From Candidatus Gastranaerophilales bacterium (lineage in GTDB: Bacteria; Cyanobacteriota; Vampirovibrionia; Gastranaerophilales; Gastranaerophilaceae): 64,000 bases of DNA. The notes under the pieces are model-generated. The model did no database searches. It was not told where the DNA came from and was given only the letters and a program-made list of their open reading frames with translations. Position numbers and translations under genes: made by a program. Positions 1 through 64,000 of this stretch are shown here, one piece after another. The DNA lies in assembly GCA_944322855.1 (NCBI GenBank), contig CALUQG010000002.1, forward strand, positions 1-64,000, read 5' to 3'. Position 1 is the first letter of the stretch. Each line of letters starts with the position of its first letter.

Positions 1-74
1 GCGGGACTTGAACCCGCACGGGTTTCCCCACACGCCCCTCAAACGTGCGCGTATACCGATTCCGCCACGTCGAC
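1..74 (-). tRNA. tRNA-Leu (anticodon GAG), 3' end cut by window edge
   Basis: The minus strand reads as a class II leucine tRNA: acceptor GTCGACG, the D-arm box TGGCGGAATCGG, a five-pair anticodon stem CACGT/GCGTG with loop TTGAGGG (anticodon GAG, reading CUU/CUC), a long variable arm, and a T-arm with loop TTCAAGT. The T-stem ends at the first base of the window, so the 3' acceptor strand and discriminator lie outside. It is followed upstream (higher coordinates) by a hairpin repeat that contains an imperfect copy of this gene's own 5' end. Confidence 0.9.
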
Positions 75-181
75 ATAATATTCAATTTTCATTTTGTGCG
101 GCGTATACCTCCCCTCTCGAAAAACGATACTCAATCGTTTTTCTCGGCAGAGTGCCATGTCGAAATATATTTGATTTTCAA
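65..181. repeat. Hairpin repeat bounded by imperfect copies of the tRNA-Leu(GAG) 5' end
   Basis: Positions 65-92, which contain the tRNA 5' end and its upstream flank, recur imperfectly at 154-181 (both start gcca-gtcga and end attttca). Between them is a 44-base unit at 114-157 holding a perfect ten-pair hairpin GAAAAACGAT / ATCGTTTTTC with a five-base loop. The same 44-base unit recurs at 555-598 and, decayed, near 815-855. The layout resembles a small non-coding mobile element with a target duplication, but no transposase is present and the duplication is not exact. Confidence 0.6.
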
Positions 182-254
182 CAAAAACTATATTATCACA
201 AACATAATTTTTGTAAAATTATGTTTATTCCATCTCCCCTGGAGAGTGGGATAG

Positions 255-394
255 AAAACTTGCCGATGAAGGGTCGGCTTGCAATGTAGGCGAATTTATG
301 AGCCGTACAGTGCAGGATACTCGAAGAGTAAACCGCCGTTGTTCCAAAGGAACAACCGGGGTGAAGAGTCCAAGCATTTGACTTTCATTGTTTT
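255..394. other. Hairpin-rich element bounded by a 19-base repeat of the tRNA-Leu(CAG) 3' end
   Basis: The 19 bases at 395-413, covering the 3' end of the complete tRNA-Leu(CAG) gene and its flank, occur exactly at 255-273. The sequence between contains several perfect hairpins: GCCGA/TCGGC, TACTC-GAA-GAGTA, and GTTGTTCC-AAA-GGAACAAC. On the minus strand it lies directly downstream of the tRNA and could be co-transcribed with it. I compared it mentally with RNase P RNA, 6S, tmRNA, T-box and common riboswitches and found no match, so its class is unknown. No convincing protein is encoded. Confidence 0.4.
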
Positions 395-400
395 AAAACT

Positions 401-481
401 TGCCGATGAAGGGACTCGAACCCCCATGAGTTTCCTCGCACGCACCTGAAGCGTGTGCGTCTACCATTTCGCCACATCGGC
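401..481 (-). tRNA. tRNA-Leu (anticodon CAG)
   Basis: This is a complete class II leucine tRNA of 81 bases on the minus strand. The acceptor strands GCCGATG and CATCGGC pair fully and are followed by discriminator A. The D-arm has GCGAAATGGTAGACGC. The anticodon stem CACGC/GCGTG encloses TTCAGGT, giving anticodon CAG for CUG codons. The long variable arm and T-loop TTCGAGT are normal. The 3' CCA is not encoded. Both ends of the gene are duplicated nearby, the 3' end at 255-273 and the 5' end at 596-615. Confidence 0.93.
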
Positions 482-615
482 AAAGTCCAATTTAAGTTTA
501 CAAAGTACAATTATAGCGCCTCAATGGCGAATGTACTCACTATCGTTCGTACACCTCTCGAAAAACGATACTCAATCGTTTTTCTCGGCAGAGTGCCACA
601 TCGGCAAAGTCCAAA
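472..615. repeat. Second hairpin repeat, bounded by an exact 20-base copy of the tRNA-Leu(CAG) 5' end
   Basis: Bases 472-491, the 5' end of tRNA-Leu(CAG) and its flank, recur exactly at 596-615. The interval holds a 74-base unit (497-570, identical to 756-829) and then the 44-base hairpin unit (555-598) also seen near the first tRNA. The element therefore ends in a copy of the tRNA beside which it sits, as in the first copy. No coding sequence is credible here. Confidence 0.65.
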
Positions 616-755
616 AATATCTTGGATTATTGGCGTTCACAAGGTTTAGTATTCCGTTTCAAATTTTTTTCTAAAAATTTTTCACTCCATCTAACTTGTT
701 CACATAGGCACTGGGTTCGGCATTGCCTCACTCGGCGTGCCTGCTCAAAATCCGC

Positions 756-829
756 TTTACAAAGTACAATTATAGCGCCTCAATGGCGAATGTACTCACT
801 ATCGTTCGTACACCTCTCGAAAAACGATA
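756..829. repeat. 74-base direct repeat, second copy
   Basis: This stretch is identical over 74 bases to 497-570. It contains the self-complementary stretch GTAC...GTAC and the start of the GAAAAACGAT hairpin arm; beyond position 829 the hairpin is degraded (second arm altered to ATCATTTCTC). It is a decayed additional copy of the tRNA-linked repeat. Confidence 0.75.
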
Positions 830-1239
830 TATTATCATTTCTCTCGGATTATTTGCAGCTCTGCGTTCTTCTGTTCATCATATTTTACTATGGTAAAATA
901 TTCTTCACTCCGAACACTTTCGCCGGACGAGCTTGCTTGGCTTTAAAAAGCCTCGACTCCGCTCTTGCAAAAATCCTTCGTCAGAGTGCCACATCGGCAT
1001 TGCTGCTTCTTGAAGCAATCAAGTATATTTATAATAAAATTAATTATTCTCTACGTCAATAAAAAATTAATTAATTTCTGTTTTTTTATAAAAATAATTC
1101 TATATTTTACTTTTTTTATAATTATTTAAACCAGCATTTGCAAATTGTTAAATTTTGGTTAATTCTGGCTGTTTTTTGTAAAAACGGATAAATAATAATT
1201 GTGTAGAAAGAAAGAGTTGAGTAATGAAAGGAGAACATT
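830..1239. other. Gene-free repeat tail and AT-rich leader before hsp20
   Basis: The first half is degenerate repeat sequence that ends in another 12-base copy of the tRNA acceptor end (gccacatcggca, 988-999), followed by a small hairpin TGCTTCTTGAAGCA. From about 1020 the sequence is very AT-rich and probably carries the promoter of the hsp20 gene. No CIRCE element is visible. The open frames across 8-1062 are built from repeat units and are not credible genes. Confidence 0.5.
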
Positions 1240-1692
1240 ATGAGATTTTTAATAAAGAAAACACCGGACAGATTTTTAAAATCGGTAAATGATGAAATTA
1301 GTTCTATCTTAAGCAGAAATATGGAAGGTTTATTCCCTGATTACAGTTTTCCTGATGAAGAGAAACTTGCTATGCCTGTTGAACTTAAGGAAAAAGAAAA
1401 CGAATATACTGTCAAAGCTGAACTTCCTGGTGTAAAGAAAGAAGACCTTGATATCGATATAGATAAAAACTATATCACTATCAACGCTAAAAAAGAAGAA
1501 GAAAAAGAAGAAAACGAAAAAGGATACAAAAAATCCGAATTCAGCTATGGTGAATTTTCAAGAACAGTCTATTTCCCACAGGAAATTGATGTTGAAAAAA
1601 CAAAAGCAAAACTTGAACATGGTGTTTTAAAAATTGAAGCTCCAAAAAGAGAAGCTGAGAAGGAAAACAGAAAAAAACTTACTGTTGACTAA
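1240..1692 (+). CDS. Small heat shock protein, Hsp20/alpha-crystallin family
   Basis: Hsp20 proteins are ATP-independent holdases that bind unfolding proteins in the cytoplasm and pass them to DnaK/ClpB. The 150-residue product has the usual layout: a variable N-terminal arm (about 1-45), an alpha-crystallin beta-sandwich (about 46-140) with the ELPGVKKEDLDI segment and the GVL motif near residue 131 (HGVLKIEAPK), and a short tail. The start is supported by GGAGAAC seven bases upstream of the ATG. It is convergent with the membrane glycosyltransferase that follows and is probably a single-gene unit. The middle of the domain is unusually rich in lysine and glutamate. Confidence 0.93.
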   Translation: MRFLIKKTPDRFLKSVNDEISSILSRNMEGLFPDYSFPDEEKLAMPVELKEKENEYTVKAELPGVKKEDLDIDIDKNYITINAKKEEEKEENEKGYKKSEFSYGEFSRTVYFPQEIDVEKTKAKLEHGVLKIEAPKREAEKENRKKLTVD

Positions 1693-1693
1693 T

Positions 1694-3136
1694 CTATTTT
1701 GAAAATCTGATTAAAGCATTATAGTCTTTATCTTTCAGAACCTCTGCGTTTTTATGTGCCTTTGCATAATCGCAGAGGTTTTTGTATTCATATGGTTTAT
1801 CGCTTGAGTGAGTCAAAAGAATATAATATGTATTATTTTCAGGCAGCATTGAATATGTTTTTTTGATGTCATCTATATCATATATAAAATTATTTATAAA
1901 AATAATTTTTCGATTTTGTAATTTTACAGAATTTTTGTACATATCAAAATTTATCCTGCTTGATGCCGGGACAACAAGTGTGTCATCCGGTTTTGAAATT
2001 TTTATAAACTTATTCAGAAAAACGGTTGTATCTTCTTTGTAGTATTGTTTTTTTATTATTTGAATATAGTCGGTTTTGAATGTGCACAATGTAAAATGTG
2101 CAAACAAAAAACCTATCATGATATAGTTTATTATTTCAAATTTTAGTTTTATTACGTCAAAAGGTTTTGCTGTTAATATCAAAATTATCGGAAACAAATA
2201 CAAACCTGTTCTAAGGTACATAGGATAAATGTGTAAATAAGACAGTAAAATAGCAAGAATTAAAGGCAAAAAGATTATCTTGCTCTGTTTTGATTTGTAA
2301 TTTATTGCAAAAATACACAATCCTGCAACAAGCATTAATGCAATAAAGAATTTGTTGGGAAAATCCATAAAATAAAAAATTGCATTATTTTTCAATAACT
2401 CAGAAATGTTAGAAAAATCTTTATCCAAAAATCCAATTGCCCAAAAAGCCTGCATAAAGCTGCTGTTATCTAGTTTGAGCATCAAAGGAAGCAGACACAA
2501 TGACGAAATCAGAGGTAATATGAACAACAAAATAGTTTTTTTCCAGTTTTTAAAAATTAATAGCAAAAATAAAATAACCTCTGCAAACAATGCTGTATAA
2601 GATATCCAGGGGATAACCGCAAGAAAAAGACCTATCAATAAAAGATTTTTTAAATCAATCTTTTCAAGATTTATATAAAAATATAAAAGCAAAACACTTA
2701 AAAAGAAAAACACATCGCAGCTGTACTGTTTTACTTCTTGAGAATAATAAATCAACTGATAGTTTAATGAAAAAAGAAGCAATGCAAAAATTGCAGCAAG
2801 CTTTGTCTTTAAAAGTTTTCTTGAAAAGATAAAAAATACAGGCAAAGACAATACGGAACAAATCAATGCAGGAAAGCGCATTGCGAATTCGATTTTTTTG
2901 ATAAATACAAAAAAGAATTTGCAAATAACACAGAACAGAGGCGGTGCCGCTTGAAAATAATCAAGAGAGGAAAACAATCCGCTGTATCCTCTGTTTATGA
3001 TATTTAAAACGAGCGCAGATTCATCATTCCAAAAAGGTCTGGAAAAAGAAAAAAACAAAACTCGTAAAAATATACCGAGTATTATTATAAAAAACACAAC
3101 AGAGTAAAAAAATAAATTTTTTCTTTTTTCGTCCAT
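1694..3136 (-). CDS. Polytopic membrane glycosyltransferase, GT-C / family 39-like
   Basis: The product is almost entirely hydrophobic, with about ten or more membrane spans and a C-terminal soluble tail of about 120 residues. After the first span comes WNDESA, which matches the acidic DE motif in the first periplasmic loop of GT-C enzymes that use polyprenyl-phosphate sugars (ArnT/PMT-like). The substrate cannot be told. I prefer the start at MDEKRK rather than the ATG 18 bases further upstream: a TATTAT box lies five bases before it and neither start has a ribosome binding site. It is convergent with hsp20. Confidence 0.75.
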   Translation of the reverse strand: MDEKRKNLFFYSVVFFIIILGIFLRVLFFSFSRPFWNDESALVLNIINRGYSGLFSSLDYFQAAPPLFCVICKFFFVFIKKIEFAMRFPALICSVLSLPVFFIFSRKLLKTKLAAIFALLLFSLNYQLIYYSQEVKQYSCDVFFFLSVLLLYFYINLEKIDLKNLLLIGLFLAVIPWISYTALFAEVILFLLLIFKNWKKTILLFILPLISSLCLLPLMLKLDNSSFMQAFWAIGFLDKDFSNISELLKNNAIFYFMDFPNKFFIALMLVAGLCIFAINYKSKQSKIIFLPLILAILLSYLHIYPMYLRTGLYLFPIILILTAKPFDVIKLKFEIINYIMIGFLFAHFTLCTFKTDYIQIIKKQYYKEDTTVFLNKFIKISKPDDTLVVPASSRINFDMYKNSVKLQNRKIIFINNFIYDIDDIKKTYSMLPENNTYYILLTHSSDKPYEYKNLCDYAKAHKNAEVLKDKDYNALIRFSK

Positions 3137-3226
3137 CAAGTATAATACTATCATGGATTATAAATATTATCCGAGAAAATTTTGTGACATAAAGCAAATT
3201 AACAACAATATCAAAAAGGGAAATAA

Positions 3227-3814
3227 ATGATTAATACGGTATGTGTATTTGCCTCTTCTTGTAACTATCTTGATGAAAGTTATTATACAGATGCAAAAGA
3301 ACTAGGCAGATTATTAGCAGAAAATGAAATGGATATGGTATACGGAGGTAGCTGTCTCGGACTTATGTGGGCTTGTGCACAGGAAGTTAAAAACCTTGGA
3401 GGCAGAATTACCGGAGTAATGCCTGAGAAACTCAGAGAAATGGATGTGTTTTCAGATTATTGTGATGAATTTTTTGTTACGCCTTGTATGAGAAGCCGTA
3501 AAGCCAAAATGGACGAACTTTCTGATGCTTTGATTGCTTTGCCCGGAGGATTTGGGACTCTTGAAGAACTAAGTGAAATGATTGTACAAAAACAACTTGG
3601 CTACAATCAAAAAGCTATTGTTATTCTTAATACAAATGGTTTTTATGACAATCTATTGAGATTTTTTGATGATATTATTGACAAAAAGTTTGCGAATAAA
3701 AAAGCAGGCAAACTTTATTTCGTTGCTGATACACCGTTTGAGGCAGTTGAATATTTGAAAAATTACGAGCCGCAAAGTCTGGCTGTTACAAAAGAAGATA
3801 TTTATACAAGATAG
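3227..3814 (+). CDS. LOG-family protein (TIGR00730-type Rossmann fold nucleotide hydrolase)
   Basis: The 195-residue protein carries both signatures of the LOG family: GGSCLGLM near residue 42 and PGGFGTLEE near 105, the nucleotide-binding and catalytic motif shared with cytokinin riboside 5'-monophosphate phosphoribohydrolases. In bacteria such proteins cleave the N-glycosidic bond of AMP-type nucleotides; older databases mislabel them lysine decarboxylase. The start is supported by AAGGG nine bases upstream. The length is normal for the family. It converges with the FtsH-like gene and shares a long hairpin in the gap. Confidence 0.88.
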   Translation: MINTVCVFASSCNYLDESYYTDAKELGRLLAENEMDMVYGGSCLGLMWACAQEVKNLGGRITGVMPEKLREMDVFSDYCDEFFVTPCMRSRKAKMDELSDALIALPGGFGTLEELSEMIVQKQLGYNQKAIVILNTNGFYDNLLRFFDDIIDKKFANKKAGKLYFVADTPFEAVEYLKNYEPQSLAVTKEDIYTR

Positions 3815-3823
3815 CCAACAGTA

Positions 3824-3873
3824 AATGCCTGCAAAACTGTTATTTGTGTTAAATAAACAGTGTCGCAGGCATT
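3824..3873. terminator. Long interrupted hairpin between convergent genes
   Basis: AATGCCTGC at 3824-3832 pairs with GCAGGCATT at 3865-3873; inside it, after a three-base internal loop, ACTGTT pairs with AACAGT and AT-rich bases close the stem. It lies between two convergent genes, so it probably ends transcription, but neither side has a clear T run, so this is a non-canonical terminator or an mRNA-stabilising structure. Confidence 0.5.
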
Positions 3874-3889
3874 GTGTTGTAATAGTTGT

Positions 3890-6800
3890 TTAGTTTTCGG
3901 CTTTTTTGCAGACTATACCTTTTTTGGTAGCTTCTATTACCTGCAAAATAACTTTGTCGAGTTCTTTCATTTCTTTTTGTTTTTCAGGTGATTGTTTTTG
4001 CTTCCATTCCTCGAACATTTTTATAAAATCTTCTCGCTGGATTATGCAGTCACCTGTACCGACTTTGCTTGCATATTTTTTTGTGAATTCTCTGTTGAAA
4101 TCTTCATAAACCTCTGTAATCGCATCAGAAACAACCTGTGCATTTTTGAGGATTACATCTATGTCTTTATTGATATTTGCTTTGTCTTCTTCAGAGATTA
4201 CCCACATACCGTTCATTGATTTTTTGCCGAAATGTTTACCCTGTCCCATCAGGACAACCGCCTGAGAAGCCATATCTGTAGCCATTTGCATGTCGCTTGT
4301 AATACCCCAGCTTCCGTCCTGACTGTAAAATCTGTGTTCGCAAGAATTACCGCCAAAATCAAGAACTATTTCTGAGAAAATACGTTCAAATGAATATTCT
4401 CCATTCTCCATATCAGATGTGTGGACACATCCTCCGTACCAACCTCTCGGGTCAAGTGTAATAAAACTGAGCTTTCCTGCTCTGTGCCAAGGTTTTCCAA
4501 GCGTATTTGCAAGATTTTCCATGACTGTTGCGTTCAAAGCATGTCCGCATTCATGTGATGCAATCATTTCTTTTTCATAAAGAGGATCTTCTTTACTTGC
4601 AGGTCTGCCTGTGGTTAATTGAAGCAGAGCTTCTGTAAAGTCGCCTTTTTCTATTAATTTATGCTTTCTTTCTCTTGCTACATTTTTGGCTTTGTCAAGC
4701 AAGGTCAGAATTTCAATATAAGATGCGTGTTCAGTGAGCATGTTTATGTGTTTTTTTATCTCAGTTTTTTCCTGCTCATTTCCGGCAAGTTTTATTCCTT
4801 TTTTCTTAATATAGTAATCTATAATTTCTTCTCTGGCTTTTGGGTTGTATCCCGGAGACTCCACTTCTATTTCATCAATAAATTTAAAAGATTTTGTAGT
4901 TGCTTCGCCTATATATTTTGAATCACTCATAGAGCCCATAATTATTATATTAAGTCCTTGTTCCTGAGCCTTGTTCATTTCTCTGATAAGTTGAGACATT
5001 GCTTTTTCGTGGTATTCAGAGACCATTTCTCCGTATGAAAAATACTCAAAGTTTTCAATAAACAAAACAGCAGATTTTGACGGATTTGTTTCCGCTTGAG
5101 ATTTGACTATGGAGAAAAGTTTTTTCATAGATGCTTCCGGACTGAGAATACCGCCGCCAAATAAATCAACATCTTTTGTACCAAAATCAACGGCATTGAT
5201 TTCTATATACGGAGTTTTTGCCTCACCTGCAATTGCCTGTGCTGTATATTTCCTTCCTGCACCGACTGAACCATCTTGAGAATATATTATAAATCCTTTT
5301 GTACCGATTGATTTGTCTTTTATTCTGTCTACAATTGATTTTGCTTCTTTTTTTGTAGAGGGGGAACCAACCATGTCTTTGAGTTTTATTCCTGTATCAA
5401 AAACTATTTTGATTGCGCTGTCATTTTCGACGGGTTTAAAAATTTCTTTTGCTTCTTTTACATAGTTTTGAACATCTGATACATTAATTCTGTCTTTGTC
5501 AATATAATATGCAGAGACAAGATCCATTACTTTCTGTGCTTTTTCCGGATAGTTCCCTTTGAGCTGATTTGCTGCTTCTACGCATTTGTCAATTGCGCCT
5601 GCTGAAAATGGTTTTTTAATTTTTTCAATTAATTTCGGCTGCTCTTTAAACATTTTTTTTGTCTGGTTCATATTCATCAAAGGCATTGATATTTCACCAA
5701 AATCGCCGAAAAGTTTTTGCAAACCTTTGTCATTGCTTTCTTTGTAGTATGTATCTTTATCTGCAACCATTACAAATTTTACATTTTTAGGCGCATTTAT
5801 AAATGTTTCTATATTTAGATTGTCAATAGCAAGTGTATTCAAGTCACTGTCCATTATAGACATTATCATTACATAATTTTTATTTTTGTTTTTATTTTTT
5901 CCGAATTCATGTAACTTGTTTTTTATGTAGTTGTTATCAAGTTCTCCATTATCGTTAAAATTCACAATTTCTGTATTGTCTTTTGTCAAATTCCCAAAAC
6001 CGCTGGTGCTGTTTTCAAATACATGCAAAAAACTGTTTATAAGATATGAAGGAGATAAATCTTTGTCATGCAGAATTACCATATTAGTACCTACTGCGAG
6101 GTTTTTCCAGATGTTTTGGGCTTTATCATCATAAAAAGACAGATGAATTCTTTTTGATAAAGGCTTTGTATCAATTTGAATTTGGTCTTTCAACGCTGTA
6201 CGAAAAGGTATTACTATTTTCTTTTTTATCTGATCGTTGTTAGGGAAAATAGCTGCATCAAAAATTGTTGCATCATGTACAAGCCCGTCACCGCCCATGT
6301 CTTCTTCATTGTCTTGTTTGTATAGACTATAGATATCGTTTAGAAAATCTTTTGAAAATTCAAGTTTTTTATTTTTAATATTTGCACTATTAGTTGTTTT
6401 AGGCATTTTAAGCAGTTCTTCATCCAAAATAGAAATTTCTTCTTCTATAATCTTTTTTACTTTATTTCTTTTTTCCTGTTCTTTAAAAACATTTTTTCCG
6501 AGTATATCTTCAAAAATATCTTTTGTACTGAAAGAGGATTCGTCTCCGTATGAAATTTCTCCGGAATTAAGCTGATCTATATAATTGTTTACACTTTCAA
6601 GACCTGTACGCAGTACATGTATCTGATTTATTTCTTTGTGATTATATTTTTGTGCCAGTTTGCGAGAGTCATTAAGAAGTTTTTCTCCATAGTATGAAAC
6701 ATTATTTTCTATCTCATTCATTTTAGCTTTTTCGGATAATATTCTTCCCCTTTGAGACGGCTTTTCATCGTAGTCATCAAAGTCCATTTCGTCTTTTTTA

Positions 6801-6964
6801 CTTCCAAAACTTACAAAATAACTGTGTAACAGCCGGGAAGATAAAACAGGCATATTATTGTCTTTTGGCTGTTGTTCCTGTGGCTGTGCAGTTTGTGTTT
6901 CTTTTTTTGATGCAGTATAAGATGTCTTATTTGTAACCAGACCTGAGCCAATTTTTTGTATCAT
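3890..6964 (-). CDS. FtsH-like M41 metalloprotease with degenerate ATPase modules
   Basis: The 1024-residue protein has no membrane segment. Residues about 300-500 look like a ClpA/B D1-type AAA module without Walker motifs. From about 530 there is an FtsH-like AAA domain (KLKDMVG, then the nucleotide region 564-574) in which the P-loop reads DGSVGAGRKYT instead of GPPGTGKT, Walker B reads FIENFE (632-640) instead of DE, and the arginine-finger segment GRFDR is replaced (ATTKSFKFIDE). The peptidase part is intact: HECGH at 804-808 and the third zinc ligand Asp891 in GITSDMQMATD, matching FtsH. FtsH normally needs ATP to unfold and thread membrane proteins, so this is likely an ATP-independent or scaffolded soluble relative. 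The start has AAAGGA upstream. It is about 400 residues longer than FtsH. Confidence 0.85.
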   Translation of the reverse strand: MIQKIGSGLVTNKTSYTASKKETQTAQPQEQQPKDNNMPVLSSRLLHSYFVSFGSKKDEMDFDDYDEKPSQRGRILSEKAKMNEIENNVSYYGEKLLNDSRKLAQKYNHKEINQIHVLRTGLESVNNYIDQLNSGEISYGDESSFSTKDIFEDILGKNVFKEQEKRNKVKKIIEEEISILDEELLKMPKTTNSANIKNKKLEFSKDFLNDIYSLYKQDNEEDMGGDGLVHDATIFDAAIFPNNDQIKKKIVIPFRTALKDQIQIDTKPLSKRIHLSFYDDKAQNIWKNLAVGTNMVILHDKDLSPSYLINSFLHVFENSTSGFGNLTKDNTEIVNFNDNGELDNNYIKNKLHEFGKNKNKNKNYVMIMSIMDSDLNTLAIDNLNIETFINAPKNVKFVMVADKDTYYKESNDKGLQKLFGDFGEISMPLMNMNQTKKMFKEQPKLIEKIKKPFSAGAIDKCVEAANQLKGNYPEKAQKVMDLVSAYYIDKDRINVSDVQNYVKEAKEIFKPVENDSAIKIVFDTGIKLKDMVGSPSTKKEAKSIVDRIKDKSIGTKGFIIYSQDGSVGAGRKYTAQAIAGEAKTPYIEINAVDFGTKDVDLFGGGILSPEASMKKLFSIVKSQAETNPSKSAVLFIENFEYFSYGEMVSEYHEKAMSQLIREMNKAQEQGLNIIIMGSMSDSKYIGEATTKSFKFIDEIEVESPGYNPKAREEIIDYYIKKKGIKLAGNEQEKTEIKKHINMLTEHASYIEILTLLDKAKNVARERKHKLIEKGDFTEALLQLTTGRPASKEDPLYEKEMIASHECGHALNATVMENLANTLGKPWHRAGKLSFITLDPRGWYGGCVHTSDMENGEYSFERIFSEIVLDFGGNSCEHRFYSQDGSWGITSDMQMATDMASQAVVLMGQGKHFGKKSMNGMWVISEEDKANINKDIDVILKNAQVVSDAITEVYEDFNREFTKKYASKVGTGDCIIQREDFIKMFEEWKQKQSPEKQKEMKELDKVILQVIEATKKGIVCKKAEN

Positions 6965-7065
6965 TATATATTCCTTTTCTCTCTATATCTTTTTTATTTA
7001 TGCTTTAAATTAAGAGAGAAAAAATTTTTGTTAGTCATGAAGAAAAATTTTAAACATTTGTAATA

Positions 7066-8352
7066 TTATTTGCCAATGATTTTTAAGAACTCTTTTGTAG
7101 AGTAAATATCTTTAATAACGAAAATCGTTGAACCTGTTGCTTTTTCAACATCTTTCACGGTCAAGCCGTCAAGAAAATCCGCAGTATAAGGACGGAGCAT
7201 AATAGACGGGATAATGAGATTTTTTATATTTTTGTCTTTTGTTTGTTCAATTAAATCATTTCCGGTAATCAATCCTGCTACAGTAACGTTCTCTCCAAAA
7301 AAATTATTTTTTAGTTCAATAATTTTGCAATTGAGATTTTCTATTTTATTTAATTCGCTGATTATATTTTTCATAACTTTATTTGCACTTTGTGATACGG
7401 CAAAATAAAGTTCTTTAGGGGAGCTTATTGCTTTTGGGAGTTTCTTTTTTGTCTTTTCAAAATCATCAATGAGAAGTCTCAATGCACCAACACCATCTTC
7501 AAGTTGAGAAAAATTTCCGTAATATTTTTTTTCAGGTATCGGATAATCAGCTTTGATAAAAAATTCATCGCTTGCCATTGCTATATGTTTTTTTAATTTT
7601 TTATTGAATTTTTCAATTTGTTTAATAACATGCAAAGCATTTTCAGGTGTTATCAGTTTAAGATTATTCTTGTGAAAACGTGTAATACCGACAGGTACAA
7701 CAGCGACGGATTGAATTATTGATGAAAAATTTTCCAAATCGCTGAATGTTCTTTCCAATTCTTTTCCGTCATTATATCCCGGGCACAATACAATCTGTGC
7801 ATGTATAGGTATATCAGCTTTTTTTAGCCATTCTAAATCTTTCAGTATGTTTGCTGCCTTTGGATTTCTTAACATATTGGCTCTGAGTTCCGGATTAGTC
7901 GTATGAACTGATACATACAATGGCCCCAGATGAAGCTTTCCGATACGTTCTTTGTCTTTTTGTGTAAGATTTGTAAGCGTTATATATGTTCCTTGAAGGT
8001 ATGAGAGTCTGTAATCATCATCTTTTATATAAAGAGATTTTCTCAAACCCTCGGGTTGTTGATCTACAAAACAAAATATGCAGTGATTTGTGCAGGGCTT
8101 TATTCTGTCAAAAACCGCAGAGTCAAACACAATTCCCAAATCTTCATCAAAATCTTTTTCTATTTCATAGACTTCTATTTCACCATTGAGTTTTTCAATT
8201 TCAATTTCTATATCTTCGGAGCAGACAAGATACCTGTAATCAATCATATCTTGCGGTTTTTCGCCATTTATTGAAATTATTTTTTCACCGGCTTGAAAAT
8301 CAAGTTCCTGCGCAATTGAGCCGTTTAAAATTTCTGAAATAACAGCAGGCAT
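7066..8352 (-). CDS. DUF512 radical SAM protein with N-terminal PDZ-like domain
   Basis: Members of this family (TIGR03279/DUF512) are putative iron-sulfur oxidoreductases of unknown reaction, described first from Cyanobacteria. The N-terminal 60 residues form a PDZ-like domain (AQELDFQAGEKIISING). Next comes the radical SAM cluster motif CTNHCIFC (CX3CX2C) near residue 92, then a TIM-barrel-like middle (TYITLTNLT, LYVSVHTTNPELR), and the C-terminal DUF512 domain with LITGNDL and PSIMLRPYTADFLDG. The length of 428 residues is typical. The ATG overlaps the stop codon of padR by one base (TAATG), so the two are translationally coupled. Confidence 0.92.
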   Translation of the reverse strand: MPAVISEILNGSIAQELDFQAGEKIISINGEKPQDMIDYRYLVCSEDIEIEIEKLNGEIEVYEIEKDFDEDLGIVFDSAVFDRIKPCTNHCIFCFVDQQPEGLRKSLYIKDDDYRLSYLQGTYITLTNLTQKDKERIGKLHLGPLYVSVHTTNPELRANMLRNPKAANILKDLEWLKKADIPIHAQIVLCPGYNDGKELERTFSDLENFSSIIQSVAVVPVGITRFHKNNLKLITPENALHVIKQIEKFNKKLKKHIAMASDEFFIKADYPIPEKKYYGNFSQLEDGVGALRLLIDDFEKTKKKLPKAISSPKELYFAVSQSANKVMKNIISELNKIENLNCKIIELKNNFFGENVTVAGLITGNDLIEQTKDKNIKNLIIPSIMLRPYTADFLDGLTVKDVEKATGSTIFVIKDIYSTKEFLKIIGK

Positions 8353-8861
8353 TATTCTGACCTCAGCTCTTCTAACAAAGTTTTATAATTCTTTATATCA
8401 TCTATATTTTTTTTCAATAATGAAAGTTGATATTTGTCATAGCTTATATATTCATCGTCAAGAGCATTTTGTAAATCTAAATTAAAAGACTCTAGTTTTA
8501 TAAGCGCATCCTGTATAAAAGTTTCTTTTAATTCGTTGTCTAAAATGGACATAACAGAAATTTTGGATTGCAATTCCGTAAAAAATAATGTCGGGTTATC
8601 ACTCAACGGTGTAAAAAATAAATCATTGAATTTTTTCTGCCAGTGTAAAGAGAGACTGTAAAATGTGGATTTTTTTCCTCCTTGAGAAAAATTGTTTCTG
8701 ATTTCTACAACATTTGCTTTCAAAAGTCTTTTCAAAGCAGGGTGAAGAGTTCCAATGCTCGGCTTTGTAAAATAACCGAATTTTTCAATAATATCAGAAC
8801 GTAAAGAGTATAATGTACGTTCACGTTTTTTTAAACTGTATAAAATCAGAAGTTCAATCAT
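8352..8861 (-). CDS. PadR-family transcriptional regulator
   Basis: The 169-residue protein has an N-terminal winged helix (about 1-85) with the PadR pattern: LLILYSLKKRERTLYSL, then SIGTLHPALKRLLKANVV for the recognition helix and the wing GGKKSTFYSLS. A helical C-terminal dimerisation domain follows. PadR proteins usually repress a neighbouring gene in response to a small ligand. Here the gene is transcribed with the DUF512 gene and divergently from dut, so one or both may be targets. There is no ribosome binding site; instead an extended -10 (TGCTATTCT) ends six bases before the ATG, pointing to a leaderless mRNA. Confidence 0.8.
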   Translation of the reverse strand: MIELLILYSLKKRERTLYSLRSDIIEKFGYFTKPSIGTLHPALKRLLKANVVEIRNNFSQGGKKSTFYSLSLHWQKKFNDLFFTPLSDNPTLFFTELQSKISVMSILDNELKETFIQDALIKLESFNLDLQNALDDEYISYDKYQLSLLKKNIDDIKNYKTLLEELRSE

Positions 8862-8867
8862 ACAAAT

Positions 8868-8873
8868 AGAATA
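8868..8873 (-). promoter_or_regulatory. Extended -10 of padR directly before the start codon
   Basis: On the minus strand TGC-TATTCT is followed by six bases and then the ATG. A start site six to seven bases after the -10 would fall on or next to the A of ATG, and no Shine-Dalgarno sequence exists. Confidence 0.5.
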
Positions 8874-8929
8874 GCATAAAATTTTCTTAAAAATATGAAT
8901 TGCAGTTTTTTTATCTTGAAAATAAAAAA

Positions 8930-8958
8930 TTGAAAAATTAGAAACCTTACTCTATAAT
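8930..8958 (+). promoter_or_regulatory. Promoter of dut (probably leaderless mRNA)
   Basis: TTGAAA at 8930-8935 and TATAAT at 8953-8958 are separated by 17 bases, a near-consensus sigma-70 promoter. The dut ATG starts at 8965, only six bases after the -10, with no ribosome binding site. The predicted transcription start coincides with the start codon. Confidence 0.7.
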
Positions 8959-8964
8959 CGAACA

Positions 8965-9411
8965 ATGAACGAAATTGAATTAAAAGTCTTTAAATTAAAT
9001 GAAAATGTGATTGTTCCTTCATATCAAACAGAAGGGGCGGCCGGGATGGATTTATGTGCATTTTTGGATAATCCCGTAACATTGAAATCTCTTGAAAGAA
9101 CGCTAATACCAACAGGTATAAAAATTGAACTTCCTTCTGGATATGAGGCTCAGGTTCGTCCCAGATCCGGAATGTCTATAAAACACGGGATTACACTTGT
9201 GAATTGTGTTGGCACGATAGACGAGGATTATCGTGGTGAGGTTTGTGTACCTGTGATTAATTTGTCAAAGGAAGATTTTACAATAAACAATGGTGATAGA
9301 ATTGCCCAGATGGTTATTTCACCGGTTACAAAAGCGGAAATAAATATTGTTCAGAAATTGTCAGACACCAAAAGAGGCGAAGGCGGTTTCGGCTCAACCG
9401 GAAAAAATTAA
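8965..9411 (+). CDS. dut: Deoxyuridine 5'-triphosphate nucleotidohydrolase (dUTPase)
   Basis: The enzyme hydrolyses dUTP to dUMP and pyrophosphate, keeping uracil out of DNA and supplying dUMP for thymidylate synthesis. The 148-residue trimeric dUTPase carries all five motifs in order: AAGMDLCA, PRSGMS, VGTIDEDYRGE (catalytic Asp), GDRIAQMV, and the C-terminal arm RGEGGFGSTG that closes over the active site. Its length matches bacterial Dut. It is divergent from padR and is followed 30 bases later by serB. Confidence 0.97.
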   Translation: MNEIELKVFKLNENVIVPSYQTEGAAGMDLCAFLDNPVTLKSLERTLIPTGIKIELPSGYEAQVRPRSGMSIKHGITLVNCVGTIDEDYRGEVCVPVINLSKEDFTINNGDRIAQMVISPVTKAEINIVQKLSDTKRGEGGFGSTGKN

Positions 9412-9441
9412 AGTGGTATTTTATATAAAGGCATAATATTA

Positions 9442-10065
9442 GTGAACAAGCTGGCTGTATTTGATTTTGATTCAACTCTGATGGATGGAGAAACTATAGA
9501 GATAATTGCTGATGAGCTCGGTTTGAAAGATGAAGTATCAAAAATCACTACAAAAGCAATGAATGGAGAATTGGACTTTTTTGACAGTTTGACCTACAGA
9601 GTTTCCCTGTTAAAAGGCATAAAAGTTTCCAAAGTTGATGAAATTTGTCATAATCTGCCATATATGAAAGGTGCAAAAGAAGCAATTTCCGGTTTGAAAA
9701 AACTCGGGTATACAGTTGTCTGCTTTTCAGGCGGTTTTCAAAATGCGACTAATTATGCAAGAAATATACTTGGATATGATGCTGATTTTTCAAATATTTT
9801 GCATTCAAAAGGCGGCATATTAACCGGCCAAGTCGGGGGCGAAATGATGTTTTCAAATAGCAAAGGGCTTATGCTTCAAAGATTACAAAGACTTTTGAAT
9901 GTATCTTGTGCCAATACTGTAGCTGTTGGCGATGGGGCTAATGATTTGAGCATGTTTGAGTATGCTTCAACAAAAATTTCTTTTTGCGCAAAACCTGTTT
10001 TGAAAAAGGCTGCAACTATATGTATTGAAGAAAAAAATCTGGCAGTTATTCCAGATTTGATATAG
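9442..10065 (+). CDS. serB: Phosphoserine phosphatase, HAD superfamily
   Basis: It catalyses the last step of serine biosynthesis, O-phosphoserine to serine. HAD motif I is DFDSTLMDGE (nucleophile Asp and acid Asp), motif II is SGGF, and motif IV is GDGANDLSM. The helical cap follows motif I (TTKAMNGELDFFDSLTYRV), as in SerB. At 207 residues it is the single-domain form without an N-terminal ACT domain. The start is GTG; upstream only a weak AAAGG and a CATAAT box are present. It sits just ahead of hom and thrC, and the three form an amino-acid biosynthesis group. Confidence 0.9.
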   Translation: MNKLAVFDFDSTLMDGETIEIIADELGLKDEVSKITTKAMNGELDFFDSLTYRVSLLKGIKVSKVDEICHNLPYMKGAKEAISGLKKLGYTVVCFSGGFQNATNYARNILGYDADFSNILHSKGGILTGQVGGEMMFSNSKGLMLQRLQRLLNVSCANTVAVGDGANDLSMFEYASTKISFCAKPVLKKAATICIEEKNLAVIPDLI

Positions 10066-10122
10066 TGGCAGCAAGGTGTTTTTGTGGTTTAATATTTATA
10101 AAAATTCTATGGAGTTTAATAA

Positions 10123-11400
10123 ATGTCTGAAAACAAAAAAGTTAAATTGGGTCTCATTGGCCTTGGAACTGTCGGCACAGGTGTTGTTAAGGTGCTTGCT
10201 GATTTTCCGGATATTGAAATAAAGAAAATTGCCGTAAAAAATATCAATAAAAAAAGAAATATTGAAAATCTGGATATGTCTATACTCACTACAGATCCTT
10301 TTGAGATAGTAAATGATCCTGAAATTGATGTTGTTGTGGAAGTGATTGGCGGAATTAGCCCTGCATATGAACTTTTGACAACCGCTGTAAAAAACAGAAA
10401 ACATATTGTTACTGCTAATAAAGAACTTCTTGCAAAAAAAGGCGAGCCTTTGTTTAAACTGGCAAAAGAATATAATGTTGCAATACTATACGAAGCGGCA
10501 ATTGCCGGAGGTATTCCTATTATTATGCCCATAAAAACAACACTTGCCGGCAATAAAATTAATAAAATAGAAGCAATCCTAAACGGAACAACAAATTATA
10601 TTCTGACAAAAATGGAAAAAAACGGAGTTTCATACGAAGAAGTATTAAAAGAAGCGCAGGAACTTGGCTATGCGGAAACTGACCCGACAGGCGATGTTGA
10701 GGGATATGATTCTGCATACAAAATTGCAACACTTGCAACAATAGGCCTTAACAGACGAGTCGATATCAATAAAATCTATAGAGAAGGTATTACAAAAATC
10801 AGTGCAAATGATATGAAATTTGCGAAAGAACTCGGATATAAAATAAAATTAATTGCTCTTGCAAGGCTTTTGGAAAATGACAAAGTGGATGTAAGAGTTC
10901 ATCCTATGCTTGTTTCTGTTAAAGACTGTCTTTCTGAAATCAATGGGGTTACAAACAGTGTAGTATTGGAAGGTTTTCCTGTCGGAAGAGTCATGATGGC
11001 TGGCCCGGGAGCCGGTGAATTCCCTACAGCAAGCTCTGTAGTAGGAGATATTCTTGTTATTGTGAAAAGCATAGGCTCAGAAAAACTTCTCCCTATGATG
11101 GAATGTCATCATAGCGTTGCGGCAAATCAGATAGATATAAAAGACACTGCCAACAAATATTATATTTCTATAACCGCAGCAAATACAACTGGTGTTATCG
11201 GTGCTGTTGGTGAAATATGCGGAAGACACAATATTAGCCTTGCAAGTGTTTTGCAAAAAGGCATAGGCAAAGAAAACACCGCAGAAATTGTTATTATTAC
11301 AGAAATATGTAAAGAAAGTGATGTTAATTCTGCAATAGAGGAATTAAAAAATAATCCGCATATTGTAAGAATAAATAATTTGATAAGAGTAATGGAGTAA
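10123..11400 (+). CDS. hom: Homoserine dehydrogenase with C-terminal ACT domain
   Basis: The enzyme reduces aspartate semialdehyde to homoserine using NAD(P)H, the branch step toward threonine and methionine. The N-terminal Rossmann motif is [12 protein letters not shown]. The catalytic domain contains [23 protein letters not shown] and [15 protein letters not shown], typical of the family, with lysine and aspartate catalytic residues. The last 75 residues form an ACT domain ([20 protein letters not shown]), which in relatives gives feedback inhibition by threonine. The start has GGAG nine bases upstream. The stop is four bases before thrC, so the two are co-transcribed. Confidence 0.96.
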
Positions 11401-11404
11401 AATC

Positions 11405-12493
11405 ATGGAAAAATTTGAGCAAAAAGGACACTATCAAGGCCTGATAAACAGATATAGACAATATTTGCCTGTTTCGGATACAACAGAAATTGTTACGCTC
11501 AATGAAGGTAATACTCCGTTGATTAAAGCTGATAATCTAGCAAAGAAAATCGGACTTGATAAAATGCAATGCGAAATTTACCTGAAATTTGAAGGTGCAA
11601 ATCCAACAGGAAGTTTCAAAGATCGTGGAATGACTATGGCTGTGACAAAAGCCAAAGAAGATGGAGCCAAAGCCGTAATCTGTGCATCTACCGGCAATAC
11701 TTCCGCTGCTGCGGCTGCTTATGCAGCAAAAGCCGGCATGAAAGCATACGTTCTTATTCCTGACGGTTATATAGCACTCGGAAAATTATCTCAGGCAATG
11801 ATGTATGGAGCTGAAATTATTGCGATAAAAGGTAATTTTGATGAGGCTCTCGAAAGAGTAATTGAAATTTCTAAAAATTATCCTGTTACTCTTGTAAATT
11901 CTGTTAATCCATACAGGATTGAAGGTCAAAAGACAGGTGCATTTGAAATATGCGAGGCTCTTGGTGATGCTCCTGATTATCATTTTATTCCTGTAGGTAA
12001 TGCAGGCAATATAACGGCTTATTTCAAGGGATATGAGGAATTTTTGTCACTGGGTAAAATTTCGCATCTGCCTAAAATGATGGGGTTTGAAGCTGAAGGT
12101 GCAGCAGCCATAGTTAAAGGAGAAAGAATAATGAAGCCCGAAACTATTGCTACTGCAATCAGAATAGGCAACCCTGCAAGCTGGAAACAGGCAGAAAATG
12201 CAAGAGACAAGTCAGGCGGAGTTATTAACTTTGTTAATGATGACGAGATTGTTGAAGCATACAGACTTATTGCCGCAAATGAAGGCATCCTTTGTGAACC
12301 GGCTAGCGCAGCATCTGTTGCAGGTGTGATAAAGGCTTTGAAACTCGGGCTTGTTGAAGACAACAAAAAAATTGTTTGTATCTTAACAGGAAACGGTCTA
12401 AAAGATCCTGATTCCGCTATAAACTATTCCGGCTGTGAAGTTAAGAAAACTTCCGCCGAGCTTCAAGATATAGTTAAAGTTATGAATTTTTAA
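11405..12493 (+). CDS. thrC: Threonine synthase
   Basis: This PLP enzyme converts O-phosphohomoserine to threonine. The PLP lysine lies in [13 protein letters not shown] near residue 65, the phosphate-binding segment is [14 protein letters not shown], and the C-terminal region has [10 protein letters not shown]. At 362 residues it belongs to the shorter bacterial/plant-type group. Its ribosome binding site (GGAGT) lies at the end of hom. There is no thrB (homoserine kinase) beside it in this window. No terminator with a T run follows; the next feature is the inverted repeat ahead of the methyltransferase. Confidence 0.95.
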
Positions 12494-12519
12494 TAAAACT
12501 CATCTATATATTTGATTTT

Positions 12520-12569
12520 AAATCCTTAATATTTCTTTATACTAAAGTTGTAAAGAAGATTAAGGATTT
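12520..12569 (+). promoter_or_regulatory. Inverted repeat around the methyltransferase promoter and ribosome binding site
   Basis: AAATCCTTAAT at 12520-12530 is exactly complementary to ATTAAGGATTT at 12559-12569. The -10 box TATACT (12538-12543) lies between the arms, and the right arm contains the ribosome binding site (TAAGG) of the following TTG-start gene. If transcription starts near 12550 the left arm is not in the mRNA, so the repeat would act as a DNA operator; if a longer read-through transcript from thrC is made it could form a hairpin hiding the binding site. Confidence 0.55.
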
Positions 12570-12573
12570 AATT

Positions 12574-13458
12574 TTGGCTACTCGTAAAACAAATTTAAAA
12601 ACAAAAATTTCTGTATCAAAACCGGATTTGCGTGTTGCAGAAAAGCCTGAACAACCGTTTACAAAACCGTATAATGATATAGACTTGAATAACTGGAAAG
12701 AATATTCACATATTTTGACCGGTACATTATGGGAATTTCCTAATCGTGACAAGTCTAACGGACATTCCTATGATTACCATGGAAATTATATCCCTCAAAT
12801 TGCACAACAGCTGTATGAACGTTTTACAAAAAAGAATGATATAGTTTTGGATTTGTTTTTTGGTTCTGGAACTTCCGGTATTGAAGCTGTTAACATGAAC
12901 AGAAGATGTATCGGAGTTGAGCTTAAGCAGGATTTAGTTGATTACGTAAGCACAAAATTCGACAAAAAAACTCTTGTTACAGATGTAAATATTATATGCG
13001 GTGACAGCGCTTCATCTGATATAGGATACAAAATACAAGACAGACTTGATGTAATGGGAAGAGAAAAAGCTCAATTTTTAATGCTTCATCCTCCGTATGA
13101 CGACATCATAAAGTTTTCTGACAAAAAGGAAGATTTGTCTAACTGTGCAACTACTGAAGAATTTTATGAACTTTTTGAAAATGTGGCTAGAAACGGTTTT
13201 GAAAAGCTGGAAAAAGGCCGTTTTGCCGCTTTGATAATCGGTGATAAATACTCAAAAGGCCAGTATATTCCTTTGAGTTTTGGATGCCTTGAAAGAATGA
13301 ACAGAGCCGGATTTATTACAAAAGCTATTATTGTAAAAGATATTCAAGGCAATGAAAAAGCAAAAGGCAAACAGGCAAACCTCTGGAGATACAGAGCGCT
13401 GTACGGCGGATTCTACATATTTAAACATGAATATGTTATGGTCTTTCAAAAACCGTAA
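12574..13458 (+). CDS. Orphan DNA methyltransferase, N4/N6-type
   Basis: The 294-residue protein has an AdoMet-binding motif I (VLDLFFGSGTSGIEA, about 90-105), and the following acidic residue in GVEL contacts the cofactor ribose. The catalytic motif IV (about residue 170) reads LHPPYDD, where amino-methyltransferases usually have D/N/S-PP-Y/F/W, so the first position is His. Motif I precedes motif IV. No restriction endonuclease or specificity gene is adjacent, so it is an orphan, possibly an epigenetic regulator or a modification enzyme. The start codon is TTG with TAAGG upstream. It overlaps the convergent SpeE-like gene by 13 bases. An RNA target cannot be excluded. Confidence 0.75.
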   Translation: MATRKTNLKTKISVSKPDLRVAEKPEQPFTKPYNDIDLNNWKEYSHILTGTLWEFPNRDKSNGHSYDYHGNYIPQIAQQLYERFTKKNDIVLDLFFGSGTSGIEAVNMNRRCIGVELKQDLVDYVSTKFDKKTLVTDVNIICGDSASSDIGYKIQDRLDVMGREKAQFLMLHPPYDDIIKFSDKKEDLSNCATTEEFYELFENVARNGFEKLEKGRFAALIIGDKYSKGQYIPLSFGCLERMNRAGFITKAIIVKDIQGNEKAKGKQANLWRYRALYGGFYIFKHEYVMVFQKP

Positions 13459-14333
13459 TAGTCTTTCAAATAAGGTTTTATGTCCAATCCGATTTTTTTA
13501 TAATTTGCAAGTTCGGCTTGTGCATATTTTTTATGTATTACAAAATCAGATTTTGAGGCAATTATAATAACGTTTGTTATGTCTATTACTCTTATATCAA
13601 TATCAAAAAAAGTTTTGTAGTATACTCTGTCTGACTCATCGCCTTTATAGATTGCAACTTTTTTAAAGTTTGACAGATATAAGTTTTTGATTGATTGAAA
13701 AAATGTATTCTTTTTATTTTCAAAATCAGGGCTTGCACACAGATTTGAGACGAAAAGTCCGTTTGAGGAAAGTGATTTTTTTATTGAATTAAAGTATTCG
13801 TCGCTCAAAAATCTGTCATCAATACCTTCATCAGAGGCTACATCAACGACAATTAAATCATATTTCTTTTTGTTTTCTCTTAAATATACAAGTCCGTCTT
13901 GCAGAAAGAAATTTGTATGATTTTCTTTTTTAAATCCGAAAAATTTTGTTGCAATATTCAAAATATTTTCTTCAATATCCACTACATCAATGCTTTTTAA
14001 ATTGGAGAATAATTTTTCCCAGTCATTTATTATTTTCCCTGTTCCAAGACCAATAAGCAGGATATTTTGTATATCAGGATTTATGAGATACGGTATTGTA
14101 AAATAATTTATATAAGGCAGATTGCCCTTGTATGATTTTGTATTTATAAAACCTGCCTGATATGTATCTTTGTAATGAAGAAATCGTCCGATTTCATTTT
14201 CTATAACTTTGATGTTATGAAAATCGGATTGCTTTTTGTACAAAACCCTGTCATCAAAAGATTTTGAGTTTATGATATCAAGAAGATTATCATCAGGTTC
14301 ATGAATTGAAAGATATTCAGGTATTATTATCAT
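13446..14333 (-). CDS. Spermidine-synthase-like methyltransferase-fold protein
   Basis: The 295-residue protein has the SpeE-type Rossmann core: LLIGLGTGKIINDW for the (decarboxylated) AdoMet site, VVDIEENIL for the acidic loop, and YDLIVVDVASDEG where aminopropyltransferases carry the catalytic Asp (usually D-x-x-D-P). Motifs before the core (LPYINYFTIPYLI) resemble the substrate-binding part. Whether it makes a polyamine or belongs to the non-enzymatic spermidine-synthase-like group is open, because the catalytic DSSDP-like motif is altered. A TACAAT box ends seven bases before the ATG and no ribosome binding site is visible. Confidence 0.65.
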   Translation of the reverse strand: MIIIPEYLSIHEPDDNLLDIINSKSFDDRVLYKKQSDFHNIKVIENEIGRFLHYKDTYQAGFINTKSYKGNLPYINYFTIPYLINPDIQNILLIGLGTGKIINDWEKLFSNLKSIDVVDIEENILNIATKFFGFKKENHTNFFLQDGLVYLRENKKKYDLIVVDVASDEGIDDRFLSDEYFNSIKKSLSSNGLFVSNLCASPDFENKKNTFFQSIKNLYLSNFKKVAIYKGDESDRVYYKTFFDIDIRVIDITNVIIIASKSDFVIHKKYAQAELANYKKIGLDIKPYLKDYYGF

Positions 14334-14356
14334 GATTTTTATTGTACATTAAATAT
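14334..14356. promoter_or_regulatory. Overlapping divergent -10 boxes, both genes apparently leaderless
   Basis: Only 23 bases separate the ATG of the SpeE-like gene (minus strand, ends 14333) from the preferred ATG of rsmA (14357). The minus-strand -10 TACAAT occupies 14341-14346 and the plus-strand -10 TACATT occupies 14345-14350, so they overlap. Spacing to the ATG is seven and six bases. Neither gene has a ribosome binding site. Confidence 0.5.
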
Positions 14357-15193
14357 ATGTCAGATTATTTTTTAAGAGCAAAATTATTTAAAACCAAAAA
14401 AAGACTCGGTCAAAATTTTCTTGTTGATGAGTCTGTGATTGAAAGAATTGTACAGGAGGTGTCTCCTGACGATACTGTGCTTGAAATTGGCCCCGGTGCA
14501 GGTTTTGTAACAGAAAATATTGTAAAGAAAGCGAAAAATGTTTATGCTGTTGAAATAGATGAGGATGCAATAGATGCACTGCAGCATATTAGGACTGAAA
14601 AATTTCATTTAATTCATAACGATATTTTAAAAGTCAGTTTGAAAGAGCTGGAAGATACGAAATTTAAGGTCGTTGCAAACATTCCGTATTACATAACCAG
14701 TCCTATTCTCGCTCATTTGCTCGGTGAAATTGATGATTTAAACAACGAAAACAGAAAAAGAATTTCTCAAATTATATTGATGGTGCAGTGGGAAGTGGCT
14801 CAAAGGCTGCTTGCTGATGAAAATTCTCCATCTAAACAATACGGTTTGTTGTCTATTCTTGCTCAATTTAATGCAGATGTTGAACTAATTCAAAAGGTTG
14901 GAAGAAAATCTTTTTATCCTGCACCAAAAGTTGATTCCGCTCTTGTTAAAATTTCCATTAATCAAGAACCGAGAGTAAAAGTACAGGATTATACTTTTTT
15001 GAAAAGAGTTGTAAAAGCTTGTTTTGCTACAAGAAGAAAAAATTTAAAAAATTCTCTTTTAAATGGAGGCTTTTCAAAAGAGCAAGTTACAAAAACACTT
15101 GAAAATCTGAATATACCTGAAAATACAAGAGGGGAAACTCTGAATATAGAAAAACTTGCACAATTGTCAGAGGAGTTGAAAAAGAATTTATGA
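14357..15193 (+). CDS. rsmA: 16S rRNA (adenine(1518)-N(6)/adenine(1519)-N(6))-dimethyltransferase
   Basis: RsmA/KsgA dimethylates two adjacent adenines in the 3' hairpin of 16S rRNA late in 30S maturation. Seen here are KKRLGQNFLVD at the N terminus, motif I LEIGPGAGFVTE, motif IV NIPYYITSPIL with the N-x-P-Y catalytic signature, and the C-terminal helical domain ending CFATRRKNLKNSLL. I chose the ATG (MSDYF) rather than a TTG 15 bases upstream, because of the -10 box position. It overlaps ispE by four bases (ATGA). Confidence 0.96.
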   Translation: MSDYFLRAKLFKTKKRLGQNFLVDESVIERIVQEVSPDDTVLEIGPGAGFVTENIVKKAKNVYAVEIDEDAIDALQHIRTEKFHLIHNDILKVSLKELEDTKFKVVANIPYYITSPILAHLLGEIDDLNNENRKRISQIILMVQWEVAQRLLADENSPSKQYGLLSILAQFNADVELIQKVGRKSFYPAPKVDSALVKISINQEPRVKVQDYTFLKRVVKACFATRRKNLKNSLLNGGFSKEQVTKTLENLNIPENTRGETLNIEKLAQLSEELKKNL

Positions 15194-16032
15194 AAACAAT
15201 CAAAATTGCAGCACCGGCTAAAATAAATTTGACTCTGGAGGTGTTAAATAAAAGAGAGGACGGATTTCACAATATCAAGAGCATAATGCAGGCAATTGAT
15301 TTGTATGATTATCTTACTTTCAATGTTGAAAAATCTGCTGAAACAGAAATAGTTTTATCAGGAAATTCTTCGGCAATTCCTTATGATGAAAAAAACCTTG
15401 TGTATAAAGCAGCGGCTAAATTTTTGGATAAGATAAAAATGCCTGTCAAAGTCAATGTCTTTATAGAAAAAAATATACCGGTTGAAGCAGGGCTTGCAGG
15501 TGGCTCAACTGATGCCGCAGCAACATTTTATGCATTGAATAAACTCTTTGACAACCCTTTATCAGAAAAAGAAATTGATGAGCTATGCGCATCTTTAGGC
15601 TCAGATTTAAATTTTTGTTTGTACGGCGGTACAGCACTTTGTACAGGCAGAGGGGAAAAAATTGAAAAAATTGCCACACCGGATATAGATGTGACTTTGA
15701 TAAAACCATTAGGTTTTGGAATTTCGGCAAAAGAGGCATATACAAAGTTTACTGCTTTACCGCAAAATAAAAAACAGCCTTTGAATTATACTGAAAGAAT
15801 GATGCAAAAATTTAATAAAAAATATCTGTTTAATAGTTTAGAACAGGCTGTAATAAATGATTATCCGGAGCTTATAGAAATAAAAAAAGCAATTCCTGAA
15901 GCTATTATGTCCGGTTCGGGCCCAACATTTTTTGTTCTTTCTAAAAACTCCTCCGTAAAATTTCCGTCAGACAGATTTATTACGATAGAAGGACTGAAAT
16001 CTGTTTGCGACGGTGTAAAAATAGTTATTTAA
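15190..16032 (+). CDS. ispE: 4-diphosphocytidyl-2-C-methyl-D-erythritol kinase
   Basis: IspE phosphorylates CDP-methylerythritol in the non-mevalonate isoprenoid pathway, feeding undecaprenyl and quinone synthesis. It is a GHMP kinase: the N-terminal segment has PAKINLTLEVL and DGFHNI, the ATP loop is VEAGLAGGSTDAA, and the C-terminal motif is MSGSGPTFFVL. The 280-residue length is normal. The start overlaps the rsmA stop (ATGA), an rsmA-ispE pairing found widely in bacteria. Confidence 0.96.
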   Translation: MKTIKIAAPAKINLTLEVLNKREDGFHNIKSIMQAIDLYDYLTFNVEKSAETEIVLSGNSSAIPYDEKNLVYKAAAKFLDKIKMPVKVNVFIEKNIPVEAGLAGGSTDAAATFYALNKLFDNPLSEKEIDELCASLGSDLNFCLYGGTALCTGRGEKIEKIATPDIDVTLIKPLGFGISAKEAYTKFTALPQNKKQPLNYTERMMQKFNKKYLFNSLEQAVINDYPELIEIKKAIPEAIMSGSGPTFFVLSKNSSVKFPSDRFITIEGLKSVCDGVKIVI

Positions 16033-16144
16033 TCGTTTGTTAATTATTGTTAAATATTATAGAAAAGGTATAAAGTTTTTCTACTGTATTCCGATACATA
16101 TAATGTAAATGATAGGGATAATAAAAGCCGAAAAAGGAGATTAC

Positions 16145-16450
16145 ATGCAGGTAAACAGATTAAGCGTGGGATTACAGGAAGAATTAAAAACAGCAACAAA
16201 TTTTAATACAGCCAGAAATGAAGCTCTTTTTGATAAAGAGCAGGCAGCTTCAAAAAACGGTGAAGAAGTTGATTTTTCTTCATTGGATTTAGATGATTTA
16301 AACATAACGCAGGATCAAATCGGCGGACTGCTCGACAGATTTGCCGATGAAATTATCAATGTTTTTTCAGGAAAAATGTCCGGATTACCTGTTCAAAATC
16401 CTGAAAATCCTGCAAATCAACAGCAAAATAACCCCGTGTTTATTGCATAG
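16145..16450 (+). CDS. Small uncharacterised acidic protein (101 aa)
   Basis: I do not recognise this protein. It has no signal peptide or membrane segment; the middle is acidic (DFSSLDLDDLNI), a short helix follows (GGLLDRFADEIINVF), and the tail is rich in Asn, Gln and Pro. The start chosen is the ATG with AAGGAG eight bases upstream, 36 bases inside the longest open frame. The gene is monocistronic, bounded by a strong bidirectional terminator. The clean ribosome binding site and terminator argue that it is real. Confidence 0.7.
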   Translation: MQVNRLSVGLQEELKTATNFNTARNEALFDKEQAASKNGEEVDFSSLDLDDLNITQDQIGGLLDRFADEIINVFSGKMSGLPVQNPENPANQQQNNPVFIA

Positions 16451-16469
16451 TACCTATCCTCTTCTATAT

Positions 16470-16506
16470 AAAAAGCCCTTCTTTATGAATAAAGAAGGGC
16501 TTTTTT
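16470..16506. terminator. Bidirectional intrinsic terminator
   Basis: AAAAAGCCCTTCTTTA pairs with TAAAGAAGGGCTTTTT around a four-base loop, with A and T runs on the two sides. It serves the plus-strand gene ending at 16450 and the minus-strand gene ending at 16520. Confidence 0.92.
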
Positions 16507-16519
16507 ATTGTTTTTATAA

Positions 16520-16885
16520 TTACATTGAATAAGTAATCAAAGCTTTAACAGAACGAGCAGTATCTTTTACTTCAGATTTTTCTTCGCTGTTCATTGTTTC
16601 TTCAAGAACTTTCAAAACTTCTGTTTTGTCGTTCAAAGAAAGGATTTCATTGATTGAGCTCATTGCAACTCTTGCAGAAAGGTCATTGATGCCTTTTCCT
16701 GATGAAGCAACAACTACTCTCAAAGATTCAGGTGTATTTTTTCTTATAAGAGCGTGAGCTGTCTTTTCTCTGATTTCATCGATTTCAGAATTTGTTCCGA
16801 TTTCTTCCAGAATGCTGACAGATTTCGGATCTTCGTGTTTGCATAAAGCTTCTATGATATTGTCAATTTTATTTATTGTTTTCAT
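16520..16885 (-). CDS. HEAT-like helical repeat protein (121 aa)
   Basis: The sequence breaks into three or four helix pairs with HEAT-like character: KSVSILEEIGTNSE, REKTAHALIRKNTPESLRVVV, SARVAMSSINEILSL, and VLKVLEETMNSEEKSEVKDTARSVKALI. Such small repeat proteins bind partner proteins or act as scaffolds; nothing identifies the partner. It starts seven bases after the stop of the 166-residue gene upstream, so the two form an operon ending at the shared terminator. Confidence 0.65.
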   Translation of the reverse strand: MKTINKIDNIIEALCKHEDPKSVSILEEIGTNSEIDEIREKTAHALIRKNTPESLRVVVASSGKGINDLSARVAMSSINEILSLNDKTEVLKVLEETMNSEEKSEVKDTARSVKALITYSM

Positions 16886-16892
16886 TGTCTAC

Positions 16893-17393
16893 CTACGCTT
16901 TCAAACTTTCTGTGTATGCCAGATGCTCTTGTGCAAACATTTCGCCCAGATCATCTACCGGTCGTTTAAGTAAATTATTTACACTGTATTGATTATTGAA
17001 TTTTGAAGCGATAGATTCAGTCAAACCTTTAAAATCAAGTTTGATTTCAGTATTTTTAGCAAATTCCCATGAATTTACAATATTATCTTTAATTTGCTTA
17101 CCAAAAGAAATAATTGAGTTTACTCTAGAGCGGAAAGCTTCGTTGAATGAATTCATAGAACCAACAACAGCGCTTGCTACCATTTTAGATTTGTTAGTCA
17201 TTTTTGCAAAAGGATTTGTGCTTGCAGAAGCTTCAGTAGCTTCTTTAGCTTTTGATGATTCAAATACATCTGCAGCCAGAACATTTCCTTTAAAGTTAAT
17301 ACCGAACGGGTTAGAATGAACTTCCTGTCTTTCTTCTTTTGACATAGGCTTGAACATTCCGAATTTTGTTTGTGTAATTTTTAAGTTATCCAT
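16893..17393 (-). CDS. Uncharacterised protein (166 aa) with NPFGINFKGN motif
   Basis: I do not recognise the family. Residues 28-45 contain NPFGINFKGNVLAADVF, then a Ser/Ala/Lys-rich linker, and from about residue 68 an amphipathic helical region (VASAVVGSMNSFNEAFRSRV) through the end. No signal peptide or membrane segment is visible. GGAAGG sits five bases upstream of the ATG. It is followed closely by the HEAT-like gene, so the two products may act together. A similar short N-terminal phrase (VSFGSK) occurs in the FtsH-like protein of this window. Confidence 0.7.
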   Translation of the reverse strand: MDNLKITQTKFGMFKPMSKEERQEVHSNPFGINFKGNVLAADVFESSKAKEATEASASTNPFAKMTNKSKMVASAVVGSMNSFNEAFRSRVNSIISFGKQIKDNIVNSWEFAKNTEIKLDFKGLTESIASKFNNQYSVNNLLKRPVDDLGEMFAQEHLAYTESLKA

Positions 17394-17435
17394 CTTGCCT
17401 TCCTTACTTATGTAGATACTCGCATTATTTTCTAA

Positions 17436-17513
17436 TTAATCCATTACCAAAGTTGTTGCAGGCTCACAAACATCACCTTTGGTTTTTGTCTGTTTATCAA
17501 AATTCGTTTGCAT
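17436..17513 (-). CDS. Possible 25-residue micro-ORF upstream of the 166-aa gene
   Basis: On the minus strand an ATG opens a 25-codon frame beginning MQTNFDKQTK and ending ATTLVMD, followed by TAA, 42 bases before the next gene. Composition looks protein-like, with a single Cys, but no ribosome binding site precedes it. It could be a leader peptide, a free small protein, or chance. Confidence 0.2.
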   Translation of the reverse strand: MQTNFDKQTKTKGDVCEPATTLVMD

Positions 17514-17644
17514 TGTATTTATGCATATTTTGAATTTTTCCAAACATATTTTGGGTACCTATCTAAAGTAACATTATAAATATATATCATAATCATCTTT
17601 ATGGAGGATTTATAGACAAACTATCTACAACTTTAGTATAATTT

Positions 17645-18376
17645 TTAACCGGCACTTAAACCAGCACAGAGACTGATGGATTGTCCGGTCAGCCCTTTGG
17701 CTTCTTCTGATGCTAAATATTTTACAAGATGTGCAATTTCAACCGGATGAATGAATCTTTTTTGAGGAATCATATCAAGCTCTTCTTGTATTGTGAAATC
17801 ACTGTCTATAACAGCTTTTTCAGCCAGCTCTGTTTCAACCCAGCCGGGATTGATTGTATTAACGGTAATGTTATCCGTTGCCAGTTCAAGGGCAAGTGCT
17901 TTACTAAAGCCTGAAAAAGCTGATTTTGTCATTGAATATAATGAGGCATTTGCTTCTCCGACTATGCCGCTTATCGAGCCTATATTTATTATTCTGCCCC
18001 ATTTGTTTTTTTTCATATGTTCTACAGCATATTTTGAAAGAAGATACGGTGCTTCAATATTTAGTTTGATAAGTCTTTTTACATCTTCCTGTTTTGTTTT
18101 TTCTATAGGAGAATAAATATAGTCTCCTGCATTATTAACAAGTATATCTAGTTTTCCTGCTTCGTCATTAACTTGTTTTATAAGGCTTTTGCAATTTTCG
18201 GCATCTGTGAGGTCAACACTGAACCAGCCTTTTGCTTTTATTTCAGAGGCTGTTTGGGTTAAGTTTTCTTTATTTCTTGCACAAATGTATACATCATATC
18301 CGCTTTGAGCCAGCAAAGCTGCAATGCTTTTCCCTATACCTTTTGTTGCTCCTGTTATTAGAACTGTTTTATTCAT
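17645..18376 (-). CDS. Short-chain dehydrogenase/reductase, FabG-like
   Basis: The classical SDR features are all present: TGATKGIG nucleotide motif near residue 10, NNAGDY near 84, catalytic Ser in IGSISGIVGEA, the YSMTK catalytic Tyr/Lys pair near 150, and INPGWVETE. The closest functional type is 3-oxoacyl-ACP reductase, but specificity cannot be read from motifs and there is no fatty-acid cluster here. The preferred start (MNKTV) overlaps the upstream gene by eight bases; a second ATG lies 12 bases further upstream. The length of about 243 residues is typical. Confidence 0.88.
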   Translation of the reverse strand: MNKTVLITGATKGIGKSIAALLAQSGYDVYICARNKENLTQTASEIKAKGWFSVDLTDAENCKSLIKQVNDEAGKLDILVNNAGDYIYSPIEKTKQEDVKRLIKLNIEAPYLLSKYAVEHMKKNKWGRIINIGSISGIVGEANASLYSMTKSAFSGFSKALALELATDNITVNTINPGWVETELAEKAVIDSDFTIQEELDMIPQKRFIHPVEIAHLVKYLASEEAKGLTGQSISLCAGLSAG

Positions 18377-18707
18377 TTTCTGTATCATAGTTATATGAAG
18401 TAAGTATTTGTACTATTGATTCCATCAATAGTGAGATAATTTCTTTTCTTTTTTCAGTGTCCAGGTTTTTGATTATTTCAATAGCAGAATGCAAAGATAT
18501 GTTTTTATCATACCATCTTTTGTATTCTGTAATTTTACTGTCTGCAAGAATTGAAATCTCGCCATCTTGATTTGTCTTGATTTCACCCAGGATAATTTGT
18601 ATAAGATCTTGAGCAATTTCTTCCCTTATATCTTCATTTAAGCTTTCAAGAAATTTCATAAGGTGGCTCAAATCAGGATCTTTGTCATACCAGCGGACAT
18701 AATTCAT
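18369..18707 (-). CDS. Uncharacterised protein (112 aa) with internal duplication
   Basis: I do not recognise a named family. The protein is made of two similar halves: YVRWYDKDPDLSHLMKFLESL...IREEIAQDLIQIIL (from residue 3) and YKRWYDKNISLHSAIEIIKNL...KRKEIISLLMESIVQIL (from about 62). Each half is predicted to be two helices after a conserved RWYDK. It is cytoplasmic and acidic, and its stop overlaps the SDR gene start, so the two genes are coupled. Confidence 0.7.
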   Translation of the reverse strand: MNYVRWYDKDPDLSHLMKFLESLNEDIREEIAQDLIQIILGEIKTNQDGEISILADSKITEYKRWYDKNISLHSAIEIIKNLDTEKRKEIISLLMESIVQILTSYNYDTENE

Positions 18708-18881
18708 AGCTTTTATTTTCCAGATAATGTTTTCAAAACAATTTTAAAATATCATATTTTTAAATGTCCGTAAATAATGAAAATGAACCAAAATATTTTG
18801 TACAATTAACCATAATGAAGTGTTGATATAAACTTTAAAATATAATATAATTCGTGTATAAAATATTTTTTAGGTGGAAAA

Positions 18882-19229
18882 ATGGCAAAACACAACGATA
18901 CTATTCCAATAGAAGTCTGTATACTGACTGTAGATCACGATATCAAAGGAACTGTGCATGTTTCTAAATATACAAACACAAATCGTGAACTTACTGATTT
19001 ATTAAACGATAAAGAGAGAAGATTTCTCGCGGTAACTAATGTTGAAATTTATCCGAGAAACTCAAATCAACCGCCAAGACGTTACAACTTCCTTGAAATA
19101 CATATGGATTACGTTTTGATGGTTCATCCGTCTTCTCAGGTTGTGTTCAAAGAATCTTCAAAAGCTCAAGAAGACATTGCAAGATTTAGAGAATTGAGAA
19201 ACAAACTGAGCCAGACTAAACCATTTTAA
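18882..19229 (+). CDS. Conserved small beta-rich protein (115 aa), function unknown
   Basis: The first 85 residues look like a small beta-barrel-type domain: IPIEVCILTVDHDIKGTVHV, then RELTDLLNDKERRFLAVTNVEIY, then FLEIHMDYVLMVHP, followed by a charged helix (SSKAQEDIARFRELRNKL). The pattern of a strand pair, LTDLLN, and a TNVEIY strand resembles uncharacterised bacterial domains, but I cannot name one with certainty. The ribosome binding site AGGTGG lies six bases upstream of the ATG. The glycosyltransferase gene follows 33 bases later. Confidence 0.75.
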   Translation: MAKHNDTIPIEVCILTVDHDIKGTVHVSKYTNTNRELTDLLNDKERRFLAVTNVEIYPRNSNQPPRRYNFLEIHMDYVLMVHPSSQVVFKESSKAQEDIARFRELRNKLSQTKPF

Positions 19230-19262
19230 TTGGAAGTATATTTGTTTTATTGAGTTAAAAAT

Positions 19263-20246
19263 ATGAAAAAGCCGAAGAAAATTTTAGCTGTGAACTTTGG
19301 CGGAATTGGGGATGAGATACTCTTTCTGCCTGCATTGTCAAGTCTGAAAAAAGAGTTTCCGGATGTGAAAATTACACTTGCGCTTGAACCGAGAAGCAAG
19401 TCAGTCAGGAACTTGTCTAACCTTATAGATGACGTAATTTGTGTTGATATTAAAGGGAAACACAAATACTTTGAGCTTTTAAAATTTGTCTTAAAAGCAA
19501 TATCAGGAAGGTTTGATATGGTTTTTTCATCAGGCGCAAATCAGCTTATTCCGGTTTTGCTTTTTATGACGGGTATAACTTACCGCTATGGATTTGAAAG
19601 TGGGGTATTAAGCAGAATTTTGCTTACAAAAGCAGTGAAACTTAATAAAAACCAGTACGCTTCCAAAATGTATCATGAGCTTGTTACTCCTGTTACAGAT
19701 TATAAAACAGAATATCCTGAGATTGATGCAGGGGAAATTGAGAAAGAACCAAATTCTGTGTTAATTCATCCTGGTGTGAGTAAAATGAGTGTGACAAGAA
19801 ATATGATTAAAACCTGGAAGCCTGAAAAATGGGCAGAACTTGTCAAAAAAATACTTGAAAAAGGTAAGAAAGTATACCTTATCGGCGGTCCGGATGACAA
19901 AGATTGTATCGAAAAAATTGTAGAAATTGTCGGTGAAAATCCAAATTTTGAAAATCTTTACGGTACAACAAAAAATATTATGGATCTGGCAAAACTCACA
20001 AAACGTGCGGAGGTTCTTGTTTGTTCCGATTCTGCTCCAATGCATATCGGGGTAGGTGTTGGTACAAAGACATTTGCTTTATTCGGCCCTACTGATGAAA
20101 AAAAACTTATCCCTGATAACGAAAAATATATTGCAATAAAAAATAACTGCGATTGCCGTCCTTGCCTGTGGGACAAAAGACAAACCACATGCGATGAATT
20201 GAAATGCCTTGATATAAATCTTGATGAAATTTTAAATAGAATATAA
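19263..20246 (+). CDS. Glycosyltransferase family 9 (heptosyltransferase-like)
   Basis: Family 9 enzymes add ADP-heptose or related sugars to lipopolysaccharide core or other glycans at the inner membrane. The N-terminal half has VNFGGIGDEILFLPAL (the GGIGD acceptor-site motif), and the C-terminal half has IHPGVS, KTWKPEKWAELV, YLIGGPDD and CSDSAPMHIGVGVGTKTFALFGPT, which form the nucleotide-sugar site. The last 40 residues contain several cysteines (CDCRPC, TCDELKC). At 327 residues the length is usual. There is no clear ribosome binding site; it is presumably expressed with the small gene upstream. Confidence 0.9.
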   Translation: MKKPKKILAVNFGGIGDEILFLPALSSLKKEFPDVKITLALEPRSKSVRNLSNLIDDVICVDIKGKHKYFELLKFVLKAISGRFDMVFSSGANQLIPVLLFMTGITYRYGFESGVLSRILLTKAVKLNKNQYASKMYHELVTPVTDYKTEYPEIDAGEIEKEPNSVLIHPGVSKMSVTRNMIKTWKPEKWAELVKKILEKGKKVYLIGGPDDKDCIEKIVEIVGENPNFENLYGTTKNIMDLAKLTKRAEVLVCSDSAPMHIGVGVGTKTFALFGPTDEKKLIPDNEKYIAIKNNCDCRPCLWDKRQTTCDELKCLDINLDEILNRI

Positions 20247-20251
20247 AACAG

Positions 20252-21283
20252 CTATTTTAAAATATCAAAGAGGATATAAATCAAGTATACCAAATAAAAT
20301 ATACCGCATGTAACAAGTATATGTGCACTGAAAGCTTTGTCTCTATATAAGTTTATGAACAGCAATATTGTTGAAAGATAAACCAGCACAATGTTTATTA
20401 TAGATTCTGTACCGAAAACCCAGGGTGTTAAAAGTATACCTATAGCTGTCGGAATACAGCTTTGAAATACCATTGCTCCTGTTATATTTCCGAGTGCAAG
20501 TGTGTCTTTGCTATGGCTGACCCATAGTACACTGTTGAATTTTTCAGGAAGTTCTGTAGCTATCGGTGCAAGAATTAAGCTTAATACAAGTGGATTTATG
20601 TTGAAAATTTTTGCAAAGAACTGAATTTGTCCGACAAACATATGTGCAAAACAAATTAACGCTGCTATTGAAAGTACAACCTGAAGCCAAACCAGTAAGG
20701 TATTGTATTTTCTGAATATTTTTTCAAAAAGCAGTTTATCAACTTCTGCATTTTCTCCGCATTGCGAATGTGAGCAATTCAAAGTTCTGAATACATAAAG
20801 AATGTAATATCCAAATAATGCTGCGGCACAAATGTATTTTAAAGGTTTAAACGGAATAAAACCTGCAGCAATGGCCAGGGTGTAACTAAAGAAAAAGAAT
20901 TTTAAATCACGGAACATAACAACATAATTTGCATTCATTTTTCTTTCACGAATGCCCATTTTCCAAAAAATTACAACGGCCAATCCTGTGACAAACATAG
21001 CCAGTGTAGAAAGTAGAAACGGTGCACCAAGTATGGCTCCTATCCCTATTTCTTTTCCGACAGCAACATCTGTATGGGCAAAATATGCACCTATAATAGC
21101 TACAAGCGGTACTATTGTCTCAGGCAGTGCTGTTCCGACAGCTGCAAGAATACTCCCTACCGCACCTTCATTCAGGTTGTATATTTTCCCGAGATGCTCC
21201 ACTGCGTTTGTAAAAACAACACAGCACCCTACGATTAAAAATAAGTTTAGAACTGTCAAAAATGAATGAAGAAGTATTTCCAT
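20252..21283 (-). CDS. Sodium/calcium exchanger-family membrane protein
   Basis: The protein contains about ten membrane spans in two similar halves. The two inverted alpha repeats of the CaCA superfamily are visible: GSILAAVGTALPETIVPLVAI (about 42-62) and LILAPIATELPEKFNSVLWV (about 237-257), where the acidic residue after the Ala/Thr-x-Leu-Pro stretch coordinates the cation. The loop between halves contains Cys and charged residues. The exact ion is uncertain. AAAGGA precedes the ATG. It is convergent with the glycosyltransferase and divergent from nrnA. Confidence 0.85.
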   Translation of the reverse strand: MEILLHSFLTVLNLFLIVGCCVVFTNAVEHLGKIYNLNEGAVGSILAAVGTALPETIVPLVAIIGAYFAHTDVAVGKEIGIGAILGAPFLLSTLAMFVTGLAVVIFWKMGIRERKMNANYVVMFRDLKFFFFSYTLAIAAGFIPFKPLKYICAAALFGYYILYVFRTLNCSHSQCGENAEVDKLLFEKIFRKYNTLLVWLQVVLSIAALICFAHMFVGQIQFFAKIFNINPLVLSLILAPIATELPEKFNSVLWVSHSKDTLALGNITGAMVFQSCIPTAIGILLTPWVFGTESIINIVLVYLSTILLFINLYRDKAFSAHILVTCGIFYLVYLIYILFDILK

Positions 21284-21349
21284 GTAAGATTCCTTTTATT
21301 ATTAGTTAATAATTTGTTTTTGTTTTTATATGTAAAACTTATTTTATAT

Positions 21350-21355
21350 TATAAT
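21350..21355 (+). promoter_or_regulatory. -10 box of nrnA directly before the start codon
   Basis: A perfect TATAAT ends six bases before the ATG at 21362 and there is no ribosome binding site, the same arrangement as dut. The -35 region is weak. Confidence 0.55.
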
Positions 21356-21361
21356 AACCTT

Positions 21362-22324
21362 ATGAATTTCAAATCATTTAAAGAAACGATAGAAAAAGCA
21401 GAAACAATAGCGATATTTTCTCATGTTAACCCCGACGGGGATACTCTGGGGACGATGAGTGCTCTTTTTCAAATTATAAAAAATTATTTTAATAAAGAAG
21501 CAATGATGGTTACAGTAGGGAAAATACCTGATATATACCACTTTCTTCCGTATATAGATAAGGTAAAAACTCCTGATAAAATAGATTTAACACAGGTTTT
21601 TGATCTTGCAATTGCCGTTGATATTGCAGCAAAAGACAGAATGAATGAAGCTTTGCCTTTGTATGAAAATGCGAAAGTAAAGATGAATATTGATCATCAT
21701 AAAACAAATAATGGATACGGAGATTTTACTTTTATTAGAGCTGATGCCTCCTGTGCCGGTGAGGTTCTGTTTGATATTATTGAAGAACTGAAAATCAAAC
21801 CGGATAAAGATACAGCAGTATCTTTGTATACGGCGATTTTGACTGATACAGGCTGTTTCAGATTTGAAAATACAAAAGCCGTAACCCTTCAAAAAGCTGC
21901 AAGGCTTATTGATTATGGTGCAAATCCTGCATTGATTTCAAGATACTGCTATGAATCAAAACCCAAAGCAATGGTACTTTTACAGGCAAACAGTTTAATC
22001 AATGCTCACTTTGAAATGAATAACAAAGTTGCTTATGTTTGTATAACAAACAAAGATATGGAAAAATTTAGTGCACAAAATGACCATACTGAAGGTATTG
22101 TTGAGGCATTAAGACAGATTAACACAACAGAAATATCCTTTGTCTTAAAAGAAATTGATGAAAATACGACAAAATGCAGCCTGCGAAGCAAAACTGCGGA
22201 TGTGAGCAAGGTCGCATCTGTGTTTGGTGGCGGCGGACACACATTTGCTGCAGGATGTACAATACGAAAACCGCTAAAGGTAGCTTGTGATAAAATGCTT
22301 GAAGAGATAAAAAAGATTTTATGA
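21362..22324 (+). CDS. nrnA: DHH/DHHA1 phosphoesterase, NrnA-type (nanoRNase / pAp phosphatase)
   Basis: NrnA-type enzymes degrade 2-5 nucleotide RNAs and dephosphorylate 3'-phosphoadenosine 5'-phosphate. The DHH domain has HVNPDGDTLGTM (motif I), the metal-binding Asp in IAVDIA, and the name-giving DHHKTN. The C-terminal DHHA1 domain ends in FGGGGHTFAAGC, which binds substrate RNA. I start at MNFKSF, 96 bases inside the open frame, because the upstream part is hydrophobic non-coding-like sequence and because of the adjacent TATAAT; this gives 320 residues, the usual length. It overlaps the next gene by four bases (ATGA). Confidence 0.92.
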   Translation: MNFKSFKETIEKAETIAIFSHVNPDGDTLGTMSALFQIIKNYFNKEAMMVTVGKIPDIYHFLPYIDKVKTPDKIDLTQVFDLAIAVDIAAKDRMNEALPLYENAKVKMNIDHHKTNNGYGDFTFIRADASCAGEVLFDIIEELKIKPDKDTAVSLYTAILTDTGCFRFENTKAVTLQKAARLIDYGANPALISRYCYESKPKAMVLLQANSLINAHFEMNNKVAYVCITNKDMEKFSAQNDHTEGIVEALRQINTTEISFVLKEIDENTTKCSLRSKTADVSKVASVFGGGGHTFAAGCTIRKPLKVACDKMLEEIKKIL

Positions 22325-23187
22325 ATGTTATAGAAGGAACAAAAAAATATCTTATAAATCTTGTCAAAAGAATTATTATTGACGATTTTCTCGGTATGGC
22401 TGCAGAAATGGGGTTCTGGTTTGCTATAGGTATATTCCCTTTTATGCTTTTTATGATGTCTTTTTTTACATTACTCGGCAAAAAAGCTTTGTTTATGCCT
22501 ATAATTCATTTTTTAGATTCGGTGGCACCTACTGATTCTGTAAATTTAATAAAAGAAGTCTTAAATGAGGTTATGATATTTGAGCACGGCGGAATAGTTG
22601 CTGTTTTTGGTTTTTTTGTCACGATATTTTTATCATCGAATGCAATTTTTGTAATTATAAAAGGACTGAATAGAGCGCTTGGGATAGATGAGCACAGGAG
22701 CCTGCTGAGTACAAGAATACTTTCCATATTGATGGTTTTTGTAAATGTATTTTTTATGTTTATTACAATAAACTTGATTATCTTCGGAAAAGTAATTCTG
22801 CAGTTTGTCTTAAATTTTATAAATCTTTCCGCTTTGTTTATAAATTTTCTATTAATAGGCCGCTGGTTTGTATCTTTCATTGCACTTTACCTTATGGCAT
22901 ATCTGAATTACTTTTTGCTTCCGGCATCAGAGGGCTCTGAAAAAATCAAAAGCAAAAGCGCACTGCCGGGAACATTGTTTTTCTGTTTCTGCTGGATGTT
23001 TGGTTCGTGGTGCTTTTCTATATATATTAACAATTTACACACTTATAACAGGGTATACGGATCAATCGGTGCTTTTGTAATGTTGATGGTATGGCTTTAT
23101 TACACATCATTGATAATGCTTGTCGGTGGAGAAATAAATTCTCAAGCATATCGTATTTTAATTGAAAAAGAAGAGAAAAAAGCGTAA
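22321..23187 (+). CDS. YihY/BrkB-family inner-membrane protein
   Basis: The 288-residue protein has six predicted membrane spans and the family pattern: an N-terminal amphipathic segment then AAEMGFWFAIGIFPFMLFM, the central VTIFLSSNAIFVIIKGLNRALG, and the last pair with YGSIGAFVMLMVWLYYTSLIMLVGGEIN. The family was once called ribonuclease BN, which is wrong; its role is unknown, with proposals in envelope transport. The start overlaps nrnA by ATGA, so the two are coupled. Confidence 0.88.
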   Translation: MNVIEGTKKYLINLVKRIIIDDFLGMAAEMGFWFAIGIFPFMLFMMSFFTLLGKKALFMPIIHFLDSVAPTDSVNLIKEVLNEVMIFEHGGIVAVFGFFVTIFLSSNAIFVIIKGLNRALGIDEHRSLLSTRILSILMVFVNVFFMFITINLIIFGKVILQFVLNFINLSALFINFLLIGRWFVSFIALYLMAYLNYFLLPASEGSEKIKSKSALPGTLFFCFCWMFGSWCFSIYINNLHTYNRVYGSIGAFVMLMVWLYYTSLIMLVGGEINSQAYRILIEKEEKKA

Positions 23188-23286
23188 CAATTAATTATTT
23201 TTTTGTTGTAATATCTTTGTAATACTGCTATTATCATTACATTACATTTATTAGAAAAGAAGTGTTTAGTAATAAAGGAGAAGTTT

Positions 23287-24441
23287 ATGAAACAATTTTT
23301 TGCAAAAGCACTTGTGCTTATGGCAGTTCTAGGTTTTACTTCTGCTGCAACATTTGCAAAAGAATACAAAGATTTGCCGAAAGACCACTGGGCTTACAAA
23401 CAAATCCAGATTTTAACTGATTTTAATGTTGTTGTCGGATATCCTGACGGAAATTATCGTCCGGATCAGGAAGTTACAAGAGCTGAGTTTTCTACAATGG
23501 TTGTAAAAGCTTTTGATCAGCAAAATGCACAAATTGTAAAACCTGCTAAATTTTCAGATGTAAAAGAAAAAGACTGGTTCTACGGTATGGTGCAAAGAGC
23601 AGTAATGTTTGATTTGCTTAAAGGCTATCCTGACGGACATTTTGATCCTTACGGAACAGTTTCAAGAGGCCATGCAATTTCGACTATTGTCAACGCTTTG
23701 ACAACAGAAACAATTTCAAACCAGAAAGCAGTTGAAATTCTTGAAAACAGCTATTCTGACTACAAAGAAATTCCTGACTGGTTGATTATCGCTGCAGGTA
23801 AAGCTGAAATTCTCGGTATGGTTGTAAAAGCTCCTGGCGAAGAAAATTACATCAATGCAAACAGAGCTGCTACAAGAGCTGAACTCGCTGCATTTCTTGT
23901 AAAAATGCTTGAACAGGCTAAACTTAATCCGAATGCAAAACTCAAAGAAGCAATGAGTCCGAGACTCGCTGATGGTATTGTTATTCAGAATGCTATGGTT
24001 GACGGATATATTGCAACAATTCCTGAAGGAACTGTTATTCCTATCATGGTTTTGAACAAAGAAATTACCAGCCAAAAATCAAAAGTTGGTGATGAGTTCC
24101 TCTCAAAACTTCCGAAAAATCTGGTAACAAAAGAAAGATACCTTTTGCTGGTTGAAAATGATGCCTTAAACGGAAAAATTTCTGATGTAAAAATAGGCAG
24201 ACTATTTATCAGAAACGGAAGAGTTGAAATGCAAACTCATACTATTACAACAGACAGAAATCAGGTTGCTGCTCTATGCGGTGATGCTATAGGCGGAAAC
24301 AGACTGGAAGGTTTCTGGAAAACTCTTTATCTCAAAATATTCAAAGGTCACAGAGTTGTTGTAAAAGAAGGAGATATTCTTAACCTGAAACTAAGCAAAC
24401 CTGTTAGAATTGACCTTACAAACGGTATGATTTTGGAATAA
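23287..24441 (+). CDS. Secreted S-layer-homology (SLH) domain protein
   Basis: An N-terminal signal peptide (MKQFFAKALVLMAVLGF, cleavage near residue 24) is followed by three SLH repeats: KDLPKDHWAYKQIQIL...GYPDGNYRPDQEVTRAEF, FSDVKEKDWFYGMVQRA...GYPDGHFDPYGTVSRG, and a more divergent third at about 155-215 ending TRAELAAFLVKML. SLH domains bind secondary wall polymers or, in Cyanobacteria and relatives, link outer membrane to peptidoglycan. The C-terminal 160 residues (PEGTVIPIMVLNKEITSQKSKVGDEF) resemble a small beta domain I cannot name. There is no porin barrel. AAAGGAG precedes the start, and a strong terminator follows. Confidence 0.9.
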   Translation: MKQFFAKALVLMAVLGFTSAATFAKEYKDLPKDHWAYKQIQILTDFNVVVGYPDGNYRPDQEVTRAEFSTMVVKAFDQQNAQIVKPAKFSDVKEKDWFYGMVQRAVMFDLLKGYPDGHFDPYGTVSRGHAISTIVNALTTETISNQKAVEILENSYSDYKEIPDWLIIAAGKAEILGMVVKAPGEENYINANRAATRAELAAFLVKMLEQAKLNPNAKLKEAMSPRLADGIVIQNAMVDGYIATIPEGTVIPIMVLNKEITSQKSKVGDEFLSKLPKNLVTKERYLLLVENDALNGKISDVKIGRLFIRNGRVEMQTHTITTDRNQVAALCGDAIGGNRLEGFWKTLYLKIFKGHRVVVKEGDILNLKLSKPVRIDLTNGMILE

Positions 24442-24466
24442 ATTTTTAATCATAGAAAAAAACAGA

Positions 24467-24498
24467 AACAGGAGATTTATAAAATCTCCTGTTTTTTT
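24467..24498 (+). terminator. Intrinsic terminator after the SLH gene
   Basis: AACAGGAGATTT pairs with AAATCTCCTGTT around a three-base loop, followed by a run of T. The next promoter (TATAAT at 24507-24512) starts right after it. Confidence 0.92.
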
Positions 24499-24544
24499 AT
24501 TTATTATATAATAAAGTTAAGGGATACAAAAAAGAGGAAACATT

Positions 24545-26080
24545 ATGACAAATAATAACAAAAGAGTTCTTCTGTGCATTATGGATGGATGGGGCCTGAG
24601 TAAAGACAGCCCGAAAGATGCTACAAAAACAGCAAAAACGCCAAACTTTGACAGATTAAAAAAAGAAGAAAAATATACCCAGATTAATGCTTCAGGCGAA
24701 TATGTCGGTCTGCCTGACGGTCAGATGGGTAATTCTGAAGTAGGACACCTTAATCTTGGCGCAGGCAGAATTGTTTATCAAGATTTGACAAGAATAAATA
24801 AAGAAATCAGAGAAGGAAAATTCTTTGAAAATAAAGAATTTAAAGCAGCAATCGACCATGTGAAGAAAAACAACAGCTCTCTTCATTTATACGGCCTTGT
24901 GTCTACCGGTGGTGTACACAGTTCTTTTGACCACTTGAAAGCTCTTATCAAAATGGCTGCTGAAAACGGTCTGAAAAGGGTTTATGTACATGCGTTTTTG
25001 GATGGAAGAGATACTCCTCCGAAAAGCGCTGTGGAATTTTTAGCCGAACTTGAAAATGAACTTAAAAAATATAATTTACCTCAAATTGCAACAATATCAG
25101 GAAGATACTGGGCAATGGACAGAGACAACAGATGGGAAAGAGTTGAAAAAGCTTACAATGCATTGCTTCTTGGCGAAGGTGAAAAAGCCGAAAATTCAGA
25201 CAAGGCTATCAAAGCGTCTTATGAAAAAGATGTGACTGATGAATTTGTAGAACCGACAATTACAAATGCTGACGCTGATTCGAGAATAAAAGATAATGAT
25301 GCTATTATCTTCTTTAACTACAGACCGGACAGAGCCAGAGAAATAACAAGAGCTATGACATTTGAAGAGTTCAACGGCTTTGAAAGAAAAGCAGTCAGAA
25401 AAAATCTCTACTATGTTTGTATGGCACAGTATGATGAAACTTTCCCCCTGCCTATAGCATACCCTCCGGAAAAATTGACAAATATACTCGGCGATGTGCT
25501 TGATGCAAACGGAGTAAAACAATTTAGAACCGCTGAAACAGAAAAATATGCGCATATTACATTCTTCTTTAACGGCGGTGAAGAAAAATCAGGTAAACTT
25601 GAAACAAGAGCACTTGTAGCTTCTCCTAAAGTTGCGACATATGATCTGCAGCCGGAGATGAGCGCACCTGAAGTATGTGAAAATGTATTGAAAGCATTGG
25701 ATAATCCTGAATACGGTTTTATTCTTGTAAATTTTGCCAATCCCGATATGGTAGGCCACACAGGTGTTTTTGATGCCGCAGTAAAAGCTTGTGAAACAGT
25801 TGACAGCTGTGTGGGAAAAATTGCACAAAAGGCAAAAGAACAAGGTGTGATAATGCTTCTAACAGCAGATCACGGCAATTCTGAGTATATGGAAGATGCA
25901 AAAACTCATACTCCGTTCACAGCTCATACAACAAACCCTGTTCCGTTTATTCTTATTAACGGTAATGGAAAATATGAACTGAAGGAAACAGGCGCATTGT
26001 GTGATGTTGCTCCTACAGTTCTGCAATTGCTCGGTATCAAACAGCCGGAAGAAATGACAGGACATAGTTTGATAAAATAG
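24545..26080 (+). CDS. gpmI: 2,3-bisphosphoglycerate-independent phosphoglycerate mutase
   Basis: GpmI interconverts 3- and 2-phosphoglycerate in glycolysis with two manganese ions. The 511 residues match the usual length. Seen are IMDGWGLS, the phosphoserine motif QMGNSEVGH (catalytic Ser near 63), DGRDTPP, ISGRYWAMDRDNRWERV, the metal ligands in NFANPDMVGHTG and LTADHGNSE, and HTTNPVPFI near the end. It is transcribed alone from its own TATAAT promoter, with GAGGAAA upstream of the ATG. Confidence 0.97.
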   Translation: MTNNNKRVLLCIMDGWGLSKDSPKDATKTAKTPNFDRLKKEEKYTQINASGEYVGLPDGQMGNSEVGHLNLGAGRIVYQDLTRINKEIREGKFFENKEFKAAIDHVKKNNSSLHLYGLVSTGGVHSSFDHLKALIKMAAENGLKRVYVHAFLDGRDTPPKSAVEFLAELENELKKYNLPQIATISGRYWAMDRDNRWERVEKAYNALLLGEGEKAENSDKAIKASYEKDVTDEFVEPTITNADADSRIKDNDAIIFFNYRPDRAREITRAMTFEEFNGFERKAVRKNLYYVCMAQYDETFPLPIAYPPEKLTNILGDVLDANGVKQFRTAETEKYAHITFFFNGGEEKSGKLETRALVASPKVATYDLQPEMSAPEVCENVLKALDNPEYGFILVNFANPDMVGHTGVFDAAVKACETVDSCVGKIAQKAKEQGVIMLLTADHGNSEYMEDAKTHTPFTAHTTNPVPFILINGNGKYELKETGALCDVAPTVLQLLGIKQPEEMTGHSLIK

Positions 26081-26137
26081 TACGTAACGTATAATATACC
26101 TCAAATACAATTGTTAATAATTGTAAATATAAAACCT

Positions 26138-26170
26138 AAAAAGCGTCAAAATAAAAAATTGACGCTTTTT
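26138..26170 (+). terminator. Intrinsic terminator, GCGTCAA stem, copy 1
   Basis: AAAAAGCGTCAA pairs with TTGACGCTTTTT around a nine-base loop, ending in T residues. The same 12-pair stem occurs again at 26549-26583 with a different loop. Confidence 0.88.
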
Positions 26171-26216
26171 AGACCCGATAGACATTTAAACCATACAAAC
26201 TCAGAAGGAGAAAAAA

Positions 26217-26489
26217 ATGAGAATCAATAGAGAAGCAGCTGCCGAAATTATAAAAAGAATGCCGGCTGATTTAAGAAATGCAGCAAGAAAAGAAAGAAAA
26301 AATATTGCTCAACTTGCACAGAAAGACCCTGTTGGTACTGCTTATAGAGCTGCACATGGTTATTATAACGGCGCAACATTAAATGATTTAAGATACAGCC
26401 AGGAACTTATAAAAATTAAAGAACAAGTTGCGAAAGAACAATATGCTAAAAATAATCCGGTAATAAAAGCAAGCACTATTTTTGCTTAG
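26217..26489 (+). CDS. Uncharacterised small basic protein (90 aa)
   Basis: I do not recognise a family. The protein is mostly helical and basic: REAAAEIIKRMPADLRNAARKERKNIAQLAQ, then a Gly/Tyr turn (AAHGYYNGATLND) and a charged helix to the end. There is no signal peptide. A strong ribosome binding site (AAGGAG, eight bases upstream) and flanking terminators with matching stems make it a monocistronic expressed gene. Confidence 0.7.
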   Translation: MRINREAAAEIIKRMPADLRNAARKERKNIAQLAQKDPVGTAYRAAHGYYNGATLNDLRYSQELIKIKEQVAKEQYAKNNPVIKASTIFA

Positions 26490-26548
26490 TAAATAATATA
26501 AGTTCTTAACAAAATAGACATTTTTGTTAAACTTTGTAAAATTAATAA

Positions 26549-26583
26549 AAAAAAGCGTCAATTTTTTTAGTTGACGCTTTTTT
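26549..26583 (+). terminator. Intrinsic terminator, GCGTCAA stem, copy 2
   Basis: AAAAAAGCGTCAA at 26549-26561 pairs with TTGACGCTTTTTT from 26571, with a nine-base loop and a T run. The stem matches the terminator at 26138-26170. Confidence 0.88.
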
Positions 26584-26643
26584 AAATAAAGAACATAGTG
26601 AAGGTTTACTTTTAAACTGATAGGGTCTAAAAAGGAGTTTATT

Positions 26644-26913
26644 ATGCCGAGTTTTAACAAAGTGTCATTGTATATTCCATCAGGTGAAGAAGTTGAAAGA
26701 GCTGCCAGAGTGGCAATGGAAAGAATTGACAGACAGCTTAAGAATATGCCTCCCGTAAAAAAAACAGCAAGTGCTGCAGACAATTTCCCTGGAATATACA
26801 ACAACCCAGCTGATTTTAAACCACATGTTCTCGGACAGCGTGAGCCTAATAAGGAAATCTTTAAAAAACTAGCATCCGATATGGCTATTCACGTATACAA
26901 GAATGCCGGATAA
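26644..26913 (+). CDS. Uncharacterised small protein (89 aa)
   Basis: I do not recognise a family. The N-terminal half has a helix (SGEEVERAARVAMERIDRQL), then a Pro/Ala-rich linker and a C-terminal helix (NKEIFKKLASDMAIHVYKNAG). There is no signal peptide or membrane segment. AAAGGAG precedes the ATG. It follows a terminator and precedes acsD by 36 bases, so it could be the first gene of that operon. Confidence 0.65.
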   Translation: MPSFNKVSLYIPSGEEVERAARVAMERIDRQLKNMPPVKKTASAADNFPGIYNNPADFKPHVLGQREPNKEIFKKLASDMAIHVYKNAG

Positions 26914-26949
26914 ATTGACAATTTTTTATTTAATTTTTAAGATAGGTCT

Positions 26950-27846
26950 ATGAATAATTCTATAGATCTGTCTTTTAATGTAAAAGAAAATATTAGAAAA
27001 ATTACTCTTGATGATATTGAAATAGGTTCAGACAGCTCGCTGCCATTTATGACAGAAAATCATAATACGGCAAAGCCGCTTGTTGCTATAGAAATTTTGT
27101 ACAATCAGGATGAAACCTACCCTGATGTTATCAAAAATATTTGGAAAACAACGGATATTGCAGAAATTTTAAAAAAAGCACAATCCACAAATGCAGATAT
27201 AGTATCTATAAAATTTAATATAAAATACGAAGATTTAAATGCTGAAAAAGAAAATATAAAACAATTTCTTCAAAAAATATCAAAAACGATTTCAAAACCA
27301 TTGATTTTAAGAGGTGCAAATAATAACGAAACAGATGAAGAGCTTATACCGTTATTGTGTGAAAATGCTCCCAAAAAATCGATTATTGCATTTGCAGACG
27401 AACAGACATATGAAAAAATTGTTCCTCCGGTAGTAAAAAACAATCACATATTGGTTTTGAGAACCCCGATAGATATAAATATCGCAAAAGAATTGAATAT
27501 CCTTACTATAGATAAAGGTCTGTCGCCTGACAGAATACTTATAGATCCTGATATGGGCGGTCTGGGGTATGGTTTGGACTATGGGTACAGTATTATAGAA
27601 AAAATCAGACTAGCCGCATTTGACGGAGATACGATGCTCAATATGCCGATTATTGCTTTTATCGGGGAAGAAACATATCGAGCAAAAGAGGCAAAATCAG
27701 ATACTTTTAATTCTCAATGGGGAGAATATTCTCAAAGAGCTGCTATGTGGGAAATCTCAGGAGCTTCTGCTATGATTTGTGCCGGAGCTGATATTGTTGT
27801 GCTTTGGAACCCTGATAGTGTAAATACATTGAAAGGGCTTTTGTAA
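26950..27846 (+). CDS. acsD: Corrinoid iron-sulfur protein small subunit (acetyl-CoA synthase delta-type)
   Basis: In the Wood-Ljungdahl pathway this TIM-barrel subunit pairs with AcsC to carry a methyl group on cobalamin from methyltetrahydrofolate to acetyl-CoA synthase. The family pattern is visible: DDIEIGSDSSLPFM near the N terminus, KPLVAIEI, ADIVSIKF, KPLILRGANN, LIDPDMGGLGYGLDYGYS, MPIIAFIGEETYRAKEA and WEISGASAMICAGADIVVLWNP. At 298 residues it is about the normal length. The stop overlaps the acsC start (TAATG). No acsA, acsB, acsE or activator gene lies in this window. Confidence 0.88.
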   Translation: MNNSIDLSFNVKENIRKITLDDIEIGSDSSLPFMTENHNTAKPLVAIEILYNQDETYPDVIKNIWKTTDIAEILKKAQSTNADIVSIKFNIKYEDLNAEKENIKQFLQKISKTISKPLILRGANNNETDEELIPLLCENAPKKSIIAFADEQTYEKIVPPVVKNNHILVLRTPIDINIAKELNILTIDKGLSPDRILIDPDMGGLGYGLDYGYSIIEKIRLAAFDGDTMLNMPIIAFIGEETYRAKEAKSDTFNSQWGEYSQRAAMWEISGASAMICAGADIVVLWNPDSVNTLKGLL

Positions 27847-29093
27847 TGGAATTAACAGGTCTTCAAATATTCAAATATTTACCCGGGGCAAAGAAAAAGC
27901 CTGAAGCAAACTGTAAAAAATGCGGTTTTCCGACATGTATGGCATATGCGCTTAAACTCGCAAAAAAACAGGCTGACATAGAAAAGTGCCCGTATATTCC
28001 TTCTGAGCTAAAAGAAAAATTAATGGAAGCTTCAAAAATACAACAGTACGAAATCAAACTGTCAGAAAATCTTGTTACCGGCGGTGAAACTGTAATGTTC
28101 AGGCATGACAAGACTTTTGTAAACAGAACGGTTATTGCAGTTGACTTAGATTGCAATGATATCGATTTTGAGGAAAAACTTAATAAGATAGCTGCTTTTG
28201 AAATTGAAAGAATTGGTGAAAAATTTAAAATCGATGCGGTTTATATTGATGGCGACAGCAGTTCTGATAAATTTTTACAGGCTGCAAATAAAATAAAAGA
28301 AAAAAATATTGCACTAATACAGAATGAAACAAAAGACTATGTTATAGTTTCCGGAAAAACAATAGATGATATATCTGAAAAAGCCGGTGTAAGCTTGCAA
28401 AAAAGTAATAAGAATTTGCTTTTAAATTTGGAAACAGATAAAAAGAATGTAAAAGAATTATTGGAAGAATTGACTTATATAAGACGTGCTGCAATTCAAA
28501 ACAGGTTTGATACTTTGACATATCCTGTTATGGTAAAGCTGCCTGACAATATTTCAATGACGGAGGCTTGTGCATTTGCCTCCATGTTGATATGCAGATA
28601 TGCAAATGTCATTGTTTTGAATGAAAAGCAAGGTATGAATAAAGCTTTGGTGTCCACTTTAATGACATTGAGACAAAGTATTTATACAAATCCTCAAAAG
28701 CCTTTGCAAGTTGAAGCCAAGGTGTATGAGTTTAATGATCCTGATGAAAATTCTCCAATCCTTTTGACAACAAATTTTGCACTTACATATTTTGCGGTAG
28801 CAGGAGAACTGGAGCAGCTTCCGTTCGGCTCATATCTGGTTGTCACTCCTTCTGACGGGATGAGTGTACTTACTGCGTGGTCTGCGGATAAATTTACGGC
28901 TGAACTTGCGGCAAAGTCTGTTAAAAATTACAATCTTCTTGAAAAAGTCAAAAATCGTTCTATAATAATCCCCGGCTTATTGTCACATATGAAAGAAGAA
29001 TTGCAAGAAGCAATGCCTGAATGGAACATAGTAGTCGGTACCATAGAGGCATGCGAAATACCGGCATTTTTAAAAGATAAATCAGATAAATGA
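27846..29093 (+). CDS. acsC: Corrinoid iron-sulfur protein large subunit (acetyl-CoA synthase gamma-type)
   Basis: This subunit carries the [4Fe-4S] cluster that reduces cobalamin back to Co(I) and, through its C-terminal domain, binds the corrinoid. The cluster motif is complete: Cys23, Cys26, Cys31 and Cys48 (CX2CX4CX16C) with CGFPTC and KCPYIP. A TIM-barrel-like middle and a C-terminal domain with LPFGSYLVVTPSDGMSVLTAWSADKF follow; the last part matches the corrinoid-binding region of the family. It is 415 residues, slightly shorter than usual. It is coupled to acsD by TAATG and overlaps the mazG frame by four bases. Confidence 0.88.
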   Translation: MELTGLQIFKYLPGAKKKPEANCKKCGFPTCMAYALKLAKKQADIEKCPYIPSELKEKLMEASKIQQYEIKLSENLVTGGETVMFRHDKTFVNRTVIAVDLDCNDIDFEEKLNKIAAFEIERIGEKFKIDAVYIDGDSSSDKFLQAANKIKEKNIALIQNETKDYVIVSGKTIDDISEKAGVSLQKSNKNLLLNLETDKKNVKELLEELTYIRRAAIQNRFDTLTYPVMVKLPDNISMTEACAFASMLICRYANVIVLNEKQGMNKALVSTLMTLRQSIYTNPQKPLQVEAKVYEFNDPDENSPILLTTNFALTYFAVAGELEQLPFGSYLVVTPSDGMSVLTAWSADKFTAELAAKSVKNYNLLEKVKNRSIIIPGLLSHMKEELQEAMPEWNIVVGTIEACEIPAFLKDKSDK

Positions 29094-29101
29094 GGCTTAA
29101 T

Positions 29102-29875
29102 ATGAGTTATCCCAATTTAGAAAGACTGATACATATATTAGAAGTTTTAAGAAGTGAAAACGGCTGTGCATGGGACAGGGAGCAAACTCATTATTCTCTC
29201 AAAAAAAATATGATAGAAGAAGCTTACGAAGCTGTTGATGCTATCGAAGATAATGATATGAAACATTTGCAAGAGGAACTTGGTGATGTACTTCTTCAGG
29301 TTGTTCTGCATTCTCAAATAGCAAAAGAAGAAAACGCTTTTACAATAGAAGATGTTGCAAAAGGAATATCAGACAAGCTTGTCCACAGACATCCGCATGT
29401 TTTTGGTAATTTGAGTGTATCAGGAACTAAAGATATTTTGGACAATTGGGAAAAATTGAAAGCGGAAGAAAAGAAACACAGAAAATCCGCAATGGATGGA
29501 ATTTCCAAAGCCCAGTCAGCTTTGATGAGTGCTCAAAAAATAAGCAAAAATGCTGTTAAAAAAGGTTTTGAATGGCCTGATGAAAATTCTTTGTGGGAAT
29601 GCTTTGATTCAGAAGTTAATGAATTTAAAGAAGCAATTAAAAAACATGATGAAAAAAATGCAGAAGAAGAACTTGGTGATTTACTTTTTGCAACAGTTAA
29701 CCTTGCAAGGTGGAACAAAATTGATGCAGAACAGGCACTTTTAAAAGCTAACAGAAAATTTATGGCAAGATTTAGAAAAATGGAAGAACTTGCTACTAAA
29801 CCGCTTGAAGAATATTCTTTTGAAGAATATGACCAGTTGTGGAAACAGGCAAAAAAAGAACTATTAAATAACTAA
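29102..29875 (+). CDS. mazG: Nucleoside triphosphate pyrophosphohydrolase MazG
   Basis: MazG hydrolyses NTPs and dNTPs to monophosphates and pyrophosphate, removing damaged nucleotides and influencing stress signalling. The 257-residue protein has two MazG modules: N-terminal CAWDREQTHYSLKKNMIEEAYEAVDAI...EELGDVLLQVVLHS and C-terminal EVNEFKEAIKK...EELGDLLFATVNLARW, each with the EExxE and ELGD metal-binding pattern. I start at MSYPN because GAGG, inside the acsC stop region, sits six bases upstream; an ATG overlapping acsC lies 12 bases earlier. Confidence 0.94.
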   Translation: MSYPNLERLIHILEVLRSENGCAWDREQTHYSLKKNMIEEAYEAVDAIEDNDMKHLQEELGDVLLQVVLHSQIAKEENAFTIEDVAKGISDKLVHRHPHVFGNLSVSGTKDILDNWEKLKAEEKKHRKSAMDGISKAQSALMSAQKISKNAVKKGFEWPDENSLWECFDSEVNEFKEAIKKHDEKNAEEELGDLLFATVNLARWNKIDAEQALLKANRKFMARFRKMEELATKPLEEYSFEEYDQLWKQAKKELLNN

Positions 29876-30008
29876 AAAGCTGATTTTTTAACATAGATGT
29901 TTTTTGTAATATAAGTAAATATTCACCGGAAAATAATTTAATTTGAGTTTTCTTTGAACTATAATCAGAATGAATATTATTAAAGACTGCTCAGGGGAAT
30001 TTTAAATC

Positions 30009-31148
30009 ATGTCAAAGAAAGAAAATGGAAGAAAGATAAAAGTAGCTTTCCCTCATATGGGGAATATTTATATAGCATGGGGATCTGCATTAAGAAGGCT
30101 TGGTGTTGAACCTTATATTCCTCCATACACCAGCAAAAGAACACTGTCATTGGGAACAAAAAACAGCCCCGAATCAATTTGTCTTCCATATAAATTAATC
30201 TTGGGTAATTTTATTGAGGCTATTGAAGGCGGTGCAGATTACGTTGCAATGATTTCTTCTCCCGGTATATGCCGTCTTGGTGAATATGGCTCAGGTATTC
30301 AAAGTACACTGGAAGAAATGGGCTATCATGCAAATTATGTTGAACTCCAGCTTTATGACGGAATAAAGGGTATGTTTAGATTTTTAACTGAACTTACAGG
30401 TGTAAAAAATCCGATTACTATTATAAGAGCTATTGTTTTTGCTTTTAGAAAAGTTTTTGCTGCTGACAGAATGGAAAATTTGCTTTCCTACTACAGAGCC
30501 AGAGAGATTAATGTCGGAGATGCAGAAAAAGCATTTCGAAAAGGAATGAAGCTTATTTACGAAGCCAATCATTATAAAGAACTTAAAAAAGCTGAAAAAC
30601 AAGCATCAACAATGATGAGAGCAGTTGAAATCGATGCTGACAGAGATGTCTTGTATGTTGATTTGACCGGTGAAATTTATATGGTTCAGGATCCTTTTTC
30701 TAACCAGAATATTGAAAGAGAACTCGGAAAAATGGGCGTTGAGACGAGAAGAACCCTTACTATCTCAAGTTTTTTGAGAGATGCAATTATTCCGAAAATG
30801 TTTGTAAAAGGAGAGACCCATCTGGAAAGAGCTTTCAGGCTTGCAAAGCCGTATCTGAAAAGAGATATCGGCGGAGACTCTCTTGAATGTGTGTCTGATA
30901 TAATTTTTGCTAACGAAAATGGCAAAGATGGTATTATCCATATTAGTCCTTTTACATGTATGCCGGAAATTATGTCTCAAAATTTCTTCCCTGCGATGAG
31001 AGAAAATTGTGATATTCCGATATTACCGTTGATTATGGATGAACAGACCGGAAAAGCAGGATATGTCACCCGTCTTGAGGCATTTGTAGACTTGATGAGA
31101 AGACGTAAAAGAAGAAAAGAACAAAAGCTGGCCGAAGCTTCAAAATAG
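30009..31148 (+). CDS. CoA-dehydratase-activase-related protein (COG3581/DUF2229-like)
   Basis: The sequence fits the family related to the activator and component proteins of 2-hydroxyacyl-CoA dehydratases: IKVAFPHMGNIYIAWGSALRRLGVEPYIPP at the N terminus, NSPESICLPYKLILGNFIEAI with a cysteine likely to bind an iron-sulfur cluster, MISSPGICRLGEYG, and HISPFTCMPEIMSQ with another conserved Cys, then IPILPLIMDEQTG. Family members are presumed ATP/iron-sulfur electron-transfer partners but most are uncharacterised. No dehydratase subunits are next to it here. It has its own TATAAT (29960-29965) and GGGGAA before the ATG. Confidence 0.8.
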   Translation: MSKKENGRKIKVAFPHMGNIYIAWGSALRRLGVEPYIPPYTSKRTLSLGTKNSPESICLPYKLILGNFIEAIEGGADYVAMISSPGICRLGEYGSGIQSTLEEMGYHANYVELQLYDGIKGMFRFLTELTGVKNPITIIRAIVFAFRKVFAADRMENLLSYYRAREINVGDAEKAFRKGMKLIYEANHYKELKKAEKQASTMMRAVEIDADRDVLYVDLTGEIYMVQDPFSNQNIERELGKMGVETRRTLTISSFLRDAIIPKMFVKGETHLERAFRLAKPYLKRDIGGDSLECVSDIIFANENGKDGIIHISPFTCMPEIMSQNFFPAMRENCDIPILPLIMDEQTGKAGYVTRLEAFVDLMRRRKRRKEQKLAEASK

Positions 31149-31196
31149 ATATAATTTGTTGTTTTTGCAGTTTTTTTGCAAAAATAGAGGACAATA

Positions 31197-34100
31197 ATGC
31201 AATACGTACCATTACATCTACATACGGAAAACAGTCTTCTTGACGGTGCTATAAGGATAAAAGATCTTTGCAAATTTGCAAAAGAAAACGATATGCCTGC
31301 AGTTGCGATTACTGACCATGGCAACATGTACGGTGCTATTCAGATGTATGAGACAGCAAAAGAAATGGGGCTGAAACCTCTGATTGGCTGTGAATTTTAT
31401 GTGTATGACGGGGATATTACTGAAAAAAATCCTGCCAAAACTCATCCGTTTCACCTAGTTTTGATAGCCAAGGATCAGGTTGGGTACAAAAACCTTGTTA
31501 AACTGGTTTCTATTGCAAAATGTGAGGGAATGTATTACAAACCAAGAATAAATCATCAATTGATAGAAGAACATCATGAGGGGTTGATATGTCTTTCTGC
31601 GTGTGTTCAGGGAGAACTTGCCCAGGGATTTATTCAAGGGAATAAAGAAGCATCGTATGAAGCTGCAAAGTTTTACAAAGGGCTGTTTGGTGATGATTAT
31701 TATATAGAATTGCAAGACCACGGACTTGAAAAACAAAAAATGTCCAATCCGGGTTTAATAGAACTTGCAAAAGAACTTGATATAAAAATGGTTATCACAA
31801 ACGACAGCCATTACCTTAAGAAATCAGATGCCGATTGGCATGATACATTGCTTTGTATTCAAACAAATGCTCTCAAGGAAAGCAATGATAGATTTCGTTT
31901 TCCAAATGATGAATTTTATGTTAAAACACCGGAACAGTTGAGAGATGCCTTCCGTTGGATGGAAGCCGATATGTTTGAAGAGTGTATAAAAAATACGGTT
32001 GAAGTAGCTGATAAATGCCACCTAATCATTGAAATGGGCAAATACCATATACCGTATTTTGAAATACCTGCAGGCCATACATCTGAGACCTATCTTGATT
32101 ACATGTGTATGAAAGGTATAAAAAAGAGATATGGCGGTTTGACTCCGGAACTTAAGGAGCGTCTTGAATACGAACTCGGTGTAATAAATAAAATGGGGTT
32201 TGCGGAATACTTTTTGATTGTATCCGACTTCATCCAATATGCCAAAAGAAATGATATTCCGGTAGGTCCCGGACGTGGTTCAGCTGCAGGAAGTCTTGTT
32301 TCTTATGTTCTTGAAATTACGGATCTTGACCCTATTAAGCATAACCTGTTGTTTGAAAGATTTTTAAACCCTGAACGTGTCAGTATGCCTGATGTTGATG
32401 TTGACTTTTGTGTAGAAAGGCGCGGCGAGGTTATTGATTATGTAACCCAAAAATACGGTGCTGACAAAGTCTGTCAGATTATCACATTCGGTACTTTGGC
32501 AGCCAGAAATGCAATGAAATCAGTTGCGAGAGTTTATGACATTCCTTATGCGAGAAGCAACCAGCTTGCTCAATTGATACCCGGAGAACCAAAAGTAAAA
32601 ATTGACGATGCTTTGAACGAAGGAATGGAGTTGAAAAAGCTGTACGATGAAGATCCTGAAGTTAAAAAACTTGTGGATATGGCAAAAGCAATTGAAGGTT
32701 TGAAAAACAATACAGGTATGCATGCGGCCGGTGTTATAATCTCAAAAATGCCGTTGTCTGATGTTGTTCCCGTTGAACCGTCAAAAGAAGGTCTTATTGT
32801 CACAGAATATACAATGATAGAAGATGAACATATCGGCCTTTTGAAAATGGACTTTTTGGGGCTTAGAAACCTCACTATCATACACAATGCTTTGAAAATG
32901 ATAGAAAGACGTACAGGAGAAAAAGTCGACATTAATAACATTCCTTTGGACGATCAGCCGACTTTTGAACTTTTACAAAAAGGGGATACTGATGGTGTGT
33001 TCCAGCTGGAATCTTCCGGCATGAAAAAACTTGTAAAAGACTTGAAACCTTCTGTATTTGAAGATTTAGGCGCTTTGGTTGCTCTTTTTCGTCCTGGGCC
33101 TTTAGGCTCAGGCATGGTTCAGGATTTTGTTGAACGTAAACATGGAAGACAAAAGATTGAATATGCCCATCCGCTTTTGGAACCTATTTTGAAAGACACA
33201 TACGGCACAATCGTTTATCAGGAACAGATTATGCAGATATTTCAGACATTGGCTGATTATTCTCTGGGTCAAGCTGACAATGTTCGCCGTATGATGGGTA
33301 AAAAACAGTTAGAAAAAATGGCTGAGCAAAAAGGGTTGTTTGTACAAAACTCCGCTCATCACGGAATGACTCAAAAAGCTGCTGAAGATTTGTTTGAACA
33401 GATTGAAAAATTTGCATCATACTGCTTTAACAGAAGTCACTCTGCTGCTTACGCTTTTGTTTCTTATCAGACAGCTTATCTAAAAACACATTATCCGGTT
33501 GAATATATGTCGGCTCTGCTTTCAAGTGTTTCTAACGATCAGGAGAAAACACAGCTTTATATTGCGGAATGCCAGAAAATGGGTATAAAAGTTCTTGCTC
33601 CTGATATAAATAAATCTAATGCAAAATTTACTCCTGACGGTAACAATATTCGTTTTGGCCTGGCATCAATAAAAAATGTAGGTGAAGGGGTTATTGAGCT
33701 TATTGAAAAAGAAAGAGAAACTCAAGACGGTGAGTTTAAATCATTGTATGATTTTTGTACAAGAATAGACTCCAAAGCGCTTAATACGAGGACACTGGAA
33801 AGTCTGATTAAATCAGGTGCATTTTCAAATATCGAAAAAAGCAGAAAACAGCTCATTGAAAATCTGGAATCTTTGATGTCTGCTGCAAAAAGACAAAATG
33901 AAGCAAAAATGCTTGGTCAGGCCAGTCTGTTTGCCGGGATGACTACATCGAGCGGAATTGATTTGGATACTTATACACTTACCGGCAGTGATGAAGAATT
34001 TGACGATAAACAAATTCAAGCTTTTGAGAAAGAGTATCTTGGTTTTTACGTAACCAGTCATCCCCTCTCAAGTATTATTGACAAACTTCCTTTTCTGACT

Positions 34101-34640
34101 ACGCACAACATAGCTGAACTAAAAGATATGCAAGACGGAAAATCTGTTACAGTTTGCGGTCTTCTTACACAGGTCAGACAGATTCCAACAAAAAAAGACC
34201 CTACAAAATTCTTAAAAGCAGGAATAATTGAGGATTTGACAGGAAAGGTTGAATTTGTTGCATTTCACAAAACTCTGATAAATTATAATTCTTTCCTTGA
34301 GTCAGAAAAAAAAGTTATAATTTCTGGTAAAATACAAAAAAAAGACGAAGATCAATACAGCATAATTGTTGATACAGTGAAAGCTGTTGAAAATAGTAAT
34401 ATTGTGACAATTTCAATAAATGAGGAAATGCCTTTTGAAGAACTGGTAGGTTTGAAAGATGTTTTATCAAGATTTAAAGGACAAGATCCGCTTGTTTTGA
34501 AACTTAGGGAAGAAGATAAGGATGTGAAAATATTAAGTGATTCCCATTTCTGGGTAGATGCATCTAACGAGCTTGTTCATGCTGTTAGTGCAAATTTCCC
34601 TCAAAAAGTTGGAATTTCTGTAAAATCACTTGATGAGTAG
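31197..34640 (+). CDS. dnaE: DNA polymerase III alpha subunit
   Basis: This is the replicative polymerase catalytic subunit. The 1147-residue protein has a PHP domain (LHLHTENSLLDG, ITDHGNM, SHYLKKSD), the polymerase palm with GPGRGSAAGSLVSY and the catalytic acidic pair in MPDVDVDFC, fingers (RPGPLGSGMV, VYQEQIM), and a helix-hairpin-helix plus OB fold at the C terminus (VTVCGLLTQVRQI). The beta-clamp-binding region should lie just after position 900. The ATG follows AGAGGACAAT. It is a single-copy type dnaE with no neighbouring replication genes. Confidence 0.97.
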   Translation: MQYVPLHLHTENSLLDGAIRIKDLCKFAKENDMPAVAITDHGNMYGAIQMYETAKEMGLKPLIGCEFYVYDGDITEKNPAKTHPFHLVLIAKDQVGYKNLVKLVSIAKCEGMYYKPRINHQLIEEHHEGLICLSACVQGELAQGFIQGNKEASYEAAKFYKGLFGDDYYIELQDHGLEKQKMSNPGLIELAKELDIKMVITNDSHYLKKSDADWHDTLLCIQTNALKESNDRFRFPNDEFYVKTPEQLRDAFRWMEADMFEECIKNTVEVADKCHLIIEMGKYHIPYFEIPAGHTSETYLDYMCMKGIKKRYGGLTPELKERLEYELGVINKMGFAEYFLIVSDFIQYAKRNDIPVGPGRGSAAGSLVSYVLEITDLDPIKHNLLFERFLNPERVSMPDVDVDFCVERRGEVIDYVTQKYGADKVCQIITFGTLAARNAMKSVARVYDIPYARSNQLAQLIPGEPKVKIDDALNEGMELKKLYDEDPEVKKLVDMAKAIEGLKNNTGMHAAGVIISKMPLSDVVPVEPSKEGLIVTEYTMIEDEHIGLLKMDFLGLRNLTIIHNALKMIERRTGEKVDINNIPLDDQPTFELLQKGDTDGVFQLESSGMKKLVKDLKPSVFEDLGALVALFRPGPLGSGMVQDFVERKHGRQKIEYAHPLLEPILKDTYGTIVYQEQIMQIFQTLADYSLGQADNVRRMMGKKQLEKMAEQKGLFVQNSAHHGMTQKAAEDLFEQIEKFASYCFNRSHSAAYAFVSYQTAYLKTHYPVEYMSALLSSVSNDQEKTQLYIAECQKMGIKVLAPDINKSNAKFTPDGNNIRFGLASIKNVGEGVIELIEKERETQDGEFKSLYDFCTRIDSKALNTRTLESLIKSGAFSNIEKSRKQLIENLESLMSAAKRQNEAKMLGQASLFAGMTTSSGIDLDTYTLTGSDEEFDDKQIQAFEKEYLGFYVTSHPLSSIIDKLPFLTTHNIAELKDMQDGKSVTVCGLLTQVRQIPTKKDPTKFLKAGIIEDLTGKVEFVAFHKTLINYNSFLESEKKVIISGKIQKKDEDQYSIIVDTVKAVENSNIVTISINEEMPFEELVGLKDVLSRFKGQDPLVLKLREEDKDVKILSDSHFWVDASNELVHAVSANFPQKVGISVKSLDE

Positions 34641-34672
34641 AGCTTTGTATTTTAACGGAACAGGAGTTTATA

Positions 34673-35560
34673 ATGAAAGAATTTTTAGAACATCATCACG
34701 ATTTTATATTTGATATACTGCCTTCTTTTATGCATAACAAGTGGACAATTATGGTTGTAAATGTATTAATTTTCTATGCATTAATTAAGGTTGCAAATTT
34801 TTTCATTGACAAGTTTGTTGATAAAATCACATCATACAAGGATGATTTTGAATATAAAAAACAGCTGATAACTCTAAAATCAATTGTAAAATCAATAACT
34901 GATACAATACTTGTTATATTTGCAATTATGTTTATCTTAAACGGTCTCGGTGTCGACATTAGACCTATTCTCACTGCGGCAGGTGTTTTGGGTGTAGCCG
35001 TCGGGTTTGGTGCAAAGAGATTTTTTGAAGATATTATCACAGGACTTTCTTTAATTTTAGAAGGACAGATACGTGTCGGAGATTATGTTGACATTTCAGG
35101 ACATGAAGGTGTTGTTGAGAAAATTGATATAAAACTTGTCAAAATTCGTGATCTTCAAGGCCGAGTTCATTACATAAGAAACGGAATGATTGATACGGTT
35201 GTAAATTATACAAGAGAATTTTCATATTATATTTTTGATATCGGCATTTCATATGATGAGAGTGTGGATAAAGTTATTAACGTTTTGAAAAAAATTGATG
35301 AAAACTTCAGAGAAAACTCTGAATTAAGACATGAAGTTCTGGCTCCTCTTGAGATTTTGGGATTAGACAAATTTGATGATTCTGCTGTTGTTATTAGATC
35401 CAGAATAAAAACAAAGCCGATTAAACAATGGGCAGTCGGAAGAGCTTTTAATCAGGAGATAAAAAGAACATTTGACGAACTCGGCATTGAAATACCTTTT
35501 CCTCAAAGAACTGTGCATATTGTTGAGGATAAAGAAAAATTCAGTGATAATGCAGGCTAG
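34673..35560 (+). CDS. Small-conductance mechanosensitive channel, MscS family
   Basis: MscS channels open under membrane tension and protect against hypo-osmotic lysis. There are two predicted membrane spans before the pore-lining third helix (ILTAAGVLGVAVGFGAKRFFEDIITGLSLI, rich in Gly/Ala), and then the beta domain with IRVGDYVDISGHEGVVEKIDIKLVKIRDLQGRVHYIRNGMI, followed by the mixed C-terminal domain. The 295-residue length is typical of MscS. CAGGAG lies upstream of the ATG; it is 30 bases behind dnaE and may be co-transcribed. Confidence 0.94.
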   Translation: MKEFLEHHHDFIFDILPSFMHNKWTIMVVNVLIFYALIKVANFFIDKFVDKITSYKDDFEYKKQLITLKSIVKSITDTILVIFAIMFILNGLGVDIRPILTAAGVLGVAVGFGAKRFFEDIITGLSLILEGQIRVGDYVDISGHEGVVEKIDIKLVKIRDLQGRVHYIRNGMIDTVVNYTREFSYYIFDIGISYDESVDKVINVLKKIDENFRENSELRHEVLAPLEILGLDKFDDSAVVIRSRIKTKPIKQWAVGRAFNQEIKRTFDELGIEIPFPQRTVHIVEDKEKFSDNAG

Positions 35561-35605
35561 TTTGTGATATTATAGTTCTATTCCGAAAAAGAAGGGGAAA
35601 AGATT

Positions 35606-36004
35606 TTGAAAGATATAAGTTCATATAAACTGGCAAGCGTAATAGCGAGAATACTTGATGACAAACTTGCAAAAGATATTGCGATATTGAATATCAGTAA
35701 TGTGTCAGTTCTTGCTGATTATTTTGTTATTTGTTCTGCAGAGACAAATACTCAGGTAAAAGCACTGACCGGATATGTAAGAGACAGGATAAAACATTTG
35801 TTTGAGCGTATACCGGCAGGTGAAGAAAACGATTTGAAAAACAGATGGAATCTTCTTGATTATGGTGATGTAATTGTGCATGTGCTGCATAGGGAAGAGA
35901 GAGAAACCTATGCAATAGAAAAATTCTGGTCTCATGCTCACAAAATAGAAAGAGAAGATTGGGAAGCTGAATCTAAAGAATATTCAGAATACGAAAATAA
36001 TTAA
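35606..36004 (+). CDS. rsfS: Ribosomal silencing factor RsfS
   Basis: RsfS binds ribosomal protein L14 on the free 50S subunit and blocks joining with 30S under nutrient stress. The 132-residue protein has the family pattern DDKLAKDIAILNISNVSVLADYFVICSAETNTQVKALTGYV, then WNLLDYGDVIVHVLHREERETYAIEKFW. The start codon is TTG with GAAGGGG eleven bases upstream. A bidirectional terminator with leuS follows. The C-terminal tail (EAESKEYSEYENN) is acidic and variable. Confidence 0.93.
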   Translation: MKDISSYKLASVIARILDDKLAKDIAILNISNVSVLADYFVICSAETNTQVKALTGYVRDRIKHLFERIPAGEENDLKNRWNLLDYGDVIVHVLHREERETYAIEKFWSHAHKIEREDWEAESKEYSEYENN

Positions 36005-36011
36005 TTAATAA

Positions 36012-36045
36012 AAAAAGTCCCGAAACTAATTTTCGGGACTTTTTA
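36012..36045. terminator. Bidirectional terminator between rsfS and leuS
   Basis: AAAAAGTCCCGAAA pairs with TTTCGGGACTTTTT around a five-base loop, with A and T runs on either side. Confidence 0.92.
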
Positions 36046-36059
36046 TTTTTAGCAATTTA

Positions 36060-38549
36060 TCATTTAACTACTATATTAACAAGTCTTCCTGGTACAACAA
36101 TGGTTTTAACCACCTGTTTGCCGGATATTGTTTCTTGTATTTTTTCACTCGACATAGCAGCTTTTTCAAGATCTTCTTTAGAAGATTCAGAATCGACTTC
36201 TATTTTGTCTTTAACTTTACCGTTAACTTGTACAACAAGAGTTATTGCAGCAGTTTTGGCAAGTTTGTCATCGTATACCGGCCAATCTGTTTCGTGAATA
36301 GAACCGTTTCCGCCAAGAGAGTGATAAAGCTCTTCTGTCAGATGAACTGTTGTCGGAGCCAACAATTTGAGCAGTGTAATTAATGCAAAACTCAAAACGT
36401 TTTTGTCTTCTTCATTAAACTCAGATTTTTTACCGGTATAGTCGTATATAGTGTTTACAAATTCACGATATTTTGAAATAACAGTATTAAACTGAAATTC
36501 ATTGGAAATATCCTGTGTTATACCTTTTATTGCAATATGAGTTGCACGAAGCAGGTTGTTATTTTCTCTGGAAAGAGTGGAAACATCATCCGGCAGCTTG
36601 TAATCAAAAATAATATTATTCTGCATAGACGAATATAGTCTCCAGACTCTGTTGAGGAATTTGTAGCATCCTTCAACACCTGCATCAGACCAATCAAAAT
36701 CTCTTGCCGGCGGTGAATCGGAAAGTATAAATAATCTTGCTGTATCAGCACCGTAGTTTTCAAAGATTTCATCAGGGTCTACAGTGTTTCCTTTTGATTT
36801 AGACATTTTTGAACCGTCTTTTAGAACCATTCCCTGTGTTAAAAGATTTTTGAACGGTTCGTCAAAATCAACAAGTCCGAGATCTTTTAATGCTTTTGTG
36901 AAAAATCTTGAATACAGCAAATGCAAAATTGCATGTTCAATACCGCCAACATATTGGTCAACGGGCAGCCATTTGTTAACAAGCTCTTTGCTAAACGGTG
37001 CATTTGCATTCTTTGCATCAGCATAACGCAGGTAATACCAGCTGGAGCAAATAAATGTATCCATCGTATCTGTTTCTCTGGTAGCTTTTCCGCCGCAGCA
37101 TGGGCAGGTAGTTTCAAGAAAAGTTTTTGAAGTTAAAATCGGCGACTTCCCTTTTACACTGAAATCCACATCTTCCGGAAGTTTGACAGGAAGCTGGTCT
37201 TCAGGTACAGGCTGCGGACCACATTTTTCACAATAAACTACAGGGATAGGAGCACCCCAGTATCTTTGTCTGGAAATGAGCCAGTCACGCAATCTGTACT
37301 GTGTTTTAAATTCGCCGAAACCGCCGTCTACAGCTTTTTGTGTGATTGCTTTTTTAGCTTCTTCATTTTTCATTCCGTTAAATTCATTGGAATTAACCAG
37401 TACACCTGGATCAATGTATGCTGCATCTTTGCATTCTGATGGATTTTCAGGATTTTGTATAACAACCTTAAGTGGTAGATTGTATTTTTTAGCAAAATCG
37501 AAATCTCTTTCATCGTGAGCCGGTACAGCCATTACGGCACCTGTTCCATATTCGACAAGGGCATAATCTGCTGTCCAAAGAGGGAATTCTTCGCCTGTGA
37601 AAGGATTTATACAATGCGTACCGAGTGGAACACCTGTTTTCACTCTTTCTGTTGAAAGTCTTTCTATCTCGGTCATTTTTCTGGCATTGGCTCTGTATGC
37701 TTCAACGGCTTCTTTGTTTTCAGCAGTGGTAAGTTTTTCAATATCTTTGTATTCCGGAGCTACAACAAGATAAGTAATTCCATGAACCGTATCGGGTCTT
37801 GTCGTGTAAACAGGAACTTCGAGACCTTCAATTTCTTTTACTTTGAATCTTAAAATAGCGCCTTGTGATTTTCCAATCCAGTTTTTCTGCATAATTTTTA
37901 CACTGTCAGGCCATCCTTCAAGTTTGTCGATATCTTGAAGAAGCTGTTCAGCGTAATCAGTTATTTTCAAAAACCATTGAGAAAGGTATTTCTTTTCAAC
38001 AACACTGTCACATCTCCAGCATTTTCCGTCTATAACCTGTTCATTAGCCAGAACTGTTGCACATTTGTCACACCAGTTAACAGCGGCCTCTTTTTTGTAT
38101 GCAAGACCTTTTTTGTATAACTGCAAAAACAGCCACTGTGTCCATTTGTAATAGTCAGGCTTGCATGTAGCAACTTCTCTGTCCCAGTCATACATAAGTC
38201 CGAGTTTTTTAAGCTGCATTTTCATGTAAGAAATATTTTCATCAGTCCATTTTTCAGGATTTTCCCCGTGTTGAATAGCCGCATTTTCTGCAGGTAATCC
38301 GAAACTATCCCACCCTATAGGATGCAATACATTGTAACCATGCATCTTTTTGAAACGGGCAATTACATCTGTAATTGTATAGTTTCTGACGTGTCCCATG
38401 TGAAGTTTTCCTGACGGATATGGAAACATTGACAGAGCATAATATTTCGGTTTGTCGGAGTAATCATACGTTTTTCCAAACTTGTTGTCTTCCCATATTT
38501 TTTGCCAGTTTTTTTCAATCTCCTGAGGAAAATATTGTTCTTTTATCAC
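36060..38549 (-). CDS. leuS: Leucyl-tRNA synthetase
   Basis: LeuS charges tRNA-Leu, including the two leucine tRNAs at the left end of the window. The class I signatures are seen: the HIGH-type motif KLHMGHVRNYTITD near residue 48 and KMSKSKGN near residue 590. The large editing domain (about 220-420) contains TTRPDTVHGITYLV and the conserved MAVPAHDERD; a zinc-ribbon-like CDKC...CWRC insert is present. The 829 residues are full length. The start is GTG with AGGTGG eight bases upstream. It is monocistronic. Confidence 0.97.
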   Translation of the reverse strand: MIKEQYFPQEIEKNWQKIWEDNKFGKTYDYSDKPKYYALSMFPYPSGKLHMGHVRNYTITDVIARFKKMHGYNVLHPIGWDSFGLPAENAAIQHGENPEKWTDENISYMKMQLKKLGLMYDWDREVATCKPDYYKWTQWLFLQLYKKGLAYKKEAAVNWCDKCATVLANEQVIDGKCWRCDSVVEKKYLSQWFLKITDYAEQLLQDIDKLEGWPDSVKIMQKNWIGKSQGAILRFKVKEIEGLEVPVYTTRPDTVHGITYLVVAPEYKDIEKLTTAENKEAVEAYRANARKMTEIERLSTERVKTGVPLGTHCINPFTGEEFPLWTADYALVEYGTGAVMAVPAHDERDFDFAKKYNLPLKVVIQNPENPSECKDAAYIDPGVLVNSNEFNGMKNEEAKKAITQKAVDGGFGEFKTQYRLRDWLISRQRYWGAPIPVVYCEKCGPQPVPEDQLPVKLPEDVDFSVKGKSPILTSKTFLETTCPCCGGKATRETDTMDTFICSSWYYLRYADAKNANAPFSKELVNKWLPVDQYVGGIEHAILHLLYSRFFTKALKDLGLVDFDEPFKNLLTQGMVLKDGSKMSKSKGNTVDPDEIFENYGADTARLFILSDSPPARDFDWSDAGVEGCYKFLNRVWRLYSSMQNNIIFDYKLPDDVSTLSRENNNLLRATHIAIKGITQDISNEFQFNTVISKYREFVNTIYDYTGKKSEFNEEDKNVLSFALITLLKLLAPTTVHLTEELYHSLGGNGSIHETDWPVYDDKLAKTAAITLVVQVNGKVKDKIEVDSESSKEDLEKAAMSSEKIQETISGKQVVKTIVVPGRLVNIVVK

Positions 38550-38626
38550 TTTTTATCCACCTATATAATATGTGTGTACATTTGCAAGTCAATTATAGTC
38601 AAAAAATACTATATAAACAAATTTTA

Positions 38627-39640
38627 CTAAAGAATAAAAGTTCTATATAAAAAGTAAATAGTGCTTGATATGATAATACAAATCGGAATAGTCAAAACCC
38701 AGGCCCATACAATATTACCGATTACTCCCCATTTAACGGCGTGAGCTTTGTAGGTTGTACCGACGCCCATGATTGCTGTTGATATAACATGAGTTGTGCT
38801 GAGCGGTACACCAAAATGTGAAGCAAGAAGGATAATAGAAGCAGCTGATGTTTCAGCAGCAAATCCGTTAATCGGTTTCAGCTTAATTATTTTGCTTCCC
38901 ATAGTACGGATAATTTTCCATCCGCCGGACATAACACCCAAACTCATTACTGTAGCGCAGGCAAGGATAACGTAAACAGGAATATCAAAACTTCCCTGAG
39001 CGTTATGTTTAACAATACCGCCTGCAAGCAGAGCCAGTGTAATTATCCCCATTGTTTTTTGCGCATCATTTGAACCATGGCTTAATGCCATCAGTCCTGC
39101 AGAAAATATCTGGCATCTTCTGAAACGTCTGTTTACTTTGTCGGGATTTGCTTTGTAAAAAATACGAAGCAGCACAGCCATGACAATCAATCCTGTGACA
39201 AAACCGATAACTGGGGCCATAAACATAGGAGCAACGACTTTGTCAACAAGTTCCATAAATCTGACACAACCCCAGCCTGCATTAACAACAGAAGCGCCGA
39301 TTAATCCGCCTATCAAAGCATGAGAAGAACTTGACGGAAGTCCGAAAAACCAGGTAATCAAATTCCATATTATCGCAGCACAAAGTGCGCAGAATATAAC
39401 ATGAAGAGTTATCGTAGAAGGGTCAACAATCCCTGCACCAATGGTTTTTGCGACATGCGTACCTGTAAGTGCACCGGTAAATTCCAGTGCTGCGCCGTAA
39501 ACAACAGCCTGTCTCGGTGTTAAAACCTTTGTTGATACAACTGTTGCGATTGCATTTGCTGCATCATGAAATCCGTTTATATACTCAAAAACCAGTGCTC
39601 CAACTACTACCAGTAACAACAATGCTATTGAAATTGTCAT
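38627..39640 (-). CDS. Inorganic phosphate transporter, PiT family
   Basis: PiT proteins co-transport metal-phosphate with protons across the inner membrane. The 337-residue protein has about ten spans and both PiT signature repeats: YINGFHDAANAIATVVSTKVLTP near the N terminus and GSNDAQKTMGIITLALL in the middle, each with the GxxDxxN/xQK pattern. The third conserved stretch VPLSTTHVISTAIMGVG lies near the end. Downstream of it there is no visible terminator. It is preceded by the PhoU-like gene 34 bases upstream, the classic pairing. Confidence 0.94.
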   Translation of the reverse strand: MTISIALLLLVVVGALVFEYINGFHDAANAIATVVSTKVLTPRQAVVYGAALEFTGALTGTHVAKTIGAGIVDPSTITLHVIFCALCAAIIWNLITWFFGLPSSSSHALIGGLIGASVVNAGWGCVRFMELVDKVVAPMFMAPVIGFVTGLIVMAVLLRIFYKANPDKVNRRFRRCQIFSAGLMALSHGSNDAQKTMGIITLALLAGGIVKHNAQGSFDIPVYVILACATVMSLGVMSGGWKIIRTMGSKIIKLKPINGFAAETSAASIILLASHFGVPLSTTHVISTAIMGVGTTYKAHAVKWGVIGNIVWAWVLTIPICIIISSTIYFLYRTFIL

Positions 39641-39674
39641 ATTCTTTTCTTTCTCTCAGTCCCGTTATAGATAT

Positions 39675-40316
39675 TTATGATTGTTTCAAAACTACATTAA
39701 CAACTGCATCTGATACTGAAAAACAGCTGTCTAATGCGTTTTCAATGTCTTTATGTATATCTCTTAATTTGATAACAGTTAATGCATCATATTTTCCTGA
39801 AAATAGTTCATCGATTGCATGGTAATGAATTTCGTCGCCATGAGATTCGATTTCTTTCATTTTCAGGTTTGTTTCAGTCATTTCTTTTATTGAACTGGAT
39901 TTTTTAAAATTGTGTATAATAATTTTCAACTCTTCAGTTGCCTGAAACAAAGTTTCGGCCTGTTTTTTCATGTTTTCTGTAAAAGAGTCGAGCCTGTATA
40001 CTTTAAGGTTCAATGAAGCTTTGACGATTCTTTTTGTTATCTTATTTAAAAGAGAAGCAATAGCCTGAATATCCTCTCTGTCAATTGGTGTAATGAGAGT
40101 GACATTAAGCTGATGAAGAGTTTCTTTTAATAAATCGTTGCTTTTGTGTTTGAGCCTTTTGGCATTAATAATATGATCTTCAGTCATTGAATTTGTAACA
40201 ATTTCTTTGTACAAATTTGCTACATCATTACAAACTTGGGCACTTTCTTCAAAAAGAGAGTAAAAAACTTTTTCTTCAGGAGGAAGAATATATGCCAACA
40301 GATTGAATTTGCTCAT
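39675..40316 (-). CDS. DUF47 PhoU-like protein, partner of the phosphate transporter
   Basis: DUF47 proteins are all-helical PhoU relatives encoded next to PiT transporters and thought to regulate their activity. The 213-residue protein begins MSKFNLLAYILPPEEKVFY and has two helical hairpins with EESAQVCNDVANLY and EIESHGDEIHYHAIDELF, the acidic D/E-rich metal-binding positions typical of PhoU. I start at MSKFN, which has AAAGGGG eight bases upstream; the open frame extends 51 bases further upstream without support. It is first in a two-gene unit with pit. Confidence 0.92.
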   Translation of the reverse strand: MSKFNLLAYILPPEEKVFYSLFEESAQVCNDVANLYKEIVTNSMTEDHIINAKRLKHKSNDLLKETLHQLNVTLITPIDREDIQAIASLLNKITKRIVKASLNLKVYRLDSFTENMKKQAETLFQATEELKIIIHNFKKSSSIKEMTETNLKMKEIESHGDEIHYHAIDELFSGKYDALTVIKLRDIHKDIENALDSCFSVSDAVVNVVLKQS

Positions 40317-40437
40317 TATAACCCCTTTCAAAAATATGAACAAAGCGGACACGAAAACCGCACACATTCACTCTACCATAAAAAATTATTATTAATGGAA
40401 GTTTGTAACAATTCTGTGACAAAATTTTAATTTACAG

Positions 40438-41523
40438 CTACAAAACCGTAAGCTGTACACAAAGATTGTTAATTTTTGCAAGAGTAAATAAAAATTCATC
40501 ATTTGAAGAATTTTGAAAAGATTGCGGAATATAAATTTCTTTGTATTTTTGTATAGCATATCTGTCTGTCATACCGGCAATATAGTCGCAAACTGTTCTT
40601 TTTATTTCTTCTTCATTTTGATTAGGAAATCTTTGTTTTAACATAGCTTCGTAGTGGTTAAAGAGCCCGTATATAATGCCTTTTACTTTGCCTTCTTCTT
40701 TTTTGGCGACTTCATTTGTATAAACATTTTTGAACATCCAGGTTCTAAGCTTATCTATATGGAAAAAAGCTTCTTCAGACATGCAGATTTTGTCTTTTCC
40801 TATGCTGTTTTGAACTATATCCATAACCATTTTTGTTATACGTTCGCTTCTGTCGATGGAAAAATATTCAATGCAGTCTTGAGGCAGGTCAGTTTCTTTT
40901 ATGATTTTTGCTCTTATTGCATCGTCGATATCGTGGTTAATGTAAGCAATTTTGTCAGACAATTTAACAATTTTCCCTTCAAGAGTGAATGCCGGACTTT
41001 CTTTCTTCAAAGAACCCGAATGATTTGCAATTCCGTCTAGCGTTTCTTCAGTAAGATTCAGGTCTTCAATAATGGTTGCAACTCTTACACTGTGCTGTGC
41101 ATGTTTAAAACCGCATTCCATAATTTCGTTTAAAACATCTTCACCGCTGTGTCCGAAAGGTGTGTGTCCGAGGTCATGACCCAGAGCAATTGCTTCGGCT
41201 AAATCTTCATTCAAATTCAGTGCTCTGGTTATAGTTCTGGCAATTTGAGAAACTTCAAGAGTATGAGTCATTCTTGTGCGGAAATGGTCATCAGTCGGTG
41301 AAAAGAAGACCTGTGTTTTGTGTTTTAGTCTGCGAAAAGCCTTTGAATGAATAATTCTGTCTCTGTCTCTTTGAAATTCTGTTCTCAAAGGACAAGGCTC
41401 TTCTTGTTTTGCTCTGCCTTTTGAATTTATACTTTTGGCCGCATACGGGCTAAGGTCTCGTAATTCTTTTTGTTCCTGAACTTCTCTTAAATTTATTTCG
41501 TCTTGTTTCGTAGTGTAAGTCAT
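40438..41523 (-). CDS. dgt: Deoxyguanosinetriphosphate triphosphohydrolase-like protein
   Basis: The enzyme cleaves dGTP or other dNTPs into nucleoside plus triphosphate, setting dNTP pools. The 361-residue protein is an HD hydrolase: RTRMTHTLEVSQIARTI, then GHDLGHTPFGHSGEDVL with the metal-binding HD pair near residue 100, and later KIAYINHDIDDAIRA. The segment FQRDRDRIIHSKAFRRLKHKTQVF is diagnostic of the family. I start at MTYTT, which has AAAGGA eight bases upstream. It follows leuC by 16 bases. Confidence 0.94.
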   Translation of the reverse strand: MTYTTKQDEINLREVQEQKELRDLSPYAAKSINSKGRAKQEEPCPLRTEFQRDRDRIIHSKAFRRLKHKTQVFFSPTDDHFRTRMTHTLEVSQIARTITRALNLNEDLAEAIALGHDLGHTPFGHSGEDVLNEIMECGFKHAQHSVRVATIIEDLNLTEETLDGIANHSGSLKKESPAFTLEGKIVKLSDKIAYINHDIDDAIRAKIIKETDLPQDCIEYFSIDRSERITKMVMDIVQNSIGKDKICMSEEAFFHIDKLRTWMFKNVYTNEVAKKEEGKVKGIIYGLFNHYEAMLKQRFPNQNEEEIKRTVCDYIAGMTDRYAIQKYKEIYIPQSFQNSSNDEFLFTLAKINNLCVQLTVL

Positions 41524-41539
41524 TGTTTTTCCTTTTAAT

Positions 41540-42805
41540 TTATAATTCTTCTGGGGAAGCAATTCTTCCGAGCACTGCACTGGCGGCTGCTACAGCAGGG
41601 GATGAAAGGTAGATTTCACTGTCAACGTGTCCCATTCGTCCTACAAAATTTCTGTTTGTTGTAGAAATACAGCGTTCACCTTCTGCAAGAATACCGCAGT
41701 ATCCGCCAAGACAGGGGCCGCATGTAGGTGTTGATACTGCACCGTGTGCTTTGATGATTGTTTCAATATATCCAAGCTCAAGTGCTTTTAGGTAAATATC
41801 CTGAGTTCCGGGGAAAACTATCAAGCGTACATCCGGATGGGCTGTTCTGTTTTTAAGAATTTCTGCAGTAACCGCCAGATCTGAAAGTCTCCCGTTTGTG
41901 CAGCTTCCGATAACAGCCTGATTAATTTTTATATTTCCTGCCTGAGAGACAGGTCTTGTGTTTTCCGGCAGATGAGGAAAAGCTACTGTAGGCTCAATTT
42001 TTGAAACATCATAAGTTATTACTTTTTCATACTGTGCATTTTCATCGCTTGTATAAAAAACCGGCTGCCTTAGAGTTCTGTTTTCAAGGTATTTTTTTGT
42101 AATTTCATCAGGTACGATAATTCCTGTTTTTGCACCTGCTTCAATCGCCATATTGCAGATTGTGAGTCTTCCGTCCATTTCCATTGAAGATATGGTATTT
42201 CCGCCTATTTCAAGAACTTTGTATAAAGCTCCGTCCACACCAATATCTCCGATTAAATGTAGGATTAAATCTTTTGCACTGACCCATTTTTTCAATTGAC
42301 CATTAAATTCAACTTTTATGGTCGAAGGAACTTTGAACCATGTTTCACCGGATGCCATTGCACAACCCAAATCAGTTGATCCAACACCTGTAGAGAAAGC
42401 ACCTAGAGCACCGTATGTACAGGTGTGAGAATCAGCACCGATAATCAAGTCTCCGGCTGTAACAATACCTTTTTCAGGTAAAAGTGCATGTTCTATTCCC
42501 ATTCTGCCTACTTCAAAATAGTTTGTCAGATTCTGCTCCTGAGCAAATTCACGAACGATTTTTGCTTGCTGAGCTGATTTTATGTCTTTGTTAGGAACAA
42601 AATGATCAGGTACAAAGACAACTCTGTCTTTATCAAAGACATTTTTTACACCGATTTTTTTGAATTCTCTTATTGCAACAGGGCCTGTGATATCATTTGC
42701 TAGTGTGATATCAAGTTTTGCTGTGATAAGTTGTCCGGGTTTTACTTCCTTAAGCCCTGCATGTTTTGCAAGAATTTTTTCTGCAATTGTCATTGGTCTT
42801 GTCAT
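41540..42805 (-). CDS. leuC: 3-isopropylmalate dehydratase large subunit (aconitase family)
   Basis: LeuC with LeuD isomerises 2-isopropylmalate to 3-isopropylmalate in leucine biosynthesis through a [4Fe-4S] cluster. The three cluster cysteines are visible: one in [13 protein letters not shown] (about residue 300) and two in [12 protein letters not shown] (about 360). Also seen are [24 protein letters not shown] and [10 protein letters not shown]. At 421 residues it is the shorter, archaeal-type form, so homoaconitase activity is also possible. leuD is not in this window. AAAGGAA lies upstream of the ATG. It is first in a unit with dgt. Confidence 0.92.
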
Positions 42806-43004
42806 AAATTGTTCCTTTTCTTTTAATGTTATTTTATTACAAATATAGAAATGTTAAAATAAATTTACAATTTTGAAAAAGCCCTGTTTGTAGTTGTTTT
42901 CAAGAATTTATTATTTTTGCTAATTCTTATTTATTTAAAGTTTGTTTTCACATATGCCGACAAAAAGGACATATAGTTTATTCAGGAATGAAAGGTGTGT
43001 GCGT

Positions 43005-44672
43005 ATGACCCGTGTAAATTTAAATGAAGGCAAAAAGTATGATGCAACTCAGGTATCACAGGAAGGAATTTCTCAAGAAGAATTAAAGGCTGCAGAAGAA
43101 AAAGCCAGAAAACTTATTGATATTTATAATACTGATCAAAAAGGCGGATTAAGTTCCCTTGAACTTGCGCTTGCTATGGATGGTTTTACAAAAGCTGCTG
43201 GCGAAAACGGTAAGCTTTCCAGAAAAGAAATGAAAAACTATGCAAATGAATTGAATCAAAAATACGGTCTTGCCGGTGATGATGCAATTGAAGTAAAGGA
43301 TTTGAAATCTTTTCTTAAGTTTGTAAAAGAAGCAACAAAGGGTGATACAAAAGTCTCTACTCAAGAAGTAATTAATAAAGATATTGCAGCCAGAACACAG
43401 GCTGAAGCACTTGAAAAAGCGAGAAAAGAAGCTCAAGCAAGACTGGAAGCAGAAAATAAACCAAGACCGGAAGAAGAACCAAGACCATTGCAAGAGTCAA
43501 AAGAACGAGTAGCAGCAGATGCTGACAAACAAAGACTTGCTACACCTTCAAACTATACAGTTCAGCCCGGTGAAAGACTGAATGATCTTCTTGCACGTTC
43601 ACTCAAAGCACAGGGAAAAGAGGTCAACGATGAAACTCTTGCCGAGGCAAAGGCCGAATTTATAAAAAACAATCCGAATGCATTGCATGGTCAAAAAGGC
43701 AAAGAATATCTTTATATGGGCGATGTTGTAAAAATTGCCGGCGGTCTTGAAGACAAAGCAAATGCTGAGGAAGTAAAAGCTCAGTATAGAGCATCAATTC
43801 AGGCTGCCAAGCCTGAAGTTAAAAAAGGTGTAAAACCTGATAAGCCTGAGGCTCCTACTGAACATGACAAAAGAATGCAAAAAGAACGTGAAAGAGCATT
43901 AAAAGAAGGATACACTGCTACAGATGATGAGAATGTATTTATTAAAAATGGAAAAAGATACATAATCGAAGGGTTAAGTTGTAGACTTATGCCAGCGGAA
44001 AAATTAGGGGTTCAAAAAGATAAAAACGGGAAAAATGTTAATAATACTGTTGTCTATAACGGAACAATAAAACTCAATGGTGCTGATCCTAATACCGGTA
44101 AAGTCGGTAATAAAGATTTTAGCCAGGTTTCAGGATATGGTTTGTGTAAATATAATCCTGATTTAAAAGGATATGAACAATATACCGGTGTATATAATGG
44201 CAAGTATTATGAAAATGGTAAAATTCAAACTCTTGCTAAGAAAAAACTTGTAAAATATGATGAAGAAACTTCTAAATCAGGTAGAAAATATCCAGATGAC
44301 TATTATAGAAACTATAATACTTATCATTACAAAAATGGCTCATTAACTCCTTTATATAAGGATCCAACGTATGATTCAAATGTTCAAATAAAAATAGGTA
44401 ATAGAACATTTGAAATGGCAAAAGGCAAAGGAGGCATCTTTGGTGAAGATAGTTATGCTCACTGGGATTACAAGGATTTTTTAGAACGTTTTGTTGATAA
44501 AGATACTGGTGCAATTAGAGCCAAAAATTATACTTCAAATGTATATTACTTGAAATCCGGAGATACTTGGTATCCAGTAAAAATGGATCTTCAAACGAAA
44601 GCATTAATAGTTGATGTGAATGGTAATAAATATGATATGAATGATTTAATGACAGGAAAAGTCAAAATATAA
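43005..44672 (+). CDS. EF-hand-like and LysM-like multidomain protein of unknown function
   Basis: I do not recognise the whole protein. Residues about 25-45 contain an EF-hand-like loop (NTDQKGGLSSLELAL), and SRKEMKNYANELN plus DDAIEVKDLKSFL follow, in the manner of a calcium-binding helix pair. After a charged linker (about 110-180), YTVQPGERLNDLLARSL to MGDVVKIAGGL (about 182-250) resembles a stretched LysM. The C-terminal half is Tyr/Lys/Asn-rich with short repeats (YNGKYYENGKIQ, YHYKNGSLTPLY). No signal peptide is obvious. I start at MTRVNL with AAAGGTG upstream; longer frames begin 63 bases earlier. Confidence 0.7.
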   Translation: MTRVNLNEGKKYDATQVSQEGISQEELKAAEEKARKLIDIYNTDQKGGLSSLELALAMDGFTKAAGENGKLSRKEMKNYANELNQKYGLAGDDAIEVKDLKSFLKFVKEATKGDTKVSTQEVINKDIAARTQAEALEKARKEAQARLEAENKPRPEEEPRPLQESKERVAADADKQRLATPSNYTVQPGERLNDLLARSLKAQGKEVNDETLAEAKAEFIKNNPNALHGQKGKEYLYMGDVVKIAGGLEDKANAEEVKAQYRASIQAAKPEVKKGVKPDKPEAPTEHDKRMQKERERALKEGYTATDDENVFIKNGKRYIIEGLSCRLMPAEKLGVQKDKNGKNVNNTVVYNGTIKLNGADPNTGKVGNKDFSQVSGYGLCKYNPDLKGYEQYTGVYNGKYYENGKIQTLAKKKLVKYDEETSKSGRKYPDDYYRNYNTYHYKNGSLTPLYKDPTYDSNVQIKIGNRTFEMAKGKGGIFGEDSYAHWDYKDFLERFVDKDTGAIRAKNYTSNVYYLKSGDTWYPVKMDLQTKALIVDVNGNKYDMNDLMTGKVKI

Positions 44673-44698
44673 TAGTTCATTTAGATTATATAAATACC

Positions 44699-44738
44699 AA
44701 AAAGCCTTGCAGGTAAAGAAATCCTGCAGGGCTTTTAT
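44699..44738 (+). terminator. Intrinsic terminator after the EF-hand/LysM-like gene
   Basis: AAAAGCCTTGCAGG pairs, with one G-U, with CCTGCAGGGCTTTT around a nine-base loop and ends in T-rich sequence. Confidence 0.85.
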
Positions 44739-44792
44739 ATGCTTTGGGAACAAAATTGCCCGGTTGTCATTGTCCGGTTGGAGTTTACTAAG

Positions 44793-44833
44793 CGGAATAA
44801 AAATTTAATAATTAGCTTGTACGAGATATTCCG
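44793..44833. promoter_or_regulatory. Inverted repeat upstream of the Cys-rich gene
   Basis: CGGAATA at 44793-44799 is complementary to TATTCCG at 44827-44833, 24 bases before the ATG of the cysteine-rich protein. It could be an operator or an mRNA hairpin; no regulator is identified. Confidence 0.35.
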
Positions 44834-44856
44834 TTAAAAACTTTAAGGAGAATGAT

Positions 44857-45417
44857 ATGAAAAAACTAGCAATCACCCTTTCAGCTGCTATGCTCTGTTC
44901 AGTCATGAGCGTATGCGCAGAACCCTCCGCCGTTGTTCCGACTGCCTGCCCACTGCAGCAAAAACAAGAATGCCAGAACAATTGCAGCTCTGAGCAAACC
45001 TGCAATTGCGGCAAACCCGACTGTCCCAAATGCTGTGATAACGCACCTGTATTCAATTCCTGCGAAGAAATACAGCAATGGAAAATCAAATACTTTGAAA
45101 AAAGATGCGAAATTTATACAAAACTGGGCTTGTCTCAGGAACAAAGAGTCAAAGCCAGAACTGTTGATGAAAAATTCTTTGATGAAATAGCACCTTTGAA
45201 AGTATGCTGCAAACAGGAAAAAGCAAAGCTAAAAGAAATGGAATGCAAAAAGTGTTCCTGGAAAGACAAAAGAGAACAGAAACAAAAAATTAAAGATTTA
45301 AAATCTGAAATAAAAGACAAGAAAAAACAGCACAGAGAATGTTTTGAAAAACTACTCAACCAGTGCCAGAAAGACACATATAAAAAACTCGACAAAAATA
45401 AAGGATGCAATTGTTAA
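44857..45417 (+). CDS. Secreted cysteine-rich Spy/CpxP-like protein
   Basis: An N-terminal signal peptide (MKKLAITLSAAMLCSVMSVCA, cleavage near residue 21) precedes a cysteine-dense segment (PTACP, QECQNNC, QTCNCGKPDCPKCC). From about residue 67 the chain is helical with a pattern like Spy/CpxP: YTKLGLSQEQRVKARTVDEKFFDEIAPL, and later a charged helix ending LLNQCQKDTYKKL. About 18 cysteines remain in the mature chain of 165 residues. Spy-like proteins are periplasmic chaperones or metal-stress sensors; the extra cysteines suggest metal or disulfide chemistry. AAGGAG precedes the ATG. Confidence 0.75.
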   Translation: MKKLAITLSAAMLCSVMSVCAEPSAVVPTACPLQQKQECQNNCSSEQTCNCGKPDCPKCCDNAPVFNSCEEIQQWKIKYFEKRCEIYTKLGLSQEQRVKARTVDEKFFDEIAPLKVCCKQEKAKLKEMECKKCSWKDKREQKQKIKDLKSEIKDKKKQHRECFEKLLNQCQKDTYKKLDKNKGCNC

Positions 45418-45435
45418 GAGATTTTAGGTTTTATA

Positions 45436-46182
45436 TTAAATCTCATAATCTATATTAAATTTCTTATACAGCCCGTTGAAAAAATCCTTGTTCTCAAGGA
45501 TTTTTTCTTTTGTCAAAACCATATTAAACCCGATAGGAAAAGAGTATTCTTCTTTTTCTGCAGGAGATAGTCTCTTTTTGCTTAAAATATCAATATATTT
45601 TTGGACAATTTTGTTAGCATATTCGAGGTTTTTCGGCTTGAGACAGTTTACTCCGGATGAGTATTGGACTTCATCAAAATAATCTCCGGCCTGTTTAACA
45701 ACTTCTTTTAGCTCAGGTATCTTTTTGCAATCTTTGCAAGAAATTGTATACATAGTATCCATAATTTCATCCATAGAGGTTAGCATAGGTTCGAATTTGT
45801 ATTTTCCGTGGAATAATACAGCCTGCCCGAGTGAATAAAGATAAATCTTATCCAGATTATTTTCCAGCAGCTCCATTATACTATTCAAATGCATAACAAC
45901 TCCCAGTCCCTTGCCTCTGTTTGATTTTCTCCATACATCCATTCCTCCGTTGTTTAGCAATTTGTTTATATGGTCTATTGAAAACTGGTTTTTTGCCAGA
46001 TTGCTTTCATCTATCGTGTCTATGCTTGTCTCAAAATGGTCAGTTCCGTAATCTTCATTAATTCTGACAAAAACATCATAGCCGTTTTTGTCAGAGACAG
46101 GTATATTATATTCCTGAGCAATTTTTGAATTATCCACCTTTTTGAAAGGTATTCTTTTAAATGAAATTATGTGGTTTATCAT
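45436..46182 (-). CDS. GNAT-like acetyltransferase-fold protein, paralogue 1
   Basis: The central part reads NRGKGLGVVMHLNSIMELLENNLDKIYLYSLGQAVLFHGKYKFEP. This has the order of a GNAT enzyme: the acetyl-CoA pyrophosphate loop R/Q-x-x-G-x-G, a helix, a strand, then the conserved A-x-x-F/Y-x-x-x-F/G-F segment. The N-terminal 60 residues and C-terminal 90 residues are not recognisable. Substrate is unknown. The start overlaps the paralogue upstream by four bases, and the proteins end alike (ENKDFFNGLYKKFNIDYEI here). Confidence 0.6.
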   Translation of the reverse strand: MINHIISFKRIPFKKVDNSKIAQEYNIPVSDKNGYDVFVRINEDYGTDHFETSIDTIDESNLAKNQFSIDHINKLLNNGGMDVWRKSNRGKGLGVVMHLNSIMELLENNLDKIYLYSLGQAVLFHGKYKFEPMLTSMDEIMDTMYTISCKDCKKIPELKEVVKQAGDYFDEVQYSSGVNCLKPKNLEYANKIVQKYIDILSKKRLSPAEKEEYSFPIGFNMVLTKEKILENKDFFNGLYKKFNIDYEI

Positions 46183-47033
46183 AGTTTGTAATCAATCCCA
46201 TGTTTTTTGAACAACTCATTGAAAAAGTTTTTGTTCTCCAGAACAGTTTCCCTTTTCAATGACATACTTATACCGTATTTGAAAGGATGTATTTTCCCGT
46301 GAGGGTCTTCTTTTTGAACTCTTTCGATATAATCTTTAGCAAGTGCACTGGTTTGCTGGCAATATTTTCTTTGCAATTCTGCTATATGTCTGTTTTTCTC
46401 AATTGCTGATACAATTTTTTCTGCTTGAGCTTTTATGTCTTTTAGAGTTTCTCTTTTTTCACTCATGATTGTTTCAAGAACATTATTTCTCTCGTCAAAA
46501 GCTTTTATTTGTGGTTCAAATTTGTATTTTGAATGAAAATAAACCGCATCATTTACGGAAAAGATATTTATATATTCGCTTTTGTTTTCTATCATTTCCA
46601 TAATGCTTCCAAGTCTTAATAGTTCGCCAAATTTGTAGCTTTTTCTTCTGTATTCAGGTTCAACTGTTATTCTGAGGCCTTCTATATTTTTTGTATCTTT
46701 ATCAATTGATATGATTTCTGAACCCAGCAGCTTATTTAATCTGTTTTTTATTTGAATAACCATCCTGCAGAAACCTTCGTTGTTTTCTTTAATATCCATA
46801 AACAGCTTGCCTATAAGCGGATTATGAAATTCGATAGGCTCAAAGATTTTTCTTGTATCGTTTTCAAATGCATGAGATGTCGTCCAATGCGGTTTTATTA
46901 GCTTTTGGACGGTTTGCTGGGGAAGGAGGGCTGTTGGATTAATTTTCATAGTTGGAATAAAACCGGGCAAAAAAAATTTTGCCATAAATTTATATTCTTT
47001 TTCAGAATAAAAACTTACGGCAAAAAAATTCAC
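46179..47033 (-). CDS. GNAT-like acetyltransferase-fold protein, paralogue 2
   Basis: Similar to the downstream neighbour over the second half: SIMEMIENKSEYINIFSVNDAVYFHSKYKFEP and the C-terminal ENKNFFNELFKKHGIDYKL. The acetyl-CoA loop is less clear (RRKSYKFGELLRL) and lacks the G-x-G pattern, so this copy may be inactive or differ in cofactor use. The start is uncertain: the frame opens with GTG at 47033, while MAKFF (46985) or MKINPT (46949) are plausible later starts, none with a good ribosome binding site. The overlap with paralogue 1 (ATGA) implies co-translation. Confidence 0.55.
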   Translation of the reverse strand: MNFFAVSFYSEKEYKFMAKFFLPGFIPTMKINPTALLPQQTVQKLIKPHWTTSHAFENDTRKIFEPIEFHNPLIGKLFMDIKENNEGFCRMVIQIKNRLNKLLGSEIISIDKDTKNIEGLRITVEPEYRRKSYKFGELLRLGSIMEMIENKSEYINIFSVNDAVYFHSKYKFEPQIKAFDERNNVLETIMSEKRETLKDIKAQAEKIVSAIEKNRHIAELQRKYCQQTSALAKDYIERVQKEDPHGKIHPFKYGISMSLKRETVLENKNFFNELFKKHGIDYKL

Positions 47034-47078
47034 TGCATAAAAAGAGGCAGTAGTACAAAAAATTTTTCAGTTAAAATT

Positions 47079-47894
47079 TTATTTTAACAAATCTAAAACG
47101 TAACGCTGGGATTCCATACCGATTTTCATAACCTTAGCCATAGCTTCCATTGTAAACTGGGATTTTTTCAAGTTTGCAATGGCTGTAACATAATCGGTAT
47201 CTTGAATACCGCTCAAGGAAGAGGCATAGGATAAAACATTAGCCGATTGTTGTTCAATCGCTCCCTCAAAGGAGGTTTGCACTGCACCTATTTCGCCTCT
47301 TTTTGAACCGATATCACTCAAGATGGTGTCAACTTGCGCCAGAGAAGCAGACGCTGCTTCAGGAGTGGATACATCAAAATTCATAGAACCCATCACAAAA
47401 TTCGGGTCATATGTTATGACATCCTTTGAACCGGTTCCGACCATAAAATCCACAACAGGTGCTGCATTCGGGTTTTCCAAAGTAACAGCGTTGATAGTCG
47501 GTTTTCCGTTAAATGTAGCCTGAGACAGTGTTTGCTTGATTTGTTCAACGTTCTGGTCAATCTCAGCCTGCATTGCAGAGACCTGTGATTCGGAATATAT
47601 TCCGTTAGAAGCTTGAATGCTCAATTCTCTAATGCGCTGCAAGTTTTGAGATATATTGCCCAGAGCTGCATCGGCCGTATCTGTGAAATTGTAGCCCGAT
47701 TGAGCATTGTTTATTGCCTGTTTTGCAGCTCTGATTGATGTATCCAATCCTGTTGCAACATAGCTGTCAGCAACATTTAAATCTGCATTTATACCGGATG
47801 CGATACTTTGTGCTGCCTGCTCAAAGGTTTTTTGAGCCTGAGAAATTCCGGCAGCTGCAGAATAATATATTGGATATACTGCATTTAAAGACAA
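47079..47894 (-). CDS. Flagellin-family protein, short form
   Basis: The N-terminal D0/D1 region (AQKTFEQAAQSIASGINADLNVADSYVATGLDTSIRAAKQAINNAQSGYNFTDTADAALGNISQNLQRIRELSIQASNG) and the C-terminal coiled region (VDTILSDIGSKRGEIGAVQTSFEGAIEQQSANVLSYASSLSGIQDTDYVTAIANLKKSQFTMEAMAKVM) match flagellin, with a small central domain. At 271 residues it is near the minimal length. Flagellin is exported by the flagellar type III apparatus. The start is TTG with AGGAG nine bases upstream. No other flagellar gene is nearby. Confidence 0.85.
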   Translation of the reverse strand: MSLNAVYPIYYSAAAGISQAQKTFEQAAQSIASGINADLNVADSYVATGLDTSIRAAKQAINNAQSGYNFTDTADAALGNISQNLQRIRELSIQASNGIYSESQVSAMQAEIDQNVEQIKQTLSQATFNGKPTINAVTLENPNAAPVVDFMVGTGSKDVITYDPNFVMGSMNFDVSTPEAASASLAQVDTILSDIGSKRGEIGAVQTSFEGAIEQQSANVLSYASSLSGIQDTDYVTAIANLKKSQFTMEAMAKVMKIGMESQRYVLDLLK

Positions 47895-47953
47895 TGAACG
47901 ACTCCTGTATTTACATAACTGTTTGACTACGCCACACAGACGCCTACATTATT

Positions 47954-47980
47954 TATTATGCCCATTTCTTACAGCTTTTA
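47954..47980 (-). promoter_or_regulatory. Possible sigma-28-like promoter of the flagellin gene
   Basis: On the minus strand TAAA is followed by 15 bases and GCATAATA. The spacing equals that of sigma-28 promoters (TAAA-N15-GCCGATAA), but only about half of the -10 bases match, so this is tentative. The alternative sigma factor encoded at 58636-59268 could be its reader. Confidence 0.3.
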
Positions 47981-48067
47981 ATCAAAATTTCTATAATTCT
48001 TTACAATTTGCAATTATTTTGTAATAAAATATTAGTTATCAATAGGTTTTATCAAGGGTATGGATTG

Positions 48068-49495
48068 ATGGATAATAAGCAGAAAAAATTCTATTTTATA
48101 GCTATAGGCGGAGTAGGAATGAGCGGTCTTGCAAAATATTTGCTGGAAATGGGCTGCAGTGTTTCCGGTTCTGATATAAAAGAAAGCAAGTATACAAAAA
48201 AAGTTGAAAATATGGGAGCAGTTGTTTATATAGGACATGATGCCGCACATATTCAGTCTGATATGATAGTTGTTGCTTCTACTGCTATTCATGATGACAA
48301 TCCTGAAATTATTCGTGCAAAAGAGCTCGGACTTAAAGTATTACATCGCTCCGATGTTTTGAAAATGATATCAGAGGGTTTGAATGATACTGCTCATGAA
48401 AATCAACAGTTTATAGGATTTTCGGGTACTCACGGAAAAACAACTACAAGCGGTCTTTGTTCTTATGTTTTAGAAAAAGCCGGATACAAACCGTCATACT
48501 GTGTCGGCGGTATTATACCGGATCTTGATACAAATGCTGAATATCAAAACGGAACTGATGCAGGAAAGTTTTTTGTTGCGGAGCTTGATGAATCTGACGG
48601 CACTATTGTTAAATATCATACAAATATTTCTGTTATAAATAATCTTGAAATCGACCATGTAGACTTTTACAAGAACGGTTTTCAGGATTTATTAGATACA
48701 TTCAAAATTCATATTAATAATATGAAACAGGGCGGAAAAGTTATTGTAAACAAAGATTGTAACGGTATAAAAAAATTAATTTCCGATAATCCCGGCAGAA
48801 AATTTATTACATACGGTATTGAAAGCGGAGCGGTTGATTATTCTGCGAGAAATTTGAAATTTAATGAATTCGGCTCTGAATTTGATATTTTTTATCATAG
48901 TGAAAAAATTCTATCTTCTTTGAAACTTACAATTCCGGGTAAACATAATATTTACAATGCTCTTGCTGTTATTGCCGCATTGAATGAAGAAAATATTGAC
49001 TTGGAAAGAGTAAAACCTCACTTTGAAACTTTTTCCGGTATGGGAAGAAGATTTCAAAAGGTTGCAGAGTTTGACGGCATCAGGATTTATGATGACTATG
49101 CCCATCATCCTACAGAAATTAAAACAACTTTGGATAGTGCTAGACTTTGTAATTCAAATCGCTTGATTGCTATATTCCAACCTCACAGATATACAAGACT
49201 TAAAGGTTTGTGGGATGATTTTTTAAAAAGTTTTGGGGCTGTAGACAAGCTAATCGTTGTAGATGTTTTCTCTGCTTCTGAAAATCCGATTGAAGGTATA
49301 AATTCAAAAGCATTTGTACAGTGTTTTGAAAATGAAGATGTTACCTATATAGGCGGAAGTATGGAAAATGCTGCCGGAAAAATTATGCCTCTTTTAAAAT
49401 CAGGAGATATGGTGATAACTCTCGGTGCCGGTGATGTAACAAGAATAGGCCCCGAGCTTGTGAAATTGCATGAGGCTCAAACAGCAGGAATATAG
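48068..49495 (+). CDS. murC: UDP-N-acetylmuramate-L-alanine ligase
   Basis: MurC adds L-alanine to UDP-MurNAc, the first peptide step of peptidoglycan synthesis. The Rossmann-like N-domain has AIGGVGMSGLAKYLLEMG, the ATP loop is FSGTHGKTTTSGLC, and the middle has NNLEIDHVDFY and NALAVIAAL. The C-domain has DDYAHHPTEIKTTL and FQPHRYTRLK. About 475 residues is usual. I start at MDNKQ; upstream sequence in the open frame is not conserved-looking. It is the first gene of the murC-murB-ddl-ftsQ group. Confidence 0.96.
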   Translation: MDNKQKKFYFIAIGGVGMSGLAKYLLEMGCSVSGSDIKESKYTKKVENMGAVVYIGHDAAHIQSDMIVVASTAIHDDNPEIIRAKELGLKVLHRSDVLKMISEGLNDTAHENQQFIGFSGTHGKTTTSGLCSYVLEKAGYKPSYCVGGIIPDLDTNAEYQNGTDAGKFFVAELDESDGTIVKYHTNISVINNLEIDHVDFYKNGFQDLLDTFKIHINNMKQGGKVIVNKDCNGIKKLISDNPGRKFITYGIESGAVDYSARNLKFNEFGSEFDIFYHSEKILSSLKLTIPGKHNIYNALAVIAALNEENIDLERVKPHFETFSGMGRRFQKVAEFDGIRIYDDYAHHPTEIKTTLDSARLCNSNRLIAIFQPHRYTRLKGLWDDFLKSFGAVDKLIVVDVFSASENPIEGINSKAFVQCFENEDVTYIGGSMENAAGKIMPLLKSGDMVITLGAGDVTRIGPELVKLHEAQTAGI

Positions 49496-49514
49496 CCAGA
49501 TACCGGTGAAAAAT

Positions 49515-50420
49515 ATGGATTATGAACTTTTTGAAAATTATGAAATGAAAAACCACACAACCTTCAAAATCGGAGGCTGTGCAAAAAGAGTGTTTTTCCC
49601 ACATACTACAGATGCTTTTATTGAACTGTTAAACACTTTGAATGAACCTTTAATTCTTGGCGGCTGTTCAAACACCCTCATTTCAAGTTCAGGAATTGAG
49701 GATGATGTTATTATTACTTCAAAGCTAAACAATTTTGAATTTGAAAATAATATTATATATTCACAATGCGGTGTGAAAGTTCCTATGCTTTCAAGAGAAG
49801 CCGAACACAAAAGTCTCAGCGGTATGGAATTTATGATAGGTTTTCCGGGGTCTGTCGGCGGTGCTGTTTATATGAATGCATCTGCACATGCACAGGCTGT
49901 TTCTGATACTTTTTTAAGCTGCAGAGTCTTTGATATGGAGAACAAAAAAGTTCTTGAACTTAATAAAGAAGAAATGAAATTCGGATACAGAAGCTCAATT
50001 CTGCAAGAAAAACCGTATATACTCGTAGATGCAAAATTTGAACTCCGTCAGGGCATAAAGGAAGAAATATCAGCTATAATGCTAAGAAATCTGGAATTTA
50101 GAAAAGGGAAACAGCCCAGTCTTACATTACCGAATGCAGGAAGTATATTCAGAAATCCACCGAATGATTCTGCCGGCAGACTCCTTGAGAAAGCAGGAGT
50201 TAAAGGGCTGCGTCAAGGCGGTGCTCAGGTATGGATGGGGCACGCAAATTTTATTGTGAATGACCAAAATGCTACTTCAACAGATGTTTCACAACTTATG
50301 AATAAAATGTATAATATGGTAAAAGACAAATACACTATAGAACTTGTTCCTGAAGTGAAATTTGTCGGTATAAAAAGCAAAGAAGAAGATGAATTATGGA
50401 ATATGATGTTAAAAAAATAA
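49515..50420 (+). CDS. murB: UDP-N-acetylenolpyruvoylglucosamine reductase
   Basis: MurB reduces UDP-GlcNAc-enolpyruvate to UDP-MurNAc with NADPH and FAD. The FAD-binding segments are HTTFKIGGCAKRVFFP, LGGCSNTLIS and GFPGSVGGAVYMNASAHAQ; the catalytic region includes GYRSSIL, the proton-donor Ser in NAGSIFRNP, and Glu in VPEVKFVG near the C terminus. The start at MDYELF has GGTG six bases upstream; a GTG nine bases earlier is an alternative. The gene follows murC by 19 bases and overlaps the ddl start by 25 bases. Confidence 0.95.
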   Translation: MDYELFENYEMKNHTTFKIGGCAKRVFFPHTTDAFIELLNTLNEPLILGGCSNTLISSSGIEDDVIITSKLNNFEFENNIIYSQCGVKVPMLSREAEHKSLSGMEFMIGFPGSVGGAVYMNASAHAQAVSDTFLSCRVFDMENKKVLELNKEEMKFGYRSSILQEKPYILVDAKFELRQGIKEEISAIMLRNLEFRKGKQPSLTLPNAGSIFRNPPNDSAGRLLEKAGVKGLRQGGAQVWMGHANFIVNDQNATSTDVSQLMNKMYNMVKDKYTIELVPEVKFVGIKSKEEDELWNMMLKK

Positions 50421-51355
50421 AAAAACTTGTTGATACACAAAAAAATATTGCAGTCCTTGTCGGAGGCCCTTCAAGCGAAGCGGAAGTCTCAAGACGTTCT
50501 GGAAAAAATGTTCTTAACGCATTGAAAAATCTAGGTTATGAAAACTCCCAGATGATTGAAGTTGACGAACACATTGCGAGAACACTAAAGGAAAAAAATA
50601 TTCAGGTTGTATACAATGCAATGCATGGCAGATATGGTGAAGACGGCTGTATTCAGGGACTGCTTGAGGTTATGCAAATACCTTATACAGGATGCGGTGT
50701 AATGGCAAGTTCTGTATGTATGAACAAAGAATACACAAAAAATATATTAAAAAGTGCAGGTATTCCTTTGATAAAATCTGTGTTGATAAGAAAAGGTGAA
50801 GATTATTCAGAAAAAATCAAAAACCTTAAATATCCTTTTATGCTGAAACCTGTTTCAGAAGGTTCAAGTATAGGAATGTATAAAGTCAACAACGAACAGG
50901 AAATGAAAAGCTGCTTTGAACAGTCCGCAAAATGTAATCAGGATATCATGATTGAAGAGTATATCGAAGGAATGAGCACAACAGTTGGTGTTTTAGAAGA
51001 TGAAAACGGACTCTTTGCTACAGAAATTCTTCAGTTTAATACAAAAACCGAATGGTATGATTATGAAGCAAAATACACTGCAGGCATGACTGAATTTATT
51101 CTGCCGGCAAAACTTGATGAGCAAATGACTCAAAAAGTAAAAAATATTGCTATAGATGCATTTAAAGCCTGCGGCTGCCGTGGATTGAGCAGGGTCGATT
51201 TCTTAATTACAAAAGAAGTACCTTATGTTCTTGAAATAAATACAAGCCCCGGGATGACGGATTTGAGTGATTTGCCTGCTCAATCAAAAGCTATGGGTAT
51301 TGATTATGATTCTCTTGTTCAGATTATACTTAATGGTGCAGGTTTAAATAAATAA
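50396..51355 (+). CDS. ddl: D-alanine-D-alanine ligase
   Basis: Ddl joins two D-alanines with ATP for the peptidoglycan stem. The N-domain has VGGPSSEAEVSRRSGKNV and NAMHGRYGEDGCIQGLLEVMQIPYTGCGVMAS. The ATP-grasp core has PFMLKPVSEGSSIGMYKV and, near the end, VDFLITKEVPYVLEINTSPGMTDLSDLPAQSKAMGI, with the metal-binding Glu and Asn. 319 residues is normal. The ATG lies inside the end of murB (25-base overlap), implying coupling. Confidence 0.95.
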   Translation: MEYDVKKIKKLVDTQKNIAVLVGGPSSEAEVSRRSGKNVLNALKNLGYENSQMIEVDEHIARTLKEKNIQVVYNAMHGRYGEDGCIQGLLEVMQIPYTGCGVMASSVCMNKEYTKNILKSAGIPLIKSVLIRKGEDYSEKIKNLKYPFMLKPVSEGSSIGMYKVNNEQEMKSCFEQSAKCNQDIMIEEYIEGMSTTVGVLEDENGLFATEILQFNTKTEWYDYEAKYTAGMTEFILPAKLDEQMTQKVKNIAIDAFKACGCRGLSRVDFLITKEVPYVLEINTSPGMTDLSDLPAQSKAMGIDYDSLVQIILNGAGLNK

Positions 51356-51368
51356 ACAAATAAATAAA

Positions 51369-52235
51369 ATGCAAAATAACAGTTATGACAATCATGGTGA
51401 AAACCTCAATATAGAACGCAGGGTTAAAATTAACCAGATGCAAAGAAATGTCAGACGGGGTAAAGAACGTATAAGATGGCTCCGCTGCTGGCTCAGACTG
51501 TTTATGATTGCTGTTTTGATTTTTGCTGCATACAAGGTATACAAATTGCCTCAATGGTATTTGAACAAAAATATATTTTCTTCGGCAAGCAATAATACTC
51601 TCTCGATCGTTGGAAACAAAATTACACCGACATATAGAATTATTTCTATTCTGCGTCAGTATCCTGTGCCGCAAAGACCTATATATTTGTTTAATACCTC
51701 AAAAATCGAAAAAGAAATAGAAAAATTGCCGCCTGTGAAACAGGTCTATATAAAAAGATTGTGGTTTCCTGCCAGACTGGGCATAATCATAGTTGAAAGA
51801 CGCCCGATTTTGCGTATTTCACCGGATCCTAAAGCTATGCCTGTTGCTTTTTATGCAGAAGGGGCAAAACTTATTGGCAGAGATTATCTGCCTTTAAAAA
51901 ATATTGAAAATACCATACTTGTTTTGAGTTATGGTACAAAAGGCGATGATTACAGAAATTGGGATGAAAAGAAAATCAGAAAAATTGAAACAATTGTACG
52001 TGCTGCCGAACAATTTTCGGGGCAAAAAGTTGAGTATATTGATCTTAGAAACCCTAAAGATATCTATATAAAACTCCCTGAAGTTAAAGTTCGTATCGGT
52101 GAATTAGATTATATGGCATTGTCCAGAATAAGAAATATCTCAGCCATACTTCCTCAATTAAAAACACTAAAAAAGAAAATAAAATATGTTGATTTGCGCT
52201 GGGAAGACGCTCAATATATAAAACTGGAGGAATAA
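51369..52235 (+). CDS. ftsQ: Cell division protein FtsQ/DivIB-like (POTRA)
   Basis: FtsQ is the bitopic scaffold linking early and late divisome proteins. The 288-residue protein has a basic cytoplasmic N terminus, one membrane span at about residues 42-59 (LFMIAVLIFAAYKVYKL), then a POTRA-like domain (LSIVGNKITPTYRIISILRQYP ... IEKEIEKLPPVKQVYIKRLWFPARLGIIIVERRPI) and a beta domain containing VDLRWEDAQYIKLEE at the end. The position after ddl is where ftsQ lies in division clusters. A strong terminator follows, so ftsA/ftsZ are not in this unit. Confidence 0.85.
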   Translation: MQNNSYDNHGENLNIERRVKINQMQRNVRRGKERIRWLRCWLRLFMIAVLIFAAYKVYKLPQWYLNKNIFSSASNNTLSIVGNKITPTYRIISILRQYPVPQRPIYLFNTSKIEKEIEKLPPVKQVYIKRLWFPARLGIIIVERRPILRISPDPKAMPVAFYAEGAKLIGRDYLPLKNIENTILVLSYGTKGDDYRNWDEKKIRKIETIVRAAEQFSGQKVEYIDLRNPKDIYIKLPEVKVRIGELDYMALSRIRNISAILPQLKTLKKKIKYVDLRWEDAQYIKLEE

Positions 52236-52250
52236 ATAAGATTAATATAA

Positions 52251-52290
52251 AAAACAAAAGCATTGATAAGTTCATCAATGCTTTTGTTTT
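52251..52290. terminator. Bidirectional terminator after ftsQ
   Basis: AAAACAAAAGCATTGAT pairs with ATCAATGCTTTTGTTTT around a six-base loop; A and T runs make it usable from both the ftsQ side and the pilin-like gene side. Confidence 0.92.
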
Positions 52291-52312
52291 GTTTAATTTT
52301 GATATTTTGGAA

Positions 52313-52960
52313 TTATTTCCATGTAATTTTGTTTTGTCTGATCATTCTGGCAGTGCAGGCCCAGCCGTCTGCAGCATTTCTTACACAAGCGGTCATATCT
52401 GTACCGTCTTTTGCTCCGTATGGATAAACTCCGTCATTTGCCACAACGAACTGTAAAACATCCAGACCTACAGTATTTGGCCCTTTCATTCCGTTTGTAT
52501 CTACACGTATGTGGAAACAAGCATCTTTTGCAGTGTCTCCGGAGCAAGACTTGCTTATAGATGCTGCTTCAATAAAATACAACATCCCATCAGCAGTTAC
52601 AAAGGCGGAATCCTGGTTGAACATATCACCACTCAAGCCTGCTGCACTATTGTTTAGCTGTTTAACATCATAAGTTTCGCTTGCATCTGGGGCGCCTACA
52701 TAGTTGAGTTTGGTTTTATACAAGTCAGCAATTGCTTTGGCACTATTCAAATCCCACATTCTGACAGAGCCGTTTTCAAGTTTTAATTCTTTTGTAACAT
52801 TAGCCAGTGTAGAATATGCTTTTTGTGCAAGAGCAACATTGGTTTGCAGTTGATGATGCTGCTGAAGTCCAGGAATTGTCATAGCTGCAATAACCCCGAT
52901 AATACCAAGTGTTAAAAGGGTTTCTGCCAGAGTAAATGCAGAAAATTTTGTTCTATTCAT
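52313..52960 (-). CDS. Type IV pilin-like / type II pseudopilin-like protein, paralogue 1
   Basis: The N terminus carries a prepilin signal: SAFTLAETLLTLGIIGVIAAMTIP, with Phe at +1, Glu at +5 and a long hydrophobic helix. The residue before Phe is Ala, where classical prepilins have Gly. The rest is a globular domain with cysteine pairs (KSCSGDTAKDACFHI, ACVRNAADGWACTARM) and DTNGMKGPNTVGLDV, a phrase shared with its neighbour. I start at MNRTKF with GGAGAAAT upstream. It is the last gene of the six-gene minus-strand run. Confidence 0.82.
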   Translation of the reverse strand: MNRTKFSAFTLAETLLTLGIIGVIAAMTIPGLQQHHQLQTNVALAQKAYSTLANVTKELKLENGSVRMWDLNSAKAIADLYKTKLNYVGAPDASETYDVKQLNNSAAGLSGDMFNQDSAFVTADGMLYFIEAASISKSCSGDTAKDACFHIRVDTNGMKGPNTVGLDVLQFVVANDGVYPYGAKDGTDMTACVRNAADGWACTARMIRQNKITWK

Positions 52961-52982
52961 CTTATTTCTCCAATCAATAACT

Positions 52983-53603
52983 CTAAATACCTTGTATACG
53001 TTCATCTGTACAGTCAGCATATGAACCATCGTTAATCCAGGGCATTTTCCCTTTCTTTATAGCATAATATGTACAGCCCATTTTTGTGTTTTTTCCATCA
53101 AAGTTTGCCGGCATAACACCGTCTTCCGTTACTAAAAAGTTGTGAACATCAACACCGACTCTGTTAGGCATTGAAGGGCCGTTTGTATCTACAGCAATTG
53201 TTCCGAGGCTGTTTGTATCAGCTGATTGATACATTCTCCAAATCATACCGTCTGTAGTTTGATACCATGTTGAGTTGTTTATTGTTGCATATGTGTCGCC
53301 GCTTAAATAAGAAACACTATAAGATGTAAAAGAATTTGATTGCAGTGTATTTAACACTTCTTTCATTCTTGTCCTGAGCGTATCTTCGTTTGACCATGTC
53401 CACCATTTTAAGTCGCCATATTTTATTTCAAGAGAAGTTATAGCCGCTTGAGCAGAAGAATATGCTTTTTTTGTAGCTGCTACATAGCGGACTTCTTCTT
53501 GATATTCTTTTAATGCAGGAATTGTCAAAGCTGCAATAACCCCGATTATAGACAAAGTTAATAGCGTTTCAGCTAAAGTGAATGCAGATTTTTTAATATT
53601 CAT
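52983..53603 (-). CDS. Type IV pilin-like / type II pseudopilin-like protein, paralogue 2
   Basis: The N-terminal prepilin segment SAFTLAETLLTLSIIGVIAALTIP is nearly identical to that of paralogue 1, again with Ala before the +1 Phe. The body contains VDTNGPSMPNRVGVDVHNFLVTEDGVMP, aligned with the corresponding part of paralogue 1. It presumably inserts in the inner membrane and may assemble into a pilus or secretion pseudopilus with its neighbour. I start at MNIKKS, preceded by AGAGGAAG; the longer frame upstream overlaps the HDOD gene and is not credible. Confidence 0.82.
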   Translation of the reverse strand: MNIKKSAFTLAETLLTLSIIGVIAALTIPALKEYQEEVRYVAATKKAYSSAQAAITSLEIKYGDLKWWTWSNEDTLRTRMKEVLNTLQSNSFTSYSVSYLSGDTYATINNSTWYQTTDGMIWRMYQSADTNSLGTIAVDTNGPSMPNRVGVDVHNFLVTEDGVMPANFDGKNTKMGCTYYAIKKGKMPWINDGSYADCTDERIQGI

Positions 53604-53625
53604 AATACTTCCTCTATTCTTATTG

Positions 53626-54429
53626 TTATGATGCGTTAAGTGTAGCAAACAAAGCACTACTTTTTTCATTAATTTCATCTCTGTATTGCATAATCTGATT
53701 AATTTCGAGTCCGAGCTGTTCTTTGACCATATCTTCATCAAACAGATCCGGCTCTTCATGAGATATTTTGTTTGCTAAATATGCAAGAGTACTAATTTGA
53801 GGCATAGATGAAGACATTGGATCGTGATGATATTTTATACAATTTGCTAATAAAACAGATAATTTCCATTTTTTTGCAAGTAAAAAGCCCAAATCAGCAT
53901 GATTTGTTTCAAACAATTCATTTTCAGCATCTATAACGTCCATACCGTTTCTTACCATAGTTTTTACTTTTTGATATGTCATAGTATCTGCAATATTTAA
54001 AAGTATTTTGCCTATATCATGCAAAAAGCCTATCGAAAATGCATCCGCTGCGTCTGCAACCCCTGTTTTGTTTGCAAGATATTCTGCAGCAACACCGCAT
54101 TTTAAAGAATGTTTCCACATATCTCTTCCGCCTTGGGATGTTAGCATGGGCTTCATTGCAACTGCAATAATAATATTTCTTGTTTGTGTCATTCCGAGCA
54201 ATGCCAGTGCTTTGTTAACGGAAGTAATTTCCTGGGCAAATCCGTAATATGCAGAATTTACAAGTTTTAAAACTTGTGTAGTAAGAGCCTGGTCATATGC
54301 CATTATGTCAGAAAGCTCTTTTGTTCCGGAATTATCATCTTTCATAATACCCAGTGCTTTTACTATAACATTAGGCATAGCCGGAAGTTCTTTTATTTGT
54401 TCTAATAACTTATTTGAATCTAAACTCAT
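53626..54429 (-). CDS. HDOD domain protein
   Basis: HDOD domains are HD-like regulatory modules in bacterial signalling, generally without catalytic metal binding. The 267-residue protein begins with ELPAMPNVIVKALGIM, then SDIMAYDQALTTQVLKLVNSAYYGFAQEI, ALALLGMTQTRNIII, and the FSIGFLHDIGKILL motif with HD present, and later ANCIKYHHDPM. It has no attached response-regulator or GGDEF domain. It lies between ftsX and two pilin-like genes with 22-base gaps on both sides, suggesting regulation of envelope or pilus functions. Confidence 0.88.
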   Translation of the reverse strand: MSLDSNKLLEQIKELPAMPNVIVKALGIMKDDNSGTKELSDIMAYDQALTTQVLKLVNSAYYGFAQEITSVNKALALLGMTQTRNIIIAVAMKPMLTSQGGRDMWKHSLKCGVAAEYLANKTGVADAADAFSIGFLHDIGKILLNIADTMTYQKVKTMVRNGMDVIDAENELFETNHADLGFLLAKKWKLSVLLANCIKYHHDPMSSSMPQISTLAYLANKISHEEPDLFDEDMVKEQLGLEINQIMQYRDEINEKSSALFATLNAS

Positions 54430-54451
54430 AACTTTATACCTGTTAATTTAT

Positions 54452-55363
54452 TTATACTTGTAAATGTTTTTTTATTGAAATCAAACTGCCGCCCGAAGCA
54501 AATCCGATTGCCACTATAAATAATACCAGCGTTACGGTATTATTGGCAAGTATAGGAGCAGGAACGGCAAAAAATGTATGAATTTTCAAAATCATATTAT
54601 TTACTGCATTTAAAGGGAATAAAGCAAAAAATGCACCTAAAAAACCATATATAGCTCCTTGTAATATCAACGGTATTTTGATATACCAGTTGCTTACACC
54701 CATAAGCCGCATTATCTCAATTTCTTCTTTCCGTGATTGTATAACAAGTTCAATGGTGTTGTTAATAATAGTAACTGTTAACACAGCGACTATAAGCATC
54801 GTAAATAAAGTTGTTGAATGTGCAACATTATTAGCTGTCTGCATTTTTTTTGCAATATCTTGAGCGTAGTTTAAATCTTCTACTCCTTTGGCTGTTTTTA
54901 TTTTATTAAAAACAGGAGTGATATTTTCAGGCTTATCAACTTTAACGTGAAGCGTATCCGGCAGCGGATTTTCCATATTTGCCATATCAAATTCACGTTT
55001 CATATCAGCCCATGATTTTTCTTTGGGGATAATTTTTACACGTTCTACATGTTCATATGTATTAATTTCTTTTGCGATTTGTTCTGTATTTGCATCAGAT
55101 TTAATATAAACTGAAATTTCAAGAGCATTTCCAAGCGCATTTATAAATGACGGAAGTGAGAGTGTTGTTCTCAAAAAGAAGCCGAAAATTGTTAAAATTG
55201 CAAAAATTATTGCAACAATAGCCAGATTTATCCATCCTGTTCTTTTTATTCCGTAAATAGCTTCAAGTGTAATTCTGTATATAATTCTTAACTCTTTTAG
55301 CCAGTCTTTAGGAATATGCTGTTTTACTTTTTTCTTTATTTTGTTTTTTGTTGTTTCTGTCAT
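54452..55363 (-). CDS. ftsX: Cell division ABC-type permease FtsX
   Basis: FtsX with FtsE activates peptidoglycan hydrolases during division. The 303-residue protein has a cytoplasmic N-terminal stretch, the first span (INLAIVAIIFAILTIFGFFL), a periplasmic domain with AKEINTYEHVERVKIIPKEKSWADMKREFD and DTLHVKVDKPENI, then three further spans (LFTMLIVAVLTVTII, GFLGAFFALFPL, LVLFIVAIGFASGG) after the EIEIMRLMGVSNWYI loop typical of the family. Its start follows ftsE by 18 bases, and no good ribosome binding site is visible. Confidence 0.92.
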   Translation of the reverse strand: MTETTKNKIKKKVKQHIPKDWLKELRIIYRITLEAIYGIKRTGWINLAIVAIIFAILTIFGFFLRTTLSLPSFINALGNALEISVYIKSDANTEQIAKEINTYEHVERVKIIPKEKSWADMKREFDMANMENPLPDTLHVKVDKPENITPVFNKIKTAKGVEDLNYAQDIAKKMQTANNVAHSTTLFTMLIVAVLTVTIINNTIELVIQSRKEEIEIMRLMGVSNWYIKIPLILQGAIYGFLGAFFALFPLNAVNNMILKIHTFFAVPAPILANNTVTLVLFIVAIGFASGGSLISIKKHLQV

Positions 55364-55381
55364 AACTTAGTTGCTCTTATT

Positions 55382-56056
55382 TTATTCATAAGTACCGGCT
55401 TGAACATCTCTGACAATTTGACCGTCTTCAAGAGTGAGAACTCTTTTTCTGAAGTAGTCTACCAGTGTATGGTCATGTGTTGAAACCAGTACAGTGATAC
55501 CTTTCTGGTTGATTTGTTCCAAAATCTGCATAATTTCCATAGAGTTTTTGGGATCCAAATTACCGGTAGGTTCATCTGCTATCAAAAGCGGAGGGCCGTT
55601 TACTATTGCTCTGGCAATAGAGACTCTTTGCTGTTCACCGCCTGACAATTCAGCAGGAGTAGCTTTCATTTTGTCTACGAGCCCGACGACTTTTAATGCA
55701 CCTGTGACTCTTGCTTCTATCTCTTTAGAACTCATACCAAGCGTTCTTATTACATAAGCACAATTGTCGTATATGCTCATATTTTGCAGCAATTTATAAT
55801 CTTGAAAAACAATTCCCATACAACGTCTTAAGTTTGGTACTTTTTCGGATGGCAGATTTGCAATATTTATTCCGCCTATCATAACACTGCCTGTTGTTGG
55901 TGTTTCTTCTTTATACAAAAGTTTCATTAGTGTAGATTTGCCGGCACCAGAGGAGCCTGTAATGAAAACAAATTCACCTGACATAATATCAAGATTGATA
56001 TTTTTTAGTGCATAATTATTCTTATATTTTTTAGTTACGCCTCTGAGTTGTATCAT
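55382..56056 (-). CDS. ftsE: Cell division ABC-type ATPase FtsE
   Basis: FtsE is the cytoplasmic ATPase that drives FtsX. The 224-residue protein has Walker A (TGSSGAGKSTLMKLLY), the Q-loop (GIVFQDYKLL), signature LSGGEQQRVSIARAI, Walker B with LLIADEPTGNLDP, and the H-loop (VSTHDH). The presence of FtsX immediately downstream fixes the assignment among short ABC ATPases. It starts eight bases after the stop of the WecG/TagA-type gene. Confidence 0.95.
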   Translation of the reverse strand: MIQLRGVTKKYKNNYALKNINLDIMSGEFVFITGSSGAGKSTLMKLLYKEETPTTGSVMIGGINIANLPSEKVPNLRRCMGIVFQDYKLLQNMSIYDNCAYVIRTLGMSSKEIEARVTGALKVVGLVDKMKATPAELSGGEQQRVSIARAIVNGPPLLIADEPTGNLDPKNSMEIMQILEQINQKGITVLVSTHDHTLVDYFRKRVLTLEDGQIVRDVQAGTYE

Positions 56057-56064
56057 ACTTTTTA

Positions 56065-56817
56065 TTAACCAACTTTTTCATGTATTGCTTCTATTATAAC
56101 CTGAACCAAAAACAAAGGCAAAGTTGGGAATATCCTCTTAAATCTTGATGGTTCCTTTAGCGTTCTGTAAAGCCACTCAAGTCCTAGTTTTTGCCATATT
56201 TCAGGTGCTCTTTTGGTCATACCTGACCATACGTCAAAACTTCCGCCAACCCCGATAAAAATGGTTGAAGGCATTTGCTCTTTTATTTTTGAGATAAAAA
56301 GCTCCTGTTTTGGCGCACCTAATGCAACAAATAATACACGGGGCTCAATTGCTTTCAGTTCTTGGATTATAATGTTTTCTTCCTGAATATCAAAATATCC
56401 GTTTCGAACATATGTTATATTTAGATTTTTATATTCTTCTCTCAGATTTTTTGCTGCTTTTTGCACAACTTCTTCTTTTGCACCGAGAAGACCTATTGTG
56501 TATCCTTCCAGTTCGCATAAAGAAATGAGTTTTTTAGCAAATTCAATGCCCGGAATATTTTCCTGCTCTATTCCTTTTATTTTTAAAGCAAGTTTAATTC
56601 CTACGCCGTCCGGGATAACAAGTTCTGCTCCATTTAATATCCTCCCGAAATCATCATTGTTTTTCCCGAGAGAAATCATTTCAGGATTTATCGTAACAAT
56701 CTGCATCCCTTTATTTTCTTGTAAATGCTGATTTGTATATTGAAGAGCTGTTTCAAAGTTGAACAAATCCACATCGAAACCTAATACAGATTCTTTTTTT
56801 CTTTGTAAGTGTTCCAT
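56065..56817 (-). CDS. WecG/TagA/CpsF-family glycosyltransferase
   Basis: Family members transfer ManNAc or ManNAcA to lipid-linked intermediates for teichoic acids, ECA or exopolysaccharides on the cytoplasmic membrane face. Visible motifs are IVTINPEMI, LVIPDGVGIKLAL, LLGAKEEVVQKAA, VALGAPKQELFI and the diagnostic IGVGGSFDVWSGMTKRAPEIWQKLGLEWLYRTLKEPSRFKR. About 250 residues is typical. I start at MEHLQR, because the 135 bases upstream in the frame are hydrophobic and overlap the nusB start region. There is no ribosome binding site; TATAAA lies about nine bases upstream. It heads the six-gene run. Confidence 0.88.
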   Translation of the reverse strand: MEHLQRKKESVLGFDVDLFNFETALQYTNQHLQENKGMQIVTINPEMISLGKNNDDFGRILNGAELVIPDGVGIKLALKIKGIEQENIPGIEFAKKLISLCELEGYTIGLLGAKEEVVQKAAKNLREEYKNLNITYVRNGYFDIQEENIIIQELKAIEPRVLFVALGAPKQELFISKIKEQMPSTIFIGVGGSFDVWSGMTKRAPEIWQKLGLEWLYRTLKEPSRFKRIFPTLPLFLVQVIIEAIHEKVG

Positions 56818-56883
56818 ATTTATTATTTTATATAAATCCAAAATTAGTTGCAATTTATTTCTTTTAAATTGTTTTTTTTTGTC

Positions 56884-56889
56884 TATAAT
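56884..56889 (+). promoter_or_regulatory. -10 box of nusB
   Basis: A perfect TATAAT lies 41 bases before the nusB ATG, after a T-rich stretch. Unlike dut and nrnA, this gene has a normal leader and a ribosome binding site (AAAAGGAAAG). Confidence 0.5.
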
Positions 56890-56930
56890 AAAATAATAAC
56901 AGACAGACACAATATAAAAAGGAAAGATAT

Positions 56931-57605
56931 ATGCAAGCAAGAAGAGCTGCAAGAGAATTGGCTTTAATATTATTTTCTCAGTTTGACAAAAAAATTACAC
57001 AGTATAATCAAGCTGAATTTGAAGATATAATTCTGAAATCAGTGAGAACACTTACAAACAATGCTATTGATGAGTTAAAAACTTCTGTAGGCTCAATTAA
57101 TGCAATGAAAGAATTTGTTGATAATTATGAAACCGAAAGTCCTGTAAATTTGCAAAGACCGCTTCAGGCAAATAATATACCGGTGGCTTTGCCTATGACA
57201 TCTGATTTAAGAGGACGTCTTGATGAATTGCTCAATATTTGTGAAAAAGTAGTTCTTGCGCTCGAAATTGCTGAAATGACTGCACTGGAACATACCGGTG
57301 AGGTGAAAAATTATGTTGTACAGCTTGCAACAACATACAAAGAACATTCAGGAGAAATAGACGGTTTTATTCAAAAATTTGCACATGGCTGGGATATAGA
57401 CAGACTTGTAAAAATAGACAAAGATATTTTGAGAATTTCAATTGCTGAACTTCTTTATATAGAAGGAGTACCTGTGAAAGTCGTAATTGATGAAGCTCTT
57501 GAGCTTGCGAAAAAATATTCTACAGATGACTCAGCTTCTTTTATAAACGGTATACTTGGCAAAGTTGTTGACGAGAAAAAAGCAAGAGATAAAGAAAAAG
57601 CTTAA
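56931..57605 (+). CDS. nusB: Transcription antitermination factor NusB, extended form
   Basis: NusB binds the boxA RNA of rRNA operons with NusE to prevent early termination. The N terminus RRAARELALILFSQFD is typical. The C-terminal half has FIQKFAHGWDIDRLVKIDKDILRISIAELLYIEGVPVKVVIDEALELAKKYSTDDSASFINGILGKV, the strongly conserved core. Between them about 70 residues (QAEFEDIILKSVRTLTNNA to EYKEHSG region) are extra compared with the usual 130-160 residues; Cyanobacteria also have long NusB proteins. The start has AAAGGAAAG upstream. ftsY follows by two bases. Confidence 0.92.
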   Translation: MQARRAARELALILFSQFDKKITQYNQAEFEDIILKSVRTLTNNAIDELKTSVGSINAMKEFVDNYETESPVNLQRPLQANNIPVALPMTSDLRGRLDELLNICEKVVLALEIAEMTALEHTGEVKNYVVQLATTYKEHSGEIDGFIQKFAHGWDIDRLVKIDKDILRISIAELLYIEGVPVKVVIDEALELAKKYSTDDSASFINGILGKVVDEKKARDKEKA

Positions 57606-57607
57606 TT

Positions 57608-58630
57608 ATGTTTGATTTTTTCAAGAAAAAAACAGAAAGCAATTCAGTTCAAAATAATAATGAAGCAGATTTATCACAATCTGCTCCTAATGAAACAGAA
57701 AAAAAAGACGACGGAAAAAAGAACTTTTTTTCTTTAACTTTTGAAACTCTAAAAAAAACAATTGAAAAGACAAGTGAATCACTGGTTGGTAATGTTGTAA
57801 ATAAAATTGAGCAGGAAGAAGAATTTGATGAGTTTGTTCTCGATGACATGGAAGAGCTTCTCATAAAAGCTGACCTTGGTGTAAATACCTCATCTGAAAT
57901 TGTTGACAAACTAAGAAAACAAAATCAGATGAAACCTTCTCAGGTAAGAGAATATCTGCAAAATGAATTTTCCAAAATACTGAATGACGCCGGCAGTAAT
58001 GTGTTGAATTACAAAGACGAGGAATTGAACTTATATTTTATTGTCGGAGTTAATGGATCAGGAAAAACGACTCTAATCGGAAAACTTGCTCACAGATTCA
58101 GAACTCAAGGGAAAAAAGTACTTGTTGCAGCAGGAGATACTTTTCGTGCTGCTGCAGAAGAACAGCTTGATATATGGAGCAAAAGAGCCGGTGCAGATAT
58201 AGTTAGAAACGACGGGGCTGACCCTGCATCAGTAGTGTTTGATGCCATCCGAAAAGCAAAAAATGAAAATTATGATGTTATATTAATCGATACCGCAGGA
58301 AGGCTGCAAAACAAATATAATCTTATGCAAGAGCTTACAAAAATAAAAAGTGTTATTGATAAAAATGCTCCCGAGGCACTTAGAGAATCTATTCTTGTTC
58401 TGGATGCAAATACCGGACAAAACGGGCTGTCTCAAGCTAAAGTTTTTACAGAATGTGTTAATTTGTCTTCTGTTGCACTGACAAAACTTGACGGATCCGC
58501 AAAAGGCGGAATAATCATTTCTATAGCAAAAGAAATGAAATTACCGGTTAAGCTTATAGGAGTCGGTGAAAAAATGGAAGATTTGAAAGATTTTGATGCT
58601 TCTGATTTTGTAAAAGCCCTATTTAATTAA
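57608..58630 (+). CDS. ftsY: Signal recognition particle receptor FtsY
   Basis: FtsY is the SRP GTPase receptor that delivers ribosomes to the translocon. An acidic, Asn/Glu-rich N-terminal region (about 1-60) is followed by the helical N domain and the NG GTPase with G1 GVNGSGKTTLIGKLA, G2 DTFRAAAEEQL, G3 DTAGRLQNKYNLM, G4 TKLDGSAKGG and the closing GVGEKMEDLKDF. 340 residues is normal. It starts two bases after the nusB stop and converges with the sigma-factor gene. Confidence 0.96.
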   Translation: MFDFFKKKTESNSVQNNNEADLSQSAPNETEKKDDGKKNFFSLTFETLKKTIEKTSESLVGNVVNKIEQEEEFDEFVLDDMEELLIKADLGVNTSSEIVDKLRKQNQMKPSQVREYLQNEFSKILNDAGSNVLNYKDEELNLYFIVGVNGSGKTTLIGKLAHRFRTQGKKVLVAAGDTFRAAAEEQLDIWSKRAGADIVRNDGADPASVVFDAIRKAKNENYDVILIDTAGRLQNKYNLMQELTKIKSVIDKNAPEALRESILVLDANTGQNGLSQAKVFTECVNLSSVALTKLDGSAKGGIIISIAKEMKLPVKLIGVGEKMEDLKDFDASDFVKALFN

Positions 58631-58635
58631 CCTCT

Positions 58636-59268
58636 TTAAAGCAAATTATTCTTTTCAAGTTCTTTTCTTATTTTGTTCAAACCCGATTGGATAATCCTTG
58701 ATATTCTTGATGGTGAAATATCAAAATCATCGGATAATTCTCTGAGTTTTTTGTCTTTAAAAAATTTTGCTTCAATAAGTTCTTGTTCTCTTTGTGGCAG
58801 TTTTTTCATTGCTTCTTTGATAGCAAGACTTATTTCATTAAAAACAATTGTTTCTTCCGGAGTTTTTGCATCATCTTTTATTTGAGTAGGATTTTCGGCT
58901 TCAGCCATTTCTTCAATAGACAGAATAGTTTTGTAAACAGCCTCTCTTATATCATTCACATCATTTTGTGTAACGGTGTTTTCTTTTTTAGTTTTTTGAG
59001 AGTACCATTTATATCTTCTTCTGACTTCATTTCTGATGGCCCATTTTATTGCAGTTGAAATGTATGAATTGTTGTATTTTGAAATATCGGAAGTTGAACA
59101 GAAATGATGCACAACCTGTATTCCGATGTTAACAAGTTCTGAAAAATCTATCAGATAGCTGGAAGACAGCTTTTTAAACTCAATTTTTGCAATAGTTTCA
59201 ATGAGTTCATGATATTCCTGAAGATTTTTTCTTATAGATGCTTTTGTCGGTGTATTCAATTTGTCCAA
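58636..59268 (-). CDS. Alternative sigma-70-family RNA polymerase sigma factor
   Basis: The protein has region 2 (FSELVNIGIQVV, YISTAIKWAIRNEVRRRYKWYSQ) and region 4 with a helix-turn-helix (LPQREQELIEAKFFKDKKLRELSDDFDISPSRISRIIQSGLNKIRKELE). The segment between them (REAVYKTILSIEEM) is short, so region 3 is reduced compared with FliA. It lacks regions 1.1 and 1.2, so it is an alternative factor. The start codon is TTG with AGGT upstream. Its regulon is unknown; a flagellin gene with a sigma-28-like promoter lies in the same window but that link is an inference. Confidence 0.8.
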   Translation of the reverse strand: MDKLNTPTKASIRKNLQEYHELIETIAKIEFKKLSSSYLIDFSELVNIGIQVVHHFCSTSDISKYNNSYISTAIKWAIRNEVRRRYKWYSQKTKKENTVTQNDVNDIREAVYKTILSIEEMAEAENPTQIKDDAKTPEETIVFNEISLAIKEAMKKLPQREQELIEAKFFKDKKLRELSDDFDISPSRISRIIQSGLNKIRKELEKNNLL

Positions 59269-59425
59269 TTTGACCTGCGACTATCCTTAAAAATACCTTC
59301 CGATATAATTCTAATTTAAAAATAAAAAACTGTAAAATAATTATAAACTTTTGTAATTGTTTAATAAAATTTTGGCAATATTAAATATTCAACTCTATTT
59401 ATGATTATGAAGGAAAGGTTTATGT

Positions 59426-61456
59426 ATGAAAATATCGTTTAATAATATAAATTTGAAACCAAAATTTAATAACCATAAAAAAGCTTCTTCAAATGTACCG
59501 GAAGCATTTTTGCACCAAAAACTGGCAAAAGTAAAAACCGGGGCTATTGTTGGATTATTTTTACTTCCTACTCTTGGTATAGTAAAAAATTGTTCGACTA
59601 ATAATGATCCGAATGAAATTGTGATAGTAGACCAGCCTGCAGACACAACTTATCGTGAAAAATATATTGATACAGAAGCAAGAACATTTTATACAGTAAA
59701 AAAAGGTGATTCACCTGCAAAAATAGCAAAAAAATTCGGTGTTTCAACAAGAAGACTTCTGTTTGAAAACGGATTAAAAGCAACAGACTTTATTCATCCT
59801 GATGATAAACTTCTTATTCCTGAGTCTTATAAGGTAAAAAATATAAAAAATCTTGAAGATGTTTCAAAAATGTCCGGTTTGGGAATGGACTATTTGAATT
59901 TCTTGTCTGAAATAGAAGAAATTCATCACTCTGTTTATGATGATAGAAATGGCAACGAAACAATCGGAATTGGTCATTTGATTAAACCTCAAGAAAGAGC
60001 TGAATATAAAGACAAAACTCTTACGGATAAAGAAGTTTTTACTTTGCTTGCTCAAGATATAGTTGATATCGAAGCTGATTTGAAAACTGTTATAAACGAA
60101 AAAGCATATAATAATCTTCCGGTGCATCTAAAAGAATCTGTTTTTGATTTGGCATTTAATAAAGGAGTAGGTGCAATAAGAGACAATAAATCTTTGCTAA
60201 AGGCATTGAATGAAGAAGACTATGCTGCTGCAGTTGCCAATTTAACACAGGATTACTCAGTTGTAACAAATGCCGCAGGAGAAAAAATCCGTAAACCAGC
60301 AGCCGGTTTGTCAAAACGCCGTATATACAATATTGCAAACGCTTCTGAAATTTTTAAAAACGGCATGCCTGATGTAGTGGCAGATTCAGTAAATGCTGTA
60401 TATAATAGAGGCCTAAATTACCTTGAAGCTGAAAAAAATAGAGGTGAAATAGCTCAAGATACTTATGAAAATGTGGTGAAAGAATACAAAAATCTTGCTT
60501 ATGAATGGACAGATGGACGAATTGGTGAAGAGAGTGCTAATTCTTTTAAACTGAAACAGGATAAAAAACAAGTTGAAGCGCATAAAACACAGACCTCTTC
60601 AAGTAAAACATCAATTGCTAACGGCAAATCTGTTTATGTAAACGGACAAAAAACAAAATGGAATGTTAATACACTATATGCTGATTGGGAGAAAACCGCT
60701 AAAAACAAACTGCGTTATGTAAAACGTCCTCTTCCTGAAATTGATAAGAACGGTAATATTACAGCATACGTAAAAACCTGCAATCCGACCGGTAAAGGAA
60801 GTCTGTCAGGACATACAATTATTGTAAATCCGGGTCATGGCGGAGCAATGAATTGTGTAAGAAATGGTGAGCCAAATGTAAATTTTGATCCCGGCACAAG
60901 TAATGCTGTTATGAGTAAAAAAAATCCCAATGTTGAAACAAATACATTTATTGGCAATGGCGGAAAATCTCTTGAAGAATGGGTAGTAAATCAGAGAATA
61001 GCAGATGAACTTGTGAAAAAAATTAATAAAGAAGGCGGAAAAGTTATCTATGTACAGGGTTCTGTATACAGCGCAATGAAGGAGATAAGAAGCATCCAAA
61101 AACAAAACAAAATAGATATGATAGTAAGTCTTCACAGTAATTCCAGCGGCGGAAAAAGAGGTATTTATGTAATCGCAAATAACCGTGGCGGTATTGATAA
61201 AAAAGATAAAGAACTTGCTTCTGTAATTGTTGATAAACTTAATGAGCACAGCTGGTTTAGAGGAATTACACATTCAAAAGCACAGTCTCTAGGTGTCTTG
61301 TCAGCAAGCTCTACTCAATCATCTCCTGTTCCTGGAGTACTAATAGAAACCGGTGATTTAAAAAACAAAGATGATGTAGCAAATCTGAATTCAAGAAATT
61401 TTAAAAATCTTTTAATAGACGGCATTTTGGAAAGTATTGAAGAATATTTACCATAA
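59426..61456 (+). CDS. Peptidoglycan hydrolase with LysM, T4-lysozyme-like (GH24) and amidase_3 domains
   Basis: A membrane-anchor helix at about 39-54 is followed by a LysM domain (about 88-132, FYTVKKGDSPAKIAKKFGVS). Residues about 155-320 form a phage-type GH24 lysozyme in which Glu164, Asp173 and Thr179 align with Glu11, Asp20 and Thr26 of T4 lysozyme (HSVYDDRNGNETIGIGH). After a Ser/Thr linker, residues about 460-676 form an N-acetylmuramoyl-L-alanine amidase with zinc ligands His471, Glu518 and His570 and catalytic Glu641. The protein thus cuts both glycan and peptide bonds. AAGGAAAGG precedes the ATG. No phage genes surround it. Confidence 0.9.
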   Translation: MKISFNNINLKPKFNNHKKASSNVPEAFLHQKLAKVKTGAIVGLFLLPTLGIVKNCSTNNDPNEIVIVDQPADTTYREKYIDTEARTFYTVKKGDSPAKIAKKFGVSTRRLLFENGLKATDFIHPDDKLLIPESYKVKNIKNLEDVSKMSGLGMDYLNFLSEIEEIHHSVYDDRNGNETIGIGHLIKPQERAEYKDKTLTDKEVFTLLAQDIVDIEADLKTVINEKAYNNLPVHLKESVFDLAFNKGVGAIRDNKSLLKALNEEDYAAAVANLTQDYSVVTNAAGEKIRKPAAGLSKRRIYNIANASEIFKNGMPDVVADSVNAVYNRGLNYLEAEKNRGEIAQDTYENVVKEYKNLAYEWTDGRIGEESANSFKLKQDKKQVEAHKTQTSSSKTSIANGKSVYVNGQKTKWNVNTLYADWEKTAKNKLRYVKRPLPEIDKNGNITAYVKTCNPTGKGSLSGHTIIVNPGHGGAMNCVRNGEPNVNFDPGTSNAVMSKKNPNVETNTFIGNGGKSLEEWVVNQRIADELVKKINKEGGKVIYVQGSVYSAMKEIRSIQKQNKIDMIVSLHSNSSGGKRGIYVIANNRGGIDKKDKELASVIVDKLNEHSWFRGITHSKAQSLGVLSASSTQSSPVPGVLIETGDLKNKDDVANLNSRNFKNLLIDGILESIEEYLP

Positions 61457-61852
61457 TTTATATGAAATGTTATATCCAATTTCAAAATAAAACATAGCTA
61501 GCAGGATGTTGTAAATCTTTGATTTACCACATACTACTAGTTGATAGATTATGTTTTTCGGAGACACTTCATGTCTGACAATCACAAACCAGCTTTCACT
61601 CTTCAGTATGACAGCGAGATAGGGTGTTGAGCTGTTAATGTATTTATTTTTATTGCTATGGTTATTCTTTTTCTTATTATTTTGAATTTTGCTATATAAA
61701 AAAACAGACACATATTTGTTTTTTTATTTTATTTGTGAAAAAATATTAAGAACACAGCCGTTACATAGCATTTTTTTCTATGTTTAAACTTCATGCAAAT
61801 GTGAATGAATGGATGTGTATTGAAATAATAGTTGGAAAGTTGTCATAAATAA
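61457..61852. other. Gene-free gap of about 400 bases with two hairpins
   Basis: No credible protein is encoded. Two small hairpins are visible: GTAAATC-TTT-GATTTAC (61511-61527) and AGACA-CTTCA-TGTCT (61562-61576). Sequence after them (GACAATCACAAACC, TATGACAGCGAGATAGGG) is less AT-rich than the surroundings and may belong to an interspersed repeat. The last 150 bases are AT-rich and probably hold the promoter of the next gene. No terminator with a T run follows the amidase gene. Confidence 0.45.
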
Positions 61853-62437
61853 ATGAGCGCAGCAAATCTAAACCCAATACTAAAACAGATTGCGAAAGGT
61901 GCATTCAAGTTGGGGAATCATAACGACCCGTTGAATGTTGTTCTTGCTATAGCTCTTTTTAAGGGTATAAACAGACCTTTGTTTACAATGATGGACAAAG
62001 AATCTGATCCACAGGTGAAAAAATATGCAGCTTTTCGAGAAGGACTTACGGAAGTTATTGCAGCAATAACTTATGTTGCAACAAACAAAATATTGGTGAA
62101 TCCTCTAGCCAAATATCTGACTAAAAAAACAGGAGGCTCTTTTGGTAAAATAACAAACGGATTAGAGTTTTTGTGTGTTTGTTTGAGTGCTGCACTGCTT
62201 ATTCCTCTTGCCTGTAATCTTGTTTTAAACCCTGTAATGAATGGTGTTAAAAAGCTGACAGGAAAGAAAAAATCTTCTGTGAACAAACTTGATATAAAAG
62301 AAAATGAAGTATCAAATATAGCAGTACCGGCACAAATTAGTACCCACAAAGCACCTGTAGGGCCTAATAGCCTTTTACAAGTATTACAAAACAAATATAC
62401 CCCCTATAATGGCGGAAATATGAAAGTGGGGGTGTAG
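61853..62437 (+). CDS. Uncharacterised membrane protein, tandem paralogue A
   Basis: I do not recognise a named family. The first half contains IALFKGINRPLFTMMDKESDPQVKKYAAFREGLTEVIAAITYVATNKIL, and a hydrophobic span follows (FLCVCLSAALLIPLACNLVLNPVMNGV, about 105-130). The pattern RP-x-F-T-x-x-D...K-x-x-A-x-x-E recurs in the next gene, so the two are paralogues. The C-terminal tail is polar. The gene after it begins on the base after its stop. There is no good ribosome binding site at its own ATG. Confidence 0.7.
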   Translation: MSAANLNPILKQIAKGAFKLGNHNDPLNVVLAIALFKGINRPLFTMMDKESDPQVKKYAAFREGLTEVIAAITYVATNKILVNPLAKYLTKKTGGSFGKITNGLEFLCVCLSAALLIPLACNLVLNPVMNGVKKLTGKKKSSVNKLDIKENEVSNIAVPAQISTHKAPVGPNSLLQVLQNKYTPYNGGNMKVGV

Positions 62438-63187
62438 ATGATTACTAACGGTTTTGTACATTTAATTTCTAAAAACGGTTTCCAAAACCTTATACAAAAT
62501 ACAACTGCACAGGTTTCAATAGAAACCGGCTTAAAAGCAGTTGGCAGACCAGCTTTTACGCTGGCTGATACACATGTAGACAAAGAAACAAGAAAATTCT
62601 CTGCTGTCAAAGAGCTTTTGTATCAGCTGCTTTGCCTTGGAATATATCTCGCTGTTATTCCTTTCACATTTAAAAAAGGCGGTTTTGCTCTGTTTAAAAA
62701 AATCTGTGCTAAAGTCAACCAACATCCTGAATTTCTGGAGTCTATTACAAAAACAAAAGAGTTGCCGGGTGTAAAACATTGTGCTATAGACATGTTCAAA
62801 AATGAAAAAGGTTTGATTGCAATACACAAACTGAGTCACTTGAGTCCTCAAAAACGTCAGGATAGTTCAAATACACTTGCTGTTAAATTACTAAAAACTA
62901 TTGAAAAAAATACAGACTGGAATAAGGTTCCAAACCAGGATAAGGATTCATTCATGCAGAAAGTTTTGAATGAAGAACAGAAAAGTGAATTTTTCAGACA
63001 GTTTTATATGGGGAAAGGCGGAATAGAAATGAGTTCTATTGCCGGATCTGTTGTTGGTTTAACAATTCTTGCTCCTGAACTCAGCCACCTTATATTGCAT
63101 CCTATTATGAAGTTTATTGGAATGGATGCACCGTCTCATTCTGATAAAGTAAAAAAAGAAGCAAATATTTTAGACAAACAAGCGTAG
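62438..63187 (+). CDS. Uncharacterised membrane protein, tandem paralogue B
   Basis: The protein shares with paralogue A the segment VGRPAFTLADTHVDKETRKFSAVKELLYQLLCLGIYLAVIPF and a C-terminal hydrophobic span (SIAGSVVGLTILAPELSHLILHPIMKFIG). The middle 100 residues (VNQHPEFLESITKTKELPG to EFFRQFYMGKGG) are an insert absent from A. The start follows directly on the stop of A and has GGGGGTG inside the end of A as ribosome binding site, so translation is coupled. Function is unknown; both look like small lineage-specific envelope proteins. Confidence 0.7.
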   Translation: MITNGFVHLISKNGFQNLIQNTTAQVSIETGLKAVGRPAFTLADTHVDKETRKFSAVKELLYQLLCLGIYLAVIPFTFKKGGFALFKKICAKVNQHPEFLESITKTKELPGVKHCAIDMFKNEKGLIAIHKLSHLSPQKRQDSSNTLAVKLLKTIEKNTDWNKVPNQDKDSFMQKVLNEEQKSEFFRQFYMGKGGIEMSSIAGSVVGLTILAPELSHLILHPIMKFIGMDAPSHSDKVKKEANILDKQA

Positions 63188-63252
63188 ATTTAATTTGTTA
63201 ATTTTTCTTGAGTTTTGTGCTATCCTTTATAGATAAAAGGTGGATTTTAAAT

Positions 63253-63978
63253 ATGAAAATTATTGCAAAAAATCTTGTAAAAATATACGGAGACAGAACA
63301 GTTGTAAATGACATCAGCTTTGAAGTAAACAAAGGTGAAGTCGTAGGGCTTTTAGGTCCAAACGGTGCAGGTAAAACTACCACATTTTATATGGTAGTCG
63401 GACTTGTAAAAGCCAACGGCGGTAAGGTATATCTTGACGATAAAGATTTGACAGATGTGCCGATGAATATTAGAGCCAAAGAAGGTATCGGCTATTTGCC
63501 GCAGGAAGCTTCTATTTTTAGAAAACTTTCTGTTGAAGATAACATTAAACTTGTTCTTCAAATGAATGAAAAACTAAATGAAGACGAGAAAAAACAAAAA
63601 TTAGAAGATTTGTTAAATGAATTCGGTATGTGGGAAAAACGCAAATTCTCAGCAATATCATTGTCCGGAGGTGAAAGAAGAAGAGTAGAGCTTGCAAGAG
63701 CTCTTGCTGCAAGTCCGGAATTTATTCTTCTTGATGAACCTTTTACAGGTATTGACCCTATTGCAATCGGTGAAATTAAAGATAACATAAGAAAATTGTC
63801 AGAAGAAAAGGGGCTCGGGGTTTTAATTACTGACCACAATCCGAAAGCTACACTTTCGATTACCGATAGAGCATATGTTATTTTTGACGGTAAAATAAAA
63901 ATTCAGGGTAACAGTGTTGATGTTGCAAATGACCCTGTAGCAAAACAATTCTATCTTGGAAAGGATTTTACACTCTAG
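63253..63978 (+). CDS. lptB: Lipopolysaccharide export ABC transporter ATPase LptB
   Basis: LptB powers extraction of lipopolysaccharide from the inner membrane together with LptF/LptG. The 241-residue ABC ATPase has GPNGAGKTTTFYMVVGLVKANGG (Walker A), the Q-loop YLPQEASIFRKLSVEDNI typical of the LptB subgroup, signature SLSGGERRRVELARAL, Walker B FILLDEPFTGIDPIA and H-loop ITDHNPKATLSI. I start at MKIIAKN, with AAAGGTGG upstream; the frame extends 45 bases further upstream without support. It implies an LPS-bearing outer membrane. Confidence 0.93.
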   Translation: MKIIAKNLVKIYGDRTVVNDISFEVNKGEVVGLLGPNGAGKTTTFYMVVGLVKANGGKVYLDDKDLTDVPMNIRAKEGIGYLPQEASIFRKLSVEDNIKLVLQMNEKLNEDEKKQKLEDLLNEFGMWEKRKFSAISLSGGERRRVELARALAASPEFILLDEPFTGIDPIAIGEIKDNIRKLSEEKGLGVLITDHNPKATLSITDRAYVIFDGKIKIQGNSVDVANDPVAKQFYLGKDFTL

Positions 63979-63979
63979 G

Positions 63980-64000
63980 ATGAAAATTGATTTTGGCAAA
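63980..64000 (+). CDS. Start of the gene after lptB, cut by the window edge
   Basis: An ATG one base after the lptB stop opens a frame reading MKIDFGK to the end of the window. The overlap-like spacing suggests a co-transcribed gene, plausibly another envelope transport component, but nothing more can be said. Confidence 0.35.

Follow-up and report, generated by a model that had tools for sequence, protein, structure and literature searches.

Reduced relatives of AAA+ proteases and the present locus

FtsH is regarded by definition as an ATP-dependent and membrane-bound protease, its M41 peptidase normally relies on ATP-driven threading, and we know of no canonical FtsH that has been shown to function well without it. 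The known 'pseudo' versions of FtsH, termed FtsHi, have lost the protease and kept the motor (PMC8197885). The chloroplast protein VIRESCENT3 (VIR3) of plants has been described as an FtsH-related metalloprotease with an HEXXH motif but no ATP-binding domain (PMC9166295); thus, related ATPase-free HEXXH proteins exist. Among Lon proteases, the hexameric LonC (MtaLonC) has no ATPase activity, having lost the Walker A and B motifs, the sensors and the arginine finger; it degrades unfolded but not folded proteins in an ATP-free manner and still binds nucleotide (PMC3391209).

The analyzed window, i.e., the whole stretch of 64,000 nucleotides from a Candidatus Gastranaerophilales genome, encodes a 1024-aa protein (3890..6964, minus strand) that can be compared with each of these systems. 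Similarly to LonC, it has the architecture of an AAA+ protease, with degenerate ATPase motifs beside an intact protease site (PMC3391209), the combination that defines the LonC-like class in sequence; however, LonC carries the Lon Ser/Lys peptidase of unrelated fold and has no Clp N and D1 modules, whereas the peptidase here is an M41 zinc enzyme. We regard LonC as the closest functional precedent, by analogy and not by homology of the protease. As in FtsH, an AAA domain is followed by M41 with the same fold and a zinc site comprising HExxH and the third Asp ligand (TIGR01241, E=1.6e-23). However, the protein lacks the N-terminal transmembrane anchor, the Walker A Lys, the Walker B Glu, the arginine fingers (SRH) and the aromatic-hydrophobic-Gly motif of pore loop 1, carries ClpC N and D1 modules ahead of the FtsH part, and scores 83.4 bits against the cut-off of 600 for the NCBIfam TIGR01241 equivalog. 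The plant FtsHi and Ycf2-FtsHi proteins are likewise FtsH family members that lost one of two activities, but they are its mirror image, since they lose HExxH whereas the protein described here loses the ATPase motifs (PMC8197885). VIR3 differs in that AAA is absent rather than kept as a pseudo-AAA domain, and in being a plastid lamella protein (PMC9166295).

In the non-preprint literature searched, we found no report of a Melainabacterial FtsH that is soluble or ATPase-dead. ATP-independent AAA-fold proteases are already known from Lon, and the protein is in kind a variant of these; within the literature searched, it is new for FtsH/M41, and its ClpC fusion is also new. In a family of cyanobacteria-related gut bacteria, a whole clade reverses the FtsHi pattern; its protein is soluble and includes the half of ClpC that receives substrates.

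Gene and domain architecture

The protease gene is a single open frame on the minus strand, with its 5' end at position 6964 and its stop at 3890, and the plus strand of the same interval is full of stops; all features below lie on the minus strand. From the N- to the C-terminus, the protein consists of a disordered tail, a ClpC-type N-domain, a ClpC-type D1 module without a P-loop, an FtsH AAA domain and M41, and is thus a ClpC N+D1 unit fused onto an FtsH AAA+M41 unit. The AlphaFold2 model based on 41 orthologues has a mean pLDDT of 81.8, with residues 1-74 (6743..6964) predicted to be disordered (pLDDT <50, mean column conservation 0.24). A 19-residue hydropathy scan of the 1024-aa protein detected no stretch hydrophobic enough for a membrane helix, the highest value being 0.88 versus 2.88 in the FtsH of the same genome, in agreement with the original prediction that the FtsH membrane anchor is missing.

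The N-terminal half includes a ClpC-type N-domain with two Clp_N-like repeats (residues 75-263, 6176..6742), which is missing from the original description, and a ClpC D1-like AAA module (residues 265-515, 5420..6172), which had been described as Clp D1-like without Walker motifs. Both assignments are supported by profiles and structures. The profile of residues 72-200 matched the ClpC N-domain in PDB across both repeats (E=1.7e-9), and that of residues 262-522 matched ClpC D1 (E=3.9e-11). Residues 74-516 modelled alone reached a pLDDT of 90.6 and a pTM of 0.86, and all structural matches listed for this isolated model by Foldseek and VIA are Hsp100 proteins, with Z scores of 18-19 in VIA for the D1 module against the D1 of Hsp104 and ClpC1. 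Thus, residues 75-515 are similar in sequence and predicted fold to the N-domain and D1 of ClpC, ClpA and ClpB. In contrast to ClpC and other Hsp100 proteins, which have two functional AAA modules with Walker motifs in D1 and a Clp D2, the protein lacks the D1 P-loop and Clp D2, and its second module is of the FtsH type and fused to M41. Reading of phospho-arginine by the Clp N-domain found no support, as the position of the 'TEH' glutamate of ClpC (E32 in B. subtilis) is occupied here by Ile115 and is not conserved.

Degenerate ATPase and conserved zinc site

The FtsH-type pseudo-ATPase module (residues 520-790, 4595..5407) is recognized by Pfam AAA above its curated cut-off (residues 565-689, E=1.6e-8), and from residue 526 onward the best PDB sequence relatives are FtsH structures. 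The fold is kept, as residues 524-985 match apo-FtsH (3kds_F) in VIA with a Z score of 25.6 over 414 residues at an rmsd of 3.4. The motifs of the ATP site, however, are altered as had been predicted. The P-loop SQDGSVGAGRK (residues 562-572, 5249..5281), with invariant G568, G570 and R571, is 3-5 residues longer than usual and carries GRK (G570-R571-K572) in place of GKT; all 37 orthologues have Arg in place of the Walker Lys (position 571), and Thr or Ser never follows it. Misalignment was rejected, since the invariant glycines are shared with intact relatives and place R571 opposite their Walker Lys. In the Walker B segment VLFIEN (residues 633-638, 5051..5068), E637-N638 replaces DE, and the catalytic Glu is gone from all 37 orthologues (Asn in 33, Lys in 2, His in 2). 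The position of the arginine-finger segment RPGRFD, predicted to be absent, is occupied by TKSFKFI (residues 690-696, 4877..4897), and Lys stands at the two finger positions in 29 and 27 of the 37 orthologues, respectively. In the pore-loop-1 region (residues 590-609, 5138..5197), the aromatic-V-G motif is lost and an insertion is present; YVG or FVG occurs in the listed intact rows of the alignment and in none of the listed dead rows. By comparison, all ATPase positions hold the canonical residue in 14 of 14 intact relatives. ATPase activity has very probably been lost in the 1024-aa protein. Nevertheless, the pocket changes are conservative (K->R, R->K, D->E) and strictly kept, thus the aligned sequences leave room for hydrolysis-free nucleotide binding or residual activity. 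We also noted that residues 571, 637, 691 and 694 of the pseudo-pocket underwent charge-preserving exchange, the Walker Lys to Arg and both fingers mostly to Lys.

The M41 zinc peptidase domain (residues 795-1018, 3911..4582) matches Pfam Peptidase_M41 at residues 797-942 with E=2.6e-10 and 40.9 bits versus a gathering score of 29.9, and all 41 orthologues match this model. The HECGH motif (residues 804-808, 4541..4555), which contains zinc ligands and the catalytic Glu, and the third ligand Asp891 (4292..4294) are both present, as originally reported, and are invariant in 37/37 orthologues; none of the groups aligned shows variation at H804, E805, H808, E876 or D891. The peptidase thus has the family profile and HExxH of M41 and is presumably live. 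Conservation of the zinc ligands differs from that of the Walker residues: HExxH and Asp are kept in 37 of 37 orthologues, versus none for the Walker Lys and none for the catalytic Glu. Among 88 distinct family members fetched, all have HExxH, and the Walker position is Arg in 70 and Lys in 18. The original predictions of a soluble AAA-fold M41 protease, of ATPase motifs lost from both modules and of a retained zinc site are supported, and the loss is conserved in every orthologue.

Distribution and evolutionary history

All named homologues come from metagenome-assembled Candidatus Gastranaerophilales genomes. In the family, 51 of 146 genomes have a match at 1e-20, with the dead type counted in 48 of them, and presence is patchy (18 of 41 genera); the dead type extends to a second family of the order (G151 and G156). 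The observation is confirmed and holds more widely than originally claimed; with 37 distinct orthologues in the alignment and Arg shared by 70 distinct members at the Walker position, it reflects neither chance nor sequencing error.

In a phylogenetic tree built without the motif columns, the dead clade, the active paralogues of ~760 aa and a partly degenerate group (L102, L105 and L106) each have an SH-aLRT support of 100. The latter group of M41 proteins, from another family of the order, has an intact Walker A motif, the Walker B Glu replaced by Asp, and no finger pair. Complete ATPases are found among the tree neighbours L071, L100, L101, L103 and L104. A canonical P-loop in homologues would have spoken against the original prediction; it never occurs in the orthologous clade (Arg in 37/37), but it is carried by sister groups of the same order, namely these five proteins and the ~760-aa paralogues. 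Since same-order relatives keep a complete ATPase, the ATPase loss is derived and not a misread motif. The dead and partly degenerate groups are joined at a support of 45 only, so that either one or two losses fit the tree.

The D1 P-loop is absent in every member examined, including those whose second ATPase is intact, thus the D1 motor was most simply lost first. The Clp N-domain is confined to the ATPase-dead clade, and D1-like matches outside the order are at the ordinary Clp level only. We propose that the protein arose within Gastranaerophilales and that its ancestor was a soluble relative of FtsH powered by ATP: the FtsH AAA+M41 unit would first have been joined to a ClpC-type D1, the ClpC N-domain would have been added later, and ATP hydrolysis would have been lost after the ClpC modules were joined. 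Within this one order, relatives range from intact through partly to fully degenerate; they form a natural series from an ATP-driven to a passive degradation machine, and the same series bears on the question of whether M41 works motor-free.

The pseudo-AAA domain is maintained by selection. Per-domain dN/dS values for 13 pairs are mostly 0.02-0.08 for pseudo-AAA and 0.04-0.18 for M41, i.e., pseudo-AAA evolves no faster than the peptidase; values are higher in the divergent pair L064/L067 (0.22 for AAA and 0.11 for M41). For the altered motifs themselves dN/dS is near zero, with few sites per motif and several pairs near saturation. The altered pocket is under selection, and the low dN/dS of pseudo-AAA indicates that the domain is in use and not decaying. 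A pseudogene or frameshift was ruled out by full-length frames in dozens of genomes together with the low dN/dS.

Proposed function and alternative explanations

We consider it fairly probable that the protein is a soluble ATP-independent zinc protease, presumably ring-forming, for unfolded proteins or peptides. The AAA-fold layers would form a static scaffold, probably assembled as a hexameric ring, which gives the chamber around the M41 sites its shape and controls access to it; clients would be recruited through the Clp N-domain or via the tail at the N-terminus. Already unfolded polypeptides or peptides would enter passively and be cut at the HExxH/Asp zinc site, whereas folded proteins would be spared. 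By analogy with LonC, the AAA layers would act as a passive gate and scaffold and the Clp N-domain as a docking site. Speaking against this reading are the usual reliance of M41 in FtsH on ATP-driven threading and the conservatively altered, strictly kept pocket.

Decay into a pseudo-enzyme with no proteolytic role could account for the loss of motifs in several domains and for the patchy presence in 18 of 41 genera, but it is highly improbable in view of the open frames retained at full length by dozens of genomes, the invariant zinc site, and the low dN/dS seen across all folded domains in almost every pair. An unlikely explanation is that the protein is a regulatory or structural subunit powered by an ATPase-competent partner, which might be the membrane FtsH, the ~760-aa soluble M41 paralogue, or ClpC via D1 or the N-domain. 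The genome of the window (98% complete) has two M41 genes, for a canonical 620-aa FtsH and the 1024-aa protein, as well as two ClpP, ClpC and ClpB, the latter two being frames of 841 and 879 aa named from length and Clp_N content only. FtsH, ClpC and the two ClpP could thus supply partners, hetero-hexamers are known in the FtsH family (PMC9020784), and the strictly conserved pseudo-pocket could serve as an interface. However, the protein has neither a membrane anchor nor arginine fingers to complete the ATP site of a neighbour, and no neighbour gene is conserved across 30 loci of at least 7 kb, so that operon context gives no functional hint. The active soluble paralogue (e.g., L072 from G043:C3, with a complete ATPase, another N-terminal region and no anchor) was found in 10 of the 146 genomes of the family, the D1-bearing L071 being one of its representatives; it is absent from the genome of the window and missing from 42 of 48 dead-type carriers (present in 6). 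Thus, self-sufficiency is favoured and the dead-motor protein probably needs no active soluble paralogue. The original suggestion of an assembly partner of true FtsH lacks support on the same grounds of anchor, fingers and paralogue.

It is possible, and compatible with a passive protease, that the altered pocket (GxGR[RK], E-N, and Lys for the fingers) binds a nucleotide or anion unhydrolysed, thereby switching or locking the ring. This refinement is consistent with the invariance of R571, G568 and G570 and with the strong constraint on the pocket, which few parts of the protein exceed, and the ATPase-less LonC still binds nucleotide (PMC3391209); on the other hand, both the Walker A Lys and the Thr/Ser are lost, and the loop is 3-5 residues longer. 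The Walker B Asp is mostly replaced by Glu and the catalytic Glu mostly by Asn. Rather doubtful is a more specific version, in which charge-preserving swaps turned the pocket into a conserved site that binds a ligand without hydrolysing it and gates a soluble protease of hybrid ClpC-FtsH make-up; if true, it would represent an energy-free, ligand-switched protease class derived from two ATP-driven machines. Assignment to a defence system was rejected, as PADLOC gave no match. The genome of the window also contains a 465-aa frame with six Clp_N repeats and no AAA part (G000:C16:19624-20937; L144 and L147-L149).

N-terminal motif

Within the tail of the 1024-aa protein, the segment VSFGSKK (residues 51-57, 6794..6814) contains an FxG motif with a nearly invariant F53. 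The pattern [VIL][NST]F[KSTGR][GA] (e.g., VSFGS and INFKG) is found near the N-terminus of other ORFs, usually behind a low-complexity stretch; besides the protease, it occurs in a second ORF of the window (16893-17393, minus strand) and in L042, L050, L051, L062 and L098. It is present in the first 80 aa of 9 out of 209 unrelated ORF clusters, where shuffling expects 1.4 (maximum 5 in 200), this tight pattern having been picked after examples were seen and a looser one showing no enrichment. The motif possibly represents a lineage-specific targeting tag. In the controls, it was found in 0 of 209 C-termini and in 1 of 130 mid-protein segments.
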